A program made the translations under genes and the position numbers. Of a stretch of DNA of 64,000 bases, positions 1-64,000 are shown in pieces. Source of the DNA: Gemmatimonas sp. (GTDB taxonomy: Bacteria; Gemmatimonadota; Gemmatimonadetes; Gemmatimonadales; Gemmatimonadaceae). Position 1 is the stretch's first letter. Every line of letters starts with the position of its first letter. Under the pieces are notes generated by a model that made no database searches, was not told the origin of the DNA, and saw only the letters and a list, made by a program, of their open reading frames with translations. The DNA is taken from NCBI GenBank assembly GCA_011390885.1, contig JAABRO010000022.1, positions 1-64,000 of the forward strand. Direction: 5' to 3'.

Positions 1-1
1 C

Positions 2-739
2 GTGGGCTTTTTTGGTGTCACGACGATCTTCTTCGCGGTGCTCGGCACGCTGCTGCTGGTGTGGGGCGCGGCGCAGGGGCCCACGTGGAACCTCTGGCAG
101 ATCAGCATCGCGCCACCCGACTTGTCGTACGGGCTGAACTTCGCGCCGCTCGCGGAAGGCGGGCTCTGGCAGATCGTCACGATCTGCGCCATCGGCGCTT
201 TCGGCAGCTGGGCGCTCCGCCAGGCGGAGATCAGCCGCAAGCTCGGCATGGGCATGCACATTCCGTGGGCCTACGGCGCCGCCGTGCTGGCCTACGTGAC
301 GCTCGTGGTCTTCCGCCCGATGCTGCTGGGCGCCTGGGGCCACGGCTTCCCTTATGGCATTTTCTCGCATCTGGATTGGGTGTCGAACGTGGGGTACCAG
401 TACCTCCACTTCCACTACAATCCGGCGCACATGATCGCCATCACCTTCTTCTTCACCAACTGCCTCGCGCTCGCGATGCATGGATCGCTGATCCTGTCGG
501 TGACGAATCCGAAGAAGGGTGAGCCGGTCAAGACGAGCGAGCACGAAAACGTCTTCTTCCGCGACCTGGTCGGCTATTCGATCGGCGCAATCGGCATTCA
601 CCGCCTCGGGCTGTTCCTCGCCGTGAGCGCCGCCATCTGGAGTGCGATCTGCATCATCATCTCCGGTCCCTTCTGGACGAAGGGCTGGCCGGAGTGGTGG
701 AGCTGGTGGCTCAACCTTCCCATCTGGCCTGGCGCCTGA
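2..739 (+). CDS. pufL: Photosynthetic reaction centre L subunit (3' part)
   Basis: This is the L subunit of the type 2 reaction centre, which with M holds the bacteriochlorophyll special pair, pheophytins and quinones in the inner membrane. The 5' end lies left of the window: the visible frame enters at about residue 31 of the purple-bacterial protein, so the GTG at base 2 is an internal valine. The special-pair region FSHLDWVSN and FHYNPAHM is present, as are the non-heme iron histidines in LALAMHGS and GIHRLGLF. Five hydrophobic spans are expected in the whole protein and most are visible. The protein ends in the tryptophan-rich [14 protein letters not shown]. pufM follows 11 bases later. 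pufB and pufA would be expected upstream, outside the window. Confidence 0.97.
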
Positions 740-750
740 GGCGATCGCAC

Positions 751-1935
751 ATGCTCGAGTACCAGAATCTCTTCACGCGCGTGCAGGTGCGGCACGCCCC
801 GGATCCGGGACTCCCGGTCCGCATGGGTCTCACCGGTGCGCGCTACGGCAAGGGGTTTTTCCTCTCGCTGGCCGGCCGCCTCGGTGACGCACAGATCGGA
901 CCGATCTATCTCGGCTGGGCCGGCATCGCCTCGCTGATCACGGGCTTCCTCGCCTTCGAGATCATCGGCCTGAACATGTGGGCCTCGGTGGGCTGGGATC
1001 CCGTCGAGTTCATCCGCCAGCTGCCGTGGCTCGCCCTCGAGCCCCCCTCGCCGGCGTACGGACTGAGCCTGCCGCCGCTCGCCGAAGGCGGGTGGTACCT
1101 CATGGCCGGCTTCTTCCTGACGGTCAGCATCCTGCTCTGGTGGGTCCGCACCTACCTGCGCGCTCGCGCGCTCGGCATGGGTACGCACCTGCCGTGGGCC
1201 TTCGCCTCCGCGATCTTCCTGTACCTGGCGTTCTTCTTCCAGCCGCTCCTCGTGGGCTCCTGGAGCGAGATGGTGCCCTTCGGCATCTTCCCGCACCTCG
1301 ACTGGACGAGCGCCTTCTCGATCCGCTACGGCAACCTGTACTACAACCCGTTCCACGCGCTCTCGATCGTGTTCCTGTACGGCAGCGCGGTGCTCTTCGC
1401 GATGCACGGCGCCACCATCCTCGCCGTGGCCCGCATGGGCGGCGAGCGGGAAATCGAGCAGATCACCGATCGCGGAACCGCGGCCGAGCGCTCGATGTTG
1501 TTCTGGCGCTGGACCATGGGCTTCAACGCCACGATGGAGTCGATCCATCGCTGGGCCTGGTGGTTCGCGGTGCTCACCACGTTCACCGGCGGCATCGGCA
1601 TCCTGCTCACCGGCACCGTGGTGGACAACTGGTACCTCTGGGGCCAGAAGCACGGCCTCGTGGCCAGCTACCCGGCCCAGAACACGCTCACCCCGGAGCA
1701 GCAGGAGTTCCTGCGTGGTCGCTACCAGGGCAGCACGCCCGACTCGTTCCCCAAGTACCTCGCCCCCGCTGCGGGCGCGATGCCCATGATGATGGACAGC
1801 ACCATGCTCATGGACAGCACCGCCGTCGACAGCACGGCCGTCGATTCGACCGCCGCCGCACCGGCGCCGACCGAGCCGCCGCCGAGCGACGATGCGTCCG
1901 ACGCCACGACCTCGACCCCGAGGACGACCCCATGA
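751..1935 (+). CDS. pufM: Photosynthetic reaction centre M subunit, C-terminally extended
   Basis: M subunit of the type 2 reaction centre, partner of PufL around the special pair, iron and quinones. The family pattern is clear: [29 protein letters not shown] and ESIHRWAWW give the pigment and iron histidines, followed by [13 protein letters not shown]. The ATG at 751 has a GAGG about 8 bases upstream. The protein is 394 residues, whereas the family usually has about 305-325. The extra 60-70 residues, from about residue 335, are low-complexity, with a short D-S-T repeat (1790-1857) and then a Pro/Ser/Asp/Thr tail. By analogy with known reaction centres this end is periplasmic. Its stop overlaps the pufC start in an ATGA, so the two are probably translationally coupled. 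Confidence 0.97.
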
Positions 1936-3056
1936 GTGCCCTTCGTGCACGCACCCTGACCGCGGCGGTGCTCGCCGCCTCGGTCGGGCTCACGGCCTGC
2001 GACCTCGGCAAGAAGGAGGTCGTGCAGACGGGCTATCGCGGCACCGCCATGGAGCAGCCGTACGACATGGGGAAGGTCGACGCGAAGTACTCGCAGGTCG
2101 TCATCCCCGAAGTGCTGCCCCCGGCCGGCGCCTCGCCGCCGGGCCCGCTGCCCTGGCAGAACGTGCAGGTGCTCAACGACATCTCGGTGGCGGAGTTCAA
2201 CCGCACCATGATCGCGATGAGCACCTGGGTCGCCGGCACCGGCAACTGCGCCTACTGCCACAACCTCGCCAACCTCGCGGCCGACACGCTGCCGAGCGGT
2301 GAGCCGATCTACACCAAGATCGTGGCCCGGCGCATGATCCAGATGACGCGCCACATCAACTCGCAGTACCAGCAGCACGTCGCCAACACCGGCGTCACCT
2401 GCTACACGTGCCACATGGGCAAGCCGCTCCCCAACGGGCTGTGGTTCTACGCGTCGCAGAACGACTACCTGCGTCACTACCTCGACCGCGATGGCGCACG
2501 CGTCATCTCGCACACGATGGAGCCGACCGAGTCCAACCGGTCGTCGGTGAAGCAGACGGAGTGGACGTATGCGCTCATGATCTCCCAGTCCAAGTCGCTG
2601 GGCGTCAACTGCACCTACTGCCACAACTCGCGGCTCTTCTCGAGCTGGGAAGAAGCGCCGCCGCAGCGCGTGACCGCCTACCATGGCATCATGATGCTGC
2701 GCGACGTGAACACCAACTTCCTCGCCCCGCTCGAGCCGGTGTACCCGGCCGTGCGTCTCGGGGATATGGGTGACGCGCCCAAGGCCCAGTGCATCACGTG
2801 CCACAACGGCGCCTACAAGCCGCTCTACGGCGCACAGATGGCCAAGGACTATCCGGCCATGTGGGGACGCTCCGACTGGAATGGCACGCCCTTCCCGGGG
2901 CTCTACCAGGCGCCCCCGGTCGCCGACTCGGTCGCCCCGCCGGTGACCGACGCGGCAGCCGACGCGGCCGCGGAGCAGGTCTCCGCGGCGCCGACCATCG
3001 GCACCTCGCCGGCGGCCGCGCCAGCCCCCCGCAGCCGCACCGGCTCGGAACGCTGA
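1932..3056 (+). CDS. pufC: Reaction-centre tetraheme cytochrome c subunit
   Basis: Periplasmic cytochrome subunit that re-reduces the oxidised special pair. Four heme-binding CxxCH motifs are visible: CAYCH, CYTCH, CTYCH and CITCH. Candidate axial ligands lie in helices before each motif (for example [28 protein letters not shown] and GIMMLRDVN). The N-terminus is a lipoprotein signal with an LTAC box, so the mature protein is probably lipid-anchored at about Cys23. Length is 374 residues, normal to slightly long; the last 50 or so residues are an Ala/Pro-rich tail that the family does not need. The start ATG overlaps the pufM stop. A strong hairpin follows the stop, so pufC appears to close the puf operon. 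Confidence 0.96.
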
Positions 3057-3075
3057 CCGCTCCTCCGGCGCGATG

Positions 3076-3113
3076 AACGCCCCGCGGTGCTCCGGCGCCG
3101 CGGGGCGTTATCG
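3076..3113 (+). terminator. Hairpin closing the puf operon
   Basis: A perfect 12-bp stem (AACGCCCCGCGG at 3076-3087 pairing with 3098-3109) with a 10-base loop lies 20 bases after the pufC stop. The following bases are only modestly T-rich (ATCGTT), so termination may be partial. Between here and 3266 I see no gene; a second small inverted repeat (CCCCGACGTCGGGG) is present near 3137-3150. Confidence 0.65.
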
Positions 3114-3266
3114 TTCCGGGAAGCTCACTGCCGTGCCCCGACGTCGGGGCGCACGAAACCGACATGCGGTCGCGGTGCGTTTCACCCGCACACGGTGTAC
3201 GTCACCGCATCGCCTCGCGCGCCATGCCGCGCGCCTTCGTCCCTCGCCCATTCCCGGAGCCGTCCC

Positions 3267-3908
3267 GTGACGACCCGCCGACTGCCCGTCTACATCCTCG
3301 ACGACGTCTCCGGCTCGATGCAGGGAACCCCCATCGAGTCGGTCAAGTCCGGCATTCGCCAGCTGCACCGTGACCTGCTCGGCGACCCGCAGGCCATCGA
3401 GAGCGCGTACCTGTCGATCATCACCTTCGGCAACAACGCGCAGCAGGCCGTGCCGCTCACCGAAGTGGCCATGTTCAACCCGCCCGAGCTGCAGGCCTCG
3501 GGCACCACGAACTTCGGTGACGGCCTGCGCATGCTCATCGAGAGCTTCGATCGCGAACTCGTGCGCACCACCGCCGACGTGAAGGGCGACTGGCGCCCGC
3601 TCGTGTTCATCCTCTCCGACGGCGCGCCGACCGACGTGGAATGGCCCATGTACGCGCAGCAGCTGCGCGAGCGCCGGCCGGCCAACATCATCGCCGTGGC
3701 CTGCGGCGACCAGGCCGACGTGAACGTGCTCAAACAGGTCACCGAGAACGTCATCCTCATGCAGGAGATGACGCCGGACGCGTTCAAGGCCTTCTTCAGC
3801 TTCGTCTCCGCCTCGGTCAAGCAGACGTCGCAGAAGGTGGGCGCCGTGGCCGATGGCAGCGCCATCACGCTGCCGCCGCCGCCCCCGGGCATCACGATCG
3901 TTCCATGA
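3267..3908 (+). CDS. TerY-like von Willebrand factor A protein
   Basis: A 213-residue single vWA domain. The metal-ion-dependent adhesion site is complete: DVSGS near the N-terminus, a threonine in GTTNFGDG, and the acidic loop SDGAPTD. The form LPVYxLxDxSGSM is typical of TerY proteins. In the TerY-P triad described by Aravind and colleagues, a TerY protein is encoded with a PP2C phosphatase and a protein kinase, and the same two partners follow here. The GTG start at 3267 has GGAG about 9 bases upstream and begins the protein right at the domain, as in relatives; an earlier in-frame start would add an unrelated leader. The protein ends in a proline run. The stop overlaps the next start (ATGA). 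No signal peptide, so probably cytoplasmic. Confidence 0.85.
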   Translation: MTTRRLPVYILDDVSGSMQGTPIESVKSGIRQLHRDLLGDPQAIESAYLSIITFGNNAQQAVPLTEVAMFNPPELQASGTTNFGDGLRMLIESFDRELVRTTADVKGDWRPLVFILSDGAPTDVEWPMYAQQLRERRPANIIAVACGDQADVNVLKQVTENVILMQEMTPDAFKAFFSFVSASVKQTSQKVGAVADGSAITLPPPPPGITIVP

Positions 3909-5059
3909 GTGACCAATCGGCGGTGCCGGAGGGCGCAAGCTCCTCCGGCACCGTACCCGCACACGCCACGCCGATCGACGGTGCGACAGCTGCCAGCGCG
4001 CCGGTCGTGACCGACGGCGCCGAGACGCCGGCCGAACCGCCGCTTCCCAAACCGGCCACGTGGACCGTGAAGGCACCCACCGCCCCGTGGTGCCCGCCGG
4101 CGCACCGTGAGGCCATTCTGGGCGTGCTCGCACCCGCCGTGGCGGCGCGCTTCACCGTGCGCTGCGATCGCACCGTTGGCGCCGACGGCGCACTACGCGA
4201 CGACGCGGCCCGCGGTGACGGCGTGCACGCACAGGCCGGCGACTGGTCGGTGACCGGAGCATCGCGTCGCGGACGCCGCCACGCGCACGTGGGCGAGTGG
4301 AACGAGGACGCGTACGTCGCGCACCTCGGTGCGACGCGCGGCGTGCTCGTCGTCGCCGACGGCGCGGGCTCCGCCTCGTGGAGCCGCCTCGGTAGCGCCG
4401 TCGCCGTGGACGTGATCGTGCAGGCGCTCATCGACGCGCCCGCGCTGAACGCCGACGCGATGAACGAGGCGCTCGCCAACGCGGTGGACGTGCTCACGCG
4501 CGCCGCGACGGCCATGGACGTGGCGCCGCGACTGCTGCGCACCACGATCCTCGCCGCAGCGTGGGAACCCAGCGCCATCGGGCACCGGCTCGTCACCACG
4601 CAGGTGGGCGATGGCTCGCTCGTGCTCGCGCACACCGACGGTCGCATTCACCGCCCCGCCGCAGGTGACGGCGGCGAATGGTCGGGCGAAGTGCACTGCT
4701 TCCTCCCCGACCCCGAAACGATGACACGCGCGCGCGCCGCCACCGTCGAGCACGACGTACCCGACCTCGCCGCGCTGCTGCTCGTCACCGACGGCATCGA
4801 CGACGCGTTCTATCCGTTCGCGAAGCACGCGCCCGCCATTCTGGGCCAGCTCCTGCACGGCGCCACGGCGCCGCTCACGGGACTCGCCGCGCAGGCCACC
4901 GCGCCCGCGCTGCTCGCCTCGTCCGCGCCCGAAGCCACGCTGCACCAGTGGCTCGGCTTCGAGAAGCGCGGCGAGAACGACGACCGCACCCTTGCCGTGG
5001 CGCTGCACCGCACGGCCTCGCACGCAATCGCACCATGGGCACCGTCAGCGTCCGCCTGA
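3905..5059 (+). CDS. PP2C-family serine/threonine phosphatase
   Basis: 384-residue PP2C-type phosphatase. The metal-binding aspartates are all visible in order: NEDAY, VADGAGS, VGDGS, VTDGIDD and ENDDRTLAV. About 110 N-terminal residues before the catalytic domain are Ala/Pro/Thr-rich and unconserved-looking. It lies between a TerY-like vWA gene (4-base overlap) and a kinase-fold gene (25-base overlap), the arrangement of a TerY-P phosphorylation triad; by that analogy it would reverse phosphorylation made by the kinase, possibly on the vWA protein or on the membrane proteins downstream. The substrate is unknown. No transmembrane segment was seen. Confidence 0.85.
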   Translation: MSDQSAVPEGASSSGTVPAHATPIDGATAASAPVVTDGAETPAEPPLPKPATWTVKAPTAPWCPPAHREAILGVLAPAVAARFTVRCDRTVGADGALRDDAARGDGVHAQAGDWSVTGASRRGRRHAHVGEWNEDAYVAHLGATRGVLVVADGAGSASWSRLGSAVAVDVIVQALIDAPALNADAMNEALANAVDVLTRAATAMDVAPRLLRTTILAAAWEPSAIGHRLVTTQVGDGSLVLAHTDGRIHRPAAGDGGEWSGEVHCFLPDPETMTRARAATVEHDVPDLAALLLVTDGIDDAFYPFAKHAPAILGQLLHGATAPLTGLAAQATAPALLASSAPEATLHQWLGFEKRGENDDRTLAVALHRTASHAIAPWAPSASA

Positions 5060-6462
5060 CCGACGGACGAACCCTCCACCTCGACGATACGCCGGTCGGC
5101 AGTGGCGCCGAGAAGCGCGTGTTTCTCACGCGCGACCGGCAGTACGCGGTGGGGTTCTTCTTCGGCAATCTCAAGGATCGTCGTGAGCGCGTGGACCGCC
5201 TCACGCGCATCATCGCCACGTACAACCCCACGCTTGGCGCGCACGGCGACTACTGGACGCCGTACTTCTCCTGGCCCGTGGCCATGGCCGAAGGCGTGAA
5301 CGCCATTCCCATGGCCTTCGCGCAGCGGCAGGGGCTCGTGTGGCCGCCGCTTGGCGTGGTCACGCCGGTGTATCGCGACGCCTTCTACTTCCGCGACCGC
5401 TTCGGCAGCAAGCAGGAGAAGGAGGTGAAGTGGTTCACCGGCGGCAAGGCGTCGCAGTTCGTGCCGCGCGAGGAGCAGGGCTCGCTGCTGGGCCGCCTGC
5501 GTGTGGCGACGCGCCTGGCGCGCGCGATCCGTCGCATGCACTTCGCGGGGCTCGCGCACAGCGACCTGTCGAACAAGAACGTGCTCATCGACCCCAAGGG
5601 CGGTGACGCCTGCGTGATCGACATCGACTCGCTGGTGGTGCCGGGCATTGCGCCGCCGAGCGTGCTCGGCACGCCGGGATACATCGCGCCGGAGGTGATG
5701 GCGGGGAAGGCCGTGCCGAGCATTGCCACCGATCGGCATGCGCTCGCCGTGCTGCTGTACCAGCTGCTGCTGCAGCGGCATCCGCTGCAGGGCACGCGCG
5801 TGAACAGCCAGCGCTCGGCCGAAGAAGACGAAATGCTCAGCATGGGTGCGCGCGCGCTGTTCATCGAGCACCCCACCGATCGCAGCAACCCGCCGGCCAA
5901 GCCCATTCGTGTGCGCTACCAGCAGCTGGGGCCGCACCTCGCGCCGCTCTTCGAGAAGAGCTTCGTGCACGGGCTGCACGCGCCCGACAAGCGCGCCGAC
6001 GCGGGCGAATGGGAGAGCGCGCTGTACCACACGCTGAACATGCTCGCGCCCACGCAGTCGGGGCGGCAGTGGGTGGTGACGGGCCCCGGGCTCTCCACCA
6101 CGTGCGCGTTTTCGGGCGAGCGCATTGCCGGTCCCCTGCCCTACGCGCGCGTATGGCGTGACACGGGCAAGGGGCTCGTGGACGAGAAGCTCACCTTCAG
6201 CCTGTTTCACCACCTGGTGCTGCACACGTGGCACCTGCGCCCCGGCGTGTCGCCCAACGAAGTGGCCGACCGCACGCCGCAGGGCTACGTGGCGCAGCAC
6301 GGCGGCAAGTGGTGGATCGTGAACACGTCGCACGTCCCGCTGCACGTGGTGGACGGCCCGCGCATCGGACACAACGAGTCGGTGGAGCTGGTGTCGGGGC
6401 TCACGCTCCGCACCAGCGAGGAGACACCGGCGCGCGTGCTGCGCATCGACTTCCTGCGCTGA
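5035..6462 (+). CDS. Protein-kinase-fold protein of a TerY-P-type triad
   Basis: 475 residues. The kinase domain covers roughly residues 15-345: a glycine loop (VGSGAEKRVFL), a catalytic loop HSDLSNKNVLID (the HRDxxxxN equivalent), and DIDS where DFG normally stands, followed by a GTPGYIAPEV segment like the activation loop and APE motif. The beta-3 strand reads YAVGFFFG, with no lysine in the usual VAxK place. The C-terminal 120 residues form a second domain that I do not recognise, rich in aromatic residues (WHLRPGV, KWWIVNTS). The ATG at 5035 lies inside the end of the PP2C gene. Context makes it the kinase of the vWA-phosphatase-kinase triad. Whether it is catalytically active cannot be decided from sequence. 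Confidence 0.8.
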   Translation: MGTVSVRLTDGRTLHLDDTPVGSGAEKRVFLTRDRQYAVGFFFGNLKDRRERVDRLTRIIATYNPTLGAHGDYWTPYFSWPVAMAEGVNAIPMAFAQRQGLVWPPLGVVTPVYRDAFYFRDRFGSKQEKEVKWFTGGKASQFVPREEQGSLLGRLRVATRLARAIRRMHFAGLAHSDLSNKNVLIDPKGGDACVIDIDSLVVPGIAPPSVLGTPGYIAPEVMAGKAVPSIATDRHALAVLLYQLLLQRHPLQGTRVNSQRSAEEDEMLSMGARALFIEHPTDRSNPPAKPIRVRYQQLGPHLAPLFEKSFVHGLHAPDKRADAGEWESALYHTLNMLAPTQSGRQWVVTGPGLSTTCAFSGERIAGPLPYARVWRDTGKGLVDEKLTFSLFHHLVLHTWHLRPGVSPNEVADRTPQGYVAQHGGKWWIVNTSHVPLHVVDGPRIGHNESVELVSGLTLRTSEETPARVLRIDFLR

Positions 6463-6472
6463 GCGCACGCGC

Positions 6473-7930
6473 GTGACCACGCCGCACGCGCACGGACACG
6501 TCGCGCCGACGGCGGCCATGGAGTCGGCCGCCTCGGCGCTCGCGTCGCTGCTCGCGAGCGGCGAGCCGTGGCCGCCGGTGGCACCGCTGCGGCTGCGCAA
6601 CCTGCTGCTCGATGCGTGCGGCAGCGATCATCGCGCGCTGGTGGAACTGCTGCTGCGCGTGGGGCGCCACGGCATGGCCGACGCGCTGCGCGCACTCGGC
6701 ACCGTGAAGCCCGACGCATGGCCGGCGCATCGCACGCGACTCGTGGCGCGCGCGTGCGGCGAGCTGTTCATTGGCGCGGAGGTCGCCGCGTGGGCGGTGG
6801 ACGCGTGGGCCGTCGCGCTGTCGGTGGTGCCGGCCGGCACCGTGCAGGCCATCCAGCGGTCGTACGAGGAGGAGGCGCGACGCGCGGTGCGCGAGCGGGA
6901 ACGCGCCGAAGCCCAGGCCGCGGCCGTGCTGCGCTCGAGCGCGGCGCTGGCGGCGCGCGCCGGGGGCGTGGTGCCCGCCGCCTCGATGGGCGCACTCGCG
7001 GCCATGCCTGCGGGCACGGGGCGACTCATGGGCACGCCGGGCGGCCTCATGGCCACGCCCAAGTGGGGCGGCACCGCGGCCACGCTGCTGCACACGCCGT
7101 CGTGGGCCGGCGGTGCCGCGGCGCCGCGCGTGGGCGCCTGGCGACGCGGACGTGGCGGTCCGCCGCGATGGCGCGTGTCGGCCACGCCGCTGCAGCCGCC
7201 CGACATGCGCAAGTTCTTCGCGCTGTTCGCCGTGGTCGCGGTGTGCATGTTCGGGGTGGTCACGCTCATGCGGCGGCTCACGCCCGCACTGTCGGTGCCG
7301 ATGCCGATCATTGCGCTGCCCGAGACGTCGCAGGTGGACATCACGCCACCGCCGCGGCCGGACTCGGCGCGAACGGTGAGGTCGCAGGCGGCAGCTGCCT
7401 CGGCTCCGGCATCGTCTCCATCGTCGGCATCGGCATCCGCTGCGTCGTCGGCACCGACGGCTGCTCCCGCCGCCGTCCCGGCGCCGGCACGCCCGCCCGC
7501 CGGCGCCGCGCCCCCCGCCACCGCGCCCGCCGGCGCCGACCTCATCACCAGCGGCATCGGCGGCATCTACGAAGTGCAGCACCGCATCCTCTCCGTGCAC
7601 GGCAATGGACTGTGCGACCCCGTGGCCGAGTCGCTCGCGCGTCGGCAGCAGCTCACCGTGGAAGAGATCGTGCATACGCCGGGCGAGTCGACGTTCGCGC
7701 TCGCCACGCGCACGGGGGTGATCGGCCGGTTGCAGGCCGACGGCGTGTTCGCCACGAGCGTGCACCGCAGCATCTACGACAACGTGCGCATCGTGTTCCG
7801 CATGACCGGCCGCTTCACGCGTGACGGCTTCGTGGCGCGCACCACGACCGAGACCGACGCGATCATCAAGTACCGCGTGCGGCAGCAGTGCCTCGTGCTC
7901 GCCGACCTCATCGGCACGCGCCGGCGATGA
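6473..7930 (+). CDS. Single-span membrane protein of the triad locus, unknown function
   Basis: 485 residues, starting with GTG at 6473, 10 bases after the kinase stop. Residues ~25-120 form a helical domain ending in EVAAWAVDAWAVALSVV; a matching domain opens the next gene, although the rest differs. Then come a charged, probably coiled helix (YEEEARRAVRERERAEAQ), a Gly/Ala/Thr-rich linker, one membrane span at about residues 247-266, a long Ala/Pro/Ser linker, and a compact C-terminal domain of about 120 residues containing two cysteines (NGLCDP and RQQCLVL). The likely topology is N-terminal domain in the cytoplasm and C-terminal domain outside, which would suit a sensor or a phosphorylated membrane target of the triad. 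The function is not known. Confidence 0.65.
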   Translation: MTTPHAHGHVAPTAAMESAASALASLLASGEPWPPVAPLRLRNLLLDACGSDHRALVELLLRVGRHGMADALRALGTVKPDAWPAHRTRLVARACGELFIGAEVAAWAVDAWAVALSVVPAGTVQAIQRSYEEEARRAVRERERAEAQAAAVLRSSAALAARAGGVVPAASMGALAAMPAGTGRLMGTPGGLMATPKWGGTAATLLHTPSWAGGAAAPRVGAWRRGRGGPPRWRVSATPLQPPDMRKFFALFAVVAVCMFGVVTLMRRLTPALSVPMPIIALPETSQVDITPPPRPDSARTVRSQAAAASAPASSPSSASASAASSAPTAAPAAVPAPARPPAGAAPPATAPAGADLITSGIGGIYEVQHRILSVHGNGLCDPVAESLARRQQLTVEEIVHTPGESTFALATRTGVIGRLQADGVFATSVHRSIYDNVRIVFRMTGRFTRDGFVARTTTETDAIIKYRVRQQCLVLADLIGTRRR

Positions 7931-7994
7931 TCGCGCGCGACGCGCGGGGCACCGTCTCCTCCAGGCAGGCGTTCACCAGCATGGAGTCCCGGTC

Positions 7995-10055
7995 ATGACG
8001 GTCACGCTCACCGACGCCCGCCGCACCATGCGCGAGGCCCTGCACCGCCTGGTGCACGAGGGCGACGCGTGGACCGAGCCGTCGATCGCCGTGTTCCGCA
8101 ACCGGCTGCTCGACGAGGTGGGAAGCGACGCGCGTCCGCTCGCCAACCTGCTCGTCGAGGCGATCGACCGCGGCGTGGTGGACGCGCTGCCGCGCACGTC
8201 GCTCACGCCCGCGCAGTGGAGTGCGAAGAGCACCCCGCTCGTCATGCGCTGGGTGAATGACCGCTTCGTGCAGGCCGAGGTCGCGCGCTGGGCGGTGGAA
8301 GCGTGGGGCTATGCGCTCGGCTGCATCGACACGAGCCAGCTCACCGCGTCGGTCGATGCCCCGCAGCCGGAGCCGCTCACGCCGCAGTGGCCCGATCGGC
8401 GCGTCGAAGCGACGACGGGTGCCGCGTCGCGCGCCACCGCGCGCGGCGGCATGACCGCCCCGCCCTCCACCGGCGGCACGGCGCCCTGGCGCGCAGGCTA
8501 CACCCCCACCGTGGCGGCGCCGGTGCCTCGCTACGCGGCCCGACCCAGTTCGCCGCCGCCGCAGTACGGTCGCCTGGCCGGCGCCTCGAACAGCTGGGCG
8601 GTGGCCAATGCACCGCGCGTGGCGATCGCGACCGCCGCGATCGCCGTGAGCAGCTACATCTACATCTTCGTCTCCGCCGCGCTCCGCGAGCCGGCCGCCG
8701 CACCGCCTGCCGTCGCGTCGTCGGTCGTGGGTGCGCCGTCTGAGGCGCCGTCGATCACACCAACCACCGAGCTCGACAGCCTCAGGCGAGCGCTCAGTGG
8801 CTGGAGCGGCGGCAACGACAGCATCAGCGGCAACGAAATCCCCACCACGTACTCGGTGGCGCAGCCGGCGCGGCGTGCGGAAGACGGCGGCCGTGCCACC
8901 GTGTCCGCCCCGACGCTCGCCTCCGGTATCGGGGTCGGCGGCCAGGCCACGCTGGTGCCACTCGCGGCCGGCACCGGCACGGCGCCATCGCTCGCCATGA
9001 CACGGCTGCCCGCCGAGGGCGCGACACCGAATGCGTACCTCGAGCTCGCCGCGCGGTCGAACGCGCGTGGGCTCACGGAAGGCGGCACCGCCTCCTCCGC
9101 CCCCGCCGCCCCCCGCAACACGCCACTCACCCCCGGCGTGCCGGGGATCACGCGCAACGCGCTCCCCGTGCGCGGCGGCGATCCGGATCGCGTGCGACGC
9201 GTGCAGCCGGCCACGCGCCCCGCGCCGCGGCTCACCGGCACCTTGCCGCAGGGCACGGTGGCACTCGGAACCGCGCCGGCCGGCGCACCGTCAGCGCCCG
9301 GTGCCGTCGCGCGCGCCGGCACGACCGGGAGCAACAGCGCCGCACCAGGTGCAGCGGCCGCGGCGACGCGCGCACCCGTCTCGCGATCGGTGGCACCGAG
9401 CCCCTCGGCGCCGGTCTCCCGCGCGAACGCGGGCGCGCCCGCGACACCAGGCCTCGACCAGCTGCGTCTCGAAAGCGGCCGGCGCATCACGGGGCGCGTG
9501 GAGATCATCAAGACATCGTCAGTCGTGTTCCGCGATGCCGAAACGGGGCTGCGCTACGAGTTCGCGAAGAACGACATCGACGAGATCATCACCGAGTTCG
9601 GCAGCGCGGTGCGCTTTCGCCAGGCCGCGAGCACGGGCAATCGCGCCACCACCGACCGTCGGCTCACGAGTGTGGCCGGGCGCTACGCCGTACGATACGA
9701 GGCGGCGCGTGTCGACGGCTCGGCGGCGTGCCGCGACCTGTGGCGCGGTCCATCGGGCGGCGATGCGGCCGACATCCGCCACCGCGCCGGCGACGACACG
9801 CTGTCGATCGCGTTCGCGGGCGGCGACACGTTTCCGTCGGTGATGGATGCGGACGGCTTCTTCTCGAGCACGTTCCGCATCATGCAGGGGCAGGAGCAGC
9901 TCGCCACCGCGCTCACCACGCGCCTCAACGGGCGCTTCGGAGAGAATGGGGCGCTCAGCATGCAGGTCACGGTGATCGGCTACCGGCGCGTGCAGGGCAC
10001 GGCCGGCGTGTCGTGTCAGATCACCGTGCAGGCGTCGGGCGAGAAACGCGGGTAA
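7995..10055 (+). CDS. Single-span membrane protein, paralogous N-terminus, unknown function
   Basis: 686 residues; the ATG at 7995 has GGAG 8 bases upstream. Residues ~8-115 resemble the N-terminal domain of the previous gene (matching FRNRLLDEVGSDARPLANLL and EVARWAVEAWGYALG). One membrane span lies near residues 209-230, followed by about 250 residues of Ala/Pro/Thr/Gly low-complexity linker. The C-terminal ~200 residues form a folded-looking region with beta-rich character (RITGRVEIIKTSSVVFRDAE) and two cysteines. Its stop is 34 bases from the convergent puhC stop. It ends the five-gene module begun by the vWA gene and may be another substrate or sensor of that kinase-phosphatase pair; this is inference from position only. 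Confidence 0.6.
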   Translation: MTVTLTDARRTMREALHRLVHEGDAWTEPSIAVFRNRLLDEVGSDARPLANLLVEAIDRGVVDALPRTSLTPAQWSAKSTPLVMRWVNDRFVQAEVARWAVEAWGYALGCIDTSQLTASVDAPQPEPLTPQWPDRRVEATTGAASRATARGGMTAPPSTGGTAPWRAGYTPTVAAPVPRYAARPSSPPPQYGRLAGASNSWAVANAPRVAIATAAIAVSSYIYIFVSAALREPAAAPPAVASSVVGAPSEAPSITPTTELDSLRRALSGWSGGNDSISGNEIPTTYSVAQPARRAEDGGRATVSAPTLASGIGVGGQATLVPLAAGTGTAPSLAMTRLPAEGATPNAYLELAARSNARGLTEGGTASSAPAAPRNTPLTPGVPGITRNALPVRGGDPDRVRRVQPATRPAPRLTGTLPQGTVALGTAPAGAPSAPGAVARAGTTGSNSAAPGAAAAATRAPVSRSVAPSPSAPVSRANAGAPATPGLDQLRLESGRRITGRVEIIKTSSVVFRDAETGLRYEFAKNDIDEIITEFGSAVRFRQAASTGNRATTDRRLTSVAGRYAVRYEAARVDGSAACRDLWRGPSGGDAADIRHRAGDDTLSIAFAGGDTFPSVMDADGFFSSTFRIMQGQEQLATALTTRLNGRFGENGALSMQVTVIGYRRVQGTAGVSCQITVQASGEKRG

Positions 10056-10089
10056 TTGCTCCGCCGCGCTTTCGCTCGCGCGAACCGTC

Positions 10090-10617
10090 CTACGGCGTAG
10101 CGCCAGACCCCGACGACGACGCCGCGCGCGGCACACGTCCCGCAGTGAGCAGCGAATCGAACGCCGCCACCTGCGTGGGTCCGAAGCTCGAGATGGTGAC
10201 GCTCGCCTTCGTGGCCGGATCGGAGAGCACGAGGCGGCCATCGTCGAAGCGCGTGAGCACGAACGGCGTCTCGGCGCCGATGTTCGCGAGCCGCCGCTTG
10301 CGCGTGAGCGCGCGCAGCGAGCCGCGCACGAACCCGCTCGTGCCGGGCGCGAGCGTGGTGGCCAGCTGGTTCGCATCGGCATCGTGCACGTAGATGCCAC
10401 CGTCGGCGGCATCGGTGAACGTGAGCGACCGGCTGATGAGCGCCGTGCCCTCCGGTTCCGCGAAGGCGCCGAACCCGAAGAGGCGCGCCGAAATCGCGAG
10501 CGAAAACGTGACCGCAATCAGCGCGGCCGCCATCCACAGGGCGGGCTTCGGCACGCCGATGCCGGGCATCGCTTCGCGACTGCCCGGTTCCGGCTCGAAA
10601 TGAATGTTGGCGCTCAT
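10090..10617 (-). CDS. puhC: Photosynthetic complex assembly protein PuhC
   Basis: 175 residues with one N-terminal membrane span (ALWMAAALIAVTF region) followed by a periplasmic domain. The family is recognised by position after puhB and by the pattern of a membrane anchor, then RSLTFTDAADGGIYVHDADANQ and a GFVRGSLRALTRKRR segment. PuhC assists the assembly or organisation of the reaction centre-LH1 core in purple bacteria. It is the last gene of the long leftward photosynthesis operon, 19 bases after puhB, and converges on the triad module with 34 bases between the stops. Confidence 0.85.
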   Translation of the reverse strand: MSANIHFEPEPGSREAMPGIGVPKPALWMAAALIAVTFSLAISARLFGFGAFAEPEGTALISRSLTFTDAADGGIYVHDADANQLATTLAPGTSGFVRGSLRALTRKRRLANIGAETPFVLTRFDDGRLVLSDPATKASVTISSFGPTQVAAFDSLLTAGRVPRAASSSGSGATP

Positions 10618-10636
10618 GAAGGATTCGTTGCGTGAC

Positions 10637-11326
10637 TCAAGACGGCTGCAGCACGGCGGTCGCCGCGCGCTCGCCCTGTTGCGGCGCGGCACTCACGTCG
10701 ACCACGTCGCCCTCCGCCGTGGCATCGGCCAGCACGGCGTCGCGCAGGATCGCCGCCACCGCCTCCGGATCGGCCAGGCCGCGCAGCACGGGCTGCGGCT
10801 GGTTGATGTTGAACACCTTGCAGTGCGGCCAGAGCGCGATGTACGCGAGCCGGTTGCCCGGCACAAGCGACAGGGCGATCTGCCCCGATCCGTCGCGGAA
10901 CCGACCGACCGCGGCGTTCTGCACCAGCTTGAACGGCAGGTTGATCGACATCGGCAGCACCATGCCCAGCTTCAGCACGAGCCGCTTGCTGGTGATCGCG
11001 TACACACTGGTGCGCGCGACGGCGCGCGCGAGGAACTCCACCGTGCCGATCACGATCGCCGCCAGCCCCAGGCGCATGCCGAGCATGGGGAGGAAGGCAT
11101 CCATTTCGACGGTGCCGAGCGTGCGCGCGAACCACCAGCCGATCATGATCACGAAGTAGCCGATCACGAGCCAGCGATGGAAGACGTGCTTCGCAATGAG
11201 CCCCGGCACCGGCTCGCCCTGCCACAGCAGCCGCTCACCCGGCGGCAGCGCATGCGCGACGCCGCGGATGAACACCGGGGACGGCTCGGCCTGCCCCGGT
11301 GTCTCCGTCGGTGACGACAGCGCCAT
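10637..11326 (-). CDS. puhB: Photosynthetic complex assembly protein PuhB
   Basis: 229 residues, a PuhB family protein with a bacterial PH-like domain and about three membrane spans in the first half (WLVIGYFVIMIGWWF, LGLAAIVIGTVEFLA). The motif VYAITSKRLVLKLG is characteristic. PuhB supports reaction-centre assembly in purple bacteria. Its ATG shares one base with the stop of the upstream H-subunit gene (TGATG), so the two are coupled. The tail after the folded region contains two Ala/Val-rich stretches. Confidence 0.88.
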   Translation of the reverse strand: MALSSPTETPGQAEPSPVFIRGVAHALPPGERLLWQGEPVPGLIAKHVFHRWLVIGYFVIMIGWWFARTLGTVEMDAFLPMLGMRLGLAAIVIGTVEFLARAVARTSVYAITSKRLVLKLGMVLPMSINLPFKLVQNAAVGRFRDGSGQIALSLVPGNRLAYIALWPHCKVFNINQPQPVLRGLADPEAVAAILRDAVLADATAEGDVVDVSAAPQQGERAATAVLQPS

Positions 11327-11874
11327 CAGATGAGCGGCTCCGCGCGCCCTTCCATGGCGTAGAGGTGACCGCCGGCGTAATACGCCATGATGCGATCCTC
11401 CTCGAGCAGCGTGATCTGGTCGTCGCGCTTGGTCACGGGCACGTCGCGGAACTGCGCCGCCGTGATCGACTTGACCAGCAGCTTGTCGTTGCCCCAGAGG
11501 CCGAAGTTCGGCCACTGCACGTAGCCGGCCGGCAGCAGGCGACGCTCCTCGGAGCCCGCGAGCTGCACTTCGTAGTACCGCACCTGCGGCTCCGAGCGAT
11601 CGACCCACACGTCGAGCACCGTGCCGGCCACCTGCTTGTCGGCAGCGATCACGGGCAGGCCGCGCGGATCGGGATCGTTGCTCGCGATCGTGTAGCCCGG
11701 AGCGGTGCGCATGGGCACGATCTTGTTCTTGCCGTGCACGGTGAGATCGGGCGTGTCGGAGCGGTTGGCCCACGCGGCCGGTCCGATGCCGTCCACCATC
11801 GGGTTCCCCGTCGGGATGATCGGCGAGCCGTTGTAGCGATCCGCCGGCACCGCCTTCAGTTCATACTCGGCCAT
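11326..11874 (-). CDS. puhA2: Reaction centre H subunit, cytoplasmic domain (split puhA, part 2)
   Basis: 182 residues corresponding to the cytoplasmic beta-barrel domain of the H subunit, which caps the L/M quinone side and shapes proton delivery to the secondary quinone. Diagnostic H motifs are intact: PTGNPMVDGIGPAAWANR, KIVPMR, GTVLDVWVDRSEPQVRYYEV, RLLPAGYVQWPNFGLWGNDKL and EDRIMAYYAGGHLYA. There is no membrane helix; that part is encoded by the preceding small gene. The start ATG overlaps the upstream TGA by one base (TGATG), so the break is clean and in-register with translational coupling rather than a random frameshift. The symbol puhA2 is descriptive. I recall that a split H subunit has been reported in the Gemmatimonas phototrophica photosystem structure. 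Confidence 0.93.
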   Translation of the reverse strand: MAEYELKAVPADRYNGSPIIPTGNPMVDGIGPAAWANRSDTPDLTVHGKNKIVPMRTAPGYTIASNDPDPRGLPVIAADKQVAGTVLDVWVDRSEPQVRYYEVQLAGSEERRLLPAGYVQWPNFGLWGNDKLLVKSITAAQFRDVPVTKRDDQITLLEEDRIMAYYAGGHLYAMEGRAEPLI

Positions 11875-12071
11875 CAGTGGGTCTCCTCCGTGGAGTGGTG
11901 GGCGTGCTGGTACGTCTTCTTGCTGGGCACGGGCGGCCAGCCTTCACGCGGACCCTGCGGCGAATCCAGCGGATATCCCTCGCGCTTGTCTTCCCGACGC
12001 AGGTAGATGATCAACCCGGCGAAGAAGAACCAGAACGCATACAACGCAATCGACGCACCATCAATCTGCAT
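11874..12071 (-). CDS. puhA1: Reaction centre H subunit, transmembrane part (split puhA, part 1)
   Basis: 65 residues: a short N-terminus, one membrane helix ([16 protein letters not shown]) and the highly conserved [11 protein letters not shown] segment that follows the helix in every H subunit, then a Pro/His-rich end. In purple bacteria these residues are the first quarter of a single ~255-residue PuhA. Here the frame stops at 11874-11876 and the rest restarts at once. GGAG lies about 7 bases before the ATG at 12071. Together the two products add up to a normal-length H subunit (247 residues). Confidence 0.93.
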
Positions 12072-12106
12072 GGTCAGCTCCGAGATGGAGTGTGAAGCCG
12101 CGTGGA

Positions 12107-13564
12107 TTACGCGGGAATATCAGCCAGGCCGAACGGTCGGGCCACCACATCCTCCTCGCGTGGCGCCGCCGCCTGCCGCCGCACGAGCGGCACCAGGGCG
12201 ACCAGCGTGGCGAGCAGGACGACGATCTCCAGCACATACACGACCGAGTACGGCGTGGTCGGCGCACTGAACGACGGCCCCAGGCGACCCGCCGCCACGA
12301 GGTGCGACATCCAGTCCTTCATGATACCACTCACGGCGAACGACGTCCCCTCGGCCGTGGCGAACACCGCGCCCCACGCGCCGAGCGCGATGCCGTGCTG
12401 CGACGCATCGCGCAGCGCCATCGCCGTGGACAGCGTGCCCACACCGAAGAGCCCTTCGCCGAAGCCGATGATCAGCGTGCCTACGCGGAAGAGCCCCGAC
12501 AGCCCCATGGGGCCGGACACGGTGATGAGGAAGAAGCCGAAGATGCCGATGACGGCCCCGACCCCCGCCAGCACGATGGGGTGCGTGCCATTGCGCAGCG
12601 TGAGCGCCGCCATGATGAACGCGCCCACCGCGCCCACCGCCATGATCGCGGTGAGCCCGGTCGTGGCCGACACGGACAGGCCGAGGATCTCGCCGCCGTA
12701 CGGCTCGAGCAGCACGTCCTGCAGGTTGAAGGCGAAGAAGCCGAGCCCCGACGCCACCAGCAGGCGCACCGCGCTGCCGCCGGCCACGAACGTGGCCCAC
12801 GCCTCGCGGAACTGCGGCCGGCGTTCCCCCTTCGCGTACGGCACCACCCCGGGCTGCCGTGCCTCCTGCTTCCACAGCGACACCAGGTTGCACACCACCG
12901 TGAACACGGCCGTTGCCTGAATCACCTGGATGAGCTTGAGCTCGGTGAAGTCGCGCAGCGAGGTTTCAAGCACCAGCGCCGCGATCAGCGTGCCGAGCAG
13001 CATCATGAGGTACATGAGCGCGATCACGCGCGGCCGCTTGTCTTCATCGACCACGTCGGTGGCCAGCGCGAGGCCGGCCGTCTGCGTGGTGTGCGCACCG
13101 GCACCGGCCAGCAGGAACGCCAGACCGGCGCCCGCCCACCCCAGCCACACCGGGGTGCGTGTGCCCGCCTCCGACAGCACCAGTAGCGCGAACGGCATGA
13201 TGGCCAGCCCGCTGAACTGCAGCCACGAGCCGAACCACAGGTACGGCACGCGCTTCAGGCCAAGCACGCTGCGGTGCGTGTCGGACTTGAAGCCCACGAG
13301 GGCGCGAAACGGCGCGGCCAGCAGCGGAATGGCGAGCATGATCGCCACCACGGACGCCGGCACCGCCAGCTCGAGGATCATCACGCGGTTGAGCGTGCCC
13401 ACGAACAGCGTCTGCACCATGCCGACCGAGAGGTTGAACATGGACAGCCGCAGGAGCCGCCCGAACGGCAGCTCCGCATTCGCGACGTCGGAGAAGGGGA
13501 GCCACTTGCGTGACCCCACCTTCGTCCACGTCTTCACCAGCGCGCCCTCGACGCGACCCGCCAT
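12107..13564 (-). CDS. lhaA: LH1 assembly protein LhaA (PucC/BCD family transporter-like)
   Basis: 485 residues with about 12 membrane spans, a member of the PucC/LhaA branch of the major facilitator fold. Family hallmarks are [20 protein letters not shown] and [18 protein letters not shown] near the N-terminus and the [15 protein letters not shown] loop. LhaA delivers bacteriochlorophyll or assists LH1 ring assembly around the reaction centre. Located between acsF (10-base gap) and puhA, the usual place in purple-type clusters. A second family member is encoded at 27877-29199. Confidence 0.93.
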
Positions 13565-13574
13565 CAGCGTCGCC

Positions 13575-14660
13575 TCACCAGACCGGTTGCACCCGCACGT
13601 CGGCCGGCAGCGCCTGCCGGTGCGGCGTGAGCATGAACAGGCGCAGGAACACGAGCGCGTTCGCCGCCTTGAGCGCGGCCACGCGCACGCCGGACAGCAC
13701 GCCGCCGGCCTTCTCGATGCGGTTCATCTGCTCCGTGTTCTCCCACATCTCCTCGAGCAGCGCCCAGAACTTCGGGTTGTCCGTGTCGATCGTCTCGGGG
13801 AAGCACTGGCGGCTGATGAGGTTGGTCAGCGTGATGACCTCCTTGTCGAACACGTCCGGGTCCATGCCCATCGCCTCGAAGAACGGGCGACGCGCGTGGT
13901 CACGCACGTACATCGTGCAGAACACGGCCAGCAGGAAGAAGCGGATCCACAGCTTGTTGCGCCCCTCGAGATACTCGGGATTGGAGCGCATGAGCACGGC
14001 GAACGCCTCGCCGTGGCGGAACTCGTCCAGGCACCAGTTCTCGAACCACTTGAAGATCGGGTGGAAGCGCTTGTCCGGCTGCTTCTCGAAGTTGCGGTAG
14101 ATGGTGATGTACCGCGCGTAGCCGATCTTTTCCGACAGGTAGGTGGCGTAGTAGATGAACTTGGGCTTGAAGTACGTGTATTTCTTCGCCTTGGTGAGGA
14201 ACGAGAGGTCGACGGCCACCTCGAAGTCGTTCAGCGTGTGGTTGATGAACCCGGCGTGGCGCCCCTCGTCGCGGCTCATGAAGCCGAACAGTTCGCGCAC
14301 ATCCGGGTTCTTCACGCGCTTCTTCACTTCGGCGTACAGGATGCACCCCGAGAACTCGGCCGTCACCGAGCTCACCAGGAAGTCGATGAACTGCTCGCGC
14401 AGCACCGGGTCCATGCCGCTGAAGTCGGCGTCGAAGTCGGCGTTGCGCTTGAAGTGGTTCTTGTTCGGGTCGTCGCGGAACTCCTTGAGGATCGCGTCCC
14501 ACATCGCGCGATTCTCCGGCGTGACCTTGAGGTTGTTCAGCGCCTCGAAGTCCGTCGTGTAGAACCGCGGCGTGAGCATCGCGTCCTGCTGGGCGATGCG
14601 CGTGCTCTCGTTCGGCGCCTGCTTCACGCGAAGCGGGGCCTCGGTCGTCGTCTGGTACAT
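13575..14660 (-). CDS. acsF: Mg-protoporphyrin IX monomethyl ester oxidative cyclase
   Basis: 361 residues. AcsF is the O2-dependent di-iron enzyme that closes ring E to make divinyl protochlorophyllide. Di-iron ligand motifs are present: TAEFSGCILYAEV, RDEGRHAGF and CLDEFRHGEAFA, followed by FNxE-type downstream regions (YVRDHARRPFF). Length agrees with the proteobacterial family. The ATG at 14660 was chosen because it starts just before the conserved TTDFEAL region; the frame is open further upstream without homology. No anaerobic BchE is encoded in this window. Confidence 0.95.
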   Translation of the reverse strand: MYQTTTEAPLRVKQAPNESTRIAQQDAMLTPRFYTTDFEALNNLKVTPENRAMWDAILKEFRDDPNKNHFKRNADFDADFSGMDPVLREQFIDFLVSSVTAEFSGCILYAEVKKRVKNPDVRELFGFMSRDEGRHAGFINHTLNDFEVAVDLSFLTKAKKYTYFKPKFIYYATYLSEKIGYARYITIYRNFEKQPDKRFHPIFKWFENWCLDEFRHGEAFAVLMRSNPEYLEGRNKLWIRFFLLAVFCTMYVRDHARRPFFEAMGMDPDVFDKEVITLTNLISRQCFPETIDTDNPKFWALLEEMWENTEQMNRIEKAGGVLSGVRVAALKAANALVFLRLFMLTPHRQALPADVRVQPVW

Positions 14661-14680
14661 GCGTGCTCGTGCTCCGGGGA

Positions 14681-15007
14681 TCAGCCTTCGAATCCGACTT
14701 CGTACAGCGCCGAAATCTCGCTGCTGCCGAACAATCGCACCGTCGCCCGCTTGATCCAACTGGCGCGGTACACGGTGGCGGTGCTCTCGAACGTGCGCAC
14801 GGTGCCGAACGGGATGCGGTCGGGGGTGCCATGCACCAGCACCGCGTCGCCCTCGTTCACCTCGACGCCCTGCAGGTCCACATGCGCGTGGAAGTGGTCG
14901 TGCGTGCTCTCCAGGTCCACGGTGCACTTCACGTCCGAACGCCGCGTGGCCACGTACCAGCCGGCCAGCAGCGCCGCCCCCAGCGATCCAACGATCCAAC
15001 CCGTCAT
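14681..15007 (-). CDS. Small membrane-anchored protein between bchM and acsF, unknown
   Basis: 108 residues. An N-terminal membrane helix (GWIVGSLGAALLAGWYVA) is followed by a compact ~85-residue domain beginning DVKCTVDLESTHDHFHAHVDLQ, with a histidine-rich stretch and GDAVLVHGTPDRIPFG. It overlaps bchM by four bases (ATGA) and precedes acsF by 20 bases, so it is co-expressed with pigment synthesis. I do not recognise the family. Possible roles are an auxiliary cyclase partner, an assembly factor or an additional photosystem subunit; none is shown by the sequence. Confidence 0.7.
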   Translation of the reverse strand: MTGWIVGSLGAALLAGWYVATRRSDVKCTVDLESTHDHFHAHVDLQGVEVNEGDAVLVHGTPDRIPFGTVRTFESTATVYRASWIKRATVRLFGSSEISALYEVGFEG

Positions 15008-15864
15008 GCCTTCACTCCCGAGGAAGTCGCGGGCGACGCCGTGCGCGCGCCCGCGGGAAGCAGTTCATACGCCTGCGACCGGTAGAAGCCGCGCTCGATG
15101 CGCTGCGTCCGACCGCTCGTCCACCCCTGCAGCTTCGGCGACGCCGCGATCGCCCCGCGCAGCCGCTTCTCGGCCGTGGGCACGATGCGCGGCGACCGGT
15201 CCCGCTGCGGAAACAGTCGCCCGATGGTGAGCAGCGGACCCAGAATCGGCGTCCACGGCGCCACCGTGTATACGATGGGGCCTCCCGTGCGCACCGCAAG
15301 GGAGGCGAGCGCATCGAGGATCTGCGGCAGGTCGTAGTGGATCAGCGAATCCATCGCCACCACCGCGTCCATGCGGCCATACGCCGGGTCGAGCATGTCG
15401 CCGGCGTGGAAGTCGATCCGGTCCGCCACGCCGGCCGCCTCGGCCCGGTCGCGCCCGTACCCCACCAGCGTGGGCGACAGGTCCACCGCCGTCACGTGGG
15501 CACCGCGCAGCGCCAGATCCACCGCCAGCATCCCCGTGCCGCACCCGGCATCGAGCACGCGCCACCCCGACAGGTCCTGCGGCAGGAAGGAGAGCAGCGT
15601 GTGCCGCATGCGGTCACGCCCCTCCCGCACCGTCGCGCGCACCTTCGACACCTTCTCGTCGCTGGTGAGCTGACGCCAGCCGTCGGCCGCCGTCCGGTCG
15701 AAATACTCGCCGATCCAGGCCCGCCGCTCGAGGTACTTGTCCGATGCGGCGTGCGAACCCCCTGTCAGCGTTCCCTCGAACGACGGACCGGGATCTGGCG
15801 TGGTCGCACGCGTCGCCTCACCCCCAGCGGGGGTGGCGCCGTCGTGCGTGAGGATCTTGCTCAT
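15004..15864 (-). CDS. bchM: Mg-protoporphyrin IX O-methyltransferase
   Basis: 286 residues. BchM transfers a methyl group from S-adenosylmethionine to Mg-protoporphyrin IX, the substrate step for AcsF. The SAM-binding motif VLDAGCGTGMLAVDLA and the family-specific YFDRTAADGWRQLT and VAMDSLIHYD segments are clear. The first ~35 residues are a Gly/Pro/Thr-rich leader before the conserved YLERRAWI start of the fold. Only one base separates the start from the bchL stop, and the stop overlaps the downstream small gene. Confidence 0.95.
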   Translation of the reverse strand: MSKILTHDGATPAGGEATRATTPDPGPSFEGTLTGGSHAASDKYLERRAWIGEYFDRTAADGWRQLTSDEKVSKVRATVREGRDRMRHTLLSFLPQDLSGWRVLDAGCGTGMLAVDLALRGAHVTAVDLSPTLVGYGRDRAEAAGVADRIDFHAGDMLDPAYGRMDAVVAMDSLIHYDLPQILDALASLAVRTGGPIVYTVAPWTPILGPLLTIGRLFPQRDRSPRIVPTAEKRLRGAIAASPKLQGWTSGRTQRIERGFYRSQAYELLPAGARTASPATSSGVKA

Positions 15865-15865
15865 C

Positions 15866-20629
<4,764 letters not shown>

Positions 20630-20640
<11 letters not shown>

Positions 20641-22375
20641 AGTGCGCCTTTGCCTCGTACAACGTGTCCACCGTGATGCGATCGAGGCCATGCTCCATCG
20701 CGTACTTTTCCGTGTTCCGCTTCGCCTTGCCGCGCACGAAGAACGGAATCTTCTTGAGCTCGCGCTCCGCGTCGGGGAGCCAGGGCGCGGGTCCGGAAGC
20801 GGCCGCCTCCGCTGCCGCAGCGCTCGTCGCCGCGGACGACGCCGCCTCGCCAATCGCCGCGGTGAACGCGGGCGTCGCGGCGGCGCGCTCCACCTCGGGC
20901 TCACCCAGGTCTGCCACGATCGACGCCGGCTCCGGGACCTCGAGCAGGTCGTCGTCGCTGCCGACACCCGGTGCCGCCACGGTGGCGGCGCCCGCCTGCA
21001 CGCTGTGCAGGTGGCTCGGCGTGGCACCGTCCCCGAACTCGAAGTCCTCGCGGAACATCTGCAGCAGGTGCTCCTCGAGCCCCATCATGAGCGGGTGCAC
21101 CCACGTGTCGAAGATCACGTTGGCGCCTTCGAAGCCCATCTGCGGCGAGTAGCGCGCCGGCACGTCCTGCACGTGAATCGGCGACGAGATCACCGCGCAC
21201 GGCACACCCAGCCGCTTCGCGATGTGCCGTTCCATCTGCGTGCCGAGCACCAACTCGGGTGCCGCGTCCGCGACCGCCTTCTCCACGTCGAGGTAGTCGT
21301 CGGTGATCACCGGCTCCACGCCGTACTTCGCGGCCAGCTCGCGAATGTCGCGCGCGTACTCGCGGCTGTACGTGCCGAGCCCGACGATCGTGAAGCCGAG
21401 TTCCTCGGCGGCGATGCGCGCCGCCGCCTTCACGTGCGTGGCATCGCCGAACACGAACACGCGCTTGCCCGTGAGGTACGTGGCGTCGACCGAGCGCGAG
21501 TACCACGGCAGCAGCGAACGCGACGAGTCCATGGTGGCCTCGCCGATGCGCTCACGCTCGAGCACCGGCTGCACGTCCACACCGGCCACCTTGCCCACCT
21601 CGAGGATGAACTCGCGCGTAGCCCCGATACCGATCGGCACCGTGCGCACGGTGGGCATGCGGAAGCTGCGCTCGAGCCAGCGGCACGTCGTGTCCGCGAT
21701 CTCGGGGTAGAGGCACACGTTGAAGTCGGCCTCCGGAATCCGCATGAGCGATTCCGGTGTCGCGCCCTGCGGCGCGACCACGTGCACGTCAACGCCGAGG
21801 TCGGCGAGCAGCCGCGTGACCTCGCGCACGTCGTCGCGATTGCGGAAGCCAAGCAGCGTGCCGCCGAGCAGGTTCGCGCGAGGGCGGCGATCGGCTGGCC
21901 GCTCGGCACGCGGGGTGCCGGGTGCCGGCACCTGCGGCAGCAGCAGCGTGCGCACGAGATGGTAGAACGTCTCGCTCGCGCCCCAGTTCTCCTTCTTGGA
22001 GTAGGCAGGGAGCTCGAGGTTCACGATCGGGATCGGAATGCCCATGCCCTGCGCGAGCGTGCCAGGATTGTCCTGGATCAGCTCGGCGGTGCACGACTCG
22101 CCCACCAGCATGGCGCGCGGCTTGAACCGCTCGTAGGCATCGCGCACGCACGCCTTCACGAGTTCGGCCGTGTCGCCACCCAGGTCGCGCGCCTGGAACG
22201 TGGTGTACGTCACGGGCGGGCGCCGGTCGCGACGCTCGATCATGGTGAAGAGCAGGTCGGCGTAGGTGTCGCCCTGCGGCGCGTGCAGCACGTAATGCAC
22301 GCCTTCCATGGAGGTCGCGATGCGCATCGCGCCCACGTGCGGCGGCCCTTCGTACGTCCAGAGCGTGAGCTGCAT
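20630..22375 (-). CDS. bchB: Dark-operative protochlorophyllide reductase subunit B
   Basis: 581 residues. BchB forms the catalytic NB heterotetramer with BchN; its Asp36 acts as the fourth ligand of the NB cluster and Asp36 is present here in [10 protein letters not shown]. The NifK-like core runs to about residue 430. It is followed by an Ala/Glu/Pro-rich spacer of about 85 residues and then the conserved C-terminal domain ([21 protein letters not shown]). The spacer makes the protein longer than most relatives. bchN lies 12 bases upstream and bchH overlaps downstream. Confidence 0.96.
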
Positions 22376-22387
22376 GACCGTGGCCCC

Positions 22388-24330
<1,943 letters not shown>

Positions 24331-24369
24331 GTGCCGCCTGTTCCGGGGGTTCGCTACCCAGATGAGGTG

Positions 24370-24398
24370 ACGTTAGGCCGCGGACTTCGAGTTGTCAA
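24370..24398 (-). promoter_or_regulatory. Promoter of the bchF operon
   Basis: On the minus strand, TTGACA (24393-24398) and TAACGT (24370-24375) are separated by exactly 17 bases, a good housekeeping sigma promoter. Transcription would begin near 24363 and read through the whole bch-acsF-lhaA-puh operon. The -35 box is inside the left arm of the inverted repeat. Confidence 0.75.
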
Positions 24399-24429
24399 GC
24401 AAAGTTTACGTCAGGTTTGCTTGACAACT
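24390..24429. promoter_or_regulatory. Inverted repeat, likely PpsR/CrtJ operator, between bchF and aerR
   Basis: Perfect 14-bp arms (AGTTGTCAAGCAAA at 24390-24403 and its complement at 24416-24429) flank a 12-base centre with ACGT at the dyad. The known PpsR/CrtJ site is TGT-N12-ACA. Here two half-matched 18-mers share two central bases: 24393-24410 begins TGTC, and 24409-24426 (CGTC-N10-GACA) matches all but one base. Each arm carries the -35 box of one of the two divergent promoters, so one bound regulator could shut both. Confidence 0.7.
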
Positions 24430-24449
24430 TCGAGACCCAGCCGCATACT
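24421..24449 (+). promoter_or_regulatory. Promoter of aerR-ppsR
   Basis: TTGACA at 24421-24426 and CATACT at 24444-24449 with a 17-base spacer. The -35 box lies in the right arm of the inverted repeat, which suggests autoregulation of the regulator genes. The start site would be near 24456, giving a leader of about 48 bases. Confidence 0.7.
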
Positions 24450-24503
24450 GGACTCCGTTCCTATTTGTATCATCGGTTCTTGCCCGTCCGAGGTCCTGCG
24501 ACG

Positions 24504-25424
24504 ATGTTCGGCCCTCCCTCATCCGCTTCGGCCCAGCACGTCCTCGGTCAGGAGGGTGCGCGCCCGCCAGCGCCGCGCCTGCCGGCGCCGCGCCCCCGCG
24601 ACGCCTCTCGCGCCCCCATGCCCACCGAGCGCACCGTCCAGCGGGTGATCGAGACCGAACTCGTCCCGAGAATGCTGATGGCCCACCAGACCGAATCGAC
24701 GGCCGCGCTGCCGCTCGCCACTGGCGAGCGCCTGCTCACCGAGCAGGATGTCGCACGTTTCGTCCATGAAGTACTCGGCACCGACGACGCCGCCGCGGCC
24801 GCCTTCGTGCGCGACCTCCTCACCGACGGCGTCACCGTCGAGTCAATCTACCTCGAACTGCTCTCCCCGGCCGCGCGCGAGCTCGGCATCAAGTGGGAAG
24901 AGGATGAATGCAGCTTCGTTGACGTGACCGTGGCCATGGGGCGCCTGCAGCGCGTGCTGCGCGAGCTCAGCCAGGCCTTCCAGTCCGAAGGCGGTGATGC
25001 CCCGCGCGCCGGCCAGGTGCTGCTCACCTGCCTGCCCGGCGAGCAGCACACGCTCGGCCTCATCATGGTCGCGGAGTTCCTCATCCGCGACGGCTTCCGG
25101 GTGCACGTCGGGGCCCCGTGGTCGGAGGCCGACCTGCTCACCCATGTCCGCACCGAGTGGTTCGACGTGATCGGCTTCTCTGCGGGGTGCGAGAGCCGGC
25201 TCTCCGTGCTCAAGCGGGAGATCCACCGCATCCGCGCCACCTCGCGCAATCCCAACGTGCAGATCCTCGTGGGTGGACAGGTGTTCTCCCTTGACCCGGA
25301 ACTGGTGCAGCGGGTCGGTGCCGACGGCTGGGCACGGGACGCCCGGGAGTCCGGCACCGTGGTCCGGCAGTTGTGTAGCGCCAGCAATGGCGCAATGGTG
25401 TCACCTTCATTAGATCCCGCGTAA
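24504..25424 (+). CDS. aerR: AerR/PpaA-family cobalamin-binding photosynthesis regulator
   Basis: 306 residues. AerR (PpaA) binds vitamin B12 and modulates the repressor PpsR/CrtJ in response to light and oxygen. The C-terminal half matches the B12-binding fold: a helical segment (DDAAAAAFVRDLLTDGVTVE) with WEEDECSFVDVTVAMGRLQ, then LLTCLPGEQHTLGLIM, whose histidine (about residue 182) stands where AerR ligates cobalt, then a Rossmann-like end (DVIGFSAGCES, VQILVGGQVF). The ATG at 24504 has GAGG about 10 bases upstream; an ATG at 24618 is possible, since the first 38 residues are Pro/Ala-rich. An open TTG further up overlaps the promoter and was rejected. ppsR follows in 25 bases. Confidence 0.88.
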   Translation: MFGPPSSASAQHVLGQEGARPPAPRLPAPRPRDASRAPMPTERTVQRVIETELVPRMLMAHQTESTAALPLATGERLLTEQDVARFVHEVLGTDDAAAAAFVRDLLTDGVTVESIYLELLSPAARELGIKWEEDECSFVDVTVAMGRLQRVLRELSQAFQSEGGDAPRAGQVLLTCLPGEQHTLGLIMVAEFLIRDGFRVHVGAPWSEADLLTHVRTEWFDVIGFSAGCESRLSVLKREIHRIRATSRNPNVQILVGGQVFSLDPELVQRVGADGWARDARESGTVVRQLCSASNGAMVSPSLDPA

Positions 25425-25449
25425 CCTCCGCCCCCTCGACACCAGCCGC

Positions 25450-26880
25450 GTGAAATTCTTCGACGCCAGCGATCCGGCCTACGACGCCCTCGGCGCCAGC
25501 GCCGCAGCGAGCATGCTCGCCGCGGCGGGGGATTTCGCCGTGCTCGTGGACCACGCGGGCGTCGTCCGCGACGTTTCAGTCGGCCCCACCGACGTGGCGG
25601 CCGACCTGTCCAAGGAATGGGTCGGGCGTCCGTGGCCGGAAACCGCCACCAGCGACACGAAGCTCAAGATCGAGACGCTGCTGCGCGAGGTGGCCACCAA
25701 GGGCGTCTCCAAGCGCCGGCAGGTCAACCACACGACCGCGGCCGGCGCCGACCTGCCGGTGGCGTACACGGCCATGCGCATCGGCCGCGATGGCTCGGTG
25801 GTGGCCGTCGGCCGCGACATGCGGCACCTCTCGTCACTCCAGCAGCGGCTGGTCGAGGCGCAGCAGGCCATGGAGCGCGACTACTGGCGGCTTCGCCACG
25901 TCGAAACGCGCTACCGCCTGCTCTTCCAGCTCGCCAGCGACGGCATCCTGGTGATCGACGCCGGCTCCATGAAGGTGCTCGACGCGAACGCGGCCGCCGG
26001 CCAGGTGTTCGGCGAGATCACCGACCGCCTCATCGGCCGCACGTTCCCCTTCGGCGTGGACGCCACGGCCGCCCGAACCCTCGAAGATCTCATCACGGCC
26101 GCCCGTTCGGCCGGCCGCGCGGGCGACGTGTCCATCACGCTGCTCGACAGCGACCGGGCGTGGGCGGTGTCGGCCTCCTGCTTCCGGCAGGAGACCGCCA
26201 CCCTGCTGCTCATCCGCTTCGCCTCCTCGGAGCCCGGTGAGGGGCCGAGCGCCGAGGCGCACGCGCAAGGACGCATCCGGGAGCTGATCGAGCGCTCACC
26301 CGATGCCTTCGTGGTCACCGACCTCGACGGGCACATCCTCGAGGCCAACCGGGCGTTCCTCGATGTGGCCGAGCTGGCCACGCTCGAGCAGGCGCGCGGC
26401 GCGTTGCTGTCGTCGTTCATCGGGCGGCCTGGCGCGGACTTCCCCGTGTTCGTGTCCATGCTCAAGAAGCACGGCGCGGTCCGGCTCGTGGCGACCGCCG
26501 CCCGTGGCTCGCACGGCGCCTCCACGGAGGTCGAGGTCTCGGCCGTCTGGGTGCCGGACGACGAGGAGCCGTGCATTGGCTTCACCATGCGCGACATCGG
26601 CCGTCGGCTGGCCAGCGGCCCGCAGGGGGCGCGCGACCTGACCCGCGCCGTGGAGGAGCTCACCTCGCTGGTGGGCCGCGTCACGCTGCGCGACCTGGTC
26701 CGTGACACGGTCGACCTGGTCGAACGGCACTTCATAGAAGCGGCCCTCGAGCTCACGAACGACAACCGCACTTCCGCGGCCGAGGTGCTCGGCGTGAGCC
26801 GCCAGAGCCTGTACGTGAAGCTCCGGCGCCACCGGCTGGTGGCCCCCAGCGCCGAGCGCGACGGCGAAGCCGCCGACTGA
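25450..26880 (+). CDS. ppsR: PpsR/CrtJ transcriptional repressor of photosynthesis genes
   Basis: 476 residues, the normal length. Three PAS domains (about residues 20-140, 150-265 and 275-395) joined by a helical Q-linker (LQQRLVEAQQAMERDYWRLR) precede a Fis-type helix-turn-helix (TSAAEVLGVSRQSLYVKLRR). PpsR represses bch, puf and crt genes aerobically through TGT-N12-ACA sites, and such sites occur at both borders of this regulator cassette. Only two cysteines are visible, near residues 244 and 375; none is in the helix-turn-helix, where a redox cysteine is found in Rhodobacter proteins. The start is GTG at 25450. Confidence 0.94.
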   Translation: MKFFDASDPAYDALGASAAASMLAAAGDFAVLVDHAGVVRDVSVGPTDVAADLSKEWVGRPWPETATSDTKLKIETLLREVATKGVSKRRQVNHTTAAGADLPVAYTAMRIGRDGSVVAVGRDMRHLSSLQQRLVEAQQAMERDYWRLRHVETRYRLLFQLASDGILVIDAGSMKVLDANAAAGQVFGEITDRLIGRTFPFGVDATAARTLEDLITAARSAGRAGDVSITLLDSDRAWAVSASCFRQETATLLLIRFASSEPGEGPSAEAHAQGRIRELIERSPDAFVVTDLDGHILEANRAFLDVAELATLEQARGALLSSFIGRPGADFPVFVSMLKKHGAVRLVATAARGSHGASTEVEVSAVWVPDDEEPCIGFTMRDIGRRLASGPQGARDLTRAVEELTSLVGRVTLRDLVRDTVDLVERHFIEAALELTNDNRTSAAEVLGVSRQSLYVKLRRHRLVAPSAERDGEAAD

Positions 26881-26941
26881 CCCGCCCTCCCCACCCGAAA
26901 CCCGCGAAAACGGACGATTTGGCCCTCGCGGATTTGCCAAC

Positions 26942-26959
26942 TGTCAATTAAACTAGACA
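26942..26959. promoter_or_regulatory. PpsR/CrtJ operator upstream of bchG
   Basis: TGTCAATTAAACTAGACA is an exact TGTC-N10-GACA palindrome, flanked by C and G that extend the symmetry. It contains TAAACT (26949-26954), a plausible -10 box that would place transcription start at or beside the bchG ATG (26963). Repressor binding would therefore cover the core promoter. Confidence 0.8.
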
Positions 26960-26962
26960 GCC

Positions 26963-27880
26963 ATGGGTGTCAGCAATACGCTACAAACCGTCTCCGCGCG
27001 TCCGGACCCGCGCGCTGTCCTCACGCTGCTCAAGCCAGTCACGTGGTTCCCACCGATGTGGGCCTTCACGTGCGGCGTGATCAGCTCGGGACAGTCGCTG
27101 TCCGGTCGCTGGGGACTGCTGGCCCTCGGCATCTGCATCACCGGGCCGCTCGTCTGCGCCTCGAGCCAGGCGGTCAACGACTGGTTCGACCGCCACGTCG
27201 ACGCCATCAACGAGCCCAACCGCCCCATCCCGTCCGGGCGGATTCCCGGCCGGTGGGGCCTTGGCATCGCCATCGCGTGGACCGCGCTCTCGCTGCTGGC
27301 CGCGATCCCGCTCGGGGTGCTGGGCCTTGGTGCCGTGGCGCTCGCCCTGCTCTTCTCGTGGGGCTACAGCGCGCCGCCCTTTCGCTTCAAGATGAACGGC
27401 TGGCTCGGCAACGCCGCCGTCGGCTTCACATATGAGGGGCTGGCCTGGGTCACGGGCGCCGCGCTCATGATCGGCCAGCCGTCGCTGCCGTGGCAGGTGG
27501 TGCTCGCCGCCGTGATGTATTCCATCGGCGCCCACGGCATCATGACGCTCAACGACTTCAAGGCCATCGAGGGCGACCGTCTCATGGGCGTGGACTCGCT
27601 GCCGGTGAAGCTCGGCGTCGAACCCGCCGGCTACGTGGCCAGCGCGGTGATGCTCATGCCGCAGTGGGTCGTGCTCACCATGCTGCTCGTCATCGACAAG
27701 CCGTGGCACGCGCTGACCATCGGCGTGCTCATGGGCATTCAGCTCGGCATCATGCGCTGGTTCGTGCAGTCGCCGCGTGAGCGCGCGCTCTACCTGAGCG
27801 CGTTCGGCGTGCCCTTCTCCGTGGCCGGCATGATGGTCACCGCGTTCGCCCTGCGCGGCGTGCTGGGAGCCGGCGCATGA
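26963..27880 (+). CDS. bchG: Bacteriochlorophyll synthase (geranylgeranyl/phytyl transferase)
   Basis: 305 residues, a UbiA-family prenyltransferase that attaches the isoprenoid alcohol to bacteriochlorophyllide a. The two aspartate-rich regions are clear (NDWFDRHVDAINEPNRPIPSG and NDFKAIEGDRLMG), along with LLKPVTWFPPMWAF and about eight membrane spans. The ATG at 26963 is three bases after a PpsR operator and no Shine-Dalgarno sequence lies between, so the mRNA may be leaderless; no other start fits the conserved N-terminus. It overlaps the next gene by four bases (ATGA). Confidence 0.95.
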   Translation: MGVSNTLQTVSARPDPRAVLTLLKPVTWFPPMWAFTCGVISSGQSLSGRWGLLALGICITGPLVCASSQAVNDWFDRHVDAINEPNRPIPSGRIPGRWGLGIAIAWTALSLLAAIPLGVLGLGAVALALLFSWGYSAPPFRFKMNGWLGNAAVGFTYEGLAWVTGAALMIGQPSLPWQVVLAAVMYSIGAHGIMTLNDFKAIEGDRLMGVDSLPVKLGVEPAGYVASAVMLMPQWVVLTMLLVIDKPWHALTIGVLMGIQLGIMRWFVQSPRERALYLSAFGVPFSVAGMMVTAFALRGVLGAGA

Positions 27881-29199
27881 AGTGGACGCAGATCGTTCGC
27901 CTTGGCCTCGTGCAGGCGTGCATCGGCGCAGTGGTCGTGCTCATGACGGCCACGATGAATCGCGTGATGGTCGTGGAGCTCGCGCTGCCGGCCTCGGTGC
28001 CCGGTGCGCTCGTCGCGCTGCACTTCCTGGTGCAGCTCTACCTGCGTCCCCGCCTCGGACACGGCTCCGACGCCACCGGGTCCCGCACGCCGTGGATCAT
28101 TGGCGGCATGGCCACGCTCGCGGCCGGCGGCATCGGTGTCGCGCTGTCCATCCCGGTGATGGCCTCCTCGCCGTGGCTGGGCATCGCGCTGGCCGCGGTT
28201 GCGTTCGTCGTGCTCGGCGCGGGCGTGAGTGCCGCGGGCACGCCGCTGCTCGCGCTCATCTCCGAGCATGCCTACCCCGCACAGCGGGCCGGTGCCGCCG
28301 CGATCACGTGGATTCTCATGATCGTGGGCTTCATCATCACCACGGCTTCGGCGGGTTCGCTGCTCGACCCGTTCGGCTACCAGCGGCTTCTCCTCATCAC
28401 CGTCGGTGTCGGCGGCGTGGCCGTGCTCGTGACCACGGCCACGCTGTTCCGTCTCGAGCGCACGCTCGGCGAGCGGCAGGCACCGGAGCCGATCGCCGAG
28501 GCGGAGCGCGGCGCAAAGTTCAAGGACGCCATGCGCGCCGTGTGGAACGAGCCGGTGGCGCGCACCTTCGCCGTGTTCGTGTTCGTGGCCATGCTCGCCT
28601 ACAGCGCGCAGGACCTCATTCTCGAGCCGTTCGGCGGCATTGCGTTCGGCCTGAGCGCGGGCGAGACCACGAAGATCGCGGGCATGCAGCACGGCGGTGT
28701 GCTCGTGGGCATGATCGCCACCGCCGTGATCGGCGCGCGCTTCGGTGCCCTCCGGCTCTGGGCGGCGGCGGGCTGCGCCGCCTCCTCGGTGATGTTCGTG
28801 GCGCTCGCCGTGAGCCCGGTGCTGGCCAGCGTGGACGTGTACCGCCTGGTGGTGTTCCTGCTCGGCCTCGCGAACGGCGTGTTCGCGATCGGCGCGATCG
28901 GGTCGATGATGGCGCTCACCGGCGACGCGAAGGATGGCCGTGCCGGCCTGCGGCTGGGCGTGTTCGGCGCGGCGCAGGCGGTGGCGTATGCCGCCGGTGT
29001 GTCGCTCGGTGGCGTGGGCGTGGATGTGGCGCGCAGCATGCTCGGCTCGCCGATCCGCGGCTACGCGGCGGTGTTCTCGGTGGAGGCCGCGCTGTTCGTG
29101 GTGTCGGCCGTGCTGGCGTACCGCAGTGCGTCGGAAGCGGTTGCCGGCGATGTCATGCGCTCGCGTGGCGAGCTGCTGCCGGCCGTGGTGAACAACTGA
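27877..29199 (+). CDS. bch2: Bch2/PucC-family membrane protein
   Basis: 440 residues with about 12 membrane spans, the second member of the PucC/LhaA family in this window. The position between bchG and bchP matches the orf428/bch2 gene of purple bacteria. Family motifs include TATMNRVMVVELALPASVPG, a LRPRLGHGSDATGSRTPWI loop and SAQDLILEPFGG. The role is inferred to be pigment handling or antenna assembly. Its stop overlaps a tiny downstream frame (TGATG). Confidence 0.9.
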   Translation: MKWTQIVRLGLVQACIGAVVVLMTATMNRVMVVELALPASVPGALVALHFLVQLYLRPRLGHGSDATGSRTPWIIGGMATLAAGGIGVALSIPVMASSPWLGIALAAVAFVVLGAGVSAAGTPLLALISEHAYPAQRAGAAAITWILMIVGFIITTASAGSLLDPFGYQRLLLITVGVGGVAVLVTTATLFRLERTLGERQAPEPIAEAERGAKFKDAMRAVWNEPVARTFAVFVFVAMLAYSAQDLILEPFGGIAFGLSAGETTKIAGMQHGGVLVGMIATAVIGARFGALRLWAAAGCAASSVMFVALAVSPVLASVDVYRLVVFLLGLANGVFAIGAIGSMMALTGDAKDGRAGLRLGVFGAAQAVAYAAGVSLGGVGVDVARSMLGSPIRGYAAVFSVEAALFVVSAVLAYRSASEAVAGDVMRSRGELLPAVVNN

Positions 29200-29288
29200 T
29201 GGGCACGATCACGCTGCCACTGCCGCTCCGGCAGGCGGGCGCTCCGGCGTCCGCAGCAGGTCGTGCAAACCCGTGGAGTGCACGCTGA
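29199..29288 (+). CDS. Possible 29-residue coupling ORF between bch2 and bchP
   Basis: A small frame starting MGTITLPLPLRQ and ending RANPWSAR exactly fills the gap between bch2 and bchP. Its ATG overlaps the bch2 stop (TGATG), and its own stop overlaps the bchP ATG (TGATG). It may act to carry ribosomes across the gap, or be chance in a stop-poor genome. No similarity recognised. Confidence 0.35.
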   Translation: MGTITLPLPLRQAGAPASAAGRANPWSAR

Positions 29289-30475
29289 TGGATCGGTTCG
29301 ACGTAGTGGTGGTCGGTGGTGGGCCTGCCGGCGCGACGGCGGCGCATGAGATGGCGAAGACCGGGCGGTCGGTGCTGCTGCTCGACAAGGCGTGGCGCAT
29401 CAAGCCGTGTGGCGGCGCCGTGCCGCCGCAGCTGCTCAAGGACTTCGACGTGCCCGAGGACCTGCTCGTGGCGCGCATCGACACGGCTCGCATGATCTCG
29501 CCCAAGTCCAACAAGGTGGACATCCCCGTGGGTCAGGGGTATGTGGGCATGGTGGACCGCGACGTGTTCGACGAGTGGCTGCGCGTGCGTGCCGAGTCGG
29601 CAGGCGCGGAGCGTCGGACGGGCGCGTTCGTGCGCATGGAGCGCGACGACGACGGCCAGCGGGTGCTCACCTACACGGAAGGGCGCTCGCGCCACGGTGC
29701 CGAGCAGCAGGTGAAGGCGAAGATGGTGATCGGCTGCGACGGTGCCTTGTCGGCCGTCGCCAAGGCTGCCATTCCCGGTGCCGATCGCATGAAGCACGTG
29801 TTCGCGTACCACGAGATCGTGAAGTCGCCCGAGGTGGACAGCGACGCGTTCGGCCACAGCCGCTGCGACGTGTACTACCAGGGACCGCTCTCCCCCGACT
29901 TCTACGCCTGGGTCTTTCCGCACGGTCACACCACGAGCATCGGCACGGGCTCGCTTCAGCAGGGCTTCAAGCTGCGCGAGGCGGTGGCGCAGCTCCGGGC
30001 CGCCACCGGACTCGATGCGGCCGAGACGATCCGCAAGGAAGGCGCCCCCATTCCGCTCCAGCCGCTGCGGCGCTGGGACAACGGCCGCGACGTGATCGTA
30101 GGCGGCGATGCGGCCGGCACGGTTGCGCCCGCGTCGGGAGAAGGCATCTTCTACGCGATGACGAGCGGACGCTACGCGGCCCAGGCGGCCGGCGTGGCCA
30201 TGCTCACCGGCAATCCGATGTGGCTGCGCACCGCGCGCCGCCGCTTCATGTGGGAGCACGGGCAGGTGTTCCGGGTGCTCGGCATCATGCAGGACTTCTG
30301 GTACAACAACGACAACCGTCGCGAACGCTTCGTGCGCATCTGCGAAGATCGCGACGTGCAGGAACTGACGTTCGACGGCTACATGAACAAGCGCCTCGTG
30401 AAGGCACGGCCCATGTCGCATGTGCGGATCTTCTTCAAGAACATTGCGCACTTGACCGGCCTCGCCACCGCCTGA
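29288..30475 (+). CDS. bchP: Geranylgeranyl-bacteriochlorophyll reductase
   Basis: 395 residues. BchP is a flavoprotein that reduces the geranylgeranyl tail to phytyl. The FAD-binding start VVVGGGPAGATAAHEMAK, the family signature KPCGGAVPPQLL and the second flavin motif VGGDAAGTVAPASGEGI are all present. The ATG at 29288 overlaps the stop of a small upstream frame. With bchG and bch2 it forms a tail-attachment operon led by a PpsR-type operator. Confidence 0.95.
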   Translation: MDRFDVVVVGGGPAGATAAHEMAKTGRSVLLLDKAWRIKPCGGAVPPQLLKDFDVPEDLLVARIDTARMISPKSNKVDIPVGQGYVGMVDRDVFDEWLRVRAESAGAERRTGAFVRMERDDDGQRVLTYTEGRSRHGAEQQVKAKMVIGCDGALSAVAKAAIPGADRMKHVFAYHEIVKSPEVDSDAFGHSRCDVYYQGPLSPDFYAWVFPHGHTTSIGTGSLQQGFKLREAVAQLRAATGLDAAETIRKEGAPIPLQPLRRWDNGRDVIVGGDAAGTVAPASGEGIFYAMTSGRYAAQAAGVAMLTGNPMWLRTARRRFMWEHGQVFRVLGIMQDFWYNNDNRRERFVRICEDRDVQELTFDGYMNKRLVKARPMSHVRIFFKNIAHLTGLATA

Positions 30476-30521
30476 TCGACGCCCGATCAACGCCGCCCAC
30501 TCCCCGTCACCACCACCTCGC

Positions 30522-31898
30522 ATGCTCATCTCGATCGCTGTCGACTTCCGCCGTGCCGACGTCGCGACCCGGGAACAGTTTCACCTGTCGGAGGAGCGGC
30601 TCACGCAGCTCTACCGCACTGCCCGCACGGAAGTGGTCACGGAGGCGGCGCTGATCGCCACCTGCAACCGCACCGAGTTGTACGCGTGGGTGGAGAGTGA
30701 CGACATCCACGAGATCGACAAGGCCATCCAGACGCTCGCGCGTCGGTGGATGCGGACGCGCGGCAATGGCGACCAGCTGCTGCGCACCGCGACGCGTCGG
30801 TACGGTGCCGACGCCGCGCGCCACGTGGTGCGCGTGGCCTCCGGCCTCGAGTCGCAGGTGCTGGGCGACGGGCAGATCCTCGGGCAGCTGCGGAGCGCGT
30901 ACAAGCGCGCGGCCAAGAGCGGCGCGACGGGGCCCGTGCTGCATCGCCTCTTCGAGACGGCGCTGCGCGCCGGCAAGCGCGTACAGACCGAGACGTCACT
31001 CCTCGCTGGTCGCAACTCGATCGGTGCCGAGGCTGCCTCGATCGCGCACCAGCGCTTCGGTTCGCTCACGAATGCGCGCTGCCTCGTGGTGGGGTGCGGC
31101 AAGACGGGCGAGCGCACGGCGCGCCAGCTCATCAAGCTCGGCGCCCGCGACATCGTGCTCATGAACCGTACGCTGGGCCGCGCCGAGGAGCTCGCCGCGA
31201 TCCTGGGCGGCCGTGCCGCGCCCATGGAGACGATGCACGTGGAGGCCGCGATGGCCGACGTCGTGATCGTGGCCACGGCGTCGGAGTCGCCGATCCTGCT
31301 GGCCGATGCGCTGCGCAAGACGCGCGAGGCGTGCGGCACGTCGGCGTATTCCCTGCTGCTCATGGACCTGAGCCTGCCGCGCAACATCGATCCGGCCGTG
31401 CTCGAGCTGGCCGGCGTCACGCTGGTGGACCTCGACACGCTGCACTCGCCCATCCTGGCGGCCGAGGAGCAGCGCCGCAACGCGGTGCCCGAGGCCGAGC
31501 GGGTGTGTGACGAGGAGGTGCACGACTTTCTCGACTGGGTGGCCACCATGCCGGCGCGCGACGCGATCAAGCCGCTGCGCGATGCCCTCACCGAGGTGGC
31601 GCGGCGCGAGGTGGCCTTCGCCGCCGGTGACGCCGTGGCCGAGCGCACCGCGACTCGCATCGTGGCCAAGCTGCTCGCGCGTCCCATGGCGGCGCTCCGC
31701 AAGGCGGTGCAGCGCGGCGAGCCGCTCGACGCGCACACCATGATGCTCTTCGAGATGTTCGCGCCCACCTTGCCGACCGAGTCCCGCGCGTCCGTGCGGG
31801 CCCGCACCCGGCTGACCGATGGCTCGGCACGCCCGGCGAGCGCGGCCCCTGCGCCGACGCAGACCGCGCGCTACGTTCCGGTTTCCGCCGAGCGCTGA
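30522..31898 (+). CDS. hemA: Glutamyl-tRNA reductase
   Basis: 458 residues. This NADPH-dependent enzyme starts tetrapyrrole synthesis by the C5 route. The catalytic cysteine lies in LIATCNRTELYAW, the substrate region in LESQVLGDGQILGQ, and the nucleotide fold in VVGCGKTGERTARQL. The C-terminal dimerisation helix is followed by about 40 low-complexity residues. Its presence beside the photosynthesis genes implies 5-aminolevulinate is made from glutamate rather than by a Shemin-type synthase. The gap from bchP is 46 bases without a clear promoter, so it may share that transcript. Confidence 0.96.
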   Translation: MLISIAVDFRRADVATREQFHLSEERLTQLYRTARTEVVTEAALIATCNRTELYAWVESDDIHEIDKAIQTLARRWMRTRGNGDQLLRTATRRYGADAARHVVRVASGLESQVLGDGQILGQLRSAYKRAAKSGATGPVLHRLFETALRAGKRVQTETSLLAGRNSIGAEAASIAHQRFGSLTNARCLVVGCGKTGERTARQLIKLGARDIVLMNRTLGRAEELAAILGGRAAPMETMHVEAAMADVVIVATASESPILLADALRKTREACGTSAYSLLLMDLSLPRNIDPAVLELAGVTLVDLDTLHSPILAAEEQRRNAVPEAERVCDEEVHDFLDWVATMPARDAIKPLRDALTEVARREVAFAAGDAVAERTATRIVAKLLARPMAALRKAVQRGEPLDAHTMMLFEMFAPTLPTESRASVRARTRLTDGSARPASAAPAPTQTARYVPVSAER

Positions 31899-31915
31899 TC
31901 GATTTCTTCCCTGCC

Positions 31916-31947
31916 GCGGGTCGCCCCTCGTTGGCGCGACCCGCTTT
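31916..31947 (+). terminator. Hairpin between hemA and hemE
   Basis: GCGGGTCGC (31916-31924) pairs perfectly with 31936-31944 across an 11-base loop, then TTT follows. This could be a partial terminator or attenuator that lowers hemE-F-G expression relative to hemA. The T-tract is too short for a confident intrinsic terminator. Confidence 0.4.
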
Positions 31948-31958
31948 CCCGAGTTTCC

Positions 31959-33059
31959 ATGTCTGACGCCGTGCCGCTCGCCAACGACCTGTTCCTCCGC
32001 GCCCTTCGTCGCGAGCCTGTTGAACGCACGCCGGTCTGGATGATGCGGCAAGCCGGCCGGTACCTGCCCGAATACCGGGCAGTGCGGGCCGGCTCCGACT
32101 TCCTGACCATGTGCCGCACGCCGGAGCTCGCGGCTGAGGTCACCCTCCAGCCGATCGACCTGATCGGCGTGGACGCGGCGATCATCTTCTCCGACATCCT
32201 GGTGGTGCCGGAAGCCATGGGCTGCCACCTCACGCTCGACGAGGGCGTGGGCCCGCAGTTCCCCACCCCGATCCGCAGCGCGGCGCAGGTGAAGGCCCTG
32301 CGCGACGTGGACCCGGTCACCGACCTCGGCTACATGCTGGACGCGCTGCGTCTCGTGAAGCGCGAGCTCAACGGCCGCGTCCCGCTCATCGGCTTCGCCG
32401 GCGCGCCGTGGACCCTGGCCTCCTACATGGTCGAGGGGAAGGGCACGAAGCAGTTCGCGGTGGCCAAGCGCATGCTCTTCGAGCAGCCGGCCGTGGCGCA
32501 CGCGCTGCTCGACAAGCTGGCCGTGGCCGTGGGCGAGTTCTGCCGCGCGCAAGTGGCCGCCGGGGCGCAGGCCATCCAGCTGTTCGACTCGTGGGCCGGC
32601 GCCCTCGCGCCGCACGAGTTCCGGGAGTTCGCGCTGCCCTACCTGGCCCGCGCCGCGAAGATGGCGCGCTCCACGGGCGTGCCGGTGATCGCCTTCGCGC
32701 CCGGTGCGTCATGGGCGCTCGACGAGATCGCCGACGCCACGCAGGCCGACGCGATCGGCGTGGACTGGCACATCGCGCCGCAGGCGGCGCGGGCACGCCT
32801 CGGCGATCGTGCCGTGGCCATGCAGGGCAATCTCGATCCGTGCACGCTGTACGCCCCGATCAACGAGATCGAGCGCCGCACGCACGACATGCTCGAGGCG
32901 TTCGGCCCCTTCGGCCACGTGGCCAACCTCGGGCATGGCATCCTGCCCGACATCTCGCCGGCGCACGCGCGCGCCTTCGTGCAGGCGGTCCAGCAGCACG
33001 ATTGGAGCCGCAGCGCGCATGCCGCGATGCGTGACGAGGCGCTCGGGGCGTCCGCCTGA
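31959..33059 (+). CDS. hemE: Uroporphyrinogen decarboxylase
   Basis: 366 residues. HemE removes four carboxyl groups from uroporphyrinogen III to give coproporphyrinogen III. The N-terminal signature RTPVWMMRQAGRYLPEY and the second signature GFAGAPWTLASYMVEG are intact, as is NLGHGILPD near the end. The stop overlaps the hemF start by one base (TGATG). Confidence 0.97.
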   Translation: MSDAVPLANDLFLRALRREPVERTPVWMMRQAGRYLPEYRAVRAGSDFLTMCRTPELAAEVTLQPIDLIGVDAAIIFSDILVVPEAMGCHLTLDEGVGPQFPTPIRSAAQVKALRDVDPVTDLGYMLDALRLVKRELNGRVPLIGFAGAPWTLASYMVEGKGTKQFAVAKRMLFEQPAVAHALLDKLAVAVGEFCRAQVAAGAQAIQLFDSWAGALAPHEFREFALPYLARAAKMARSTGVPVIAFAPGASWALDEIADATQADAIGVDWHIAPQAARARLGDRAVAMQGNLDPCTLYAPINEIERRTHDMLEAFGPFGHVANLGHGILPDISPAHARAFVQAVQQHDWSRSAHAAMRDEALGASA

Positions 33060-34063
33060 TGCCGGAGTCGTCCACGCACGCGCCGTCGCCGACCGCGATG
33101 GTGGATTCGGCGTCCCGCCGCGGCGAAGCCACGCGCTGGATCGCCGGCCTGCATGACGAGCTCACCGCGCTCTTCGGCCGGCTCGACCAGGGGGGCACGT
33201 TCCTCGAAGACCGTTGGGAGCGTCCCGGCGGCGGCGGTGGCGTGAGCCGCGTGCTGATCGAGGGCACCACCTTCGAGAAGGCCGGCATCAATCGCTCCAC
33301 CGTGCTCGGCGAACTGCCCGAGGCCGCCGCCCGCCGCCTCGGCGGCCGTGGCGCGACCGAAGGGAGCACGCATTTCTTCGCCACCGGCGTGAGCCTCGTC
33401 GTGCACCCGCGCAGCCCGATGGTGCCCACGGTGCACCTGAACGTGCGCTACTTCGAGCTTACCGACTCCGAGGGGCACGTGACCGACGCGTGGTTCGGCG
33501 GCGGCACGGACATCACGCCGTTCTACCCGCACCGCGAGGATGTCGTGCACTTTCACGCGGCGCTCAAGCGCGCGTGCGACCGGCACCACGCGTCCTTCTA
33601 CGACCGGTTCAAGGCGTGGTGCGACGAGTACTTCGTGAACGTGCACCGCGACAACGAACCGCGCGGCTGCGGCGGCGTGTTCTTCGACCACGTGCGTCCC
33701 GACGGGCTCGACCACGGTCTCGGCGTGGACGCGCTGCAGGCGTTCGTGTCGGAGATCGGGCGCGTGCTGCGCGACGCGTACGGCCCCATCGTGGATCGCC
33801 GCCGGCACGAGGCGTACGGCGAGCGCGAGCGCGACTTCCAGCTCTGGCGGCGTGGCCGCTACGTGGAGTTCAACCTCGTGCACGATCGCGGCACCACCTT
33901 CGGCCTGCAGACGAACGCGCGCATCGAGAGCGTGCTCATGAGCCTGCCGCCGCTGGCAGGCTGGAAGTACGCGCCGCGCTTCGAACCGGGCACCTTCGAG
34001 GCACACCTGCTCGACATGCTGCGTCCGCAGCAGTGGGTCACGAGCGGGACACCCTCCGCCTGA
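33059..34063 (+). CDS. hemF: Oxygen-dependent coproporphyrinogen III oxidase
   Basis: 334 residues. HemF uses O2 to convert coproporphyrinogen III to protoporphyrinogen IX. The signature WFGGGTDITPFYPH and the EFNLVHDRGTTFGLQT region are unmistakable. No O2-independent HemN is present here, which fits an aerobic host. The stop is two bases before the ATG of the next gene. Confidence 0.97.
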   Translation: MPESSTHAPSPTAMVDSASRRGEATRWIAGLHDELTALFGRLDQGGTFLEDRWERPGGGGGVSRVLIEGTTFEKAGINRSTVLGELPEAAARRLGGRGATEGSTHFFATGVSLVVHPRSPMVPTVHLNVRYFELTDSEGHVTDAWFGGGTDITPFYPHREDVVHFHAALKRACDRHHASFYDRFKAWCDEYFVNVHRDNEPRGCGGVFFDHVRPDGLDHGLGVDALQAFVSEIGRVLRDAYGPIVDRRRHEAYGERERDFQLWRRGRYVEFNLVHDRGTTFGLQTNARIESVLMSLPPLAGWKYAPRFEPGTFEAHLLDMLRPQQWVTSGTPSA

Positions 34064-34065
34064 CC

Positions 34066-35544
34066 ATGAGCGTGACCGCGGACCGCCGCGGGGCGCTCGA
34101 GCCCCCCGAGATCGACCGCGGCGAGCCGCGCTCGGTCGTGGTGATCGGTGCCGGCATCAGCGGGCTCGTTGCAGCGTACGAACTCAAGCGTCGCGGCGTG
34201 CCGGTCACGGTGTTCGAGGCGGCCCCCCGCGCGGGTGGCGCGATCGGCACGTCGCTCGCGGACGGGTTCCTGGCGGAGCACGGCCCCAACTCCTTCGTCT
34301 CGTCCGCCCCTGTCGAAGAACTGCTGTCGCGGCTGGGGTTGCAGGAGGACGTGGTCGAGGCCAACCCGGGCGCGAACAAGCGCTACATCGTGCGCGACGG
34401 GCGCCTGGTGCCCTTCCCGATGACGCCGCCGGCGCTGCTCACCACATCGCTGCTGTCGCTGCGCGCCAAGCTGCGCGTGCTGCTCGAGCCGCTCGTGAAG
34501 CATCGGCCCGCCGACCGCGATGAGAGCGTGGCGTCGTTCGTCCGCCGCCGGCTCGGGCCGGAGGTGCTCGACTACGCGGTCAATCCCTTCATCGCCGGCA
34601 TCTTCGCGGGCGATCCGGAGCGCCTCTCCATGGCGCATGCGTTCCCTCGCGTGTACGAGCTCGAGCGCGAGTACGGGTCGCTGTCGCGCGGCCTCGTGCA
34701 GTCGCGGCGCGACGCGCGGCGCGCACGGAAGGATGCGACCACCTCCCCCAGCGCGCTCCCGGCGTCGCCCGACACCACCGCGGGCGCACGCTTGATCTCG
34801 TTCCGGGACGGGCTGCAGGTGCTCACCGACACACTGGCCGACGCGTTGGGCAGCTCGCTCAAGCTCGCCACGCCGGTGCGCCTCATGCACCGCGGCGAGT
34901 CGCGCTGGATCGTGGAGACGGGCCCCGACGGCGCCGTGCGCGCGCGCGCGGTCGATGCCATCGTGCTCGCCGCGCCCGCGCATGCAGTGGCCGCCATGGA
35001 ACTGCCCGCAGCCATTCGTCGGCATGCGATCCCGATCGAGCAGGTCGAGTATCCGCCGGTGTCGTCGCTCACCCTGGGCTTCGAGCGCCAGGACATCACG
35101 CATCCGCTCGACGCGTTCGGCGTGCTCGTGCCGGAAGTCGAGCAGCGCAGCGTGCTCGGCATCCTGTTCTCGTCCACGCTCTTCCCCGAGCGGGCTCCCG
35201 CGGGGCACGTCGCGATCACGGTGTTCGTGGGCGGCTCGCGCCAACCCGACCTCGCGCGCCTGCAGACCGACGAACTCGTGCGCCTCGTGCGCACCGACCT
35301 GCGCGACCTGCTCGGCGTGCGCGGCGAGCCGGTGTTCGCCAAGCATGTGTACTGGTCGCGCGGCATTCCGCAGTACTCGGTGGGCTACGGCCGCGTGAAG
35401 GAGGCCGCCGACGACACCGAGGCCGCGAACCCCGGGCTCTACCTCACGGGCAACTACCGCCACGGCGTGTCGGTGGGCGACTGCATCGCGAGCGGACAGC
35501 AGGTGGCGGAGCGCGTCGCCGCGTACCTGACACGGGCCGGCTGA
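34066..35544 (+). CDS. hemG: Protoporphyrinogen oxidase, HemY type
   Basis: 492 residues, a flavin-dependent protoporphyrinogen IX oxidase that gives the protoporphyrin shared by heme and bacteriochlorophyll. The FAD motif VVIGAGISGLVAAYELKRRG is followed by EHGPNSF, AVNPFIAGIFAGDPERLS and the C-terminal GLYLTGNYRHGVSVGDCI. It belongs to the monoamine-oxidase-like family usually named HemY or HemG in gram-positive bacteria, not the small E. coli HemG. ATG at 34066; the frame is open far upstream antisense-like through hemF and was trimmed. Confidence 0.94.
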   Translation: MSVTADRRGALEPPEIDRGEPRSVVVIGAGISGLVAAYELKRRGVPVTVFEAAPRAGGAIGTSLADGFLAEHGPNSFVSSAPVEELLSRLGLQEDVVEANPGANKRYIVRDGRLVPFPMTPPALLTTSLLSLRAKLRVLLEPLVKHRPADRDESVASFVRRRLGPEVLDYAVNPFIAGIFAGDPERLSMAHAFPRVYELEREYGSLSRGLVQSRRDARRARKDATTSPSALPASPDTTAGARLISFRDGLQVLTDTLADALGSSLKLATPVRLMHRGESRWIVETGPDGAVRARAVDAIVLAAPAHAVAAMELPAAIRRHAIPIEQVEYPPVSSLTLGFERQDITHPLDAFGVLVPEVEQRSVLGILFSSTLFPERAPAGHVAITVFVGGSRQPDLARLQTDELVRLVRTDLRDLLGVRGEPVFAKHVYWSRGIPQYSVGYGRVKEAADDTEAANPGLYLTGNYRHGVSVGDCIASGQQVAERVAAYLTRAG

Positions 35545-35599
35545 GACACCCGAACGAGTCCCGCATGGCGGGCCTTCCGGGGCCATGCTACCCTTCGCC

Positions 35600-36319
35600 A
35601 TGCCTCACGTCGATCTGCTCTGCATCGCGGCCCACCGCGACGATGCCGAACTCACCTGCGGCGGCACCCTCATCAAGGCGGTCGATGACGGGTATCGCGT
35701 GGGCGTCGTCGACCTGACCGAAGGCGAAATGGGCACGCGCGGCTCCGCCGACCTGCGCTCGCAGGAAGCCGAGCGCGCGGCCGAAGTCATGGGCCTGTCG
35801 GTGCGCGAGAATCTCTCACTCCCCGATGCGGGCATCGAGAACACCCGCGCGACCCGCGAGAAGCTCGTGGCGGTGATCCGCCGGCTGCAGCCGCGCGTCG
35901 TGATCGCGCCCGCCCCGCGCAGCCGTCACCCGGACCACCGGCTCGCCGCCGAGCTGGTGCGCGACGCCTGCTTCCTGGCCGGCATCGCGAAGTACGTGCC
36001 CGACGTGCCGCGCCACCGCCCGCTCAAGCTGCTGCACACCATCGCGTATCGCGAGGACGCGGTGAAACCCACGTTCATCGTGGACATCAGTGCGCAGTTC
36101 GAGCGCAAGCTCGCCGCCATCCGCTGCTACGCGTCGCAGTTCGACGACACCACGCAGGCCGGCGAGGTGTTTCCCAATGGCGAGTCGCTGTACGACATCG
36201 TGACGCACCAGGCTGCCCACTACGGCTCCCGCATCCGCTGTCGCTACGGTGAGCCGTTCCTTACCGACGAGACCATGCGCGTGACCGATGTCGTCGCGCT
36301 CGACGTCTCGACCTTCTGA
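35600..36319 (+). CDS. BshB1-like LmbE-family deacetylase
   Basis: 239 residues, of the LmbE/GlcNAc-PI deacetylase family. The zinc-binding motif reads AAHRDDAELTCGG (usually AHPDDAE) and the second motif is SRHPDHRLAAELV. The overall match (DLTEGEMGTRGS, DAGIENT, RSRHPDHR) is to BshB1, the deacetylase in bacillithiol synthesis, but no bshA or bshC is seen here. I chose the ATG at 35600 because family members begin about five residues before the first motif; an ATG at 35585 would add five residues. Confidence 0.8.
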   Translation: MPHVDLLCIAAHRDDAELTCGGTLIKAVDDGYRVGVVDLTEGEMGTRGSADLRSQEAERAAEVMGLSVRENLSLPDAGIENTRATREKLVAVIRRLQPRVVIAPAPRSRHPDHRLAAELVRDACFLAGIAKYVPDVPRHRPLKLLHTIAYREDAVKPTFIVDISAQFERKLAAIRCYASQFDDTTQAGEVFPNGESLYDIVTHQAAHYGSRIRCRYGEPFLTDETMRVTDVVALDVSTF

Positions 36320-36334
36320 CCGGAGCCCGCACCT

Positions 36335-37162
36335 GTGAGCTGTCCGTACACGTCGTCCGCCGCACCGGCCACCGCCGCGCAGGACATCGCCACGCCGGAC
36401 ACCGCAGGTGCCGACGCCCATGACGAGGGCGTGAGCTACGGCTCCTACCTCGAACTCGACGGGCTGCTCGCGCTGCAGCACCCGCGCTCGCAGCCCGAGC
36501 ACCCCGACGAGCTGCTGTTCATCGTCGTGCACCAGGCGAGCGAACTGTGGTTCAAGGTGCTGCTGCACGAACTGCACGGGCTCATCGCGCGGCTTCGCGC
36601 GTTCGACGCGATCGGCGCCGCGCTCTCCGTGCGCCGCGTGAACGCGCTCATGGAGATCGTGGCCGGCCAGCTCTCGGCGCTCGAAACGCTCCCGCCGCAG
36701 CGCTTCGCGCAGTTTCGCGGCTACCTCGGCAGCTCGAGCGGTTCGCAGAGCGACCAGTTCCGCGCGATCGAGGCGCTCTCCGGGCTGCGCGATCCGCACT
36801 TCATGGCGGCCATTCGCGAGCATGGCGAACCGCCCGCGCTCGTGCAGGCCGCGCTGGCGCAGCCCACGCTGCAGGAGCTGTTCGACGCGCTCGTGGCACA
36901 CGAAGGCATGACGCTCGAGTCGCTCTACACCGGCCCGGCGCCCACCGCGCTGTTCATGATCGCCGAAGGACTGCTCGAGTACGAGCAGCTCTTCTCCCGG
37001 TGGCGCTTCCTGCACGTGCAGCTCGTGGAGCGCATCATCGGCCCCGGCACCTTCGGCACGGGCGGCACGCTCGGCGCCAAGTACCTGCAGCGCACGATGT
37101 CGCACCGCTTCTTTCCGAACCTCTGGGCGGTGCGCAGCAAGTTCTACGGCGCGACGGCATGA
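36335..37162 (+). CDS. kynA: Tryptophan 2,3-dioxygenase
   Basis: 275 residues. This heme enzyme opens the indole ring of tryptophan to N-formylkynurenine. Family landmarks are SYGSYLELDGLLALQ, LLFIVVHQASELWFK, FRGYLGSSSGSQSDQFR and the C-terminal GTGGTLGAKYLQR plus HRFFPNLWAVRS. A short Ala/Thr-rich leader precedes the fold; start GTG at 36335. The next enzyme of the pathway, kynB, follows. Confidence 0.95.
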   Translation: MSCPYTSSAAPATAAQDIATPDTAGADAHDEGVSYGSYLELDGLLALQHPRSQPEHPDELLFIVVHQASELWFKVLLHELHGLIARLRAFDAIGAALSVRRVNALMEIVAGQLSALETLPPQRFAQFRGYLGSSSGSQSDQFRAIEALSGLRDPHFMAAIREHGEPPALVQAALAQPTLQELFDALVAHEGMTLESLYTGPAPTALFMIAEGLLEYEQLFSRWRFLHVQLVERIIGPGTFGTGGTLGAKYLQRTMSHRFFPNLWAVRSKFYGATA

Positions 37163-37233
37163 GGGCGCTGCGCGGGACGGCAGCGGATCGACGGGCCGCG
37201 CGTGGCCATTCGGCGCCGCGGAGCATGCGATGA
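37159..37233 (+). CDS. Possible 24-residue coupling ORF between kynA and kynB
   Basis: A frame beginning MRALRGTAADRR has its ATG overlapping the kynA stop (ATGA) and its stop overlapping the kynB start (ATGA). It spans the whole gap between the two genes. It is arginine-rich and low in information, so it may serve only for ribosome re-initiation, or be chance. Confidence 0.3.
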   Translation: MRALRGTAADRRAARGHSAPRSMR

Positions 37234-37940
37234 GCAAGGCCATGCGTGAGGCCGCCGAGCGCGAGGTGCAGCGGCTCGAGGTCGAGTGGCGCGGTGTCGC
37301 AACGCGCGACGACGGCTGGTTCGACGCCACAGTGCCCTGCGCGCCCGGTACGCCGCCATGGCCCGGCGATACGCCCTTCTCGTGCGGCTGGACGATGCGC
37401 CTCGCCGACGGGGCCAGCGTGAACCTCTCGTCCGTGACGATGAGTCCGCATGTGGGCACGCATGCCGATGCGCCGCTGCACGTGCAGGAAGGCGGTCGTC
37501 CGAGCGATGCGATTCCCGTGCAGCCGTTCAATGGGCTCGTGCACGTGGTCGATGTGCGTGACGTGACCGGCGTGATCACGCTCGACCTGCTGCGCGAGCG
37601 GCTGCGCGTCGAGGAGCCTACGCGCATTCTGCTGCGCACGGGCGCGAGCGTGGCCGAGGGTCGTTTTCCTGACGCGTGGCCGTGGCTCGATGCGGCCGCC
37701 GCCGCACAGCTCGCGGCGCGCGGGCTGCGGCTGCTCGGCACCGACGCGCCCAGCGTGGACGCGCGGGAGTCGAAGTCGCTCGACACGCACCACGCACTGT
37801 TCGATGGCGGCGCGCAGGTGCTGGAGACGCTCGACCTTCGCGACGTGACGCCGGGGCCGTACGAGCTGCGCGCGCTACCGATGCGGCTGCAGGGGCTCGA
37901 CGCCGCCCCGGTGCGCGCGCTGCTACGGCCCGTGCGCTGA
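37230..37940 (+). CDS. kynB: Kynurenine formamidase
   Basis: 236 residues, cyclase family. The zinc motif HVGTHADAPLH (HxGTHxDxPxH) is intact, with PPWPGDTPF upstream and LLGTDAPSVDARESKSLDTHHAL downstream, all KynB features. It hydrolyses N-formylkynurenine from KynA to kynurenine. No kynureninase is present in the window. Its 3' end overlaps the convergent downstream gene by 18 bases. Confidence 0.92.
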   Translation: MSKAMREAAEREVQRLEVEWRGVATRDDGWFDATVPCAPGTPPWPGDTPFSCGWTMRLADGASVNLSSVTMSPHVGTHADAPLHVQEGGRPSDAIPVQPFNGLVHVVDVRDVTGVITLDLLRERLRVEEPTRILLRTGASVAEGRFPDAWPWLDAAAAAQLAARGLRLLGTDAPSVDARESKSLDTHHALFDGGAQVLETLDLRDVTPGPYELRALPMRLQGLDAAPVRALLRPVR

Positions 37941-39041
37941 GCTCACGCGGCCTCGCAGCTCGGCGAGCCGCTGCGACACGTCGTCCGGCACGAGCAGCTT
38001 GTCGGCGATGCGGGCAATGCGCTCGGCCTCGAGCCAGGCGCGCTCGAGTTCGGCCAACTCACCGAGCAGCGCGAGGCGTTCACGCTCCTCGTGCACGGCC
38101 ATTTCGATCGCGAGGCGCGCCGGACGCGGAATGAAGCCGAGGTCGCCGGTGTCGCCGAATGTCTGCTTCGCGCCCCACGCGCGGCGCTGCGTGACCGCCC
38201 AGGACATCACCCGCTCGGGCCCACCCACGTCGTCGAGCAGCGTCACGGCCTCCTGCACGCGGGAGGTCGTCGCGCCGGCACCGTTCACGCTGGGCAGCAG
38301 CCGCGCGAGCACGTCGCGCGCGAGCGCTCCGTGCAGGGTGACGCGCCCATTCTCGCCGTTGTTGCCATTGGGCCCGGGGCGGAGCCAGTCGCGCCAGGTC
38401 GTGTCCGGAGCGTCGAGCCGGCGGTTCCAGCCGACTTCGATCGCCCACCCGTCGGGGCCGGCACCGGGCACGAGGCGCGGATTGCCCACGGGGATGAACC
38501 AGTCCCCGTCCGGGTGCTGCAGCGGTCGGCCATGGACGCGCGCCGAGTTCGAGACGGCCGCGAGCAGCGTGGTCACGTGCATGAGCGGGGCGAGCGCCAC
38601 GAGCCCCGCCCCGGTGGCGACGGCCCCCGTGACCACGGCACCGGCACCGATCGCGGCCGCGCCCCCCATGAGCCAGGCGCGCCGACGACGTCGCCCGAAC
38701 TGGTCCCCGTAGCGCCACGCCGCGAACTCGGGGCGCAGCGGCCGTCCGATGCGCACGAGCGTCGTGCCGTCGCGCCACTTTGCGAGGCCGATGTTATCGG
38801 TGGCGATGCGCACGGTCGTGCCGCGGTAGGCGCGCTCCGCCTGCTCGATCGCCTCCCATCGCGTGTCGAACGGGGCGAGGTTCCACCGCTCGCACTTGGC
38901 GCACACCACCCAGAGGCGTCCCTGCGCCTCGTCGAAGGCCACACGGCGCCCAACGGGGAACGCTTCGAGCACGTCGTTGCGCCCGAGCGCCGCCTGGCAG
39001 TGCACGCAGTGCGCGTACATGCTCGCATCGGGCCCCGTCAC
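37923..39041 (-). CDS. Zinc-ribbon membrane protein, paralog A, unknown function
   Basis: 372 residues. An N-terminal zinc ribbon uses Cys12/Cys15 and Cys47/Cys50 (CVHC and CAKC). A conserved block follows (RWEAIEQAERAYR, ATDNIGLAKW, LRPEFAAWRYGDQFGRRRRR), then hydrophobic Ala/Gly-rich membrane segments at about residues 120-160, an unassigned middle region, and a helical C-terminus containing EMAVHEERERLALLGELAELE. It starts with GTG in a GTGA overlap with the next gene and shares the first ~120 residues and the last ~80 with it. I know of no assigned function. Confidence 0.75.
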   Translation of the reverse strand: MTGPDASMYAHCVHCQAALGRNDVLEAFPVGRRVAFDEAQGRLWVVCAKCERWNLAPFDTRWEAIEQAERAYRGTTVRIATDNIGLAKWRDGTTLVRIGRPLRPEFAAWRYGDQFGRRRRRAWLMGGAAAIGAGAVVTGAVATGAGLVALAPLMHVTTLLAAVSNSARVHGRPLQHPDGDWFIPVGNPRLVPGAGPDGWAIEVGWNRRLDAPDTTWRDWLRPGPNGNNGENGRVTLHGALARDVLARLLPSVNGAGATTSRVQEAVTLLDDVGGPERVMSWAVTQRRAWGAKQTFGDTGDLGFIPRPARLAIEMAVHEERERLALLGELAELERAWLEAERIARIADKLLVPDDVSQRLAELRGRVSSAHGP

Positions 39042-40168
39042 GCGCGGGGCGCCTCGGGATCGCGGTCGGTGGACGCCTCACGCGACGGACCGGCCGCCGC
39101 CTGCCCGCGCAGCGCCGCCAGCCGTTCGCCAATGGCGTCAGGTTGCAGCATCTCATCGGCGATCTTCGCGATCGCCTCCGCCTCCTCCCACGCCGCGGCG
39201 AGCGCGCCGAGTTCACCCTGCATGGCGCGCCGCTCGCTCTCCTCGTGCAGCGCCATCTCGAGGGCGAGGCGTTCCACCGTGTCGAGCGAGTGCAACGTGC
39301 CCGGCGCCTTGGTGATCTCGAGCTTGTCGGGGGACTTCTCGCGGCGATCCCGATCCATCGCGAGCAGGGGTGACCGCGTCCCGCGCGTGAGCGCCAGCCG
39401 CTGCAGCACGCGATCCGGCCCACCGGCGCTCTCCACGAGCTGCACCGCGTCGCCCACGGCGCGACGCGAGCCGCCGAAGCGATTCACGACGGGCAGGACA
39501 CGCTGCGCCGCGCGCGCCGCGAACTCACCGGTGAGGACTTCCGTTCCGTCCCGATGCTCCAGTCGAAGCGACAGGGGGGTGTCCTCGCCGGCGTCGGGGC
39601 GCATGAGCGCACTCATGCGCGCGTGCCGACGGCGCACGTCGAACACGCGACCGCCTGGACCCACCACGCTCGCCACGCGCTGATCCGGGCTTCCGTGGAT
39701 GATGCGGTCCCAAACCCCCGCATTGCTGTAGATCCCGGCGAACGACGCAATGCTCGCCCCGGCCCACGCGCCACCCACGATCACCAGTCCCACCGCCCCC
39801 ACCGCCGAGCCCGTCAGCGCGAGCTGCCGGCGCCGGCGGCGCCCGAACTGGTCGCCGTAGCGCCATGCGGCGAACTCCGGCCGGAGCGGCTGGCCGATGC
39901 GCACGAGGTCGAGCCCCTCCGCCACGCGCGCCAGCCCCACGTTGTCGGTCGCAACGCGCTTCCGCGTGTCGCGATACAGCCGCTCGCACGCCTCGATCGC
40001 CTCCCATCGCTCCTCGAGCGGTGAGAGGTTCCACCGCTCGCACGCGCGGCACACCACCCACAGCCGGCCGGTGGCCTGGTTGAACGCCACGCGGCGCCCG
40101 ACCGGCATGGCCTCGAGCGTTTCGTTCCGGCCCAGCGAGGCCGAGCAGAAATAGCAGGTGGTGAACAT
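39038..40168 (-). CDS. Zinc-ribbon membrane protein, paralog B, unknown function
   Basis: 376 residues, tandem paralog of the preceding entry. Cysteine pairs are at residues 5/8 and 40/43 (CYFC and CRAC). It has the same LRPEFAAWRYGDQFGRRRRR block before a membrane segment (LVIVGGAWAGASIASF), and a helical end with ALEMALHEESERRAMQGELG. The start is ATG at 40168, only 24 bases from the divergent cysteine desulfurase. The stop overlaps paralog A. Arginines before the span suggest the zinc ribbon is cytoplasmic. Confidence 0.75.
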   Translation of the reverse strand: MFTTCYFCSASLGRNETLEAMPVGRRVAFNQATGRLWVVCRACERWNLSPLEERWEAIEACERLYRDTRKRVATDNVGLARVAEGLDLVRIGQPLRPEFAAWRYGDQFGRRRRRQLALTGSAVGAVGLVIVGGAWAGASIASFAGIYSNAGVWDRIIHGSPDQRVASVVGPGGRVFDVRRRHARMSALMRPDAGEDTPLSLRLEHRDGTEVLTGEFAARAAQRVLPVVNRFGGSRRAVGDAVQLVESAGGPDRVLQRLALTRGTRSPLLAMDRDRREKSPDKLEITKAPGTLHSLDTVERLALEMALHEESERRAMQGELGALAAAWEEAEAIAKIADEMLQPDAIGERLAALRGQAAAGPSREASTDRDPEAPRA

Positions 40169-40180
40169 GGGGTCTCCCGG

Positions 40181-40192
40181 TAATTTACGGGG
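40181..40192 (+). promoter_or_regulatory. Possible -10 box immediately before the cysteine desulfurase
   Basis: TAATTT (40181-40186) ends six bases before the ATG at 40193, placing a start site at or next to the first codon. The short GGGG before the ATG could still act as a weak ribosome site. No clear -35 box was found. Confidence 0.35.
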
Positions 40193-41353
40193 ATGAGTCA
40201 CTCCCTGGTGTATCTCGATCATGCGGCCACCACCCCCGTTCGCACGGAGGTGCTGGAGGCGATGCTGCCGTGGTTCTCCACGCGCTTCGGCAATCCGTCC
40301 AGTACCCACCGCCTCGGCCGCGAGGCGCGGGTGGCGCTCGACGAGGCGCGGGAGCGCGTGGCCGCCACGCTCGGGGCACACCCCGACGAAGTGTGCTTCA
40401 CCTCGTGCGGCACCGAGAGCGACAACTTCGGCGTGATCGGCGCGTGGCGCGCGCAGCGTGCCGGCGGCCGGCACGCCGTGCTGTCCACGCCCATCGAACA
40501 CAAGGCAGTGCTCGCGGCCTGTCATCAGGTCGTACGGGAGGGTGGCACCGAGCGTTTCGTCCCCGTCTCGCGCGACGGCGTGGTGGACACGGACGCGTTC
40601 GGTGCGCTCTGCGACGACGCCCTCGCGGTGGCGAGCGTGATGTGGGTGAACAACGAGGTGGGCGTGGTGCAGGACGTGCCCGCGCTCACGGCGCAGGCCA
40701 AGGTGGCCGGCGCCCTCATGCACACCGACGCGGTGCAAGCGTTCGGCAAGATCGCCTTCGATCTGCGCACCCTGCCGGTGGACCTGCTCACGATCAGCGG
40801 CCACAAGCTCGGTGCGCCCAAGGGCGTGGGTGCGCTCTTCATCCGGCGCGGCGTCACGCTCGAGCCGCTGCTGCACGGGGGTTCGCAGGATCGCGGTCGT
40901 CGACCGGGCACCGAGAACGTGCCCTACGCCGTGGGGCTGGCCGTGGCCTGTGAACTGGCCGTGGCCGAACGCGAGGCCGAGGTGGCGCACCTGGCGGCGC
41001 TGCGCGAGCGGCTCGAATCGCGCCTGCTGGCCGGCATGCCCGATGCGGTCATCCACGCGCGCGGCGCGACGCGCGCGCCCCATGTGACCAACGTGAGCAT
41101 CCCCGGCACCGATGCCGAAACGCTGCTCATGGCGCTCGACCTGCGCGGCATCCAGGCCTCGGGCGGCTCCGCGTGCCAGAGCGGTGCCGTGGGCCATTCG
41201 CACGTGCTCGAGGCGATGGGGGTGGCGCCGGAGATCGCGAGCGGCGCCATGCGCCTGTCGCTGGGCAAGCTCAGCGATGAGGTCGGCATCGACCGCGCAG
41301 CGGACGTGATCGTGACGCTCGCGCGCAAGGCGCGCGGCCTCGCCGCGGTCTGA
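40193..41353 (+). CDS. Cysteine desulfurase (IscS/NifS family)
   Basis: 386 residues. A PLP enzyme that mobilises sulfur from cysteine. The PLP lysine lies in ISGHKLGAPKGVGALF and the active-site cysteine in ASGGSACQSGA; the N-terminus YLDHAATTPVRTEV and the RPGTENV motif are typical. mnmA follows 12 bases later, so its main role here is probably sulfur supply for 2-thiouridine in tRNA, though supply for iron-sulfur clusters is also possible. Confidence 0.94.
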   Translation: MSHSLVYLDHAATTPVRTEVLEAMLPWFSTRFGNPSSTHRLGREARVALDEARERVAATLGAHPDEVCFTSCGTESDNFGVIGAWRAQRAGGRHAVLSTPIEHKAVLAACHQVVREGGTERFVPVSRDGVVDTDAFGALCDDALAVASVMWVNNEVGVVQDVPALTAQAKVAGALMHTDAVQAFGKIAFDLRTLPVDLLTISGHKLGAPKGVGALFIRRGVTLEPLLHGGSQDRGRRPGTENVPYAVGLAVACELAVAEREAEVAHLAALRERLESRLLAGMPDAVIHARGATRAPHVTNVSIPGTDAETLLMALDLRGIQASGGSACQSGAVGHSHVLEAMGVAPEIASGAMRLSLGKLSDEVGIDRAADVIVTLARKARGLAAV

Positions 41354-41365
41354 GCCGGAGTCGGC

Positions 41366-42469
41366 ATGTCGGAGCGCGTGCTGGTCGCCATGTCGGGCGG
41401 CGTCGATTCGTCGGTCACCGCGGCGCTGCTGCAGGAGCAGGGCTACGACGTGGTCGGTGTGACCATGAAGCTGCACGACGACGGCGCCGACGTGCCCGAC
41501 AAGCCGTGCTGCTCGCTCGACGCCACGAGCGATGCGCGCCGCGTGTGCGAACAGCTGGGCGTACCGCACTACGTGCTCAACCTCGTGGACGTGTTCACGC
41601 GCGACGTGTTCGATGACTTCGTGCGCGAATACGCCGAGGGGCGCACGCCGATTCCGTGCGTACGCTGCAACACCTTCACCAAGTTCCGCGACCTCGTGGC
41701 CAAGGCCGACGCAATCGACGCGCGCTGGATCGCCACAGGACACTACGGACGCCTCGACACGCGCGATGGCGAGCGCGTGCTGCTGCGGGGCCGCGATCCG
41801 CTCAAGGACCAGAGCTACTTCCTCTGGGGCATTCCCCGCCCCGTGCTCGACCGACTGCTGCTTCCCGTGGGCGACTGGACCAAGGAGGAGACGCGCGCCG
41901 CGGCGCGTCGGTTCGGGCTGCGCACGGCGAACAAGCCGGAGAGCATGGACATCTGCTTCGTGCCGCACGGCGATCATGTGGCCATCCTGCAGGAGCACCT
42001 GCCGGCCGATGCGCCGGCGCTGCAGCGTGGCGCCGTGGTCACGGAGGACGGCCGCGTGCTCGGCGAGCACGAGGGCTTCGCGCGCTTCACCGTTGGGCAG
42101 CGCAAGGGGCTGCCGGGCGGCGCGGGCGAGCCGATGTTCGTGCTGGAGATCCGTCCCCACACACGTGAGGTGGTGGTGGGCCCGCGCGACGCGCTCGCGC
42201 GCAGCAGCGTGGCGGCTTCGCAGGTGAACTGGCTGGCGCCGGTGCCCGCCGTTGGCCGCGCGGTGGAGGTGCAGGTGCGCCATCGTGGCGCGCACGTGCC
42301 GGCCACCATCCTGCGCGCCGATGCCGACGGCATCGACGTCGCGCTCGGCGAGCGCGTGCACGGCGTGGCACCGGGGCAGTCCCTGGTGCTGTACGACGGC
42401 GATGTGGTGCTCGGTGGCGGCATCATCACGCGCGCGGGCCGCGGCGCGCTGCCCGTGCTCGCGGCCTGA
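41366..42469 (+). CDS. mnmA: tRNA 2-thiouridylase
   Basis: 367 residues. MnmA thiolates U34 of Glu, Gln and Lys tRNAs. The PP-loop AMSGGVDSSVTAALL and the two catalytic cysteines (PIPCVRCNTFTKF and MDICFVPHGDH) are present, as are ATGHYGRL, LKDQSYFLW and the C-terminal beta-barrel (FARFTVGQRKGLP). It is directly preceded by its likely sulfur donor. Confidence 0.96.
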   Translation: MSERVLVAMSGGVDSSVTAALLQEQGYDVVGVTMKLHDDGADVPDKPCCSLDATSDARRVCEQLGVPHYVLNLVDVFTRDVFDDFVREYAEGRTPIPCVRCNTFTKFRDLVAKADAIDARWIATGHYGRLDTRDGERVLLRGRDPLKDQSYFLWGIPRPVLDRLLLPVGDWTKEETRAAARRFGLRTANKPESMDICFVPHGDHVAILQEHLPADAPALQRGAVVTEDGRVLGEHEGFARFTVGQRKGLPGGAGEPMFVLEIRPHTREVVVGPRDALARSSVAASQVNWLAPVPAVGRAVEVQVRHRGAHVPATILRADADGIDVALGERVHGVAPGQSLVLYDGDVVLGGGIITRAGRGALPVLAA

Positions 42470-42482
42470 GGGAACCTGTCGC

Positions 42483-43670
42483 ATGCCTGACGAACTGCCG
42501 CGCGACGAGCACGCTGCTGCGAGCGTCGCAGGAGACACGAGCGACACGCCGCGCCCCCTGCCCGTGCTGCGCGCCATGATCGACGGGCTCGATCGCGAAC
42601 TCCTGCAGCTGCTCAGCCGTCGTATGGCGCTCGTGAGCGAGGTGGCCGCCTACAAGCGCCAGCACGGCCTCAAGGTGCGCGACTTCGCGCGCGAGCGCTC
42701 GGTGCTCACCGATCGCGCCGAGCGCGCCGAGCGACTGGGGCTGCCGCGCGAGGAGGTGGAGTCGATCTTTCGCGTGCTGCTGCGCGCGAGCCGCGATCAC
42801 CAGAGCGCACTGCGCGCCGAAGTGCCGGTGAACCAGGCAACGCGCACCGTGGCGGTCATCGGTGCGCACGGCGGACTCGGCCAACTGCTCGTGCGCCTCT
42901 TCGGCGATCTCGGGCACCATGTGCTGCCGGTGGACGTGGACACGGCGCTGAGCGCCACCGCAGCGGCGGCGATCGCGGACGTGGTGATCGTGAGCGTGCC
43001 GATCGGTGTCACGGAGCAGGTGATCGCCGAGGTGGGGCCGCACGTGCGCGAGGACGCGCTGCTCATGGACGTGACCAGCATCAAGTCCGCGCCGGTGGCG
43101 GCCATGCTCGCGCACTCGCGCGCGAGCGTGGTGGGCGCGCACCCCATGTTCGGCCCCGGTGTGCACACGCTGCAGGGGCAGCGTGTGGTGCTGTGCCGGG
43201 GACGAGGCGACCAGTGGTTCGACTGGGTCGCGCAGGCGTTTTCGGCGCGTGGTCTCGTGATCACCGAGGCCACACCGGCGCAGCACGATCGCGCGATGTC
43301 GGTGGTGCAGGTGCTCACGCACTTCCAGACTCAGGTGCTCGGCCTCACGCTGTCGCGGCTGGGCGTGCCGATCACGGAAACGCGGCCGTACACCTCGCCG
43401 GCGTACCTGCTCGAGCTCTACGTGACCGCGCGTCACTTCGCGCAGTCGTCGGCGCTGTACGGCCCCATCGAAATGCGCAATCCGGAGACGGCCGCCGTCA
43501 CCGCGGCCTTCCAGTCGGCCTCGCGCGACCTCGCGCAGATCCTCGCGAACGGCGACCAGCAGGCGTTCGATGCGCTCTTCGACGATGTGCGCGGGTACTT
43601 CGGCGGCTTCACGGCCGAGGCGCTCGAGCAGAGCCGATTCCTGATCGACCGGATCGTGGAGCAGGGGTAA
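42483..43670 (+). CDS. tyrA: Chorismate mutase / prephenate dehydrogenase fusion
   Basis: 395 residues. The N-terminal 110 residues are an AroQ-type chorismate mutase (LRAMIDGLDRELLQLLSRR, VRDFARERSVL). The rest is a NAD-dependent prephenate dehydrogenase with the nucleotide motif VIGAHGGLGQLLVRLF, GAHPMFGPGVHTLQGQ and the helical dimer domain. This is the T-protein arrangement of enteric bacteria for tyrosine synthesis. ATG at 42483. Confidence 0.92.
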   Translation: MPDELPRDEHAAASVAGDTSDTPRPLPVLRAMIDGLDRELLQLLSRRMALVSEVAAYKRQHGLKVRDFARERSVLTDRAERAERLGLPREEVESIFRVLLRASRDHQSALRAEVPVNQATRTVAVIGAHGGLGQLLVRLFGDLGHHVLPVDVDTALSATAAAAIADVVIVSVPIGVTEQVIAEVGPHVREDALLMDVTSIKSAPVAAMLAHSRASVVGAHPMFGPGVHTLQGQRVVLCRGRGDQWFDWVAQAFSARGLVITEATPAQHDRAMSVVQVLTHFQTQVLGLTLSRLGVPITETRPYTSPAYLLELYVTARHFAQSSALYGPIEMRNPETAAVTAAFQSASRDLAQILANGDQQAFDALFDDVRGYFGGFTAEALEQSRFLIDRIVEQG

Positions 43671-43674
43671 TCGG

Positions 43675-44427
43675 GTGTCGGAGACGGCGTTCGGTTTCGA
43701 TGGGCGGTTCGACGACGACGAGGTCACGCGCATCCTCGCCCGAGCGGCGGCACTCGACGCGACGGAGTCCGCGCTCTCGGCCACTGCACCTGTCGCACCG
43801 GGCCGGTTGCCTTCGGATGCGGGCCCAGCGGGCGGACTCTCGTTGCGCGACCTCGAAGCGATCGGTGGCGAGGCGGGGTTCGCGGCATCGACGATGCGAC
43901 GCGCTGCACTCGACGTGCTCCTCGAGCGTGTGGCACCGCTCACCGAAGCGAGCACGCCCAGCGGACTCGTGATGCGCCGACGCCTGCCGCTGGATCGGCA
44001 GCCGGATGAGGAAGCATGGGCCCGCATGGTGGCGCTGCTCCGTGACGCCACGGGTCAGGTAGGGACGAGCACGTCCGACGGGCTGCTGCGCTCGTGGGAG
44101 TGCACTGGCCTCGACGCGCAGCTCGCGCCGGATCCGAACGGAGCGGGCTGGCTGCTGACACTCGAGGCGGCCGTGGCCGATCAGTCACCAGCCATTGGTG
44201 GGTTCCTCGTGGTGGCCGGACTCGGCAGCAGCGCCGCCCTCGGATTGATCGTCGGACCGCGCGCGATGCTGCTCGGCGCACTCATCGCGGGAGTGGGCGC
44301 GGCGATCGCCCTGCTCGGCCGCGCCTGGCGTCAGCGCTGGCTTGGCGAGCAGCGCCTGCGGCTCTCGTCCGTGGCCTCCGCGCTCCTCGCGCGAGGCGAC
44401 GTGCTTGCCATGCAACCGGAACGCTGA
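43675..44427 (+). CDS. Unknown protein with C-terminal membrane hairpin
   Basis: 250 residues; GTG start at 43675 with AGGGG upstream. The N-terminus contains FDDDEVTRILARAAALD and LSLRDLEAIGGEAGFAASTMRRAA, a helical pattern I have seen in many actinobacterial and gemmatimonad membrane proteins but without known function. Two adjacent spans lie near residues 183-217, followed by a basic tail. It begins five bases after tyrA. Confidence 0.65.
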   Translation: MSETAFGFDGRFDDDEVTRILARAAALDATESALSATAPVAPGRLPSDAGPAGGLSLRDLEAIGGEAGFAASTMRRAALDVLLERVAPLTEASTPSGLVMRRRLPLDRQPDEEAWARMVALLRDATGQVGTSTSDGLLRSWECTGLDAQLAPDPNGAGWLLTLEAAVADQSPAIGGFLVVAGLGSSAALGLIVGPRAMLLGALIAGVGAAIALLGRAWRQRWLGEQRLRLSSVASALLARGDVLAMQPER

Positions 44428-44438
44428 TCGCCCATCGG

Positions 44439-44468
44439 TTCGCTTCGCGGCAGCGATCGCGCTACACT
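44439..44468 (+). promoter_or_regulatory. Possible promoter of the 44536 gene
   Basis: TTCGCT (44439-44444) and TACACT (44463-44468) with an 18-base spacer. The match is modest, and the gene start is 67 bases downstream. Confidence 0.3.
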
Positions 44469-44535
44469 ACCCGGATGCTCGGGCTCGCCGCACTGCCCGG
44501 AGCCCTCCCTCCCCTCTCCCTCCCCTGCCACGACC

Positions 44536-44952
44536 ATGCGCCACGCCCTCATGTACATCGGTGCGTTCGAGACGAACTTCCCGAAGCTCACCTCGGAGAC
44601 CTCCTCGTTCGAAGGGAGCGATGGCGCGATGCACGCCTATCCCGCGTGGCCCTCGAGCGCCACGGGACTGCGCATCGGCTTCATGGAGAAGACGGGCAAG
44701 AAGTTCGTGGCGGTGCGCATTGCCGACGACAAGGCCGACGTCGTGCTCACGAACGACATGATCCTGATTCCCGGCCAGCACTTCGGCTTCGGCGTGCGCC
44801 TGAGCGGTGAGCCGGTGTCGGTGGAAGACGACACGGCGATCCTGCAGCTGCTGGAGGACGCGCTCAAGAAGAACGCGAACACGCCGGCCGCCGAGCCGCT
44901 GCTGCTCATGCGTGCGCGGCTGAAGGGCAACATCGACGCGAAGAAGCGCTGA
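44536..44952 (+). CDS. Small conserved-looking protein, unknown function
   Basis: 138 residues, no signal peptide or membrane span. Features are a beta-rich N-terminus (MYIGAFETNFPKL) and an acidic/hydrophobic pattern ending in a helix with LLEDALKKNAN. The upstream 60 bases are pyrimidine-rich and lack a clear ribosome site; ATG at 44551 is an alternative start. I do not recognise a family. It ends 33 bases from a convergent operon. Confidence 0.55.
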   Translation: MRHALMYIGAFETNFPKLTSETSSFEGSDGAMHAYPAWPSSATGLRIGFMEKTGKKFVAVRIADDKADVVLTNDMILIPGQHFGFGVRLSGEPVSVEDDTAILQLLEDALKKNANTPAAEPLLLMRARLKGNIDAKKR

Positions 44953-44985
44953 CGCGTCGTGTCGCGCGGGCCGGCGCGCAACCGC

Positions 44986-45237
44986 TCAGCGGTTGTCGCC
45001 GTGCCCGCGGAAGCCCACGCGCGCATTCACCGCGCGCCGCTCGTCGAGCGTCATGCCGGACCAGCGCGCGATTTCGTCGAGTGTGCGGCCGCAGCCGTAG
45101 CAGCGGCTCTGCGCATCGATGCGGCACACCTTGATGCAGGGCGAGGTGGTGGGCCACGCCGTGGCCACCTCACCCGGGCTGGCGCCCTCTCGCCCGCGCA
45201 AGGCGGCGGAGTCGTGCGGAACGATCGCGTCGGACAT
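44986..45237 (-). CDS. DUF1289 cysteine-rich protein
   Basis: 83 residues. Four cysteines in CIKVCRIDAQSRCYGCGRTLDEIARW define the DUF1289 family of small, probably metal-binding proteins of unknown role. The N-terminal ~30 residues are not conserved. The ATG shares one base with the stop of the upstream gene (TGATG), so it is co-translated as the last gene of the grpE-dnaJ-led operon. Confidence 0.85.
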   Translation of the reverse strand: MSDAIVPHDSAALRGREGASPGEVATAWPTTSPCIKVCRIDAQSRCYGCGRTLDEIARWSGMTLDERRAVNARVGFRGHGDNR

Positions 45238-45818
45238 CAGTACCCGAACCCCACGGCCCACGTGACCAGTCGCTGCGCGGCCTCGCCGCTGCGCGTGACG
45301 AGCGAGTACGCGCCGATCTCGGTGTGAATGCCGAGCAGTGGCCAGACATGCACACTGCCGCCCACGTAGGTGCGCCACGGCTCGGCGTCACCGGCCGGGT
45401 TGCCGAAGGTGCGTAACACGCCACCGCTCAGGCCCAGCGCACTCCCGAAGCTGCCGAGCGTGACCGCCGAGCCGATCGACGCGCGCGTGCCACCCAAGCC
45501 GAGGTGCGCCGCGCCATACAGGCACACACTGCGCGGCTCGAAGGCGCGCCGCAGCCCGCCGGCGGCGGCTACGGTGACTTTGGTGACGGAGTGGTAGCCG
45601 AGGCCGAGCAGGCAGCGGTCCACACGCCAGCGAGTGTCGTCCGCCTCGTCGGGCTGCGCCGCCTGGGGCGCGCGTGGCAGGCCCACGCCCGCAGGCTGCA
45701 CCGGCTGCGCGACTGCCAGCGCGGGCGTGAGCAGCAGGGCGAGCGCCACACGGCGCGCGCGCGAGGACCACGTGCGCGACGCGCGCACGGACGCGAATCG
45801 CTCAGTATGGCAGGCCAC
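45237..45818 (-). CDS. Secreted or outer-membrane protein, unknown function
   Basis: 193 residues with a signal peptide (VALALLLTPALAVAQ). The mature part is glycine-rich, with alternating patterns (LGLGYHSVTKVTVAAAGGL, GAAHLGLGGTRASIG) ending in an aromatic TWAVGFGY, which suggests a small beta-barrel. The start ATG lies inside the 3' end of dnaJ (17-base overlap); a GTG ten codons later is possible. The function is not known. Confidence 0.65.
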   Translation of the reverse strand: MACHTERFASVRASRTWSSRARRVALALLLTPALAVAQPVQPAGVGLPRAPQAAQPDEADDTRWRVDRCLLGLGYHSVTKVTVAAAGGLRRAFEPRSVCLYGAAHLGLGGTRASIGSAVTLGSFGSALGLSGGVLRTFGNPAGDAEPWRTYVGGSVHVWPLLGIHTEIGAYSLVTRSGEAAQRLVTWAVGFGY

Positions 45819-46941
45819 TCGCGTCCGCGAAATCGCGCATCGCCTGCTGCTGCGCCTCGGTGAGGTTCTCCGGCACGGTGATGCCGACTTCCACGAGCAG
45901 GTCGCCCTTCTTGCCCTCCTTCTCGATCCCCTGCCCCGGCACGCGGAAACGGCGTCCCGAGGGTGTGCCGGCGGGGATGCGCACCGCGACCTTCTTGCCG
46001 TCGATCGTGCGCACGCTCACCCGCGAGCCAAGCGTGGCCTGCGCAATGTTGATGGGCACGGTGGCGATCAGGTCGAGCCCGTCGCGTGTGTAGAAACGAT
46101 CGGGCTGCACCTGGAATGTGATGATGAGGTCACCGGGCTGCCCGCCGTTGGCGCCGCGTCCGCCCTGCCCCTTCATCCGCACCTTGAGCCCGCTCTCCGC
46201 GCCCGATGGGACGGTGATGTTGACCGTGCGCTTCGCGCGCACGGCGCCCGCGCCGCTGCACGCCGGGCAGCGCTCGCTCGGAATCTGGCCGCGCCCCATG
46301 CACGCCGGGCACGGCCGGTTCACGGCAAAGCCGCCCTGCCCAAAGGAGATCACGCCGCGGCCGCTGCACTCGTCGCACGGCTTGCTGGTGGCTCCGGGTG
46401 CGCCGCCGCTGCCGCGGCAGACGCTGCACTCCTCCTGCACCTCGAGCTCCACGGGCACCTTGCCGCCCGTGGCCGCCGTGCGGAACGGTACTTCGACCGT
46501 GCGCTCGACCGTCTGCCCGGCCTCCGGTCCGCGCGCGCGACGACCGCCGGCCCCGAACATGGTGCTGAACAGGTCGCCAAGCCCCCCCAGGCCGCCCACA
46601 TCGAAGTCGAAGGCCGCGCCGCCACCCGGGGCGCCCCCGGGACGCCCGGCGCCCGGACGGGCCGAATACGCGCCACCGGGGCGCGCGCCACTCGGGCGCG
46701 TGCCGAAGCCGCCGAACGCCCCAAGCCGGCGCATCTCGTCGTACTGCTTGCGCTTGTCGGGATCGCCGAGCGTGCCGTAGGCCTCGGAGATCTCCTTGAA
46801 GCGCTCGGCCGCCTTGGGGTCACCCGCGTTGCTGTCCGGGTGGTACTGCTTGGCGAGTCGCCGGTACTGCTTCTTGATCTCGTCGGCCGAAGCGGTCGCC
46901 GAGACCCCCAGGGTCGCGTAGAAGTCCTTGCCGTTGGCCAT
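45802..46941 (-). CDS. dnaJ: Chaperone DnaJ
   Basis: 379 residues, full-length type I DnaJ. J domain at 1-70 (LAKQYHPDSN with the HPD triplet), a Gly/Phe-rich linker with several Ala/Arg/Pro insertions, four zinc-finger CxxCxGxG repeats (CSVC, CDEC, CPAC, CPAC) and the C-terminal substrate domain. It stimulates the DnaK ATPase. grpE is 47 bases upstream; dnaK is not in the window. Confidence 0.96.
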   Translation of the reverse strand: MANGKDFYATLGVSATASADEIKKQYRRLAKQYHPDSNAGDPKAAERFKEISEAYGTLGDPDKRKQYDEMRRLGAFGGFGTRPSGARPGGAYSARPGAGRPGGAPGGGAAFDFDVGGLGGLGDLFSTMFGAGGRRARGPEAGQTVERTVEVPFRTAATGGKVPVELEVQEECSVCRGSGGAPGATSKPCDECSGRGVISFGQGGFAVNRPCPACMGRGQIPSERCPACSGAGAVRAKRTVNITVPSGAESGLKVRMKGQGGRGANGGQPGDLIITFQVQPDRFYTRDGLDLIATVPINIAQATLGSRVSVRTIDGKKVAVRIPAGTPSGRRFRVPGQGIEKEGKKGDLLVEVGITVPENLTEAQQQAMRDFADASGLPY

Positions 46942-46988
46942 GCGGGCGACGTGTCGGGATCGGGAGGAGGTCGGTCAGCGGGCGCGGC

Positions 46989-47549
46989 TCAGGCCGCGCC
47001 GCCGTTCCACTGCTTCACGACCACGCGCGCGGGGCGCAGCAGGTGGCCGTTGATGACATAGCCGACCTGGTACACGTTCGCCACCAGACCGTCCTCCGTC
47101 TCGGCGGCCGCGGGCGCCGTGCCGAGGGCCTCGTGCAGGTTCGGATCGAAGGGATGGTCGATCGGATTGACGACCTCGAAGCCGTGGCCGGCGAGCGACT
47201 TCACGATCTTCTTCTCGACGAGGGCGATGCCGTCGACCACGGTCTTGCTGTCGACCGTGGACGGGTCGACGGATCCGAAGCGCTGCAGGTCGTCGAGGGC
47301 GTCGAGCAGGCCGCGCACGAGGTCGCCCTGGGCGCGCCAGCCGGCTTCCTGCCGCTCCTTCGCGGCGCGCTTGCGGAAGTTGTCGAACTCGGCGGCCACG
47401 CGGAGCATGCGCTCCCGGGTCTCCTCCACCTCGCGGCGCAACGCGTCGTCGCCGGTGAGGATCTCGTCGAGAATCTCGGGGGTGTCCGCGGGAGCCGGAT
47501 GCTCCGCGGTCTCGGCCGTGGTCGGGTCCGGAGTCGTCTGGTCGGTCAT
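46989..47549 (-). CDS. grpE: Nucleotide exchange factor GrpE
   Basis: 186 residues. The long N-terminal helix (EVEETRERMLRVAAEFDNFRKR) and the C-terminal beta-domain (GYVINGHLLRPARVVV) identify GrpE, which releases ADP from DnaK. The first 30 residues are acidic and disordered. ATG at 47549. I looked for a CIRCE or sigma-32-type site upstream and saw none that was convincing. Confidence 0.94.
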   Translation of the reverse strand: MTDQTTPDPTTAETAEHPAPADTPEILDEILTGDDALRREVEETRERMLRVAAEFDNFRKRAAKERQEAGWRAQGDLVRGLLDALDDLQRFGSVDPSTVDSKTVVDGIALVEKKIVKSLAGHGFEVVNPIDHPFDPNLHEALGTAPAAAETEDGLVANVYQVGYVINGHLLRPARVVVKQWNGGAA

Positions 47550-47629
47550 GTCGGGGGTGTCGAAAGACGCAAAGCCCGGGGGCTCCGTGCGGAGCCGTAC
47601 GCCGGTCACTCCCCGAAAGTTTTCACACC

Positions 47630-47658
47630 GGCGGCGCGGGCACAACGCCCGCGCCGCC
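47630..47658 (-). terminator. Hairpin after the S9 peptidase gene
   Basis: A perfect 12-bp GC stem (47630-47641 with 47647-47658) and five-base loop start 14 bases beyond the stop at 47673. On the minus strand it is followed by GGTGTGAAAACTTT, a weak T-tract. It separates this gene from the grpE operon. Confidence 0.6.
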
Positions 47659-47672
47659 GCGGCGTTCGCCGG

Positions 47673-48752
47673 TCACGGCTTGAGGTGCTTCTCCAGGAAC
47701 GCCCAGACAAGGTTCCACGAGTCGATCTGCTCGGGCGAATCGTCGCGCTCGAGCGTCTGGCGGTTCACGCGACGGTTGAACGTGTGCCCCACGCTCGCCG
47801 GGCCCGGCGTGGGATCGACGTAGATCTTGGTCTCGGCCCACTGCGGCTTGCGCGCGCGCAGCGCGTCGATGAGCGGCTCGGCTTCCTCGAAGTTCACGTC
47901 GGTGTCGTTCGTGGCCACGTGCACCAGCAGCGGCGTGCGCAGCGAGTCCACCTGATAGTACGGCGAGCGGCGCTTGTACTCCTCGCGCTGTTCGAAGGGC
48001 AGCCCCTGCAGGCGCGGCTGCGTGGAGAAGGAGCGCTGGTAGCCCGGGCCCTTGTACGAGAGACGGAAGAAGAGGTTGGTGACCGGCACCATGGCCACAC
48101 CCGCCTTGAACGGCGTGGTGCCGCGGAACAGCAGGTGGTTGGTGATGAAGCCGCCGTGGCTCCACCCCATCACGCCCACGCGCGCGGAGTCGACATAGGG
48201 CAGCGTCTTGGCGTAGTCGTACGCGGTGAGCACGTCGTCGACCTCATAGCCGCCGTAGTCGATGGCCTCGTGGAACGCCTTGCCATAGCCGGTGCTGCCG
48301 CGATACTCGGGGGCGATGATCACGTAGCCTCGCTCCACCGCCTCGAGGATGAACGGCAGGTAGTTCTGGTCCCAGTTGCCGTGCACACCGCCGTGCACCC
48401 AGACCATGGCGGCGTGCGCGCGCGGACCGCGCGGATTGAGCGGCGCGAACACGTACGCCGGAATCTCCAGGCCGTCGGCGACGCTCTTGTACGTGATTTT
48501 GTTGTACGACATGCGGCCCGCGCTGCGGGCGGCGAAGATCGAGTCGGTGCGCTTCTTGCCTTCGATCGCCGCCTCGTAGTTGGCCACCGGATGATCCTCG
48601 TGCCGATTGCTCACGTAGAGCATGGCGGCGCGCGCCGAGTCCATCGGAACGACCTGGCGCGGACGATTGCCCTGCTGCGCCGAGAGCGGCGCGGAGAGGG
48701 TGGCCAGCGCAAGCGCGGTGCCCGTGAGGGCGAGAAGTCGGGACTGGAGCAT
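47673..48752 (-). CDS. Secreted S9-family (prolyl oligopeptidase-like) hydrolase
   Basis: 359 residues from the ATG at 48752, which opens a proper signal peptide (LLALTGTALALATLSAPLSAQQ); a longer frame exists upstream but would bury that signal. The alpha/beta hydrolase fold has an oxyanion region VWVHGGVHGNWDQ, the nucleophile serine in GVMGWSHGGF, Asp in ATNDTDVNF and a late histidine in SVGHTFNRRVN. It probably cleaves peptides or esters in the periplasm. There is no beta-propeller, so it is not a classical full-length prolyl oligopeptidase. Confidence 0.83.
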   Translation of the reverse strand: MLQSRLLALTGTALALATLSAPLSAQQGNRPRQVVPMDSARAAMLYVSNRHEDHPVANYEAAIEGKKRTDSIFAARSAGRMSYNKITYKSVADGLEIPAYVFAPLNPRGPRAHAAMVWVHGGVHGNWDQNYLPFILEAVERGYVIIAPEYRGSTGYGKAFHEAIDYGGYEVDDVLTAYDYAKTLPYVDSARVGVMGWSHGGFITNHLLFRGTTPFKAGVAMVPVTNLFFRLSYKGPGYQRSFSTQPRLQGLPFEQREEYKRRSPYYQVDSLRTPLLVHVATNDTDVNFEEAEPLIDALRARKPQWAETKIYVDPTPGPASVGHTFNRRVNRQTLERDDSPEQIDSWNLVWAFLEKHLKP

Positions 48753-48835
48753 CTGAATCGGGACGAAGTAGTGAACGGAAGGAAGCGCTTCCATGCGCAT
48801 ACTACGCGGCGCGACGGATCAGTGCTGGCAGTCCG

Positions 48836-49318
48836 TCACGGCGACACGCCCAGCGAGACGAGCCCCGGCTTGAGCGCGCGGTAGTAGTAGACCGCCCCGC
48901 CGTCGGCGATGTCGGGCGACGTGATCAGGTTCACCTGGAGGGGCAGCCCCGTCACGGCATCGAACTCGGCCTCGAAGCGGTTGCCGCGCATGCTCCCGTT
49001 CCACGCGCGCACCCGCTGGAACACCTCGTCCACGGTGGCGAACCACTGCGGGGGGGCCGCAGGCGCTCCCTCGCCGGGCTCGACGCGGCGCGCGGCGATG
49101 ATCGAGTCGTTGGCCACCGTGAGCTCGTGCCACTGGCCGAGCTCGGAGGGGCAGAAGCACGCCAAGCGCGCCTCGACCGTGTAGTAGGTCAGCTGCTGCG
49201 CTTCCCAGGTGGCCTGCGCGCGCGCGACCTGCTGCATCTGGAACGGAGACACCCCGTCGTCGCCGCAGGCGGCGAGCACCAGCAAGACCACCGCGGCAAC
49301 CGATCGCAGCATACGCAT
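48836..49318 (-). CDS. DUF6174-like lipoprotein
   Basis: 160 residues. Lipobox LAAC puts the lipidated cysteine at about residue 18. The body (ATWEAQQLTYYTVEARLACFCP, followed by VDEVFQRVRAW and FEAEFDAVTGLPLQVNL) resembles small periplasmic lipoproteins classed as DUF6174. The start ATG at 49318 has GGGAGG five bases upstream, which decides it over longer frames. The role is unknown. Confidence 0.8.
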   Translation of the reverse strand: MRMLRSVAAVVLLVLAACGDDGVSPFQMQQVARAQATWEAQQLTYYTVEARLACFCPSELGQWHELTVANDSIIAARRVEPGEGAPAAPPQWFATVDEVFQRVRAWNGSMRGNRFEAEFDAVTGLPLQVNLITSPDIADGGAVYYYRALKPGLVSLGVSP

Positions 49319-49377
49319 ACAGCCTCCCGGAATGCGGTGAGCGGCCATGCCGCCGGTGGCACCGATGGAGCGCCTGC

Positions 49378-50697
49378 CTACGACGCCACGACCGATGGGC
49401 GCGCCGCCGAGACCGTCCATCCCGGCGTGTCGGCCATCTGCCCGTATACCCGCCGCACGCGATCGAGGCCTATCTGCGTGGCCCGGAAGCGGATCTCGGC
49501 GCGGTCGCCAGGCAGCACCGGCTTCACGGCGTGCACCGTCCCGTCCACGTCCACCGCCACCCACACTGTGCCCACGGGCTTCTCGGGCGTGCCGCCGCCC
49601 GGGCCGGCGATCCCGGTGATGCCGATGCCCACGTGCGCACCGAATCGCTGACGGACGCCCGTGGCCATGGCGCGCGCCACCGGCTCGCTGACCGCACCGT
49701 GCGCGGCGATGAGGTCGGCCGGCACGCCCAACTGCTCCACCTTGATGCGGTTGTCGTACGCGATCACGCCGCCCAGCACCTGGCTGCTCGAGCCGGGGAT
49801 GGCCGTGAGCCGACCGCCGAGCAGGCCACCGGTGCAGCTCTCCGCCACCGCGATGGTGTGGTCATGCGCGCGCAGCAGGTCGAGCACGAGGGCGGCGAGG
49901 TCGTCGTCATTCTCGCCGTAGACCCACGAGCCCACGCGCTGCCGCACGGTCGCGGCCGCGAGTTCGAGTCGCGCGTCCGCATCGCGCGCCGTGTGTCCGG
50001 AGAGCGTGAGCCGCAGGTCCACCCCGTCGAGCCCCGGCAGGTAGGAGAGCGGCACGTCGTGCACCGCGCGGCGGAACTCCGCGAGGTGGTCGGCCACCGC
50101 CGACTCGCTGATGCCCGTGGTGCGCAGCGTGCGCGAGCGCACGACGGTGGCCGTGTCGGGGGTGCTGCCGCGTGCCGCCATGCGCGCGATGAGGCGCGGC
50201 ACGATCTCCTCGGCGAGCATCCCCTTCATCTCGCGCGGCACCCCGGGCATGGTGGCCACGAAGCCGGTCTCGTTCTCGAGCCAGATCCCCGGTGCGGAAC
50301 CGTGCCGGTTGATGAGCACCTCCGCGCCCGCCGGCAGCATGAACTGGCGCACATTGCTCTCGGGCATGGCCTGCCCGAAGCGACGCTGCCAGCGCTCGGC
50401 GAGCGCGTCGCGGGCCGCGGTCTCGAGTACCAGCTCGCGCGCGAAGGCGCTGGCGAGCGACTCGTGCGTACGATCGTCGGCCGTCGGGCCAAGGCCGCCG
50501 GTGGTGAGCACGGCGCCGGTGCGCGCGAGGGCGTCGTGCACGGCGTCGACGATGTCGGACGGGGTGTCGCCCACCGTGGCGCGACGCGTGATGCGGATGC
50601 CGAGGTCGGCGAGCGTGCGCGCGATGTGCGCGGCATTGGTGTCGACGGTGAACCCGAGCAGGAGTTCGTCGCCGATGGTGATGAGTTCGAGGTCCAT
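49378..50697 (-). CDS. cinA: CinA: competence/damage-inducible protein, NMN amidase
   Basis: 439 residues with both CinA parts. The N-terminal molybdopterin-binding-like domain (ELITIGDELLLGFTVDTN, TTGGLGPTADD) has ADP-ribose pyrophosphatase activity in relatives. The C-terminal domain (VAESCTGGLLGGRLTAIPGSS, GITGIAGPGGGTPEKPVG) deamidates nicotinamide mononucleotide. The ATG at 50697 follows pgsA by 46 bases; the two are often neighbours in bacteria. Confidence 0.95.
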   Translation of the reverse strand: MDLELITIGDELLLGFTVDTNAAHIARTLADLGIRITRRATVGDTPSDIVDAVHDALARTGAVLTTGGLGPTADDRTHESLASAFARELVLETAARDALAERWQRRFGQAMPESNVRQFMLPAGAEVLINRHGSAPGIWLENETGFVATMPGVPREMKGMLAEEIVPRLIARMAARGSTPDTATVVRSRTLRTTGISESAVADHLAEFRRAVHDVPLSYLPGLDGVDLRLTLSGHTARDADARLELAAATVRQRVGSWVYGENDDDLAALVLDLLRAHDHTIAVAESCTGGLLGGRLTAIPGSSSQVLGGVIAYDNRIKVEQLGVPADLIAAHGAVSEPVARAMATGVRQRFGAHVGIGITGIAGPGGGTPEKPVGTVWVAVDVDGTVHAVKPVLPGDRAEIRFRATQIGLDRVRRVYGQMADTPGWTVSAARPSVVAS

Positions 50698-50743
50698 GCC
50701 GAAAGGTAGCCGCGGGAGAGGCGCCCGAAGCGGCCGCGATCGG

Positions 50744-51424
50744 CTACCGGCGCGCCGCGAGGAAGGCTGGTCCGTAGCGCGAGAAGTACAGCGCCAGCGA
50801 CCAGAGCGTGAGGCCGACCGCGCCGACCATGCTGAGCGTGCCGACGAGACCGTTGAAGTGCGCCCAGGCCGTCCACCACCCGAGGTCGAGCCAGCCCTGC
50901 GCGCCTGCAAGCGTGCGCGCGAAGAACCAGAAGAAGGCGGCGCCGGTCCAGATGCTCTGGAAGGTAGTCTTCCACTTCGCTGGGCCGATGGCACTGATCA
51001 CGAGGCCGCGGCGCGCGGCCAGCTGGCGAAAGATCGTCATGATCACTTCACGCCCGATGACCACGGCCACGATCCAGCCGGGGAGCGCCATGCGCCCGAT
51101 CGGCGTGACGAACAGGAAGGGCGTGGGCTCGGGCAGCACGCCGGCGAGCGGGGTGACGAACGTGTAGTGCTGCTGCAGCATGTACATGGGCACGAGCGTG
51201 GCCACGAGCAGCAGCTTGTCGGCGAGCGGGTCAAGGAGGCGACCGAGGTCGGTGACGAGGTTGCGCGTGCGCGCGAGGTGCCCGTCCCACCAGTCGGTGA
51301 TGGCCGCGAAGAGGAACAGCGCGAACGCGGCCAGCCGCGCCGACCAGGATGGCGCGAAGGGGAGCCACGCGATGAGCGGCGTCAACGCGATCCGACTGAT
51401 CGTAATCGCATTGGGGAGGTTCAC
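50744..51424 (-). CDS. pgsA: CDP-diacylglycerol-glycerol-3-phosphate 3-phosphatidyltransferase
   Basis: 226 residues, CDP-alcohol phosphatidyltransferase family with four or more spans. The catalytic motif DWWDGHLARTRNLVTDLGRLLDPLADK matches D(x)2DG(x)2AR(x)8G(x)3D(x)3D. It makes phosphatidylglycerol phosphate for membrane lipid. The GTG start at 51424 has GAGG six bases upstream and gives the normal MNLPNAITISR N-terminus. Confidence 0.93.
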   Translation of the reverse strand: MNLPNAITISRIALTPLIAWLPFAPSWSARLAAFALFLFAAITDWWDGHLARTRNLVTDLGRLLDPLADKLLLVATLVPMYMLQQHYTFVTPLAGVLPEPTPFLFVTPIGRMALPGWIVAVVIGREVIMTIFRQLAARRGLVISAIGPAKWKTTFQSIWTGAAFFWFFARTLAGAQGWLDLGWWTAWAHFNGLVGTLSMVGAVGLTLWSLALYFSRYGPAFLAARR

Positions 51425-51572
51425 GCACGCCTCGCGAAGGACACTCGGGGAGGGCGGCGGGGGCGCCGCACGGACGCCGGGAATGTACACCCGCGAACCG
51501 CCCGGGCGACACGCGCCTTGTTCGGCGGGCCGCGCGCCACGCCGCGGCCGATGGCGCGTGACGCCGACGGCG

Positions 51573-52250
51573 TCAGGCGAGCGTCTTGAGTACCAGCTTC
51601 GAGACGGCCTTGAGCGTGTCGAACACCCCGTCGCCGGTCACGGCGACCGCCTCGAACTCGGGCGCTCGCTCCACCCACTCGCCGGTGGGCAGTTGGCTCA
51701 CCAGCAGCTCCCCCGCCTTGAACGGGTTCGCGAGCGGTCGCTGACGCGACGTTTCGAGCACTTCCCAGCCGGGATTGAGCATCTCCCGCAGCTCGGCCAG
51801 CGGTGCAGCGTTCGGCAGGTCGCGCTTGTTGTACTGGATCACGAAGGGCATGCGCGTGAGGTCGTACCCGTACGCGGCCATGTTGTCGTACAGGTTCTGC
51901 ATGCTCTCGAGGTTGGCCTCGGCGCGATCACGTTGCGAGTCGGCCACGAACACCACGCCGTCCACCCCCTTGAGGATGAGCTTGCGGCTGGCGTTGTAGT
52001 ACACCTGCCCCGGCACGGTGTACAGGTGAAAGCGCGTGCGGAAGCCGCGAATCGTGCCGAGGTCCACGGGAAGGAAGTCGAAGAAGAGCGTGCGCTCCGT
52101 CTCCGTGGCGAGCGAGATGAGCTTGCCGCGCGTGTCCGGCGACACCTTGCCGTAGACGAACTCGAGATTGGTGGTCTTGCCACCGAGCCCCGGCCCGTAG
52201 TACACGATCTTGCAGTTGATCTCGCGGGACGCGTAGTTGATCATCGACAT
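51573..52250 (-). CDS. mglA: MglA-family small GTPase
   Basis: 225 residues, a Ras-like GTPase. P-loop [15 protein letters not shown], switch II region PGQVYYN, guanine motif NKRDLPN and the Gln-rich [10 protein letters not shown] segment are characteristic of MglA. In Myxococcus MglA sets cell polarity; in non-motile phyla its role is unclear. It follows its partner mglB by 12 bases, and the AGGAGG ribosome site lies at the mglB stop. Confidence 0.94.
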
Positions 52251-52262
52251 CGTCTGTTCCTC

Positions 52263-52751
52263 CTACGAGAACAGGCGATCGATCTCGTCCTCGGCGCCGG
52301 CGAGCAGCCCCGGCGGCGCGATCTGGCTTCCGGAGCCGCGCGCAAAGACGGCTTCGAAGGTGCGCGAGAGTTCGTCCACGACGCTCTTCATCTTGAGGCG
52401 GACCAGTCCGAGCGTAGTGCGGTTGTCGAAGAGCACGACGAGGATGACGCGCTTGGCGACGTCGGCGAGGTACATGGACTCGCGCTCGCCCTGGTGGAAG
52501 AGGACGTTGAAGTCGCTCTCGCCGATCAGGCGCGCGAGCTGGTCGTTCGCGCTGAAGTCGGCCGCGGTGAGCGTGGCAAACGCCGTCGCGTCGAAGTTGG
52601 GCGGCTCGCCCACGGTGGCCACGAGCTGACCGGAGCGGTCCACGAGCAGGGCGCAGCGCGCCTTGGCGTCGTAGAGGAACCGCTGGAGAATCTGCGTAAT
52701 GGCCCCGAAGTCGTCCTCGGTGAACGACCAGGTGGCGGCGCCGACGGGCAT
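52263..52751 (-). CDS. mglB: MglB-type roadblock/LC7 protein
   Basis: 162 residues with a roadblock/LC7 domain (ALLVDRSGQLVATVGEPPNFD). MglB dimers act as GTPase-activating protein for MglA. The C-terminal 35 residues form a helix and flexible tail. The adjacency to mglA supports the pair assignment. Confidence 0.9.
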   Translation of the reverse strand: MPVGAATWSFTEDDFGAITQILQRFLYDAKARCALLVDRSGQLVATVGEPPNFDATAFATLTAADFSANDQLARLIGESDFNVLFHQGERESMYLADVAKRVILVVLFDNRTTLGLVRLKMKSVVDELSRTFEAVFARGSGSQIAPPGLLAGAEDEIDRLFS

Positions 52752-52787
52752 GAACTCGCTCCGGAGATCCGGGTCCGAAATTGACGA

Positions 52788-53066
52788 TCAGGGCAGCGCG
52801 CGTTCGACACGCTGAAGCGCCCGCTGGCCTCGCCGGCGGAGCACGGGATGCGCTTCCCACGCGATATACTCGCGCAGAAGCCGCACACTATCAACGCTCG
52901 GCCGTGCCCGAAGGTAACTGATCGCCGCCATCCGGCGCGTGGGCCGGTGGTGAAACAGTGCCTGCCGGCTGCGGGATACCTGCGTGCCCCAGGCCGCCAG
53001 CCCTGTGACGAGGCCAAGGGCGAGCCCGGTGGAGAAGACGGTCATCGGCGAGGTCTGTCGAGGCAT
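52788..53066 (-). CDS. Small membrane-anchored helical protein
   Basis: 92 residues. One N-terminal span (FSTGLALGLVTGLAAWG) is followed by basic helices (MAAISYLRARPSVDSVRLLREY) that resemble a single HEAT-like repeat. It is 36 bases upstream of mglB in the same direction. Function unknown; the start ATG at 53066 was chosen because it precedes the span. Confidence 0.5.
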   Translation of the reverse strand: MPRQTSPMTVFSTGLALGLVTGLAAWGTQVSRSRQALFHHRPTRRMAAISYLRARPSVDSVRLLREYIAWEAHPVLRRRGQRALQRVERALP

Positions 53067-53153
53067 CGGAAACGCGCGCGTTGGAGCGAAATCGGTCAGG
53101 TGTGACGGGCAGACGACGGGGTGGTGGTAAGGTAAACGCCAACCGGAGGTGTC

Positions 53154-53591
53154 ATGGAGCCGTTGCATGCTGACCCATCGCTTGAGGAACTGTCCGCCAC
53201 CGTCGTGGCGGCCTCGCTCCGCGTGTACCACGATCTCGGCCCCGGCCTGCTCGAGTCGGTCTACGAGCGTCTGCTGCAGGGGCAGCTGGCTCGGCGCGGG
53301 CTGGACGTCCGCCGCCAGCACCCGGTCGACTTCACCTACGACGGCGAGCACTTCGCGGCGGCCTTTCGGGCCGACCTCCTCGTGGAGCGGCGCCTGCTCG
53401 TGGAGGTCAAGGCCGTGGAGGCGGTCCCGCCGATCGCGGTTCGGCAGACAGTGACCTACCTCCGGCTGCTCGGGCTGCCGCTCGGACTCCTGATCAACTT
53501 CGGGAGTTCACGATTCTCCGTGCGCCGGGTCGTGAACGGGCACCGCGACACGCGAGGGTCTCGCCTGCGGATCCACCGCGGCGACGGGTGA
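53154..53591 (+). CDS. GxxExxY protein (PD-(D/E)xK nuclease-like)
   Basis: 145 residues. The name-giving motif is GLLESVYE, and the nuclease-like core has AAFRADLLVERRLLVEVKAV with D and ExK in place, followed by RQTVTYLRLLGLPLGLLINFG. Members are widespread in environmental genomes and have no established role. GGAGG lies six bases before the ATG. It is the only rightward gene in a long leftward region and is followed directly by the repeat cluster at 53616-53917, which hints at a mobile or domesticated unit. Confidence 0.88.
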   Translation: MEPLHADPSLEELSATVVAASLRVYHDLGPGLLESVYERLLQGQLARRGLDVRRQHPVDFTYDGEHFAAAFRADLLVERRLLVEVKAVEAVPPIAVRQTVTYLRLLGLPLGLLINFGSSRFSVRRVVNGHRDTRGSRLRIHRGDG

Positions 53592-53615
53592 TCGGTGCCC
53601 CCTTACGAACGAAGC

Positions 53616-53636
53616 AGCGAACGACGCGAAAGCGCG
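53616..53636 (+). repeat. Degenerate copy of the 28-nt repeat
   Basis: Contains AACGACGCGAAAGCGCG, a shortened match to the clearer copies at 53669 and 53890. Confidence 0.4.
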
Positions 53637-53668
53637 TCTCCGGCTACCAGGGCACTCGGCCCAGACGT

Positions 53669-53696
53669 GGGGAACGGCGAAAGACGCGAAGGCGCG
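53669..53696 (+). repeat. 28-nt repeat, direct copy
   Basis: The core GGCGAAAGACGCGAAGGCG is shared with the copies at 53814-53840 (inverted) and 53890-53917 (direct). No coding sense was found across it. Confidence 0.75.
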
Positions 53697-53813
53697 ATCA
53701 GCGCGATGACGCGAACACCGCATGCGACGAGGCGCACGACGCTCGGGGCAGCCCGCGGTGGGTTCGTGAGACGATGGTCACTCCCACGGCTGTGTTCGCG
53801 CCTTCGCGCCCGT

Positions 53814-53840
53814 CGCGCCTTCGCGTCTTTCGCAGTCCCC
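53814..53840 (-). repeat. 28-nt repeat, inverted copy
   Basis: Reverse complement of the copy at 53669-53696 with one base missing and one changed. The two could pair into a stem enclosing about 117 bases. A partial second match (CGCGCCTTCGCG) precedes it at 53798-53809. Confidence 0.7.
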
Positions 53841-53889
53841 GCCAGCCGTGTCGTCGCGAGCCCGGGCCAAGAGCACTCGTCCAAAATCC

Positions 53890-53917
53890 AGGGAACGGCG
53901 AAAGACGCGAACGCGCG
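53890..53917 (+). repeat. 28-nt repeat, direct copy abutting recR
   Basis: Matches the 53669 copy at 26 of 28 positions and ends on the base before the recR stop codon (minus strand). The 326-base stretch 53592-53917 holds only these repeats and no recognisable gene. Confidence 0.75.
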
Positions 53918-54505
53918 TCACATGTCGCGACGGGCCTGCAGGGCCTGGGCGATGGTGACGCCGTCGGCGTACTCGAGGTCGCCGCCGACGGGGAGGCCGC
54001 GCGCGATGCGCGTGACGCGCACGCCGAGCGGGGCGAGTTGACGCTGGATGTACAGCGCGGTGGCTTCGCCTTCGAGCGACGGGTTGGTCGCGAGGATCAC
54101 CTCGGTTACCTCGTCCTCGGGGATGCGTGCGAGCAGGGCGCCGATCGTAAGGTCGTCGGGGCCGACGCCGTCGAGCGGCGAGAGTCGGCCGCCGAGCACG
54201 TGGTAGCGCCCGCGGAACTCACCCGCCCGCTCGATGGCTGCGATGTCGGCCGCGTCCTCCACGACACACACGAGCGTGCCGTCGCGACGCCCGTCGGAGC
54301 AGATGCTGCACAGCGGCGCTTCGGTGAGGTTGAAGCAGCGCGTGCAGGTGCGCACGGTGTCGACCAGCGTGACGAGCGCCTGCGCGAGCCGGCGGCTCTG
54401 GTCGGCCGGCTGCTTGAGCAGATGGTACGTGAGCCGCTGCGCGGTCTTGCGCCCGATACCGGGCAGACGCGCGAGCTCCGTGGTCAGGTCGTCGATGGCG
54501 GACAC
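53918..54505 (-). CDS. recR: Recombination mediator RecR
   Basis: 195 residues. The N-terminal helix-hairpin-helix (LARLPGIGRKTAQRLTYHLL), the four-cysteine zinc finger (CTRCFNLTEAPLCSIC) and the Toprim domain (VCVVEDAADIAAIE) are complete. RecR works with RecO/RecF to load RecA at gaps. The start is GTG at 54505. Its last codons run into the repeat cluster. The order dnaX-ybaB-recR is widely conserved. Confidence 0.96.
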   Translation of the reverse strand: MSAIDDLTTELARLPGIGRKTAQRLTYHLLKQPADQSRRLAQALVTLVDTVRTCTRCFNLTEAPLCSICSDGRRDGTLVCVVEDAADIAAIERAGEFRGRYHVLGGRLSPLDGVGPDDLTIGALLARIPEDEVTEVILATNPSLEGEATALYIQRQLAPLGVRVTRIARGLPVGGDLEYADGVTIAQALQARRDM

Positions 54506-54530
54506 GCCGGATGCCCCTTGGGGGCGAGGC

Positions 54531-54848
54531 TCAGAACGGGAGCTTGAACGGCAGGTCGAGGCCGCCGGTGAGCTTGCCCATCTCTTCCTGCGCGAGCTCC
54601 GCTGCCTTCTTCTGCGCCTCCGCGGCCGCGACCGCGATGAGGTCCTCGAGCATCTCGATGTCGGCGGGGTTCACCACGCTCGGATCGAGCTTGACGCGAC
54701 GCACCGTGCCCTTGCCGTCGCATTCGACCGTGACCATGCCCGCGCCCGCCGTCGCGCTGACTGTGCGACGCGTGAGATCGTCCTGCATCTGCTGCAGCTT
54801 GCCCTGCATCTGCTGGGCCTGCTGCATGAGGTTGAAGATGTTCGCCAT
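54531..54848 (-). CDS. ybaB: YbaB/EbfC nucleoid-associated protein
   Basis: 105 residues. LMQQAQQMQGKLQQMQDDL and the domain TATAGAGMVTVECDG with SVVNPADIEMLEDLIAVA identify the YbaB/EbfC family, small DNA-binding dimers. Between dnaX and recR, its usual place. Confidence 0.94.
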   Translation of the reverse strand: MANIFNLMQQAQQMQGKLQQMQDDLTRRTVSATAGAGMVTVECDGKGTVRRVKLDPSVVNPADIEMLEDLIAVAAAEAQKKAAELAQEEMGKLTGGLDLPFKLPF

Positions 54849-54919
54849 TGTCGGAAGATAGCCGAACCGGCACGCCCCGTCGAGCGACGGCGACGCACCG
54901 GCCGCCGCACAGCGCTTCG

Positions 54920-56722
54920 CTAGGAGTCGAGCAGCTCGAGGTCGAGCGCCTGCACCGCCGCCGCCAGCAACGGATCGCGCTGCGCCAGCCGCTCGATCGT
55001 TTCCGACTTCACGTCTTCGGCGGTGATGCGCTTCCCTCGCGGCGCGGCGGGCAGATCGGGCCCCGCCCCCTCGCTCTCCAGCCGCAGGGCGCGCACGGGC
55101 CCGACCACGCTCCCGATCGCGGCCAGCACCACGTCACGGCCGTTCTCCACCGCGGTGGAGAAGGTGTCGTCGCCGGGGTCGTGCGTGAGCGTGAGCAGGC
55201 CGCTGGCGTCGAGCGCCGTGGGACGCACGCGCCGCACCGACTCGGCCAGCATGCCACGTCCGGCCACCCGCACCGCATCGGCCACGGCGCTCCACCGCGC
55301 ACGCAGGGACTCGAGCGTGGGGGCAGCCGACGACGCCGCAGACGCGGGCGGCGCCACGACAGGCGACGCCTTCGGGGCAGGCGCGGCAGCCGGGGCAGGC
55401 ACCGGCACCCGCTCCGCAGGCGCCTCCACACGTGGCGGCATCGCGCGCGACGCCGGCTCCTTCGTCCCGACCGCCTCTCGCGCCTTCGGTGTGGCCGCAT
55501 ACGCCGACGCGCCCTTCGGCTCCTCGACGCGCGCCGTACGGCGCACCGGCGGGTCCTCGCCTGCATCGAAGCCGCGCAGCACCTCCTCGAGGTCGACGGT
55601 GCGATCGAGCAGCGCGAAGCGCACGAGCAGCGACTCGAGCAGCAGCTGCGGCTGCCCGCTCTTGCGGTACTGGGGCTCGAGCTCGAGCAGCGCATGCAGC
55701 ATGCGCAGCAGGTCGGGCGCCGCGAAGCGCCCGCGGCGCGCCTCGAGCGCCTGCGCGAGCGTGTCGGAGATCTCCGGCGGCGCGGCGCCGAGCGAGAGCG
55801 CGAGCATGGCACGCAGCACATCCGCGAGACCGGCCAGCACCTGCGCGAAATCCACGCCGCCATCGGCGAGCCCCTGCACGCGCGTGAACACGTCGGCGGC
55901 GCGGCGCTCCGCGATCACGTCGAGCAGCGCGACGAACTCCTCCTCGGGCACGAGGCCGAGCGCCGTGCGCACCCGCTCGGCCGTCACCTCGCTCGAGTCG
56001 CCGAGCGAGAGCACCTGGTCGGTGAGCGAGAGCGCATCGCGCAGGCCACCATCGGCGGCGCGCGCGATCATGCCGAGCGCGTCGTCATCGAAGGGCACGC
56101 CCTCCTGCTGCAGCACGTGCGCGAGCCGCTCGCGAATCTCGGCGGGGCTGATGCGCTTGAGGTCGAAACGCTGCAAGCGGCTCAGCACCGGCGCCGCCGC
56201 CTGCGCGATCTTCTGCGGGTCGGTGGTGGCGAACACGAATACTACGCGCGGCGGCGGCTCCTCGAGCACCTTGAGGAGCGCGTTCCACGCCTCGCGCGTG
56301 AGCATGTGCGCCTCGTCCACGATGTACACCTTGTAGCGCTCGTCGGCCGACGGCGCGTACATGGCGCGCTCGCGCAGGTCGCGCGCGTCGTCCACACCGC
56401 GATTGGATGCGGCGTCGATCTCGACCACGTCGAGCGACGCGCTGCCGCTCCAGATGCGCTGGCAGCTCGGGCACTGTCCGCACGGCTCGCCGTCGTTCGG
56501 CGTGCCCGCCTTGCGCGCGGCCGAGAGCACCTCGCAGTTGAGCGCCATGGCGAGCACGCGCGCGAGCGTGGTCTTGCCGGTGCCGCGCGGGCCGCACAGC
56601 AGGTAGCCGTGCGCGACGCGATCGCGCGCGATGGCACCCTTGAGCGTGTTGCCGACGTGCGATTGCACGGCGACCGACGCGAAGTTGGTGGGGCGGTACT
56701 TGCGCGCGAGGGCGAGCGTCAT
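54920..56722 (-). CDS. dnaX: DNA polymerase III subunit gamma/tau
   Basis: 600 residues. Walker A CGPRGTGKTTLA, the zinc module CGQCPSCQ, Walker B VYIVDEAHML and the SRC-like QRFDLKRIS region define the clamp-loader ATPase, the motor that loads the sliding clamp. The C-terminal half carries an Ala/Pro-rich linker and a tau-type domain ending LDLELLDS. I saw no A-rich slippery site with a downstream hairpin inside the gene that would suggest a programmed frameshift to gamma. Confidence 0.95.
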   Translation of the reverse strand: MTLALARKYRPTNFASVAVQSHVGNTLKGAIARDRVAHGYLLCGPRGTGKTTLARVLAMALNCEVLSAARKAGTPNDGEPCGQCPSCQRIWSGSASLDVVEIDAASNRGVDDARDLRERAMYAPSADERYKVYIVDEAHMLTREAWNALLKVLEEPPPRVVFVFATTDPQKIAQAAAPVLSRLQRFDLKRISPAEIRERLAHVLQQEGVPFDDDALGMIARAADGGLRDALSLTDQVLSLGDSSEVTAERVRTALGLVPEEEFVALLDVIAERRAADVFTRVQGLADGGVDFAQVLAGLADVLRAMLALSLGAAPPEISDTLAQALEARRGRFAAPDLLRMLHALLELEPQYRKSGQPQLLLESLLVRFALLDRTVDLEEVLRGFDAGEDPPVRRTARVEEPKGASAYAATPKAREAVGTKEPASRAMPPRVEAPAERVPVPAPAAAPAPKASPVVAPPASAASSAAPTLESLRARWSAVADAVRVAGRGMLAESVRRVRPTALDASGLLTLTHDPGDDTFSTAVENGRDVVLAAIGSVVGPVRALRLESEGAGPDLPAAPRGKRITAEDVKSETIERLAQRDPLLAAAVQALDLELLDS

Positions 56723-56845
56723 GGCAGCGTTGGACGCGAGCGGAAGCGGCGCACCGGGCGAGGCAGCGCACCAACGGCGACGCGGAACCGGTCGCGGGAC
56801 CGTCCACGTCGCGGGACTCCTGAAGCTACTGCGCCGAGGGCGGAG

Positions 56846-56904
56846 AAAAAAAGAGCGCCGGTGCGACGACCACTCCGGCGAAGGAGGGACGAACACACCG
56901 GCGC
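56846..56904 (-). terminator. Intrinsic terminator of the SRP RNA gene
   Basis: GCGCCGGTGTG (56894-56904 read on the minus strand) pairs with CGCACCGGCGC (56855-56865) and is followed by TCTTTTTTT (56846-56854). This is the best rho-independent terminator in the window and separates the RNA gene from dnaX. Confidence 0.85.
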
Positions 56905-56906
56905 AA

Positions 56907-57006
56907 TGCCTCAGGTCTTGCGAAGCGATGCAAGACACCACGTACCGTTGCTACCTGCGGGGTCCTGGCGGAGTTGGCGGGCTTGCACCCTCCGGGACCT
57001 GAGACA
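56907..57006 (-). ncRNA. ffs: Signal recognition particle RNA (small 4.5S type)
   Basis: About 100 nt. The ends pair (TGTCTCAGGTC with GACCTGAGGCA), as does the next segment (GGTGCAAG with CTTGCATC). The apical part reads TCCGCCAGGACC then GGTAGCAACGGTA (56945-56972), the conserved CAGG/AGCA internal loop that binds Ffh. The apical loop itself is CCGCA rather than the usual GGAA. A good promoter lies just upstream and a terminator just downstream, and the location before dnaX-ybaB-recR is the same as in Bacillus. Exact ends are estimated from pairing. Confidence 0.85.
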
Positions 57007-57011
57007 CCCGT

Positions 57012-57040
57012 AGCTTACCCGGGCGCGGCCGTTCCGGCAA
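57012..57040 (-). promoter_or_regulatory. Promoter of the SRP RNA gene
   Basis: On the minus strand TTGCCG (57035-57040) and TAAGCT (57012-57017) are 17 bases apart, and the next bases ACGGGTG lead directly into the RNA. This agrees with the 5' end suggested by base pairing. Confidence 0.75.
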
Positions 57041-57075
57041 GGCGCCGCGCGATGACGCCTGCCGCGCCATCACGC

Positions 57076-58131
57076 TCACCCGGCCGCGTGCACCACGCGC
57101 GCCACCACCTCGGCCAGACGCGGCGCCGCCGCCGCGATCTGCCCCCGTGACGCGTCCCGGTGCGTGACCGCACGGATGCGCGTCGGCGACCACGCCGAGA
57201 CGCGCACGCCCGCGGTGCGCGCCTCGCTCACGATCGCAGCCGCGCAGGGCGTGGGCAGGTCGAGCATCACGATGTTCGTGTCGGGGGGCACCACGCGCGC
57301 GCCGCCGACCCCGTCGAGCGCCTCGGCGAGCAGGCGCGCGTTCGCATGGTCCGAGGCGAGCCCCGCCAGGTGGTGCTCGAGGCCGTGGAGCGCAGCGGCG
57401 GCGAGCACCCCAGACTGGCGCAGTCCGCCGCCCAGCCGCTTGCGCACCATGTCGGCGCGCCGGATCACCTCATGCGAGCCGACCAGTGCGGCCCCGACCG
57501 GCGCGCCGAGCCCCTTGGAGAACGAGACCATGACCGTGTCCGCACAGGCCGCGAAGTCGGCGAGCGGCGTACCTGTCGCCACGTGCGCGTTCCACAGCCG
57601 CGCGCCGTCGAGGTGCACCGGCAACGCGAGCGATCGCGCCACCTCCGCGAGTGCGCGCATCTCGGCCAGCGGCGTGACCATGCCGCCGGCCCCGTTGTGC
57701 GTGTTCTCGAGGCACACGAGCCCGGCCTCCACTTCGTAACGCCCCCGCGGACGCGCGGCCCGCGCCAGGTCGCGCGCGGTCATCACTGGCGTGTCGCCGC
57801 GCACGGGGCGCACCTGCGCGCCGGCGAGCGCGGCCGCGCCCCCCATCTCCCAGTGCACGATGTGCGCGTCGGCGTCGACGAGCAGCTCGGTGCCGGGGCG
57901 CGTGTGCACGCAGATCGCCGCGAGGTTCGCCATGGAGCCGCTCGGGAAGAACAGCGCGGCATCCATGCCCAGCCGCTCGGCGACACGCGCCTCGAGCGCG
58001 CGGGTGGTCGGGTCGCCGTCCAGCACGTCGTCGCCCACCTCCGCCGCCGCGATGGCGGCGCGCATCGCGCCGGACGGGCGCGTGACGGTGTCGCTGCGCA
58101 GGTCGAGCAGGTCGGTGGGCAGGGGCGTCAT
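57076..58131 (-). CDS. ltaE: Low-specificity L-threonine aldolase
   Basis: 351 residues, a PLP enzyme that splits threonine or allo-threonine to glycine and acetaldehyde. Signatures are DLRSDTVTRPSGAMR, VGDDVLDGDPTTRALE, ENTHNGAGG, HLDGARLWNA and the PLP lysine in VMVSFSKGLGAPVGA. The length and the C-terminal domain are typical. It stands alone, upstream of the SRP RNA gene in the same direction. Confidence 0.93.
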   Translation of the reverse strand: MTPLPTDLLDLRSDTVTRPSGAMRAAIAAAEVGDDVLDGDPTTRALEARVAERLGMDAALFFPSGSMANLAAICVHTRPGTELLVDADAHIVHWEMGGAAALAGAQVRPVRGDTPVMTARDLARAARPRGRYEVEAGLVCLENTHNGAGGMVTPLAEMRALAEVARSLALPVHLDGARLWNAHVATGTPLADFAACADTVMVSFSKGLGAPVGAALVGSHEVIRRADMVRKRLGGGLRQSGVLAAAALHGLEHHLAGLASDHANARLLAEALDGVGGARVVPPDTNIVMLDLPTPCAAAIVSEARTAGVRVSAWSPTRIRAVTHRDASRGQIAAAAPRLAEVVARVVHAAG

Positions 58132-58233
58132 GGGGCAATCGGCGGAGTCGGGACAGGAGCGAGCGACCCCCGAACTTAGTGCCTCGCCGTCGTCATTCGG
58201 CAGCGCCGGGCGCGCGGCACGGCGCGCCGGCAC

Positions 58234-59190
58234 CTACGACACCCGTTCGAGCGCATCGAGTTCGGCGCGGCGCAGTTCATGCGCCTGCGCAACCTCGGCG
58301 CCGATCACGAACAGCATGGCGCCGTAGTACATCCAGAACACCACCGACACGATCACCGCGATGGTACCCGTGTACAGCGTGCTCGGCGCGGCGATGCCGA
58401 GGAAGACGGTGAACAGGTTGCGCGCCAGCTCGAACAGGCCGGCGGTGACGAGCGCGGCGACCACGGCGGCTTCCTTCGAGGGACGCCGACGCGGCAGCCC
58501 GTGAAAGAGCGCGTAGAAGGTGAACACGAGCAGCGCGAAGCCGAACGCACGCCCGAGCCCGTAGTTGAGCGCGCTGAGCGCACCCACGCGCACGCCGAGG
58601 TGCGCGAGCATCTCGGTGCCGCGCTCGGAGGCGATGGACAGGTACGTGGAGATCACGACCCAGAGCACGACCAGCGCGGTCGTGGCGAAGGCGGCGCCGA
58701 CGTCGAAGAGCTTGCCGGCCACGATGCCGCGATCGTTGCGATCGAGCACGATGGAGAGCACAGCGCGCAGCGACCCGAAGAGGCGCGTGGACGTCCACAC
58801 GAAGCCGAGGCCTGCGCCGATGCCCACCGCGCCGCGCGTGCGCAGCACGTCCTCCACCATCGCGCGCAGCACGGCCGCCGCCTCGAAGGCGTCGCTCGGC
58901 AGGAACGTCTCGGTGAGGCGCACGATGATCTCGGTGGCCTGCTCCGGCTGCCGCCCCAGGGCGAACGAGAGCCCGACCACGAGCAGCAGCACGAACGGCA
59001 CCAGCGCGAGCAGCAGGCTGAAGGCCACGCCGCCCGCGAGGAAGAAGCCGTTGTCCTCGCCGAAGCCGTTATACACGCGCCGCGCATAGTCGGCGAGCGT
59101 GCCGAGGCGGAGCCCCCGATACCAGGGGCTCCGCGGTGCGATCTCAGGCGGTGCCAGCGTTGTCGGCGGCGTCCAGGTCGGCGCCGTCAC
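58234..59190 (-). CDS. YihY/UPF0761-family membrane protein
   Basis: About 318 residues with six membrane spans. GVAFSLLLALVPFVLLLVVG, FNYG-like ALNYGLGRAFGFALLVF and TVFWMYYG-like VFWMYYGAMLFVIGAE fit the YihY/virulence factor BrkB family, once mislabelled RNase BN. The start is uncertain: GTG at 59190 lies inside the end of the upstream gene and leaves about 24 residues before the conserved WYRGLRLG. The last 15 residues are charged and cytoplasmic. Confidence 0.8.
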   Translation of the reverse strand: MTAPTWTPPTTLAPPEIAPRSPWYRGLRLGTLADYARRVYNGFGEDNGFFLAGGVAFSLLLALVPFVLLLVVGLSFALGRQPEQATEIIVRLTETFLPSDAFEAAAVLRAMVEDVLRTRGAVGIGAGLGFVWTSTRLFGSLRAVLSIVLDRNDRGIVAGKLFDVGAAFATTALVVLWVVISTYLSIASERGTEMLAHLGVRVGALSALNYGLGRAFGFALLVFTFYALFHGLPRRRPSKEAAVVAALVTAGLFELARNLFTVFLGIAAPSTLYTGTIAVIVSVVFWMYYGAMLFVIGAEVAQAHELRRAELDALERVS

Positions 59191-59668
59191 TCGGCATGAG
59201 GTCGTCGGTCCGGCGCTGCGACCGGCGCGCGTCGCTGTACGCGCGCTTCGTCTCCTCGACGGAGCGTTCGAGCTCCTCACGCGCCTGCCGAGCCGCCACT
59301 CGGCCGGCCTCGACGGCGTCACCCACGGCCTGCCGGCGCTCCTCCACCACGTCGCCGACCGCGCGCGCCTTCGATCGTACCACGCCGCGGGCCTCGCCCA
59401 CCTTGCGTTCCACCGCCTCGAGCGTGCGCTCGTAGGTGGACGAGATCTCGTCCGACATCTCGTCGAACTTGTCGCGCGCCTTCGCCTGCGCGCGCTTGGC
59501 CTCGCGGCGAATGCGCGCACGCGTGGCCTCGCCCGAGTCGGGCGCGAGCAGCAGCGCCGCCCCCGCGCCGATCGCGATGCCGAGCAGGAGGGCGCCGAGT
59601 CCGCTGCCGCCGCTCTCCCGCTCCACGATCACCACGCGATCGTCGTCGTAGTCGTCGTACCGTCCCAT
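59144..59668 (-). CDS. YtxH-like envelope protein
   Basis: 174 residues. A glycine-rich membrane helix (GLGALLLGIAIGAGAALLLAP) is followed by the APxSGxxxR motif and a long charged amphipathic helix (KAQAKARDKFDEM, TLEAVERKVGEAR). This is the YtxH general-stress or gas-vesicle-like pattern. AAGGAGG lies six bases before the ATG. The aspartate-rich N-terminus (YDDYDDD) is unusual. Role unknown. Confidence 0.82.
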   Translation of the reverse strand: MGRYDDYDDDRVVIVERESGGSGLGALLLGIAIGAGAALLLAPDSGEATRARIRREAKRAQAKARDKFDEMSDEISSTYERTLEAVERKVGEARGVVRSKARAVGDVVEERRQAVGDAVEAGRVAARQAREELERSVEETKRAYSDARRSQRRTDDLMPSDGADLDAADNAGTA

Positions 59669-59682
59669 GCTGCCTCCTTGGT

Positions 59683-61104
59683 TCAATCGCTGAGATCTGC
59701 GTCGTCGGGCGCGGCGGCCACCGAGGGCACGCCGTCCACCGGCATCTTGCGTCGCAGCGCCGTCGGCTTCACGAAGCGCGCCACCGTCTCGCGCGTGCCC
59801 GCAATGCCGAGCTGGCGGAAGAGGAAGGCGAACTTGTCGTCGTACGCCTTGCCAAGCGCGACCTTCACCTCGGAAGGCAGCGCCCACAGCTGCCGCTTGA
59901 AGGGGCCGAGCGCCTTCTTGCGGGTCTTGTAGTAGAACTGCTCGTCGGAATCGGTGGCCTTCCGCTCGTCCTTCGCGTTCACGTCGAGCCACGCGTAGAT
60001 CTCCGACCGGAGCGACTCCGGCAGGTGATCGAAGAGCATGTTCTGGAAGTTGGTGGCCAGGTGGATCTCGGCCGTCTCCGTGCGCGGGAAGTTGCCGAAC
60101 GCCGTGTCCGGCAGCGTGGACGCGCCGTGCTGCACCGCGCCGGCCATGCCGTACCGCTCGCGCGCGATCGTGGAGAGCGTGGCGAGCGTGTCGAGGTCGA
60201 GCGCCACTTCGGCGATGGAGCCGTCGGGGAGCACGATGCCGCCGTGCGACGTGCCCGACTGCACGCTGATCTTGCTGAGCCCCGCCGTGCCGGGCGCGCG
60301 CTGCTCGAGGGTGCGGTTGAAGCCCTCCATGAAGGCCTCGAGCTCCTCGGGCGTGGAGTTCTCCGTACCCACCTCGCCGATCTCGCCACCCACCGAGATG
60401 GTGACGCCGCGCGGCTCGGCGGCGCGCACCTCGAGCGTGATGTCCACGCAGTTCTCGTAGTTGCGGCGCTGCTGCTCCTCGAGCGTGGGCTGCGCGAGGT
60501 CCACCAGCGTGGACGTGTCCACGTCGATGTTGTAGAAGCCGGCCGACACGGCCTCGCGCACGAGCTGCTTGACCGCGTCCACTTCGGTGACCGGGTCGAC
60601 CGCGAACTTCTTCGCGTTCACCTGGAAGTGGTCACCCTGGATGAACACGGGACCGGTGAAGCCTTCGCGCATGGCCGCCGCGAGCATCACGGTCACGTAC
60701 TCGGCCGGCCGCTGCTCGGTGTAGGCGATCTCGGAGCGCGCGATCTCGAGCAGGAACGCACCGGCATCGAGCGCGATGGCCTGCCGGAAGATGGCGCGCG
60801 CGGTGTCGTAGGAGGCGCCGCGCACGTTGATGGCCGGCACCGTGAACCCGCCGCACTTGCCTTCGCCACGCGCGATGTAGAGGTCGTGAATGGTGGCCGG
60901 CCGCACGCCAACTTCCTGTCCGATCTCCCAGATGAGCCAGCGCGCCTGCTCCCGCTCCACGGGCTCGCCGAAGACGGCCTCGTGCACGAGCCGGTCCATG
61001 TCCTCGGACTGCAGGGCGGCGGGCTGGAGCACCTTCACGATGCCGTCGGCAACCGAAACGGCGCCACCGAAGAGTTGCGTGGACGAGAGAGTCTGCTGCG
61101 TCAT
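59683..61104 (-). CDS. fba: Class II fructose-bisphosphate aldolase, long form
   Basis: 473 residues, longer than the usual ~310-360. Class II features are present in modified form: VPAINVRG at the barrel start, QGDHFQVN as the zinc and acid site, SVGGEIGEVGTEN, the phosphate-binding SVQSGTSHGGIV, and VQHGASTLP. The N-terminal 80 and C-terminal 110 residues extend the barrel. It lies near pgi and a pyruvate kinase, which supports a glycolytic role. GAGGA precedes the ATG by five bases. Confidence 0.8.
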   Translation of the reverse strand: MTQQTLSSTQLFGGAVSVADGIVKVLQPAALQSEDMDRLVHEAVFGEPVEREQARWLIWEIGQEVGVRPATIHDLYIARGEGKCGGFTVPAINVRGASYDTARAIFRQAIALDAGAFLLEIARSEIAYTEQRPAEYVTVMLAAAMREGFTGPVFIQGDHFQVNAKKFAVDPVTEVDAVKQLVREAVSAGFYNIDVDTSTLVDLAQPTLEEQQRRNYENCVDITLEVRAAEPRGVTISVGGEIGEVGTENSTPEELEAFMEGFNRTLEQRAPGTAGLSKISVQSGTSHGGIVLPDGSIAEVALDLDTLATLSTIARERYGMAGAVQHGASTLPDTAFGNFPRTETAEIHLATNFQNMLFDHLPESLRSEIYAWLDVNAKDERKATDSDEQFYYKTRKKALGPFKRQLWALPSEVKVALGKAYDDKFAFLFRQLGIAGTRETVARFVKPTALRRKMPVDGVPSVAAAPDDADLSD

Positions 61105-61117
61105 CGAGTCCTCGGGC

Positions 61118-61135
61118 GCTGCCGCGCGGCAGCGG
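61118..61135. other. Perfect 18-bp palindrome upstream of fba
   Basis: CGCTGCCGCGCGGCAGCG is fully self-complementary and lies 14 bases before the fba start. It could be an operator or a leader structure. Confidence 0.35.
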
Positions 61136-61165
61136 TGGAGCGGCCCGCAGGGGCCGGAAACAGGA

Positions 61166-61187
61166 GCGTCGGCGCGAACGCCGACAC
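61166..61187 (-). terminator. UUCG-loop hairpin after pgi
   Basis: On the minus strand GTCGGCG and CGCCGAC close a TTCG tetraloop, a very stable hairpin, followed by CTCCTGTTTCC. It sits in the 147-base gap between pgi and fba and may end the pgi transcript. Confidence 0.5.
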
Positions 61188-61251
61188 CGGGGTCAGAGGT
61201 GCAACTTCGGCAGGACGGCGGTGATTGGGAAGGCCACGCGCCGCCCCATAC

Positions 61252-62646
61252 TCAGACCTGCCAGCGAGGATCGGGGCTGGGGAGGGCATCCCACTGGGCG
61301 CGCGCCGCCTCGCTGCCGGGTCGTCCCAGCATGGCGTAGGCGAACTGCTTGCCGAGTTCTACCCCCGGCTGGTCGAAGGCGTTCACCTCGTACAGCTCGC
61401 CGGCGTACGCCGTGGCCAGCTCGAAGAGGTAGAAGAGCGCCCCCACACTCGGCGCGTCCACGGCCGGCACCGTGATCGTGGCGTTCATCCGCCCACGGGC
61501 CGCAAGCGCGCCCGCCGTGGCCTGCCGCTCGATCTCGAGCAGGCGCCCCAGGGTGTGTCCGCCGAGGTACCCCAGCTCGGGTCGCTCCGCGTGTCGCGCG
61601 GGAATGGAGCCCTGCTCCTCCCGCCCCGCCACCGCGATGAAGGTGACCGTCTTGTCCGCCGGTCCCTCCATGAACAGCTGCACCTGCGCGTGCTGGTCGG
61701 TCGCGCCGAGCGCCGGCAGCGGCGTGGGCCCCACGCTGGTGCCGTCGGGGCGGATCTTGCCCAGGCTCTCGGCCCACAGCTGCACGAACCACGCGGCGAT
61801 GTCACGCAGGCCGTCGGCGTACGGCATGAGCGCCTGCACGTGCGCGCCGTGCTCCCGGTCGGCGAGCCACTGCAGCACGGCGAAGACGCCAGCCGGATTG
61901 GTGGCCAACTCGGGCGATCCGCATCGTGCCGCACACGCCGCCGCACCGGCAAGCACCCCACGCACATCGATGCCGATGAGCGCCGCGGGCAGCAGCCCCA
62001 CGGGCGACAGCACACTGAAGCGTCCGCCCACGTTGGGCGGAATGTCGAGCGCCACGATGCCTTCGGCACGCGCGACGGCGCGCAGCGCGCCCACCTCGGG
62101 GTCGGTCACGAACACGAGCCGCTCACGCGCCCGCGCCTCGCCCACGGCCCCCTCGAGCGCCTCGCGCACGATGAGGTACTGGGCCATCGTCTCCACCGTG
62201 CCGCCCGACTTCGACACCACGAGCACGAGCGTGTGCGCGAGCGGCAGGCGGGCGAGCATCGCGGCGATCGACGCCGGGTCCACGTTGTCGAGCACATGCA
62301 GGCGCGGCCACCCCTCGCGCCGCGCGTCGTCGAGCTCGTTCCAGTGCGGCGGCCGCAGCGCAGCGCGCAACGCGAGCGGCCCCAGCGCGGAGCCGCCAAT
62401 GCCGAGCAGCAGCACGTCGGTGACGGTGCCGCGGAACTGCGCCGCCACGGCGAGCGTGGCCTCGAGCGCCACCTGGTCGTGCGGCAGGTCGATGAAGCCG
62501 AGCGTGCCGCTCGCGTGTCGAGCGCGCACGGCCTCGTGGGCGGCGGTGAAGCGCTTGGCGCCGAGCGCCCATTGGTCGGCGGTGATGCCGGCAGCGCCCG
62601 GGAGCGGGCCCGCCATCATGTTCGTGAAATCGAGACGGAGCGGCAT
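61252..62646 (-). CDS. pgi: Glucose-6-phosphate isomerase
   Basis: 464 residues, bacterial PGI. Sugar-isomerase motifs include GIGGSALGPLAL, VVSKSGGTVETMAQ, GGRFSVLSPVGLLPA and HAQVQLFMEGP, with PGVELGKQFAYAM near the end. It interconverts glucose-6-phosphate and fructose-6-phosphate. The ATG at 62646 is 27 bases after the metallo-beta-lactamase gene. Confidence 0.94.
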   Translation of the reverse strand: MPLRLDFTNMMAGPLPGAAGITADQWALGAKRFTAAHEAVRARHASGTLGFIDLPHDQVALEATLAVAAQFRGTVTDVLLLGIGGSALGPLALRAALRPPHWNELDDARREGWPRLHVLDNVDPASIAAMLARLPLAHTLVLVVSKSGGTVETMAQYLIVREALEGAVGEARARERLVFVTDPEVGALRAVARAEGIVALDIPPNVGGRFSVLSPVGLLPAALIGIDVRGVLAGAAACAARCGSPELATNPAGVFAVLQWLADREHGAHVQALMPYADGLRDIAAWFVQLWAESLGKIRPDGTSVGPTPLPALGATDQHAQVQLFMEGPADKTVTFIAVAGREEQGSIPARHAERPELGYLGGHTLGRLLEIERQATAGALAARGRMNATITVPAVDAPSVGALFYLFELATAYAGELYEVNAFDQPGVELGKQFAYAMLGRPGSEAARAQWDALPSPDPRWQV

Positions 62647-62673
62647 GGTGGCGCGGGTGGGACGCGAGGAAGG

Positions 62674-63456
62674 TCAGTCGGCGATGGTGATCGCGAGGCC
62701 GTCGTGGGCCGGCGCGATGCCGGGCGGCAACTCGGCGGCGAGTTGCGCGTGCGACTGGTCGTGCGTGAGATGGGTGAGGTACGTCTGCGGCGCGCCGATG
62801 GCCTGCGCCACGACGATCGCCTCGGGAACGGACAGGTGCGTGGGGTGCGGCGTGCGGAACAGCGCGTTGAGCACGAGCACCTCGACGCCGCGGAGCGCCT
62901 CGACGACCTCGGGCGCGACGGACTTCGCGTCCGTCACGTAGCCGAACCGGCCGATGCGATAGGCCAGCACCGTGGTGCGGCCGTGCGGCACGGCGAGCGG
63001 CAGCACCTCCGCGTCGCCGACGGTGAACAGCTCGCCCGCGCGGATCTCGTGCAGTGCGCCCTCCGGCTTCGTCGTGCCCGGCAGCGGCTGCATGGACGGG
63101 TCGACGACATACGGGAAGCGCGCGCGCAACGTGTCGAGCGTTTCGCGCGAGCCGTAGAGCGGCAGCGCCGCGCCGTGTCGCACGCTCAGCGCGCGCAGGT
63201 CGTCGATGCCATGGATGTGATCGGCGTGCTCGTGCGTGTAGAGCACCGCGTCGGCGCGCCCGATACCCGCCGCGACGAGCTGCAGCCGCAACTCGGGCGG
63301 CGTGTCGATGAGGAGACGCGTGCCCCCGCCCGTTTCGACGAACGCCGCGCACCGGCTCCGACGATCGCGCGGATCGGTGGAGTGGCACACGGCGCAGGCG
63401 CACCCGATCTGCGGCACGCCGAAGCTCGTGCCGGTGCCGAGGAGCGTGACCTTCAC
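62674..63456 (-). CDS. Metallo-beta-lactamase-fold hydrolase, PhnP-like
   Basis: 260 residues; GTG start at 63456. The motif YTHEHADHIHGID carries the zinc ligands, preceded by GTGTSFGVPQIGCACAVC with cysteines typical of PhnP-like phosphodiesterases, and followed by YVTDAKSV and HLTHDQSH. The likely activity is on cyclic or diester phosphates; no phn operon is nearby, so the natural substrate is open. Confidence 0.85.
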   Translation of the reverse strand: MKVTLLGTGTSFGVPQIGCACAVCHSTDPRDRRSRCAAFVETGGGTRLLIDTPPELRLQLVAAGIGRADAVLYTHEHADHIHGIDDLRALSVRHGAALPLYGSRETLDTLRARFPYVVDPSMQPLPGTTKPEGALHEIRAGELFTVGDAEVLPLAVPHGRTTVLAYRIGRFGYVTDAKSVAPEVVEALRGVEVLVLNALFRTPHPTHLSVPEAIVVAQAIGAPQTYLTHLTHDQSHAQLAAELPPGIAPAHDGLAITIAD

Positions 63457-63469
63457 GCCCTCGACTCCG

Positions 63470-64000
63470 TCACACGACCTCGACCTTGAGCAGGTTGGTG
63501 GTGCCGGGCACGTCGAAGGGCGCGCCGGCCGTCACGACGACGCGGTCGCCCGGGAAGGCGAGGCGCAGGTCGGTGGCGTCGCGGGTGGCCATGGCCACCA
63601 TGTGGTCGTAGCCGCGCGCCGTCGGCACGAGGCGCGGAATCACGCCCCACACCAGCGAGAGCTGCCGGCACACGCGCGGCTCGTCGGTGAGCGCGAGGAT
63701 GGGCACGGCCGGCCGGTACGACGACACGATGCGCGCGCTGAAGCCGCTCTTCGTGAAGACCACGACGAGCGGTGCGTGCAGCATGCGCACGGCGGCGGTG
63801 GTGGCCGCGGCGATCGCTTCCTCGGTGTTCACCGGCCCATCGGCGCGATGCTCGAGGCGCTGCGCGTAGGCAGGACGCGGGCTCGACTCGATCTCGAGGA
63901 TGATGCGGCGCATCGCCTCGACCGCGAGCCGCGGGTACTGGCCGGCCGCCGTTTCCGCCGAGAGCATGACTGCGTCGGTGCCATCGAGGATGGCGTTGGC
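63470..64000 (-). CDS. pyk: Pyruvate kinase, C-terminal part
   Basis: The frame enters from the right edge of the window. ANAILDGTDAVMLSAETA is the end of the catalytic barrel of pyruvate kinase, and AARRIILEIE-like AMRRIILEIE plus VVFTKSGFSARIVSSYRP belong to the C-terminal regulatory domain. It makes pyruvate and ATP from phosphoenolpyruvate. The last codons are 13 bases before the next gene. The N-terminal two thirds are outside. Confidence 0.93.
   Translation of the reverse strand, partial: ANAILDGTDAVMLSAETAAGQYPRLAVEAMRRIILEIESSPRPAYAQRLEHRADGPVNTEEAIAAATTAAVRMLHAPLVVVFTKSGFSARIVSSYRPAVPILALTDEPRVCRQLSLVWGVIPRLVPTARGYDHMVAMATRDATDLRLAFPGDRVVVTAGAPFDVPGTTNLLKVEVV

Follow-up and report, generated by a model that had tools for sequence, protein, structure and literature searches.

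A module of five closely spaced genes on the plus strand of a Gemmatimonas-like genome, set amongst the genes for photosynthesis, is in our estimation moderately likely to encode a membrane-coupled phosphorylation switch, in which an enzyme triad derived from the TerY-P lineage has two paralogous membrane proteins as its targets or sensors. The best reading of its history is that the module is inherited together with the photosynthesis cluster in the Gemmatimonadaceae and is dispensable for phototrophy. Phototrophic Gemmatimonadota possess a whole photosynthesis cluster derived from purple bacteria that is under little transcriptional control, and the main text of the transcriptome study names no kinase or phosphatase genes (PMC11406998). 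A phospho-switch that is nearly confined to the phototrophs of the phylum is a candidate for control of the cluster at the protein level. If true, control of the photosystem by such a switch would constitute a post-translational layer of regulation, and to our knowledge no such layer is known from the purple-bacterial donors. A set of known but unnamed 'hypothetical genes' thereby gains a testable identity, and a TerY-P triad that operates without its metal-binding ribbon and with membrane partners narrows down the role of the triad core.

Organisation of the locus

The stretch of DNA that was analysed, a 64-kb window from a genome that its relatives identify as Gemmatimonas-like and a member of the Gemmatimonadota, opens within pufL, which is cut by the contig start at the left edge of the window, and the upstream puf genes lie outside it. 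The order from left to right is truncated pufL, pufM, pufC (ending at 3056), the five-gene module (3267-10055) and the bch/puh operon at its puh end, whose puhC/puhB-like genes, encoded on the minus strand, converge on the module from about 10090. The first gene of the module, g1 (3267-3908, GTG start), encodes a TerY-like vWA protein of 213 aa and overlaps by 4 bp with g2 (3905-5059), which encodes a PP2C phosphatase of 384 aa and in turn overlaps by 25 bp with g3 (5035-6462), encoding a TerY-P-type Ser/Thr kinase of 475 aa. These are followed by g4 (6473-7930, GTG start) and g5 (7995-10055), which encode a single-span membrane protein of 485 aa and its 686-aa paralogue. Since homologues of each frame are conserved in other genomes, none of the five is a chance ORF; gene calls and homologues alike bear out the original prediction of five tight genes between puf and the puh end of the bch operon, for which the placement stands and the earlier wording of the order is corrected to the one given here.

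A variant of the TerY-P triad

The first three gene products match the Pfam families VWA (2e-9), PP2C_2 (5e-29) and Pkinase (2e-13), respectively. The vWA protein possesses an intact MIDAS (DxSxS, T, D) and shares 38-48% identity with the vWA proteins of an E. coli ter operon. Its C-terminal tail, LPPPPPGITIVP, is almost invariant amongst the vWA proteins of the Gemmatimonadota and resembles a proline-rich docking peptide; the corresponding tail in Verrucomicrobiota, LPPPPPEIIIHP, is similar. In the PP2C phosphatase the metal-binding aspartates are conserved and the N-terminal extension is variable. The kinase retains the catalytic HSDLSxxN and DID motifs, is 37% identical end to end with the ter kinases of E. 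coli plasmids (E 4e-84), and is just as similar to a kinase from Bacillota whose operon encodes three TerD-like proteins, vWA, PP2C and kinase. Fold searches with the kinase were dominated by ordinary kinases and returned nothing on its C-terminal beta domain. Throughout the TerY-P kinase family, the E. coli ter kinase included, the usual beta-3 lysine is missing (kinase residues 24-43) and in the Gly loop (GSGAEK) a conserved lysine takes the place of the third glycine, as it does in the WNK kinases.

The TerY-P triad of ter operons, for example those on enterobacterial IncHI plasmids, has the same order of vWA, PP2C and kinase as the module, and the ter-operon kinases have the same C-terminal region as the module kinase. 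In contrast to the ter operons of enterobacterial plasmids, in which the genes are ordered vWA, TerD, vWA, vWA-TerY_C, PP2C and kinase, the module is without TerD, TerY_C or TerW neighbours, includes two additional membrane proteins that are specific to Gemmatimonadota, and resides on a chromosomal contig within the photosynthesis cluster. Moreover, the C-terminal zinc ribbon of the kinase has been lost: the four ribbon cysteines are present in the ter kinases of E. coli and Bacillota, whereas three or four of them are gone in Gemmatimonadota and Verrucomicrobiota. The published definition of TerY-P includes a zinc ribbon fused to the C-terminus of the kinase (PMC11090510), and by this measure the module kinase falls outside it. 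The TerD family (PF02342) was found in none of 21 genomes (the module's own and 20 relatives), in a search whose control matched two of 14 genomes. On sequence grounds the triad descends with TerY-P, and would work like it, but as a variant in which the zinc ribbon is lost, TerY_C is absent and TerD was not found; the module is not a tellurite operon. The proposal that the first three genes are a TerY-P triad accordingly holds for the motifs, the gene order and the 37% kinase identity, and fails for the ribbon.

Among the closest parallels are free-standing triads of Verrucomicrobiota (L071-L074, L076), which share both the gene order and the loss of the zinc ribbon with the module (47-50% identity for the kinase, 62-65% for the vWA protein) but have no g4/g5 homologue nearby; pufM is absent from those of their genomes that were tested. 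Genes of the g4/g5 type are missing from the TerY-P-type triads examined outside the Gemmatimonadota, an absence that the original prediction had named as evidence against it.

The membrane protein pair

The products of g4 and g5 are paralogues with the same layout: a common N-terminal domain of ~105 residues, a disordered linker, a single transmembrane segment, another linker and, at the C-terminus, a domain that harbours an invariant pair of cysteines 91-95 residues apart; g5 has an extra small barrel. The last two genes thus conform to the earlier description as single-span proteins with a common N-terminal domain, to which the shared Cys-pair domain can be added. In g4 the transmembrane segment spans residues ~248-266 and the cysteines are Cys381 and Cys473, whereas g5 comprises a helical N-domain (5-107), the transmembrane segment (208-229), an LSm/SH3-like barrel (488-540) and a beta-barrel (562-685) with Cys579 and Cys674. 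The structure model of g5 is confident for its N-domain and the two barrels, the remainder being mostly of low confidence, including the transmembrane helix. Seven Arg/Lys residues flank the N side of the transmembrane segment in g4 of the host's own genus, which suggests an N-in, C-out topology; by the same charge rule the signal for g5 is weak, and several homologues of g4/g5 are ambiguous.

Neither protein has a meaningful match in Pfam, NCBIfam or PADLOC, and the N-domain gave no usable match in Pfam or the PDB. PDB searches returned no match for g4 and only weak, unrelated ones for g5; in the control, pufC retrieved 7o0u and 9h19, and the PDB holds complexes of both G. phototrophica and G. 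groenlandica. Neither g4 nor g5 was matched as a subunit of the solved Gemmatimonas complexes, and the idea that they might be RC-S or RC-U, two additional subunits of the reaction centre, was rejected for want of a PDB match. For the C-terminal barrel, fold searches with g5 yielded weak best matches only (PsbO, TbpB and calycins, TM below 0.35), and residues 488-540 bear a resemblance to LSm (prob 1.0, TMt about 0.6) that is nevertheless short; for these reasons we draw no function from either. The number of membrane partners varies from one in G135 and G281 to three in L069, where the paralogues lie in tandem (L069:5429-9362) and the first is short and without the C-terminal domain. Both the phosphatase and g4/g5 evolve quickly, with roughly 30-40% identity between genera across much of their length, a divergence that fits a scaffold and equally a conflict-type system.

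Distribution and inheritance

Of the 298 Gemmatimonadota genomes, 16 contain close homologues of the vWA protein (71% or more), and the kinases are found in these same 16. Carriers account for 16/34 pufM-positive and 0/264 pufM-negative genomes (Fisher 2e-17) or, counted by genus, 4/11 and 0/108 (4e-5), statistics that ignore descent; since the Gemmatimonadota triads form one single clade (100/99), the counts are not independent. When g4/g5 were tracked across the 298 genomes by means of an N-domain profile, 15 genomes were matched, 14 of which carry the triad while the match in the fifteenth is marginal, and in the two carriers without a match the contigs stop inside the kinase gene. Apart from the marginal match, the N-domain was found only together with the triad, and the membrane pair was found only in Gemmatimonadota. 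A survey of the module with and without photosynthesis genes, as had been proposed, gives a one-sided association, with every carrier positive for pufM and 18 of the 34 phototrophic genomes devoid of the module. A groundwater MAG (L066; JACQES01) contains the PP2C, the kinase and two membrane genes, and in this possibly partial MAG neither pufM nor bchL was detectable.

The module tree and the puf tree have 10 of 15 splits in common, compared to a maximum of 3 in 2000 label permutations, and the module has therefore mostly travelled with the cluster. Its presence mapped on the puf tree entails five changes, a history that a single early gain followed by several losses could account for.

The puf/puh junction

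The position of the module between puf and puh, noted in the original prediction, is conserved but no requirement. G180 and G135 have a puf/puh junction without the module, which lies on another contig, and G281 has the module on one contig and pufM on another. G202 retains every part of the module despite their dispersal to three places: vWA and kinase adjoin puf, g4-g5 lie some 15 kb off and the PP2C gene is on another contig. The enzymes and g4/g5 are inherited together even in such a dispersed state. Where the module is missing, several phototrophs have pufC directly facing puhC/puhB. The convergent junction of G244 (L104:5800-10200) is filled by other genes that have no similarity to the module, and the junction is therefore considered permissive. 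In G129, a module-less phototroph, a different kinase gene that is PknB-like by its N-terminal sequence is located shortly after pufC (L102:6835-9552).

The photosynthesis cluster of phototrophic Gemmatimonadota is known to be split by 'hypothetical genes' in some members and not in others (PMC8547001, PMC7844134). The set described in Gemmatimonas phototrophica occupies the same puh/puf inter-operon site as the module, and these, judged by their location, are very probably the module genes; neither of the two papers recognised the insert as a kinase/phosphatase switch.

A strong hairpin with a 14-bp stem and a TCCG loop (3077..3108, plus strand) follows pufC and is a probable puf terminator. 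An equivalent hairpin occurs ~20-75 nt past the pufC stop codon in most carriers, with a stem of mostly 12-14 bp, a T-rich tail in many carriers and compensatory changes across species, such as two positions at which G000 and G184 differ by a G-C to A-T exchange. Hairpins follow pufC in module-less phototrophs too. A generic terminator scan omitted the pufC hairpin because of its stricter T-tail rule. With the hairpin read as the puf terminator, the module is probably a transcription unit of its own; the conserved hairpin between them led us to reject one joint operon with pufC, and the co-transcription that the original prediction had put up for testing is unlikely, given a strong hairpin with compensatory changes in nearly all carriers.

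Alternative readings

Co-occurrence through descent explains much of the pattern, and it is quite possible, if somewhat doubtful, that the module is a passenger, i.e. a general envelope or stress switch in a permissive convergent gap that is tied to photosynthesis by shared descent alone. This overlaps with the best explanation, from which it differs solely in whether photosynthesis matters for function. The module-free junctions of relatives, the other genes in the junction of G244, the hairpin that parts the module from puf and the groundwater MAG without detectable pufM or bchL are what a passenger would lead us to expect, whereas the complete absence from the 264 pufM-negative Gemmatimonadota and the retention of the module by phototrophs even when unlinked are not. 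A regulator dedicated to the photosystem, which would act through g4/g5 to sense or adjust either the reaction-centre/light-harvesting complex or a periplasmic redox state linked to light, accounts for this strict confinement to pufM-positive genomes (16/16), for the co-occurrence of module and puf where they are unlinked (G180, G135, G281) and for the appearance of PsbO and calycin-like barrels among the weak best fold matches of g5. However, the single clade deprives the counts of independence, 18 phototrophs manage without the module, in L066 it occurs with neither pufM nor bchL detectable, the PsbO match lies below a TM of 0.35 and no convincing match to g4/g5 was found in the PDB with its G. 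phototrophica and G. groenlandica complexes, so that we consider such a dedicated regulator unlikely. The proposed tie between phosphorylation and the photosystem is thus suggested by co-occurrence and weakened by the phototrophs (18/34) that lack the module. We consider it equally unlikely that the switch was recruited once the cluster had entered the Gemmatimonadota and has since come to control the foreign photosystem or its membrane.

TerY-P triads occur alongside CoCoNuT restriction systems, OB-fold variants defend alone (PMC11090510), and the TerY-P-like modules of CoCoNuT/STK defence follow the same enzyme-triad logic as ours (PMC11090510). Together with the quick divergence of g4/g5, this lends some appeal to a TerY-P/STK-type system for anti-phage defence or conflict, a reading which we regard as very improbable: the module has no restriction or nuclease partners, no helicase or other effector of STK or CoCoNuT was found at the locus, where g4/g5 alone follow the triad, its PADLOC matches are generic kinase matches, and its mostly vertical co-inheritance with puf is unlike the turnover of an island.

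Proposed mechanism

In the membrane-coupled switch that we prefer, the kinase would add phosphate to its targets or sensors, the paralogous g4/g5, and PP2C would take it off. The vWA protein, using the Mg-binding face of its MIDAS and its conserved proline tail, would bring the enzymes onto these targets, docking them at the cytoplasmic part of g4/g5, which would comprise the helical domain and the disordered Pro/Ser/Thr-containing linker, the latter being the likely phosphate acceptor. On the other side of the membrane, the predicted periplasmic beta domain, putatively stabilised by a disulfide, may sense or act, and an envelope or redox condition could be passed between periplasm and cytoplasm through g4/g5. 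Between the convergent puf and puh operons the module would form a separate transcription unit with a putative promoter of its own. The substrate of the kinase could also sit outside the operon.

An arrangement parallel to the g4/g5 pair was observed in another Verrucomicrobiota locus (L075:2664-5424), in which PP2C and kinase genes are followed by those of two proteins with a common N-terminal GYF_2 domain, one of them with a VWA domain.
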